From positions 1 to 12,278 of the forward strand of contig CAMKHH010000005.1 in the NCBI GenBank assembly GCA_946412445.1: a DNA stretch of 12,278 nt. Direction: 5' to 3'. Both the position numbers and the translations under genes were made by a program. The stretch comes from an uncultured Eubacterium sp. GTDB lineage: Bacteria; Bacillota; Clostridia; Lachnospirales; Lachnospiraceae. A model generated the notes under the pieces. It was given only the letters and a program-made list of their open reading frames with translations, was not told the DNA's origin and made no database searches. Shown here piece after piece: positions 1 through 12,278 of this stretch; position 1 is the first letter of the stretch, and every line of letters begins with the position of its first letter.

Positions 1-1079
1 TACTGAAGATGCTTTACCGGGAATCTGAGATTCTGATTTTTGATGAGCCAACCGCTGTTTTGACGCCACAGGAAATAGAATCGCTGCTGGAAATCATCCG
101 CTCTTTGAGAGCGGATGGAAAAACGATTCTTCTCATTTCACATAAGCTGGAGGAAATAAAACAAGTGGCAGACCGTTGTGCGATTCTGAATCAGGGAAAG
201 CTGATTGCGGTCAGGGATGTTGCCGATACATCTACAAAAGAGATGGCCAATCTTATGGTGGGGAGAGAGGTTATCTTAAATCTGGCAAAGAAAACACCGG
301 AGTATAAAGATGTGGTGCTGGAAGTAAAAAATCTGACTGTTCATAATGCGGATAAATTCCCGGTTGTCAAAAACGTCAGCTTTTCCATAAGAGGAGGAGA
401 GATATTTGCAATTGCCGGAGTGTCAGGAAACGGGCAGACAGAAATTGCAGATGCCATAGCCGGCATGCTGCCGGCAAAAAAGGGGACAATCATCTTAAAC
501 GGAAAAGATATCACAGATTACAACATTCGAAAAAGAATGATAGATGGTATTTCCTATATACCGGAAGACCGGCATAACTGCGGACTGGTATTGGATTTTA
601 CACTTGCAGAGAATATTGCACTGCGCAGTTATTTTAAAGAGCCATTGTCAAAACAGGGAATCCTGCAAAATAAAAAGATAGACCAATATGGGAAAGAGAT
701 CATTGAATCCTACGATATCAGAAGCGGAAGAGGAACAAAAACGAAAGTCCGATCCATGAGCGGGGGAAACCAGCAGAAAGCAATTATCGGAAGAGAAATC
801 GAATTGCAAAATCCATTGATGATTTTTGTCCAGCCAACCAGAGGTCTGGATATTGGTGCGATTGAAAATATCCAGAAACAGATTTTACAGGAACGTGATT
901 TGGGGAAAGCGGTATTACTGGTATCTCTGGAGCTCGATGAGATTATGGAGCTTGCCGATACCATCGGAGTTGTATATGGTGGAGAAATGTTGAAAATAGC
1001 AGATGCCAGAGCTTTAAGCGCCAACGAAGTCGGAGAATTTATGATGGGGGTAAAAACTCATGAGAAAAGTGAAATATGA
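1..1079 (+). CDS. ABC transporter ATP-binding protein (nucleoside/BMP-type, two NBDs), 5' truncated
   Basis: This is the 3' part of a tandem-NBD ATPase that would power the two permeases downstream; the reading frame is open to the left edge (codons from base 3), so the first Walker A and signature lie outside. Numbering from the Met at base 9: NBD1 shows Walker B ILIFDEPTA (D12, E13) and an H-loop LLISHK (H45). NBD2 has a P-loop-like GVSGNGQT (137-144), signature MSGGNQQK (250-257), and a Walker B where the acidic pair is replaced (MIFVQPTRGLD, Q275); its H-loop reads LVSLELDE with no His. This asymmetric, half-degenerate pattern is normal for the RbsA/YufO/NupO family, so it is not decay. 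The family imports nucleosides or sugars from an extracellular lipoprotein; nucleoside is preferred here because of the permease types and the deaminase downstream. Its stop overlaps the next gene by 20 bp. Family confident, substrate inferred. Confidence 0.9.
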   Translation, partial: LKMLYRESEILIFDEPTAVLTPQEIESLLEIIRSLRADGKTILLISHKLEEIKQVADRCAILNQGKLIAVRDVADTSTKEMANLMVGREVILNLAKKTPEYKDVVLEVKNLTVHNADKFPVVKNVSFSIRGGEIFAIAGVSGNGQTEIADAIAGMLPAKKGTIILNGKDITDYNIRKRMIDGISYIPEDRHNCGLVLDFTLAENIALRSYFKEPLSKQGILQNKKIDQYGKEIIESYDIRSGRGTKTKVRSMSGGNQQKAIIGREIELQNPLMIFVQPTRGLDIGAIENIQKQILQERDLGKAVLLVSLELDEIMELADTIGVVYGGEMLKIADARALSANEVGEFMMGVKTHEKSEI

Positions 1080-2223
1080 AATTAAAAAGGGATTTGTTAA
1101 GCTGTTGGGCAATGAAAAGACTCAATTTATTGCAATCCCTGTTTTTTCCATCATAATCAGCCTGATTGCAGGGTCTGCTGTTATCGCATTAACCGGAGGT
1201 TCGCCGTTTCAAGCTTTTAAAAATCTGCTGCAGGGCTGTGGAATTCTGTCAAAACCCTCTTATGCAGGGTTTAAAAGTCCTCTCACAGACTTTACCAGCT
1301 TCTTAAATGCCATGACTCCGATGCTCTTTGCAGCTTTGGCAGTATCGCTTGCATTGAAGGCTGGATTATTTAATATCGGGGTTTCGGGACAAATGCTGAC
1401 TGCCGGATTCATAGCTTCAATTACGGTAGGGTATGCGGCATCTCTGCCTGCACCGCTTGCGAAACTGCTGGTTCTTTTCATCGGAATTGCAGCCGGTATG
1501 CTGGTGGGCGGATTGATTGGATTTCTAAAGCATAAATTTAATATCAATGAAGTGGTATCCTCCATCATGCTCAATTATATTGCGCAGTATGTCATTGCAT
1601 TTTTCATTAACACAAAATATGTGGATCCGGTATCAAGACAGTCTAAAGAGGTGACAGATGCTTCCAGACTTACGCTGATGGGAACAGCAGTCGGAAATCT
1701 GAAGATTGATATTCCTCTTGGAATTGTACTCGCAGTAATTGCTGCTTTCTTACTGCGCTTTCTGATTCAAAGAACGACTGCAGGCTTTGAAATTAAGGCA
1801 GTGGGGGCCAGTCCGAAGGCGGCGAAGTATGCAGGGATGAACGTGGGGAAAAATATAGTTCTGACCATGATGATTTCAGGGGGATTGGCAGGACTGGCGG
1901 GAGTGACATATTTCCTTGGATATTTTGCATCCATACAGCCCAAAGTATTGCCGTCTACCGGATTCGATGCCATTGCCGTCGCAATTTTAGGAAATGCGAA
2001 TCCGATTGGAAATATCTTTTCCTCCTTCCTGATTACAATTTTAAGTAAGGGAAGCACTTACATGAGTTCTGCCGGAGGAGTACAGGCAGAAATCGCGTCT
2101 GTTATCACTGGAATTATTCTGCTGTGCAGTGCCTGTGGAGTGTTTATAAAGGATTGGGTTGCTAAAATGAAAGAGGAAATTTCAGAAGAGACAAAAGATG
2201 GCCAGAAACAGGAGGTGCACTGA
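1060..2223 (+). CDS. ABC transporter permease, nucleoside type (NupP/YufP-like)
   Basis: A 387-residue hydrophobic protein, one of two membrane subunits of the importer. It has a short basic cytosolic N-terminus (1-20), a first membrane segment at about 23-45, then several further segments. Diagnostic BPD_transp_2 features are FNIGVSGQM (104-112), NEVVSSIMLNYIA (163-175) and a later loop GASPKAAKYAGMNV (about 250-263) that in this family contacts the ATPase. Length fits the larger permease of the family. The start ATG lies 20 bp inside the ATPase gene behind a G-rich stretch (GATGGGGG), and its TGA is two bases before the next ATG, so translational coupling on both sides is likely. Acts in the cytoplasmic membrane as a heterodimer with the following permease. 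Substrate specificity cannot be read directly. Confidence 0.9.
   Translation: MRKVKYEIKKGFVKLLGNEKTQFIAIPVFSIIISLIAGSAVIALTGGSPFQAFKNLLQGCGILSKPSYAGFKSPLTDFTSFLNAMTPMLFAALAVSLALKAGLFNIGVSGQMLTAGFIASITVGYAASLPAPLAKLLVLFIGIAAGMLVGGLIGFLKHKFNINEVVSSIMLNYIAQYVIAFFINTKYVDPVSRQSKEVTDASRLTLMGTAVGNLKIDIPLGIVLAVIAAFLLRFLIQRTTAGFEIKAVGASPKAAKYAGMNVGKNIVLTMMISGGLAGLAGVTYFLGYFASIQPKVLPSTGFDAIAVAILGNANPIGNIFSSFLITILSKGSTYMSSAGGVQAEIASVITGIILLCSACGVFIKDWVAKMKEEISEETKDGQKQEVH
2210..2217 (+). promoter_or_regulatory. Ribosome binding site fixing the start of permease 2
   Basis: AGGAGGTG sits 7 nt before the ATG at 2225. An in-frame ATG at 2198 lies upstream of this site and inside the end of permease 1, so it is very unlikely to be used. 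Confidence 0.85.
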
Positions 2224-2224
2224 T

Positions 2225-3184
2225 ATGAATACAATTATAATTGACGGTCTTTCATTTGCACTGCCTTTGTTTATTATGGCAATTGGAGGAATTTACTGTG
2301 AAAAAAGCGGGATTACGAATCTGGCGCTGGAGGGGCTGCAGGGATTTGGCGCTTTTATCGGTTCCTTATTTGTCGTATTAACTGCTGACATGTTTCAGGC
2401 GGGATCTATGTCCCAGGTATTGCTTGCACTTCTTTTTGCTATGCTGGGAGGCGCGGCATATTCTCTGCTCCATGCAGCGTTGTGTATTAAGTTTAAGGCT
2501 GATCAGACAATCAGTGGTGTGGTGCTGAATATTCTGGCGGCAGCACTTACTACTTTTTTGGTTAAACAGTTAAATCCGATTTTATTCGGGGCACCGTCTG
2601 ATAAATTTCAGCTGGGAGTGTCCACCCGGGTTACAGTTCCGGGACTGGCGAAGATACCGCTTCTGGGAGCCGTCTTTACCAGGCTTTATCCCTTTGAAAT
2701 TGTGATTGTAATTGTGGCCTTTATTGCATGGTTTGTACTTTATAAAACCAGATACGGGCTTCACTTAAGAGCCTGTGGAGATAACCCCCATGCAGTGGAT
2801 GCGGCGGGTATCCGTGTGGGACGGGTCAGACTGGCGGCTGTTTTGGTATCGGGCGCTCTATCAGGAATAGCCGGTATGTGCTTTGCCTATTCAATATCCG
2901 CTAACTTTTCATCCGCGATTTATGTGGGATACGGCTATCTGGCCATAGCGGCCCTGATATTCGGAAACTGGAAGATACTTCCTACATTAGCGGCATGTCT
3001 GATCTTTGGTTTTGCAAAGTCAGGAGGAAACCAGCTGGTATTGATCTTAAAGATGCCCAGTGCCTACTCTGATCTTGTGATGATACTTCCATATATTCTG
3101 ACTCTTGTTTTGCTGATATTCTTCTCAAAACACAACCATGCACCCCGTGCACTTGGAGAAATCTATGATAAAGGAAAACGGTAA
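2225..3184 (+). CDS. ABC transporter permease, nucleoside type (NupQ/YufQ-like)
   Basis: The second membrane subunit, 319 residues from the ATG at 2225 (chosen for its strong ribosome binding site; the longer frame from 2198 would add nine residues, MARNRRCTD, with no matching signal). It starts with a hydrophobic segment (residues 1-23), followed by the family motif KSGITNLALEGLQGFGAF, which corresponds to the usual K-GxxNxxxEGxxxxGAF of BPD_transp_2 permeases. A cytosolic loop RACGDNPHAVDAAGIRV matches the family's RAxGxNPxAAxxxGI coupling loop. The protein ends with hydrophobic segments and a short basic tail. Together with the preceding permease it would form the translocation path for a nucleoside or related ligand. 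It follows the first permease without a gap and is followed after 24 bp by the amidohydrolase, so all belong to one operon. Confidence 0.9.
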   Translation: MNTIIIDGLSFALPLFIMAIGGIYCEKSGITNLALEGLQGFGAFIGSLFVVLTADMFQAGSMSQVLLALLFAMLGGAAYSLLHAALCIKFKADQTISGVVLNILAAALTTFLVKQLNPILFGAPSDKFQLGVSTRVTVPGLAKIPLLGAVFTRLYPFEIVIVIVAFIAWFVLYKTRYGLHLRACGDNPHAVDAAGIRVGRVRLAAVLVSGALSGIAGMCFAYSISANFSSAIYVGYGYLAIAALIFGNWKILPTLAACLIFGFAKSGGNQLVLILKMPSAYSDLVMILPYILTLVLLIFFSKHNHAPRALGEIYDKGKR

Positions 3185-3208
3185 AGGAAAAGGAGGGAAG
3201 GAAAGGCT

Positions 3209-4486
3209 ATGAGCGTAAGATTTCATAACTGTAAACTGCTTACAATGACGGACGGTATTAAAATAGAGGACGGTGAACTCTGGGTGGAAGGAAGCCGCAT
3301 CACCCATGTGGGAGCGGTGAAGGAACAAAGGGACGAAAAGCAGTGGGACAGGGAGCTGGATTGTAAAGGGAATCTTCTGATGCCGGGATTCAAAGATGCC
3401 CACACGCATTCACCAATGACTTTTTTAAGGTCATATGCAGATGACCTTCCACTGCTCTCCTGGCTGAATGATCAGGTATTTCCCATGGAAGCCAAACTGA
3501 CGAAAGAAGATGTCTATTGCTTTTCCAAACTGGCAATTCTGGAATATCTGACAAGTGGAATCACTTCTAACTTTGACATGTATTACTTTACAGAACAGAA
3601 TGTACAGGCTTCTGTGGATACGGGGTTTCGGACGGTACTCACTTCAGGGCTAAATGATTTCCAAAGCTCCATAGAGGAGGTAGAAGCGGAATATCTGACC
3701 TATAACAATTATCATGAAAGAATCAGCTATAAACTGGGGTTCCATGCCGAATACACCACATCCCGGGCATTGCTGGAAAAATTATCGGATCTGGCACACA
3801 AGTATCAGGCACCGGTCTACACGCATAATTCGGAAAGCCTTTCGGAGGTACAGCAATGCATTGCGCGCAATGGCATGACGCCTACGGTATATCTGAACAA
3901 ACTGGGCTTATTTGAATTTGGCGGAGGTGGATTTCACTGTGTTCATATGTCAGAGGAAGATCTGGAGATTTTCAGGGAGAAAGGGTTGTATGTGGTCACT
4001 AATCCAGGCTCCAATGTGAAATTAGCCAGTGGAATTGCACCGCTTGAAAAGATGCTGGAGCTCGGAATCGAACTCGGAATCGGAACGGATGGTCCTGCCA
4101 GCAATAACTGTCTGGATATGTTTCGGGAAATGTTCCTGGCAACGGGGCTTCAGAAGCTGAAATATCAAGATGCGTCCGCATTAAAGGCAGAGTCGGTTTT
4201 ATATATGGCAGTAAGCGGAGGTGCAAAGGCGATGGGACTGACAGAGTGTGACACCTTGGCAGAGGGAAAGCTGGCCGATTTGATTCTGATTGACTTAAAT
4301 CAGCCGAATATGCAGCCTGTAAATAATATAGCAAGAAATATTGTTTACAGCGGCAGCAAAAGCAATGTAAAATTGACAATGGTCAACGGAAGGATTCTTT
4401 ATGAAGATGGAAGATTTGATATAGGAGCAGATCCCGGGGATTTATATAAAGAAGCAAATGACCGGGTGAGCAAAATCAAGGGATAA
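3209..4486 (+). CDS. Amidohydrolase, MTA/SAH/adenosine deaminase-like
   Basis: A 425-residue cytosolic metal-dependent hydrolase of the amidohydrolase superfamily, closest by motif to 5-methylthioadenosine/S-adenosylhomocysteine deaminases (MtaD) and related aminopurine deaminases. Metal ligands visible: H65 and H67 in DAHTHS, H206 in THNSES with E209 as the likely proton-shuttle glutamate, the HCVH group (243-246), and D294 in GTDGPASNN. The substrate-loop HAxYT motif appears as HAEYTTS (179-185). The C-terminal ADLILIDL (356-363) belongs to the small beta-sandwich domain. The start at 3209 follows AGGAGG at 3191-3196; spacing is somewhat long (12 nt), with GGAAAGG closer. Sitting last in a nucleoside-transport operon, it probably deaminates an imported adenosine-type nucleoside or derivative. 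Guanine or cytosine deaminase is less likely; the exact substrate is not decidable from sequence. Confidence 0.85.
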   Translation: MSVRFHNCKLLTMTDGIKIEDGELWVEGSRITHVGAVKEQRDEKQWDRELDCKGNLLMPGFKDAHTHSPMTFLRSYADDLPLLSWLNDQVFPMEAKLTKEDVYCFSKLAILEYLTSGITSNFDMYYFTEQNVQASVDTGFRTVLTSGLNDFQSSIEEVEAEYLTYNNYHERISYKLGFHAEYTTSRALLEKLSDLAHKYQAPVYTHNSESLSEVQQCIARNGMTPTVYLNKLGLFEFGGGGFHCVHMSEEDLEIFREKGLYVVTNPGSNVKLASGIAPLEKMLELGIELGIGTDGPASNNCLDMFREMFLATGLQKLKYQDASALKAESVLYMAVSGGAKAMGLTECDTLAEGKLADLILIDLNQPNMQPVNNIARNIVYSGSKSNVKLTMVNGRILYEDGRFDIGADPGDLYKEANDRVSKIKG

Positions 4487-4521
4487 TAGAGATACGTAAT
4501 ACGGTTTGTCTTTGCTTTTCA

Positions 4522-4544
4522 GTGTTCTACTGTTGTGCGAACAC
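4522..4544. repeat. Inverted repeat over the -35 region, possible operator
   Basis: GTGTTC (4522-4527) and GAACAC (4539-4544) form a perfect 6-bp inverted repeat separated by 11 nt. Its right arm abuts the proposed -35 hexamer at 4533-4538. The position suits a repressor or activator site for the DUF1538/PII operon, but no regulator is identified and a chance match is possible. Confidence 0.35.
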
Positions 4545-4561
4545 CAAATTTGAGGTATAAT
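4533..4561 (+). promoter_or_regulatory. Putative sigma-A promoter for the DUF1538/PII operon
   Basis: A consensus -10 TATAAT (4556-4561) lies 17 nt after a weak -35 TTGTGC (4533-4538). Transcription would begin near 4568, giving a leader of about 100 nt. The perfect -10 box is the main support; the -35 box matches poorly, which fits a promoter needing an activator. Confidence 0.55.
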
Positions 4562-4571
4562 AATATAGTTC

Positions 4572-4609
4572 ATAAAAATCCGGTCGACCAAACTTGCCCG
4601 GATTTTTAT
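4572..4609. terminator. Hairpin, likely bidirectional terminator or leader stem-loop
   Basis: A perfect 12-bp stem (ATAAAAATCCGG at 4572-4583 with its complement at 4598-4609) encloses a 14-nt loop. CCGG at the top with five T after it (five A on the left arm) gives a Rho-independent terminator shape in both directions. It probably ends the nucleoside operon, whose stop is at 4486. However, the promoter at 4533-4561 lies upstream of it, so the hairpin would also open the leader of the DUF1538 message almost at its 5' end. Confidence 0.6.
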
Positions 4610-4636
4610 AGTAAAAGACAACTGAAGGGAGGCACT

Positions 4637-4654
4637 ATGCACAGAAATGTGTAA
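4637..4654 (+). CDS. Possible five-codon leader peptide (MHRNV)
   Basis: AAGGGAGG at 4625-4632 is the only good ribosome binding site between the promoter and the DUF1538 gene. It is correctly placed (4 nt after the GGAGG core) not for that gene but for ATG 4637, which opens a five-codon frame encoding MHRNV and stopping at 4652-4654. A second tiny frame, ATG ATC TTA TGA (4658-4669), overlaps the DUF1538 start by ATGA. This could be a leader peptide with reinitiation at 4666. It could equally be coincidence or a sequence error that hides the true start. Confidence 0.3.
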   Translation: MHRNV

Positions 4655-4665
4655 ACTATGATCTT

Positions 4666-6237
4666 ATGAAGACAATTCGTACATTAAAAGAAACCTTTGT
4701 ATCCTCATTACCCCTCGCTGCCGTTATGATTGTGATGTGTGTGTTTGTTTCACCCATGGAAGATGCATTTAACTATGTGAAATTACTTATCGGATATGTA
4801 TCTGTTGTAGTGGGGCAATCATTATTTCTGGTGGGGCTGGATGAAAGTATTCTGCCTATTGGTAAACTGGTGGGAAACTCTCTGGTAAAACTTAAGAAGA
4901 CTGTTTTTATTATCACCTTCGGATTATTGTTCGGTCTGCTCTCAACGGTGGCTGAGCCGGCTCTGGCGGTTCTGGCAAGGCAAACCCATATGTTGATGGA
5001 TATTGTTGATGTTACTACGTTTATTTGGATTATGAGCGTAGGGATCGGTGTATTCGTCGGATTTGCATTGTTCCGCATTCTAAAGAATATCAATATTAAA
5101 ATCGTATTTGCTGTATTGTATATTGTAATATTCCTGACTGCAATTTTTGTACCGGAAGAATTTATAGCTCTGGCGTTTGATGGCAGCGGAGCCACCACGG
5201 GCGATATTTCGGTACCCTTTATACTGGTTCTTGGTATGGGGGCATCCACGACGATGTCAAAGAGCAAAACAACCGATGACACGTTTGGCATTATCGGAAT
5301 GGCATCAGTCGGACCGATTTTGGCAGTATTTATCTATGGAATTCTGTTAAAAATCAAAAACGGCGGAGTAGTTCCCCAGGCAAATGCCTATATGCCGGAA
5401 ACGACGGAAACGCTGAGAAGCATTCTTCTGGGAAACTTATGGGATGTGGCTTTTGCGATTCTTCCAATTGTTCTGGTCTTTCTGGTGTTCCAGTTTATAC
5501 TGATTAAGCTTCCGGCAAAAGAACTCATCCGGATACTGATGGGGACGATTCCTGTTTATTTCGGGCTTTTAATCTTTCTATCGGGAATTGACTATGGGTT
5601 TGCCTACGCAGCTAAGTATATCGGTGAAATTTTCTTCGATCCGTCACGTCCGGGCTGGTATAAGTGGCTGCTGTTAGTGATTGGATTTATTCTGGGTGTC
5701 GCTATTACGCTGTCAGAGCCGGCGGTTACGGTGCTGGGAGACCAGGTGGATGAAATTACCAAAGGGCACATCAAGAAATCCACCATACGGACAACGCTGG
5801 CTATTGGAATTGGATTTGCCGCCTTGCTGAGCATGCTTAAAATCCTTACACAAATCAACATCCTTTACTTTTTGATACCGCTTTATGCAGTGGCAATTAT
5901 CCTGATGAAATTTGCACCGAAGCTCTTTGTAGGGCTTGCATTTGATTCGGGAGGTGTTACCGGCGGGGCGCTTACATCCGCGTTTCTCACCCCCCTGACC
6001 CTTGGTGTTGCACAGGCAGTCGCAGCCACGGCAGGTTCCAGGGCACAGTCTGTTTTAACCAATGGATTTGGTATAATTGCTTTTATTTCAGTTACGCCCT
6101 TGATTGCTGTGCAGATTTTAGGTATTATATATGAAGTACGACTGAAAAAGATTAGAAGGGAAACAGTGGAAGAAGAAGTTATGGATCTGGAAAATTTATT
6201 GGCTGATGATGCGGAGGATGTAGAGTATGAACGGTGA
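4666..6237 (+). CDS. DUF1538 family membrane protein, two tandem repeats (possible cation/proton antiporter)
   Basis: A 523-residue polytopic membrane protein with two copies of the DUF1538 domain. Repeat 1 (about 1-230) carries VAEPALAVLA (95-104), FDGSGATTGDIS (171-182) and FGIIGMASVGPILAV (207-221). Repeat 2 (about 280-495) carries the matching LSEPAVTVLGDQ (349-360), FDSGGVTGGALTS (426-438) and FGIIAFISVTPLIAV (468-482). The paired EPA and FDxxGxTxG motifs within membrane segments look like the working elements of an inverted or duplicated transporter fold. From memory, DUF1538 pairs (UmpAB in Halomonas) have been reported as Na+(K+)/H+ antiporters; function here is inferred from that. 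The C-terminal tail (499-523) is cytosolic and strongly acidic. The ATG at 4666 has no ribosome binding site of its own, and no upstream in-frame start exists. It overlaps the next gene by 11 bp. Confidence 0.85.
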   Translation: MKTIRTLKETFVSSLPLAAVMIVMCVFVSPMEDAFNYVKLLIGYVSVVVGQSLFLVGLDESILPIGKLVGNSLVKLKKTVFIITFGLLFGLLSTVAEPALAVLARQTHMLMDIVDVTTFIWIMSVGIGVFVGFALFRILKNINIKIVFAVLYIVIFLTAIFVPEEFIALAFDGSGATTGDISVPFILVLGMGASTTMSKSKTTDDTFGIIGMASVGPILAVFIYGILLKIKNGGVVPQANAYMPETTETLRSILLGNLWDVAFAILPIVLVFLVFQFILIKLPAKELIRILMGTIPVYFGLLIFLSGIDYGFAYAAKYIGEIFFDPSRPGWYKWLLLVIGFILGVAITLSEPAVTVLGDQVDEITKGHIKKSTIRTTLAIGIGFAALLSMLKILTQINILYFLIPLYAVAIILMKFAPKLFVGLAFDSGGVTGGALTSAFLTPLTLGVAQAVAATAGSRAQSVLTNGFGIIAFISVTPLIAVQILGIIYEVRLKKIRRETVEEEVMDLENLLADDAEDVEYER

Positions 6238-6547
6238 TAAACGAAAGAATATTGTCTATCTTATTCTGATTGCGGGGAGGAAGCTGCAAAGTTCTCTGCT
6301 TGATTTTCTTTCGGATGAAGATGCAAAAGTAGTTCATATCCTATATGGAAAGGGTGCGGCATCGGCCAAACCTTCTCTGGTGGAGGCATTCGGGTTTACG
6401 CCCGAAGAAAATAAGGTAATTATAACCTGTGTTCTTACAAGGGAAAAAGCCGATAATGTGCTGGGACTGCTTGTGAGAAAATATAAGTTTGATAAGCCAA
6501 ATACTGGAATCGCGTTTACTATAAGTGTAGACGGGTTATCATTTTAA
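6227..6547 (+). CDS. PII-like (GlnB-fold) protein, first of two
   Basis: A 106-residue soluble protein with the beta-alpha-beta layout of PII signalling proteins: first strand IVYLILIAG (9-17), a helix, a T-loop-like stretch YGKGAASAKPSLVEAFGF (40-57), strand NKVIITCVL (62-70), helix TREKADNVLGLLVRKY (71-86) and the closing NTGIAFTISVDG (92-103), which sits where classical PII has its ligand-binding C-terminal strand. Classical trimeric PII proteins bind ATP/ADP and 2-oxoglutarate and block partner proteins through the T-loop. The classical uridylylation motif is not present, so modification by GlnD is unlikely. The ATG at 6227 follows CGGAGG (6212-6217) inside the 3' end of the DUF1538 gene, so the two are translated together. 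It probably senses a nucleotide and controls the membrane protein; that link is inference from context. Confidence 0.75.
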   Translation: MNGDKRKNIVYLILIAGRKLQSSLLDFLSDEDAKVVHILYGKGAASAKPSLVEAFGFTPEENKVIITCVLTREKADNVLGLLVRKYKFDKPNTGIAFTISVDGLSF

Positions 6548-6551
6548 TGGT

Positions 6552-6556
6552 GGAGG
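6552..6556 (+). promoter_or_regulatory. Ribosome binding site fixing the start of the second PII-like gene
   Basis: GGAGG lies 8 nt before ATG 6565. The in-frame ATG at 6547 overlaps the previous stop as TAATG but precedes this site, so 6565 is the better start. Confidence 0.75.
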
Positions 6557-6564
6557 AAAAAGTA

Positions 6565-6867
6565 ATGAAGAATAAAAAAGCCCTCTTTATTGTAGTGAAC
6601 AGCGGCTTTGCTGAGGAGATTACTGATATTATCCATGAACAGGGTGCGTGCGGGGCCACGATACTGAATGCCCGTGGGGTAGGACTCAATGTGGAAAAGA
6701 TTATGGGTATTACTGTAGGTTATGAAAGAGAGATGGTTCTCAGTATCGTTGACGAAGAGGTAGCTGAGGGAATTATGGCGGCTGTTAAAGAAAAGTCGGG
6801 GATCAAGTCTCCGGCTCATGGAATATGTATGATACTTCCTGTGGACAAGATGATAGAGACTGTTTAG
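6565..6867 (+). CDS. PII-like (GlnB-fold) protein, second of two
   Basis: A 100-residue protein from ATG 6565; starting at 6547 would add six residues (MVEEKV). Order of elements: first strand KALFIVVNSG (5-14), helix AEEITDIIHEQG (16-27), then GATILNARG (30-38), which matches the GARGATIxxARG pattern common in PII-family proteins found beside membrane proteins. A T-loop region follows (39-52), then strand EREMVLSIV (54-62), helix DEEVAEGIMAAVKEK (63-77) and the last strand GICMILPVD (86-94). It differs clearly from the first PII-like protein in length, T-loop and N-terminus, so it is not a recent duplicate. The two may form separate trimers or mixed ones. The gene closes a tight three-gene unit with DUF1538; no terminator is seen directly after it. 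Role in gating or stabilising the membrane protein is inferred. Confidence 0.8.
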   Translation: MKNKKALFIVVNSGFAEEITDIIHEQGACGATILNARGVGLNVEKIMGITVGYEREMVLSIVDEEVAEGIMAAVKEKSGIKSPAHGICMILPVDKMIETV

Positions 6868-6894
6868 ACGGAAAGAAATTATGGATATATTCCC

Positions 6895-6923
6895 TTGAGC
6901 GTGGTATTATAGGGTCATAGATT
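6895..6923 (+). promoter_or_regulatory. Weak candidate promoter before the dehydrogenase
   Basis: TTGAGC (6895-6900) and TAGATT (6918-6923) are separated by 17 nt, each matching consensus in four of six positions. The 83-nt gap shows no terminator, so the dehydrogenase could be read from this promoter, from the DUF1538/PII operon, or both. Confidence 0.3.
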
Positions 6924-6950
6924 TTTATTTCAATTCAGGAGGATGGGAAT

Positions 6951-7970
6951 ATGAAGGCGGCTGTATATCATGGCAGACAAGATTTGAGAGTAGAAGAAGT
7001 TCCCGAAAAAGAACTTAAAGACAATGAAGTGATGATTCAGGTGAAGTACTGCGGGATCTGCGGAACAGATATCCATATATTCAATGGGGACGGCGGTGCA
7101 TTCGAGGTGAATCCCCCGCTGATTCCGGGACATGAGTTTTCAGGTGTCGTCGTAAAGACAGGTTCGAAGGTTACAGCGGTAAAAGTGGGAGACCGTGTAA
7201 GCGGTGATCCGAATGATACCTGTGGAGAGTGCTATTACTGTAAGACCGGGAAAGAACATTTCTGTACCGGGATGGTTGGCGTTGGTACGACCGTGGATGG
7301 CGCTTTTGCAGAATATGTTGTGATGCGTGAAAAGCAGGTATACAAATTTTCAGAAGATTTGAGTTTTATAGAAGCAGCCATGGCGGAACCCATTTCCTGC
7401 TGTCTGAACGGTATAGATCTCTGTAATATTGAAGTTGGATCCACAGTGCTGGTAATCGGCGGGGGCCCTATCGGAATGATTATGCTCCAGCTGGCGAAGC
7501 ATGCGGGAGCATCAAAACTGATTCTGTCTGAACCGGTGGAAGAAAAGAGGGAGCAGGCACTAAAGCTTGGAGCCACAAAGGTGATCAATCCACTGGAAGA
7601 GGATGTACAGGCAGTCCTGGATGTGTACTGTAAGAATGTAGATGTCGTGATTGAGTGTGTCGGTAATATTCATACCCAGGAACAGGCAGTGCAGCTGGCG
7701 GGAAAGGCCGCAACGGTGATGTTCTTTGGCTTGGCAGCTCCGGAAGACAGTTTTCCTCTGAAGCCGGATGACGTCTTTAAAAAAGAATTGAAGATTACCT
7801 CTTCATTTATTAATCCATATACCTTTGAAAGAGCAATCGCCGTATTAGAGTCTAAGACTATTGATCTGGAGAGCCTGATTACAAATGTCGTTCCGCTGGA
7901 GAATATTGTAGATGTATTTACAAAACCAGAATATAGGAGAACAGGAAAGGTAATGATTCAGGTATCCTGA
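6951..7970 (+). CDS. Zinc-dependent medium-chain alcohol/polyol dehydrogenase
   Basis: A 339-residue cytosolic NAD(P)-dependent oxidoreductase of the medium-chain (MDR) zinc family, close in pattern to threonine, sorbitol and butanediol dehydrogenases. Catalytic zinc ligands: C37 in CGICGTD, H61/E62 in GHEFSG and E146 in AEP. A complete structural-zinc lobe is present: C91, C94, C97 and C105 in CGECYYCKTGKEHFC. The Rossmann nucleotide loop is VIGGGPIG (168-175); the acidic residue after the second strand (LILSEP) favours NAD over NADP. Start ATG follows AGGAGG (6937-6942) at 8 nt. Length is normal for the family. It may be co-transcribed with the PII cassette (83 nt upstream), but nothing in its sequence ties it to ion transport. 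It ends at a strong shared terminator. The substrate cannot be read from sequence. Confidence 0.9.
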   Translation: MKAAVYHGRQDLRVEEVPEKELKDNEVMIQVKYCGICGTDIHIFNGDGGAFEVNPPLIPGHEFSGVVVKTGSKVTAVKVGDRVSGDPNDTCGECYYCKTGKEHFCTGMVGVGTTVDGAFAEYVVMREKQVYKFSEDLSFIEAAMAEPISCCLNGIDLCNIEVGSTVLVIGGGPIGMIMLQLAKHAGASKLILSEPVEEKREQALKLGATKVINPLEEDVQAVLDVYCKNVDVVIECVGNIHTQEQAVQLAGKAATVMFFGLAAPEDSFPLKPDDVFKKELKITSSFINPYTFERAIAVLESKTIDLESLITNVVPLENIVDVFTKPEYRRTGKVMIQVS

Positions 7971-7981
7971 AATCTACGGAT

Positions 7982-8034
7982 AAACAAAAATATGGGAGCA
8001 CTGCAATAAAAGCAGTGCTCCCATATTTTTGTTT
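7982..8034. terminator. Bidirectional Rho-independent terminator (dehydrogenase / thioredoxin)
   Basis: A perfect 23-bp stem (7982-8004 with 8012-8034) has a 7-nt loop, AATAAAA. A GC-rich top (GGGAGCACTGC) is flanked by A-rich and T-rich ends, so each strand ends in a U-tract. It lies between the dehydrogenase stop and the thioredoxin stop on the other strand and serves both. Confidence 0.9.
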
Positions 8035-8061
8035 TCAGACTTTGCGTCTGGAATTTCGAAC

Positions 8062-8379
8062 CTATTTAACAGAATCTATCATATCTTTCAGCTGCTCCAG
8101 TGGAATGGCGCCAACGCTTTTATTTACCACTTCACCGTTCTTCAGAAACAGGAGAGTAGGTACACTCATAATCTGATACCTCTGAGCCAATTCCATCTCT
8201 TCATCAATATCCACTTTGTAGAATGCCGCATCATTGATTTCTTCAGCAGCCTGTTCTACTACAGGAGACAGCATCTTGCAGGGTCCGCACCAGGTAGCAA
8301 AAAAATCCACCACAACTGTCTTGTCTGAAACATTAATTGCTTTATCAAAGTTTTCTTTTGTTACATGAACTACTGACAT
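8062..8379 (-). CDS. trxA: Thioredoxin
   Basis: A 105-residue cytosolic thioredoxin, the general protein disulfide reductant recharged by thioredoxin reductase (no reductase gene in the window). The active site WCGPCK is intact (C31, C34), preceded by VVVDFFAT, and the conserved cis-proline lies in SVPTLLFLKNG (P74). The aspartate of VDFFA (D25) and the KVDID strand (55-59) are also standard. A longer frame opens with GTG at 8394, but that GTG is part of the ribosome binding site (GGAGGT), so translation starts at the ATG at 8379. Length then matches the family's usual 105-108 residues. It appears monocistronic, faces the peptidase gene across a 203-bp divergent region, and ends at the terminator shared with the dehydrogenase. 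Confidence 0.97.
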   Translation of the reverse strand: MSVVHVTKENFDKAINVSDKTVVVDFFATWCGPCKMLSPVVEQAAEEINDAAFYKVDIDEEMELAQRYQIMSVPTLLFLKNGEVVNKSVGAIPLEQLKDMIDSVK

Positions 8380-8387
8380 ATATTTTA

Positions 8388-8393
8388 CCTCCA
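8388..8393 (-). promoter_or_regulatory. Ribosome binding site of trxA
   Basis: GGAGGT on the minus strand lies 7 nt before the ATG at 8379. It overlaps the GTG at 8394 that opens the longest frame, which rules that start out. Confidence 0.85.
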
Positions 8394-8487
8394 CTTTATG
8401 AAGAACTTTAACACTGCTCTTCTTTTTATCTAGTATTTCTTTCTGTGTATAGAATAATACAGATAAAGAAAAAGTTCTGTGAGTTAG

Positions 8488-8512
8488 TCACACAGAGAAC
8501 CTGCCACTGGCA
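8488..8512. repeat. Dispersed hairpin repeat, third (partial) copy
   Basis: This 25-nt stretch matches the left half of the tandem unit at 11002 in 21 of 25 positions, including ACAGA and the palindromic core TGCCACTGGCA. The 17 bases 8496-8512 are an exact reverse complement of 11060-11076. The right arm is replaced by an A-run. Just upstream, TGTGA (8478-8482) and TCACA (8488-8492) form a small extra stem. It lies in the divergent trxA/peptidase region. Confidence 0.6.
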
Positions 8513-8527
8513 AAAAAATATTCTTTG

Positions 8528-8536
8528 TGATAAGAT
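8528..8536 (+). promoter_or_regulatory. Weak extended -10 element before the peptidase gene
   Basis: TGA followed directly by TAAGAT (8531-8536) resembles an extended -10 box; the matching -35 position (8508-8513, TGGCAA) is poor. Nothing better was seen between 8400 and 8582 on this strand. No clear promoter could be fixed for trxA on the minus strand; only a weak inverted pair TCTGT (8442-8446) / ACAGA (8459-8463) is visible in its upstream region. Confidence 0.25.
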
Positions 8537-8582
8537 GATAGATACAAAGGAAAAATACTTACAAAAAGGAGTACGAGGCGAA

Positions 8583-9644
8583 ATGATGACAAAGACAGAC
8601 AATTTGTTAAAAGAAAAAGATATTGATGCACTGTTGATTACAGATCCTTATAATATGCGTTATATAAGCGGATTCAGAGGAGGAGAAGGAGTTCTTTATA
8701 TCTCCGTAAATCAACACGTACTCATCACAGACTCCCGATACACGGAGGCCGCTGCAGGCGAAAGTGATTTTACGGTAGCAGAGGAGAACCGGGAGCATAA
8801 ACGTATTGATATCCTGAAGGAATGTATAGAGCGGGATCATGCAAAGATACTGGGTTATGAGGACTGTTCCATGTTATGCAGTGAATTTTTTAAATATAAC
8901 CAGGAGCTGGATATGGAAGGGTGGGTTCCGATGGGACAGTCTGTCAATAATTTAAGACAGATTAAGACACCGGAGGAACTGGAATATCTTAGAAAAGCGG
9001 AGAGCATCGGTGATGCAGCCTTTACCGCTATTTTGAATTTCTTAAAGCCGGGTCTGACAGAGCTTGAGGTGGCAGCGCGTCTGGAATACGAGATGAAGCA
9101 GCATGGAGCAGAAGGATTTTCATTTGATTCGATTATCGCTTCCGGTGTGAATTCTTCCATGCCTCATGCTATTCCGTCAGAAAAGAAGCTGGAAGCCGGA
9201 GACTTTGTTACAATGGATTTCGGGTGTCTCTATAAAGGCTATTGTTCGGATATGACAAGAACAGTAGTGATTGGTAAGGCTGATGAAAAGCAGAAGGAAA
9301 TTTATGATGTGGTTCTCCGCTCGCAGGCAGCGGCTCTTGGAGTGATCCGGGCAGGCTTAAAGGGCTGTGAAGTGGACAAGGTGGCAAGGGATCTTATTAC
9401 AGAGGCAGGTTATGGGAAGTGCTTTGGACACGGACTGGGACATAGTGTTGGATTGTTCATCCATGAGGAACCCCGCCTGTCCGTCGCCGATCAGACAGTT
9501 CTTCAGGCAAACATGATTGAAACGGTGGAACCAGGTATCTATGTTCCGGGATTTGGCGGAGTGAGAATCGAAGATATGGTCATAGTGACTGAAGACGGAT
9601 GCGACAACCTGACACATTCTCCAAAACAGTTAATTGAACTATAA
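8583..9644 (+). CDS. M24 family Xaa-Pro aminopeptidase/dipeptidase
   Basis: A 353-residue cytosolic metallopeptidase that removes an N-terminal residue before proline or cleaves X-Pro dipeptides. The N-terminal creatinase-like domain (1-125) includes the typical LLITDPYNMRYISGF opening (17-31). The C-terminal pita-bread domain has all five dinuclear metal ligands: D212 (MDFG), D223 (CSDMTRT), H287 (GHGLGHSVG), E316 (ETVEPGIY) and E330 (VRIED), plus H195 in SMPHAIPS for catalysis. The frame is open from ATG 8445, but the first 46 codons lack family character and cover the repeat and promoter-like region. ATG 8583 follows AAGGAG (8566-8571, 11 nt) and GAGG (8575-8578); ATG 8586 is an alternative. 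It resembles B. subtilis YqhT-type peptidases in length. No terminator follows, so read-through into glyA is likely. Confidence 0.93.
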   Translation: MMTKTDNLLKEKDIDALLITDPYNMRYISGFRGGEGVLYISVNQHVLITDSRYTEAAAGESDFTVAEENREHKRIDILKECIERDHAKILGYEDCSMLCSEFFKYNQELDMEGWVPMGQSVNNLRQIKTPEELEYLRKAESIGDAAFTAILNFLKPGLTELEVAARLEYEMKQHGAEGFSFDSIIASGVNSSMPHAIPSEKKLEAGDFVTMDFGCLYKGYCSDMTRTVVIGKADEKQKEIYDVVLRSQAAALGVIRAGLKGCEVDKVARDLITEAGYGKCFGHGLGHSVGLFIHEEPRLSVADQTVLQANMIETVEPGIYVPGFGGVRIEDMVIVTEDGCDNLTHSPKQLIEL

Positions 9645-9647
9645 GTC

Positions 9648-9676
9648 TTGACATTTTATCTGTTTTTCCGTATTAT
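9648..9676 (+). promoter_or_regulatory. Strong sigma-A promoter for glyA
   Basis: A perfect -35 TTGACA (9648-9653), a 17-nt spacer and TATTAT (9671-9676) begin four bases after the peptidase stop. Transcription would start near 9683, leaving a leader of about 47 nt. That is too short for a riboswitch; only small stems (for example TGTGT/ACACA) are visible. Confidence 0.85.
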
Positions 9677-9729
9677 GTTCATAGTGTGTGCGTCAGACAC
9701 AAACATAAGTATGTCCAGGAGGAACAGAT

Positions 9730-10968
9730 ATGTATTCTTTAGATGAAGTGAGAGTGGTGGATCCTGAAATCGCGGATTTGATTGAGAGAGAGCAGGAGCG
9801 CCAGAACAGCCATATTGAATTGATTGCGTCAGAAAATTGGGTTTCCAAAGCCGTGATGGCGGCCATGGGAAGCGTTCTTACCAATAAATATGCAGAAGGT
9901 TATCCGGGAAAACGATTTTATGGGGGCTGCCAATGTGTGGACGAGGTGGAATCACTGGCCATCAGCCGTGCCAAAGAAATCTTTGGCTGTACCTATGCCA
10001 ATGTCCAGCCACATTCCGGAGCACAGGCCAATATGGAGGTATTCTTTGCATTACTCCAGCCGGGAGACACGGTTATGGGCATGGACCTGGCTCATGGAGG
10101 ACATCTCACTCACGGGAGTCCGGCGAACCTGTCCGGTTCCTATTTTCATGTTGTTCCCTATGGCGTGAATGACCAGGGTTTCCTTGATTACGAGGTAATA
10201 GAACGTATTGCAAAAGAGAACAGACCCAAGTTGATTATTGCAGGAGCCAGTGCTTATGCAAGAACCATAGATTTTAAGCGCTTTCGTGAGATTGCAGATG
10301 AGGTGGGGGCGTATCTGATGGTGGATATGGCCCATATCGCAGGGCTGGTGGCAACCGGTCAGCATGAGAGTCCGATTCCTTATGCACATGTTACAACCAC
10401 TACCACCCACAAGACGCTGCGTGGACCCCGCGGAGGCCTGATATTATCCAGTGAAGAGTTTGCAAAAGAGCATAAGCTGAATAAAGCGGTATTTCCGGGG
10501 ATACAGGGAGGTCCGCTGATGCATGTGATTGCGGCAAAGGCAGTCTGCTTTAAAGAGGCACTTGGCGATGAATTTCAGCAGTATGGGAAAGATGTTGTAA
10601 TAAACGCAAAAGCTCTTTGCGATGGCTTGATAAAACGTGGAATTAAAATTGTGTCAGGGGGAACAGATAATCATCTGATGCTGGTTGATCTGGCTGCTAT
10701 GGGTAAAACCGGAAAAGAAGTGGAAGTACTTCTTGATAGTGTTAATATTACTGCGAATAAAAATACGATCCCGAATGATCCTCAGTCACCATTTGTAACA
10801 AGCGGCGTTCGGCTGGGAACACCTGCCGTCACAGCCCGGGGCATGAAAGCTGAAGATATGGACAAAATCGCAGAAGCAATTGCTCTGATGCTGCATGAGG
10901 GAGAAGCCGCCCGGGAAAAAGCAAAGGCATTGGTTAAGAATCTTACGGATAAATACCCATTGTCATAA
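9730..10968 (+). CDS. glyA: Serine hydroxymethyltransferase
   Basis: A 412-residue PLP enzyme that interconverts serine and glycine while charging tetrahydrofolate with a one-carbon unit, feeding purine, thymidylate and methionine synthesis. Signature pieces are [11 protein letters not shown] (29-39), [15 protein letters not shown] (52-66), PHSGAQAN (94-101) and the PLP aspartate and histidine in VDMAHIAGL (D199, H202). The Schiff-base lysine is K228 in [15 protein letters not shown]. Late motifs GIQGGPLMH and the substrate arginine in VRLGTPAVT are also present. Length is typical (about 410-420). The start has AGGAGG at 9717-9722, 7 nt before ATG. It has its own strong promoter directly after the peptidase gene, so it is probably expressed independently at a high level. 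It ends at tandem hairpins. Identity is secure. Confidence 0.99.
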
Positions 10969-11010
10969 AGCTTTGGCCATTGATGAGAATGAATATATTG
11001 AGCATACAGA

Positions 11011-11031
11011 AAAGCTGCCACTGGCAGCTTT
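11011..11031. terminator. Hairpin terminator after glyA (unit 1)
   Basis: A perfect palindrome around C11021 (ten bases each side; AAAGCTGCCA and its complement) is followed by TTTCCTT. It forms a short GC-rich stem 42 nt after the glyA stop and probably ends glyA transcripts. Confidence 0.65.
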
Positions 11032-11042
11032 CCTTGCATACT

Positions 11043-11088
11043 TTGGTATACAGAAAACCTGCCAGTGGCAGGTTCTTTTGTATACCAA
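11043..11088. terminator. Long two-step hairpin terminator (unit 2), bidirectional
   Basis: An outer stem TTGGTATAC/GTATACCAA (11043-11051 with 11080-11088) and an inner stem AACCTGCCA/TGGCAGGTT are separated by a small internal loop. U-rich flanks on both strands suit termination of glyA and, from the other side, of the HAD gene, whose stop is at 11111. Confidence 0.65.
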
Positions 11089-11110
11089 GATATGGAAAAT
11101 AAGGTGTGAT

Positions 11111-11800
11111 TTACTTTAACGCATCCAATAAAGGAATCAGTTCGCCTAAGAAAGCAATTTCATAATCGGGAAGAATATCCGAGGTGTTTTCCCTGCGTTC
11201 CGGGTTAAACCAGATAGTTTTGATACCCGCGTTTATTCCGCCCAGAATGTCGGAGGTGAGGCTGTCACCCACAATGACGGTACTTTCTTTTTCAAAACCT
11301 GGAATCTTGTCAAAACATTGTTCAAAAAACTCCCGGCTTGGTTTATTAAAACCAATATCTTCGGAGATGAAAATATCCTGAAAATATTTTTCAAGCGCAG
11401 CACTTTTGATTCGGCCTGTCTGAACACTCTTTGTTCCATTCGTAACAATATAAAGGCTGTATGTATCTTTCAGTTCTTTAAGGAGCTCTTTGGCACCATC
11501 CATAAAGTAGTGACCCATACCAAGCAAATTCTCGTAAATCCTGGCTGCTTCTTTGGCGGAACAGTCAATCTTATATTCATCAAATAAAAGGCGATAACGG
11601 CGGATTTTAACTTCATTGCGGCTGATTTTACCCTGTTCCAGCAGTTTCCACTGCGCAAGATTCAACTCACTGTATCTTTTCAGAATATGCTCCTTGGGGT
11701 CTATTCCCAGCTGCTTTAAAGTTCCGGTCAGGGCTATGCACTCCGCCTTGTTAAAATCGAGCAGGGTATTATCTAAATCCAGTAAAATCGTATGAATCAT
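11111..11800 (-). CDS. HAD-superfamily hydrolase, YjjG-type nucleotidase
   Basis: A 229-residue cytosolic phosphatase with all four HAD motifs: I, LLDLDNT (nucleophile D8, acid D10); II, IVTNGT (T120); III, K153 in GFNKPSREFFE; IV, VGDSLTSDILGG (D179, D184). The helical cap between motifs I and II (about 15-100) and the NKPSREFF context fit the YjjG/YfnB group, which removes phosphate from pyrimidine and non-canonical nucleoside monophosphates (house-cleaning). Substrate is inferred from the group, and a general phosphoglycolate-like activity is possible. ATG 11800 is preceded by AAGGAG (minus strand, 11811-11816) at 10 nt. The gene is single, convergent with glyA across the tandem hairpins, and divergent from the membrane regulator to its right. 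Confidence 0.9.
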   Translation of the reverse strand: MIHTILLDLDNTLLDFNKAECIALTGTLKQLGIDPKEHILKRYSELNLAQWKLLEQGKISRNEVKIRRYRLLFDEYKIDCSAKEAARIYENLLGMGHYFMDGAKELLKELKDTYSLYIVTNGTKSVQTGRIKSAALEKYFQDIFISEDIGFNKPSREFFEQCFDKIPGFEKESTVIVGDSLTSDILGGINAGIKTIWFNPERRENTSDILPDYEIAFLGELIPLLDALK

Positions 11801-11893
11801 ATCATAAGTACTCCTTTGTTATTTTTCAACGTTATGCTTAACAGTATAAGATATTTTGAGGAAAAATGCATTAGGAGATTTTGCTTTCGCTTT

Positions 11894-11935
11894 CCTCCTT
11901 TTCATGTTAAACTTCTTTTACTATGAATTTGGAGG
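11894..11935 (+). promoter_or_regulatory. Possible hairpin masking the ribosome binding site of the regulator gene
   Basis: CCTCC (11894-11898) can pair with GGAGG (11931-11935), the ribosome binding site of the next gene, and TTCAT (11901-11905) with ATGAA (11923-11927), leaving a 17-nt loop. If transcribed, this would hide the binding site. No convincing promoter was located in the 142-bp divergent gap, so whether the left arm is in the message is unknown. Confidence 0.25.
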
Positions 11936-11942
11936 CGCTTCT

Positions 11943-12278
11943 ATGAAGAAAAAACACCCAAAAAAAGATGCGAAACAGTTGAAATCAGTCAATTTGTTAT
12001 TCTCATACCTGGTGATTATCCTGGCACCTGCAATCGCAATTGTTATTATCTATACCAATATGCAGCAGGCTTTGATAGACATTCAGGCAGAGAGAGTAAA
12101 GAGCCTGACAAAAGAGGCGGTTATTGTATTTGATAATGAAGTGGATCAGCTCACCAACATAGGAAGGTACATTATTGATGATGGTAAACTAAAAGAATAC
12201 ATACAGGACAGGGAAAATTTTGAACCGGAAGAAGTTTTTTTTAAGTCGTTTGAATTGGCAAGAGCCTATCCGAATTTT
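11943..12278 (+). CDS. N-terminal part of a membrane-anchored regulator or sensor, truncated by the window edge
   Basis: The first 112 codons of a gene that runs off the right edge without a stop. ATG 11943 is preceded by GGAGG at 7 nt. The protein begins with a lysine-rich cytosolic stretch (KKKHPKKDAKQLK), one strong membrane segment (about 17-38, LLFSYLVIILAPAIAIVII), then an outside region (from about 40) that looks helical and charged: MQQALIDIQAERVKSLTKEA. This layout is typical of two Clostridia families: AraC-type regulators with a membrane-anchored extracellular sensor domain, and YesM-like sensor histidine kinases. The deciding C-terminal domain is not in the window. Divergent from the HAD gene. 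The coding call is firm; the family call is only by resemblance. Confidence 0.6.
   Translation, partial: MKKKHPKKDAKQLKSVNLLFSYLVIILAPAIAIVIIYTNMQQALIDIQAERVKSLTKEAVIVFDNEVDQLTNIGRYIIDDGKLKEYIQDRENFEPEEVFFKSFELARAYPNF

Follow-up and report, generated by a model that had tools for sequence, protein, structure and literature searches.

What holds a membrane protein built of two DUF1538 repeats together with two dissimilar PII-like proteins, and what might the three do in concert? The question arises from a stretch of 12,278 nucleotides (herein, the window), which is one whole contig (C5) of the draft genome, 58.65% complete, of an uncultured Eubacterium sp. from the Lachnospiraceae family. An earlier note, made from the sequence alone, had described a duplicated DUF1538 gene that overlaps the first PII-like gene by 11 nt, with the second PII-like gene following after 17 nt. 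The open reading frames and two PF07556 stretches in the membrane protein confirm these coordinates, the overlap, the spacing and the duplication:

4666..6237, plus strand: DUF1538 membrane protein, open reading frame of 523 aa with two repeats, of the fused UmpA-UmpB type
4666..6237, plus strand: the same protein, predicted to have 7+7 transmembrane helices with cytosolic N and C termini (helices of the L116 model and charge pattern)
6213..6217, plus strand: GGAGG within the DUF1538 gene, likely ribosome-binding site of PII-like 1 (sequence reading)
6227..6547, plus strand: PII-like 1, anchored type, 106 aa; fused to the transporter in loci L116 and L299
6552..6556, plus strand: GGAGG, likely ribosome-binding site of PII-like 2 (sequence reading)
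6565..6867, plus strand: PII-like 2, 100 aa; 106 aa from an alternative ATG at 6547

For PII-like 2, we prefer the start at 6565 to the ATG at 6547, which would add six residues, because of the position of the second GGAGG. Measured against the copy from the same genus (L113), the dN/dS values are roughly 0.05 (DUF1538), 0.10 (PII-like 1) and 0.06 (PII-like 2); all three genes look real and appear to be under purifying selection.

Conservation of the pairing

A survey of DUF1538 neighbourhoods, which the earlier note had proposed, showed that the pairing is conserved in samples of the family, of the phylum and of a genome collection. PII-like 1 and then PII-like 2 follow DUF1538 in 59 of the 59 family loci kept (58 fetched loci and the window), both domains occur in this order in 78 of the best 80 of 579 genome-collection candidates, and at least one PII-like domain is present in 90 of the 93 phylum-sample loci, which are the best-scoring matches and not a random draw; these counts are not independent of the custom HMMs (p1 and p2), which were seeded from family members, and those for the family and the genome collection overlap through some shared species. 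Together with the co-occurrence in 58 of 58 family genomes and the natural fusions described below, they strongly support the claim that the small proteins are partners of the DUF1538 transporter in a conserved unit.

At the level of genomes, 61 of the 200 in the family sample match PF07556. After the removal of G015, G184 and G200, whose matches were fragments alone or close to the cut-off, 58 remained, and these coincide one for one with the genomes that match PII-like 2 strongly (E below 1e-20); both were present in 58 of 200 genomes and one alone in none (Fisher p 8e-52, a value that overstates the association because related genomes are not independent). The PII-like 2 query was a 30-row alignment made mostly of genome-collection loci, some of them from the same species as family genomes. 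Six further family genomes gave weak PII-like 2 matches (5e-10 to 4e-6) and are taken as carrying other PII proteins.

The family loci were drawn from 66 fetched ones, two of which (L112, L113) came from a genus search; eight broken, truncated or spurious loci were excluded before the count. Among these eight, L079, L085 and L105 retain the complete pair of PII-like domains, L108, L110 and L111 have none, and L066, where the C-half of DUF1538 stands at the contig start, has none in the next 4.1 kb and is a real miss. In the eighth, L109 (G200:C6), a piece of the DUF1538 N-terminus continues into what remains of PII-like 2, 25 residues scoring 23 bits; the module looks decayed, both parts having apparently been lost together. 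A PII-like protein is present at L052. Across the 59 kept loci, the two PII-like domains form one protein in 54 and are split in five (L056, L106, L107, L113 and the window). The window thus represents the rarer, split version of a module that is widespread. No third conserved partner was found beside the module in 59 fetched family loci; the commonest other neighbour cluster (ABC-protein-like, by single linkage) occurs in 13 of them, and the remaining clusters in three or fewer.

The genome collection was searched with an alignment query, a single-protein query having given no candidates. The two misses among the best 80 (L133, L136) stop at contig ends, and the PII-like 1 match at L139 is weak (17 bits). 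Judged by their titles, most of these records are from Clostridia; Treponema accounts for two, and Erysipelotrichaceae and Enterococcus for one each. At ten window-like loci of this collection (53-71% identical), the two PII-like domains never form one protein.

The phylum sample (Bacillota), in which 135 of 398 genomes have PF07556, reveals how architecture and PII-like number go together. Fused two-repeat DUF1538 proteins, 44 loci in all, have two PII-like domains in 42 cases (L278 and L281 with broken frames), one in none and no PII-like domain in two. One of these two, L214, has only 34 nt left to the end of the sequence; the other, L261, is a true exception: its fused DUF1538 is intact, and no PII-like gene was detected within 2.4 kb. 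Where UmpA and UmpB are separate genes, 18 loci have one PII-like domain and 25 have two; in L284, one of the 18, only 273 nt follow, and a second domain could lie beyond the contig. Five loci (L251, L266, L276, L293, L295) have a lone DUF1538 gene of one repeat accompanied by a single PII-like gene. Such a 1+1 unit directly adjoins a fused 2+2 unit on the minus strand of L268. L286 is a cut locus. Farther afield, alphaproteobacterial plasmids of Methylocystis and Chelativorans each carry two DUF1538 genes, the first of the Chelativorans plasmid annotated as only 90 residues, and one gene for a 'P-II family nitrogen regulator'. Since NCBI annotation already gives this name to such DUF1538 neighbours, the pairing itself is already visible there.

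In Scatolibacter rhodanostii (L116), PII-like 1 is in frame with DUF1538, the two forming one protein; neither an in-frame ATG nor a GGAGG lies in the stretch from the last helix to the PII-like 1 domain. The same fusion occurs in a second genome (L299), which is 75% identical to L116. L299 is one of 8 genomes of the 391 in the class sample in which a relative was matched at E 1e-120 or better, and the other seven, the window included, have separate genes. The fusion in both genomes lends indirect support to a physical complex.

Two probably antiparallel halves and two unusual PII-like proteins

The membrane protein belongs to the DUF1538 family (PF07556, 395 bits against a cut-off of 22.6, in two stretches). 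The UmpA model fits its N half with 187 bits and the UmpB model its C half with 143 bits, both under the NCBIfam equivalog cut-offs (NF041627 and NF041628; 490 and 500 bits). An UmpAB-like working is possible, and we do not claim equivalog status. A fold search with the L116 model gave match lists filled by its PII domain, with no membrane fold among them, and profile A1 matched none of the PDB sequences at E up to 1. The C-terminal tail varies widely in length across the window's subfamily; in L306, a low-complexity charged tail of about 100 residues separates the last DUF1538 helix from PII-like 1. A viral scan returned one DUF1538 locus. DUF1538 also appears in unannotated phage-labelled records (MT835770, MT835548, which carries an UNVERIFIED mark, MT837261 and MT839021) and in short Listeria phage LM records, all of which are possibly host DNA.

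Counts of K and R in the loops place separate UmpA proteins N-in/C-out in 41 of 41 cases and separate UmpB proteins N-out/C-in in 38 of 41, counts that are partly circular, as that for fused proteins (50 of 50) is entirely, because the loop sides had themselves been assigned from charges, profiled over an alignment of 50 DUF1538 rows. The pattern suggests that the N and C halves are antiparallel. The five lone DUF1538 proteins show no charge bias, with means of 4.0 vs 5.0 on one reference and 5.2 vs 5.6 on the other. A dual-topology family is expected to show such a charge pattern, and these five are candidates for dual-topology proteins. Judged by charges, the fused form would have both termini in the cytosol, as a fusion to a PII-like domain needs. 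If the halves are antiparallel, no pair of equivalent faces is available to the two PII-like proteins.

The earlier note had also taken the small proteins for two dissimilar PII-like proteins. PII-like 2 passes the Pfam P-II cut-off of 25 bits (26.8 bits); PII-like 1 falls below it (13.7 bits) and was placed by its family profile and the fold of a relative's domain. The family profiles of both domains match solved PII proteins in the PDB, and a PII-type ferredoxin-like fold was found in the relatives L131 and L116, which were folded in place of the window's own small proteins. The top fold matches of the PII-like 1 domain of L116 are PII-like proteins: CPII, SbtB and PotN. In the alignment used for the L116 structure, the aligner misplaced the first 12-14 residues of thirty PII-like 1 rows. 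The closest solved sequence to both profiles is PDB 9p1x, which likewise holds two PII sequences in one entry, in 12 and 6 chains; it may be a NifI1/NifI2-type system.

Classic PII proteins have ATP-binding residues and a Y-bearing T-loop, recognised by the GDGK motif of the B-loop, the RTG motif of the C-loop and the YRG motif of the T-loop. The genome's own classic PII, our alignment reference, has all three motifs, and none of them occurs in either window protein or among the aligned domains of 18 relatives. By their sequences, PII-like 1 and PII-like 2 are PII-like proteins without the classic ATP-site residues and lie outside the classic PII group (GlnB/GlnK). In a tree of PII-like domains, all 24 PII-like 1 domains of the fused lineage group in a single clade (support 0.90).

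A proposed PII-controlled antiporter and competing readings

The one characterised DUF1538 pair that we found, UmpAB of Halomonas zhaodongensis, is reported to work as a heterodimer in Na+(Li+,K+)/H+ antiport; it was studied without a PII partner and was active in E. coli from a fragment on which no PII gene is reported (PMC5484666). Neither PII nor P-II occurs in the text of that paper, and our search, confined to papers outside subscription, five of which contain DUF1538, found no link of DUF1538 or UmpAB with PII. Both repeats of the window protein are DUF1538, as in UmpAB; the window protein differs in being fused, in scoring below the curated cut-offs and in having two PII-like partners. 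PMC13255231, PMC10710835 and PMC10030654 were also consulted.

According to a review, GlnK-AmtB and SbtB-SbtA are precedents for the inhibition of transporters by PII proteins. The window resembles the former in the linkage of a PII gene to a transporter gene, and would resemble the latter in that a small PII-like protein acts on a membrane carrier. However, AmtB is described as a trimeric ammonium transporter and GlnK is a classic PII, the ATP residues and Y-bearing T-loop of which are absent from the window proteins, while SbtA is of another transporter family and is trimeric, as is SbtB, in contrast to the two dissimilar PII-like proteins with one DUF1538 protein seen here.

We consider it fairly probable that the module is a self-contained, PII-controlled monovalent cation/proton antiporter composed of DUF1538 and two specialised cytosolic PII-like subunits. 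This reading starts from the co-occurrence, the fixed gene order, the natural fusion, the PII fold in relatives and the loss of the classic ATP residues; the complex itself and the ion are inferred. DUF1538 would be a fused UmpA-UmpB pair of two antiparallel 7-helix halves, as the charges suggest, and PII-like 1 and PII-like 2 would form a mixed assembly on its cytosolic side. Labour may be divided such that PII-like 1 is tied to the transporter near its C-terminus, and PII-like 2, closer to ordinary PII, responds to a small ligand, probably a nucleotide; the loops at the T-loop position might then lock or release the carrier. A mixed assembly with one tethered and one sensing subunit appears to be the simplest fit to antiparallel halves. 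Since UmpAB is active in E. coli with no PII gene reported on the fragment, a cognate PII seems unneeded for activity, and therefore we infer mainly inhibitory control, or tuning, as for the transporters of the review.

The earlier note had offered another arrangement, one sensor per repeat, with PII-like 1 on one DUF1538 repeat and PII-like 2 on the equivalent surface of the other. It agrees with the two PII-like domains, never one, at 42 of the 44 fused loci, with the single PII-like gene beside each of the five lone one-repeat proteins, and with the 1+1 unit beside the 2+2 unit in L268. However, the loop charges of UmpA and UmpB would put equivalent surfaces on opposite sides of the membrane, and in 18 of the 93 loci a single PII-like domain serves a separate UmpA and UmpB pair; disfavoured by both, this arrangement seems improbable to us. 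A mixed trimer or two different signals, which the same note had also raised, may apply. We give just as little credence to a hub in which the PII-like proteins serve mainly as a sensor or adaptor for other cytosolic targets and the transporter is their membrane anchor, not gated itself. Association and tethering are silent on the direction of control, and the reported sequestration of GlnK by AmtB is a precedent; yet no second conserved partner lies near the genes, which still allows for distant targets.

It is also conceivable, though rather unlikely, that the gating is the same and the window's subfamily moves a substrate other than Na+/K+ and H+, a reading compatible with the gating part of our preferred one. 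The window protein scores far below the UmpA and UmpB cut-offs and is only 34-38% identical to 17 more distant members, compared with 68% for L107. Against this, the columns invariant in 19 DUF1538 sequences include F171-D172, G175, E97-P98 and E351-P352, and the sole measured member is reported to be a Na+(Li+,K+)/H+ antiporter.

Returning to the PII-controlled antiporter, it is tempting to go further and suppose, quite tentatively, that DUF1538 carriers are a dual-topology family that passed from stand-alone proteins through UmpA/UmpB pairs to the fused inverted repeat and co-evolved with a dedicated PII-like regulator, which in the fused lineage became two permanently specialised subunits, an anchored one and a sensing one, together acting as a hetero-PII gate for an antiporter that is dimeric and antiparallel. 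Such a PII mechanism, if real, would lack the 3:3 symmetry that GlnK-AmtB and SbtB-SbtA share, and its ligand would not be the classic ATP/2-oxoglutarate pair. Overall, our results suggest a widespread and apparently undescribed way of gating salt or proton transport by PII-like proteins. If this is right, the reach of PII-type signalling in many bacteria includes pH or salt homeostasis, and an exception is needed to the statement in the review that PII proteins act on transporters that can be trimers. The natural fusion and the tandem PII-like domains in a single protein are ready-made test constructs.

Upstream of the module

A perfect 12-bp hairpin (arms 4572-4583 and 4598-4609) precedes DUF1538. 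The ribosome-binding site 3' of it serves a five-codon open reading frame (ATG at 4637, TAA ending at 4654), and the DUF1538 ATG at 4666 has no clear ribosome-binding site of its own. No Rfam family reached its gathering score for a leader riboswitch or attenuator here, the best weak match being ncr1575 (25.6 bits vs 60). Six of 306 loci have the exact hairpin, all of them covering the window or the same-genus copy G002, and L118 has different hairpins. Farther upstream, positions 3-4486 hold the gene of an ABC transporter ATPase, which the contig end truncates, along with genes for two BPD_transp_2 permeases and for an amidohydrolase, the nearest models of which are of the deaminase type with scores below cut-offs; together, these genes look like a set for nucleoside scavenging.
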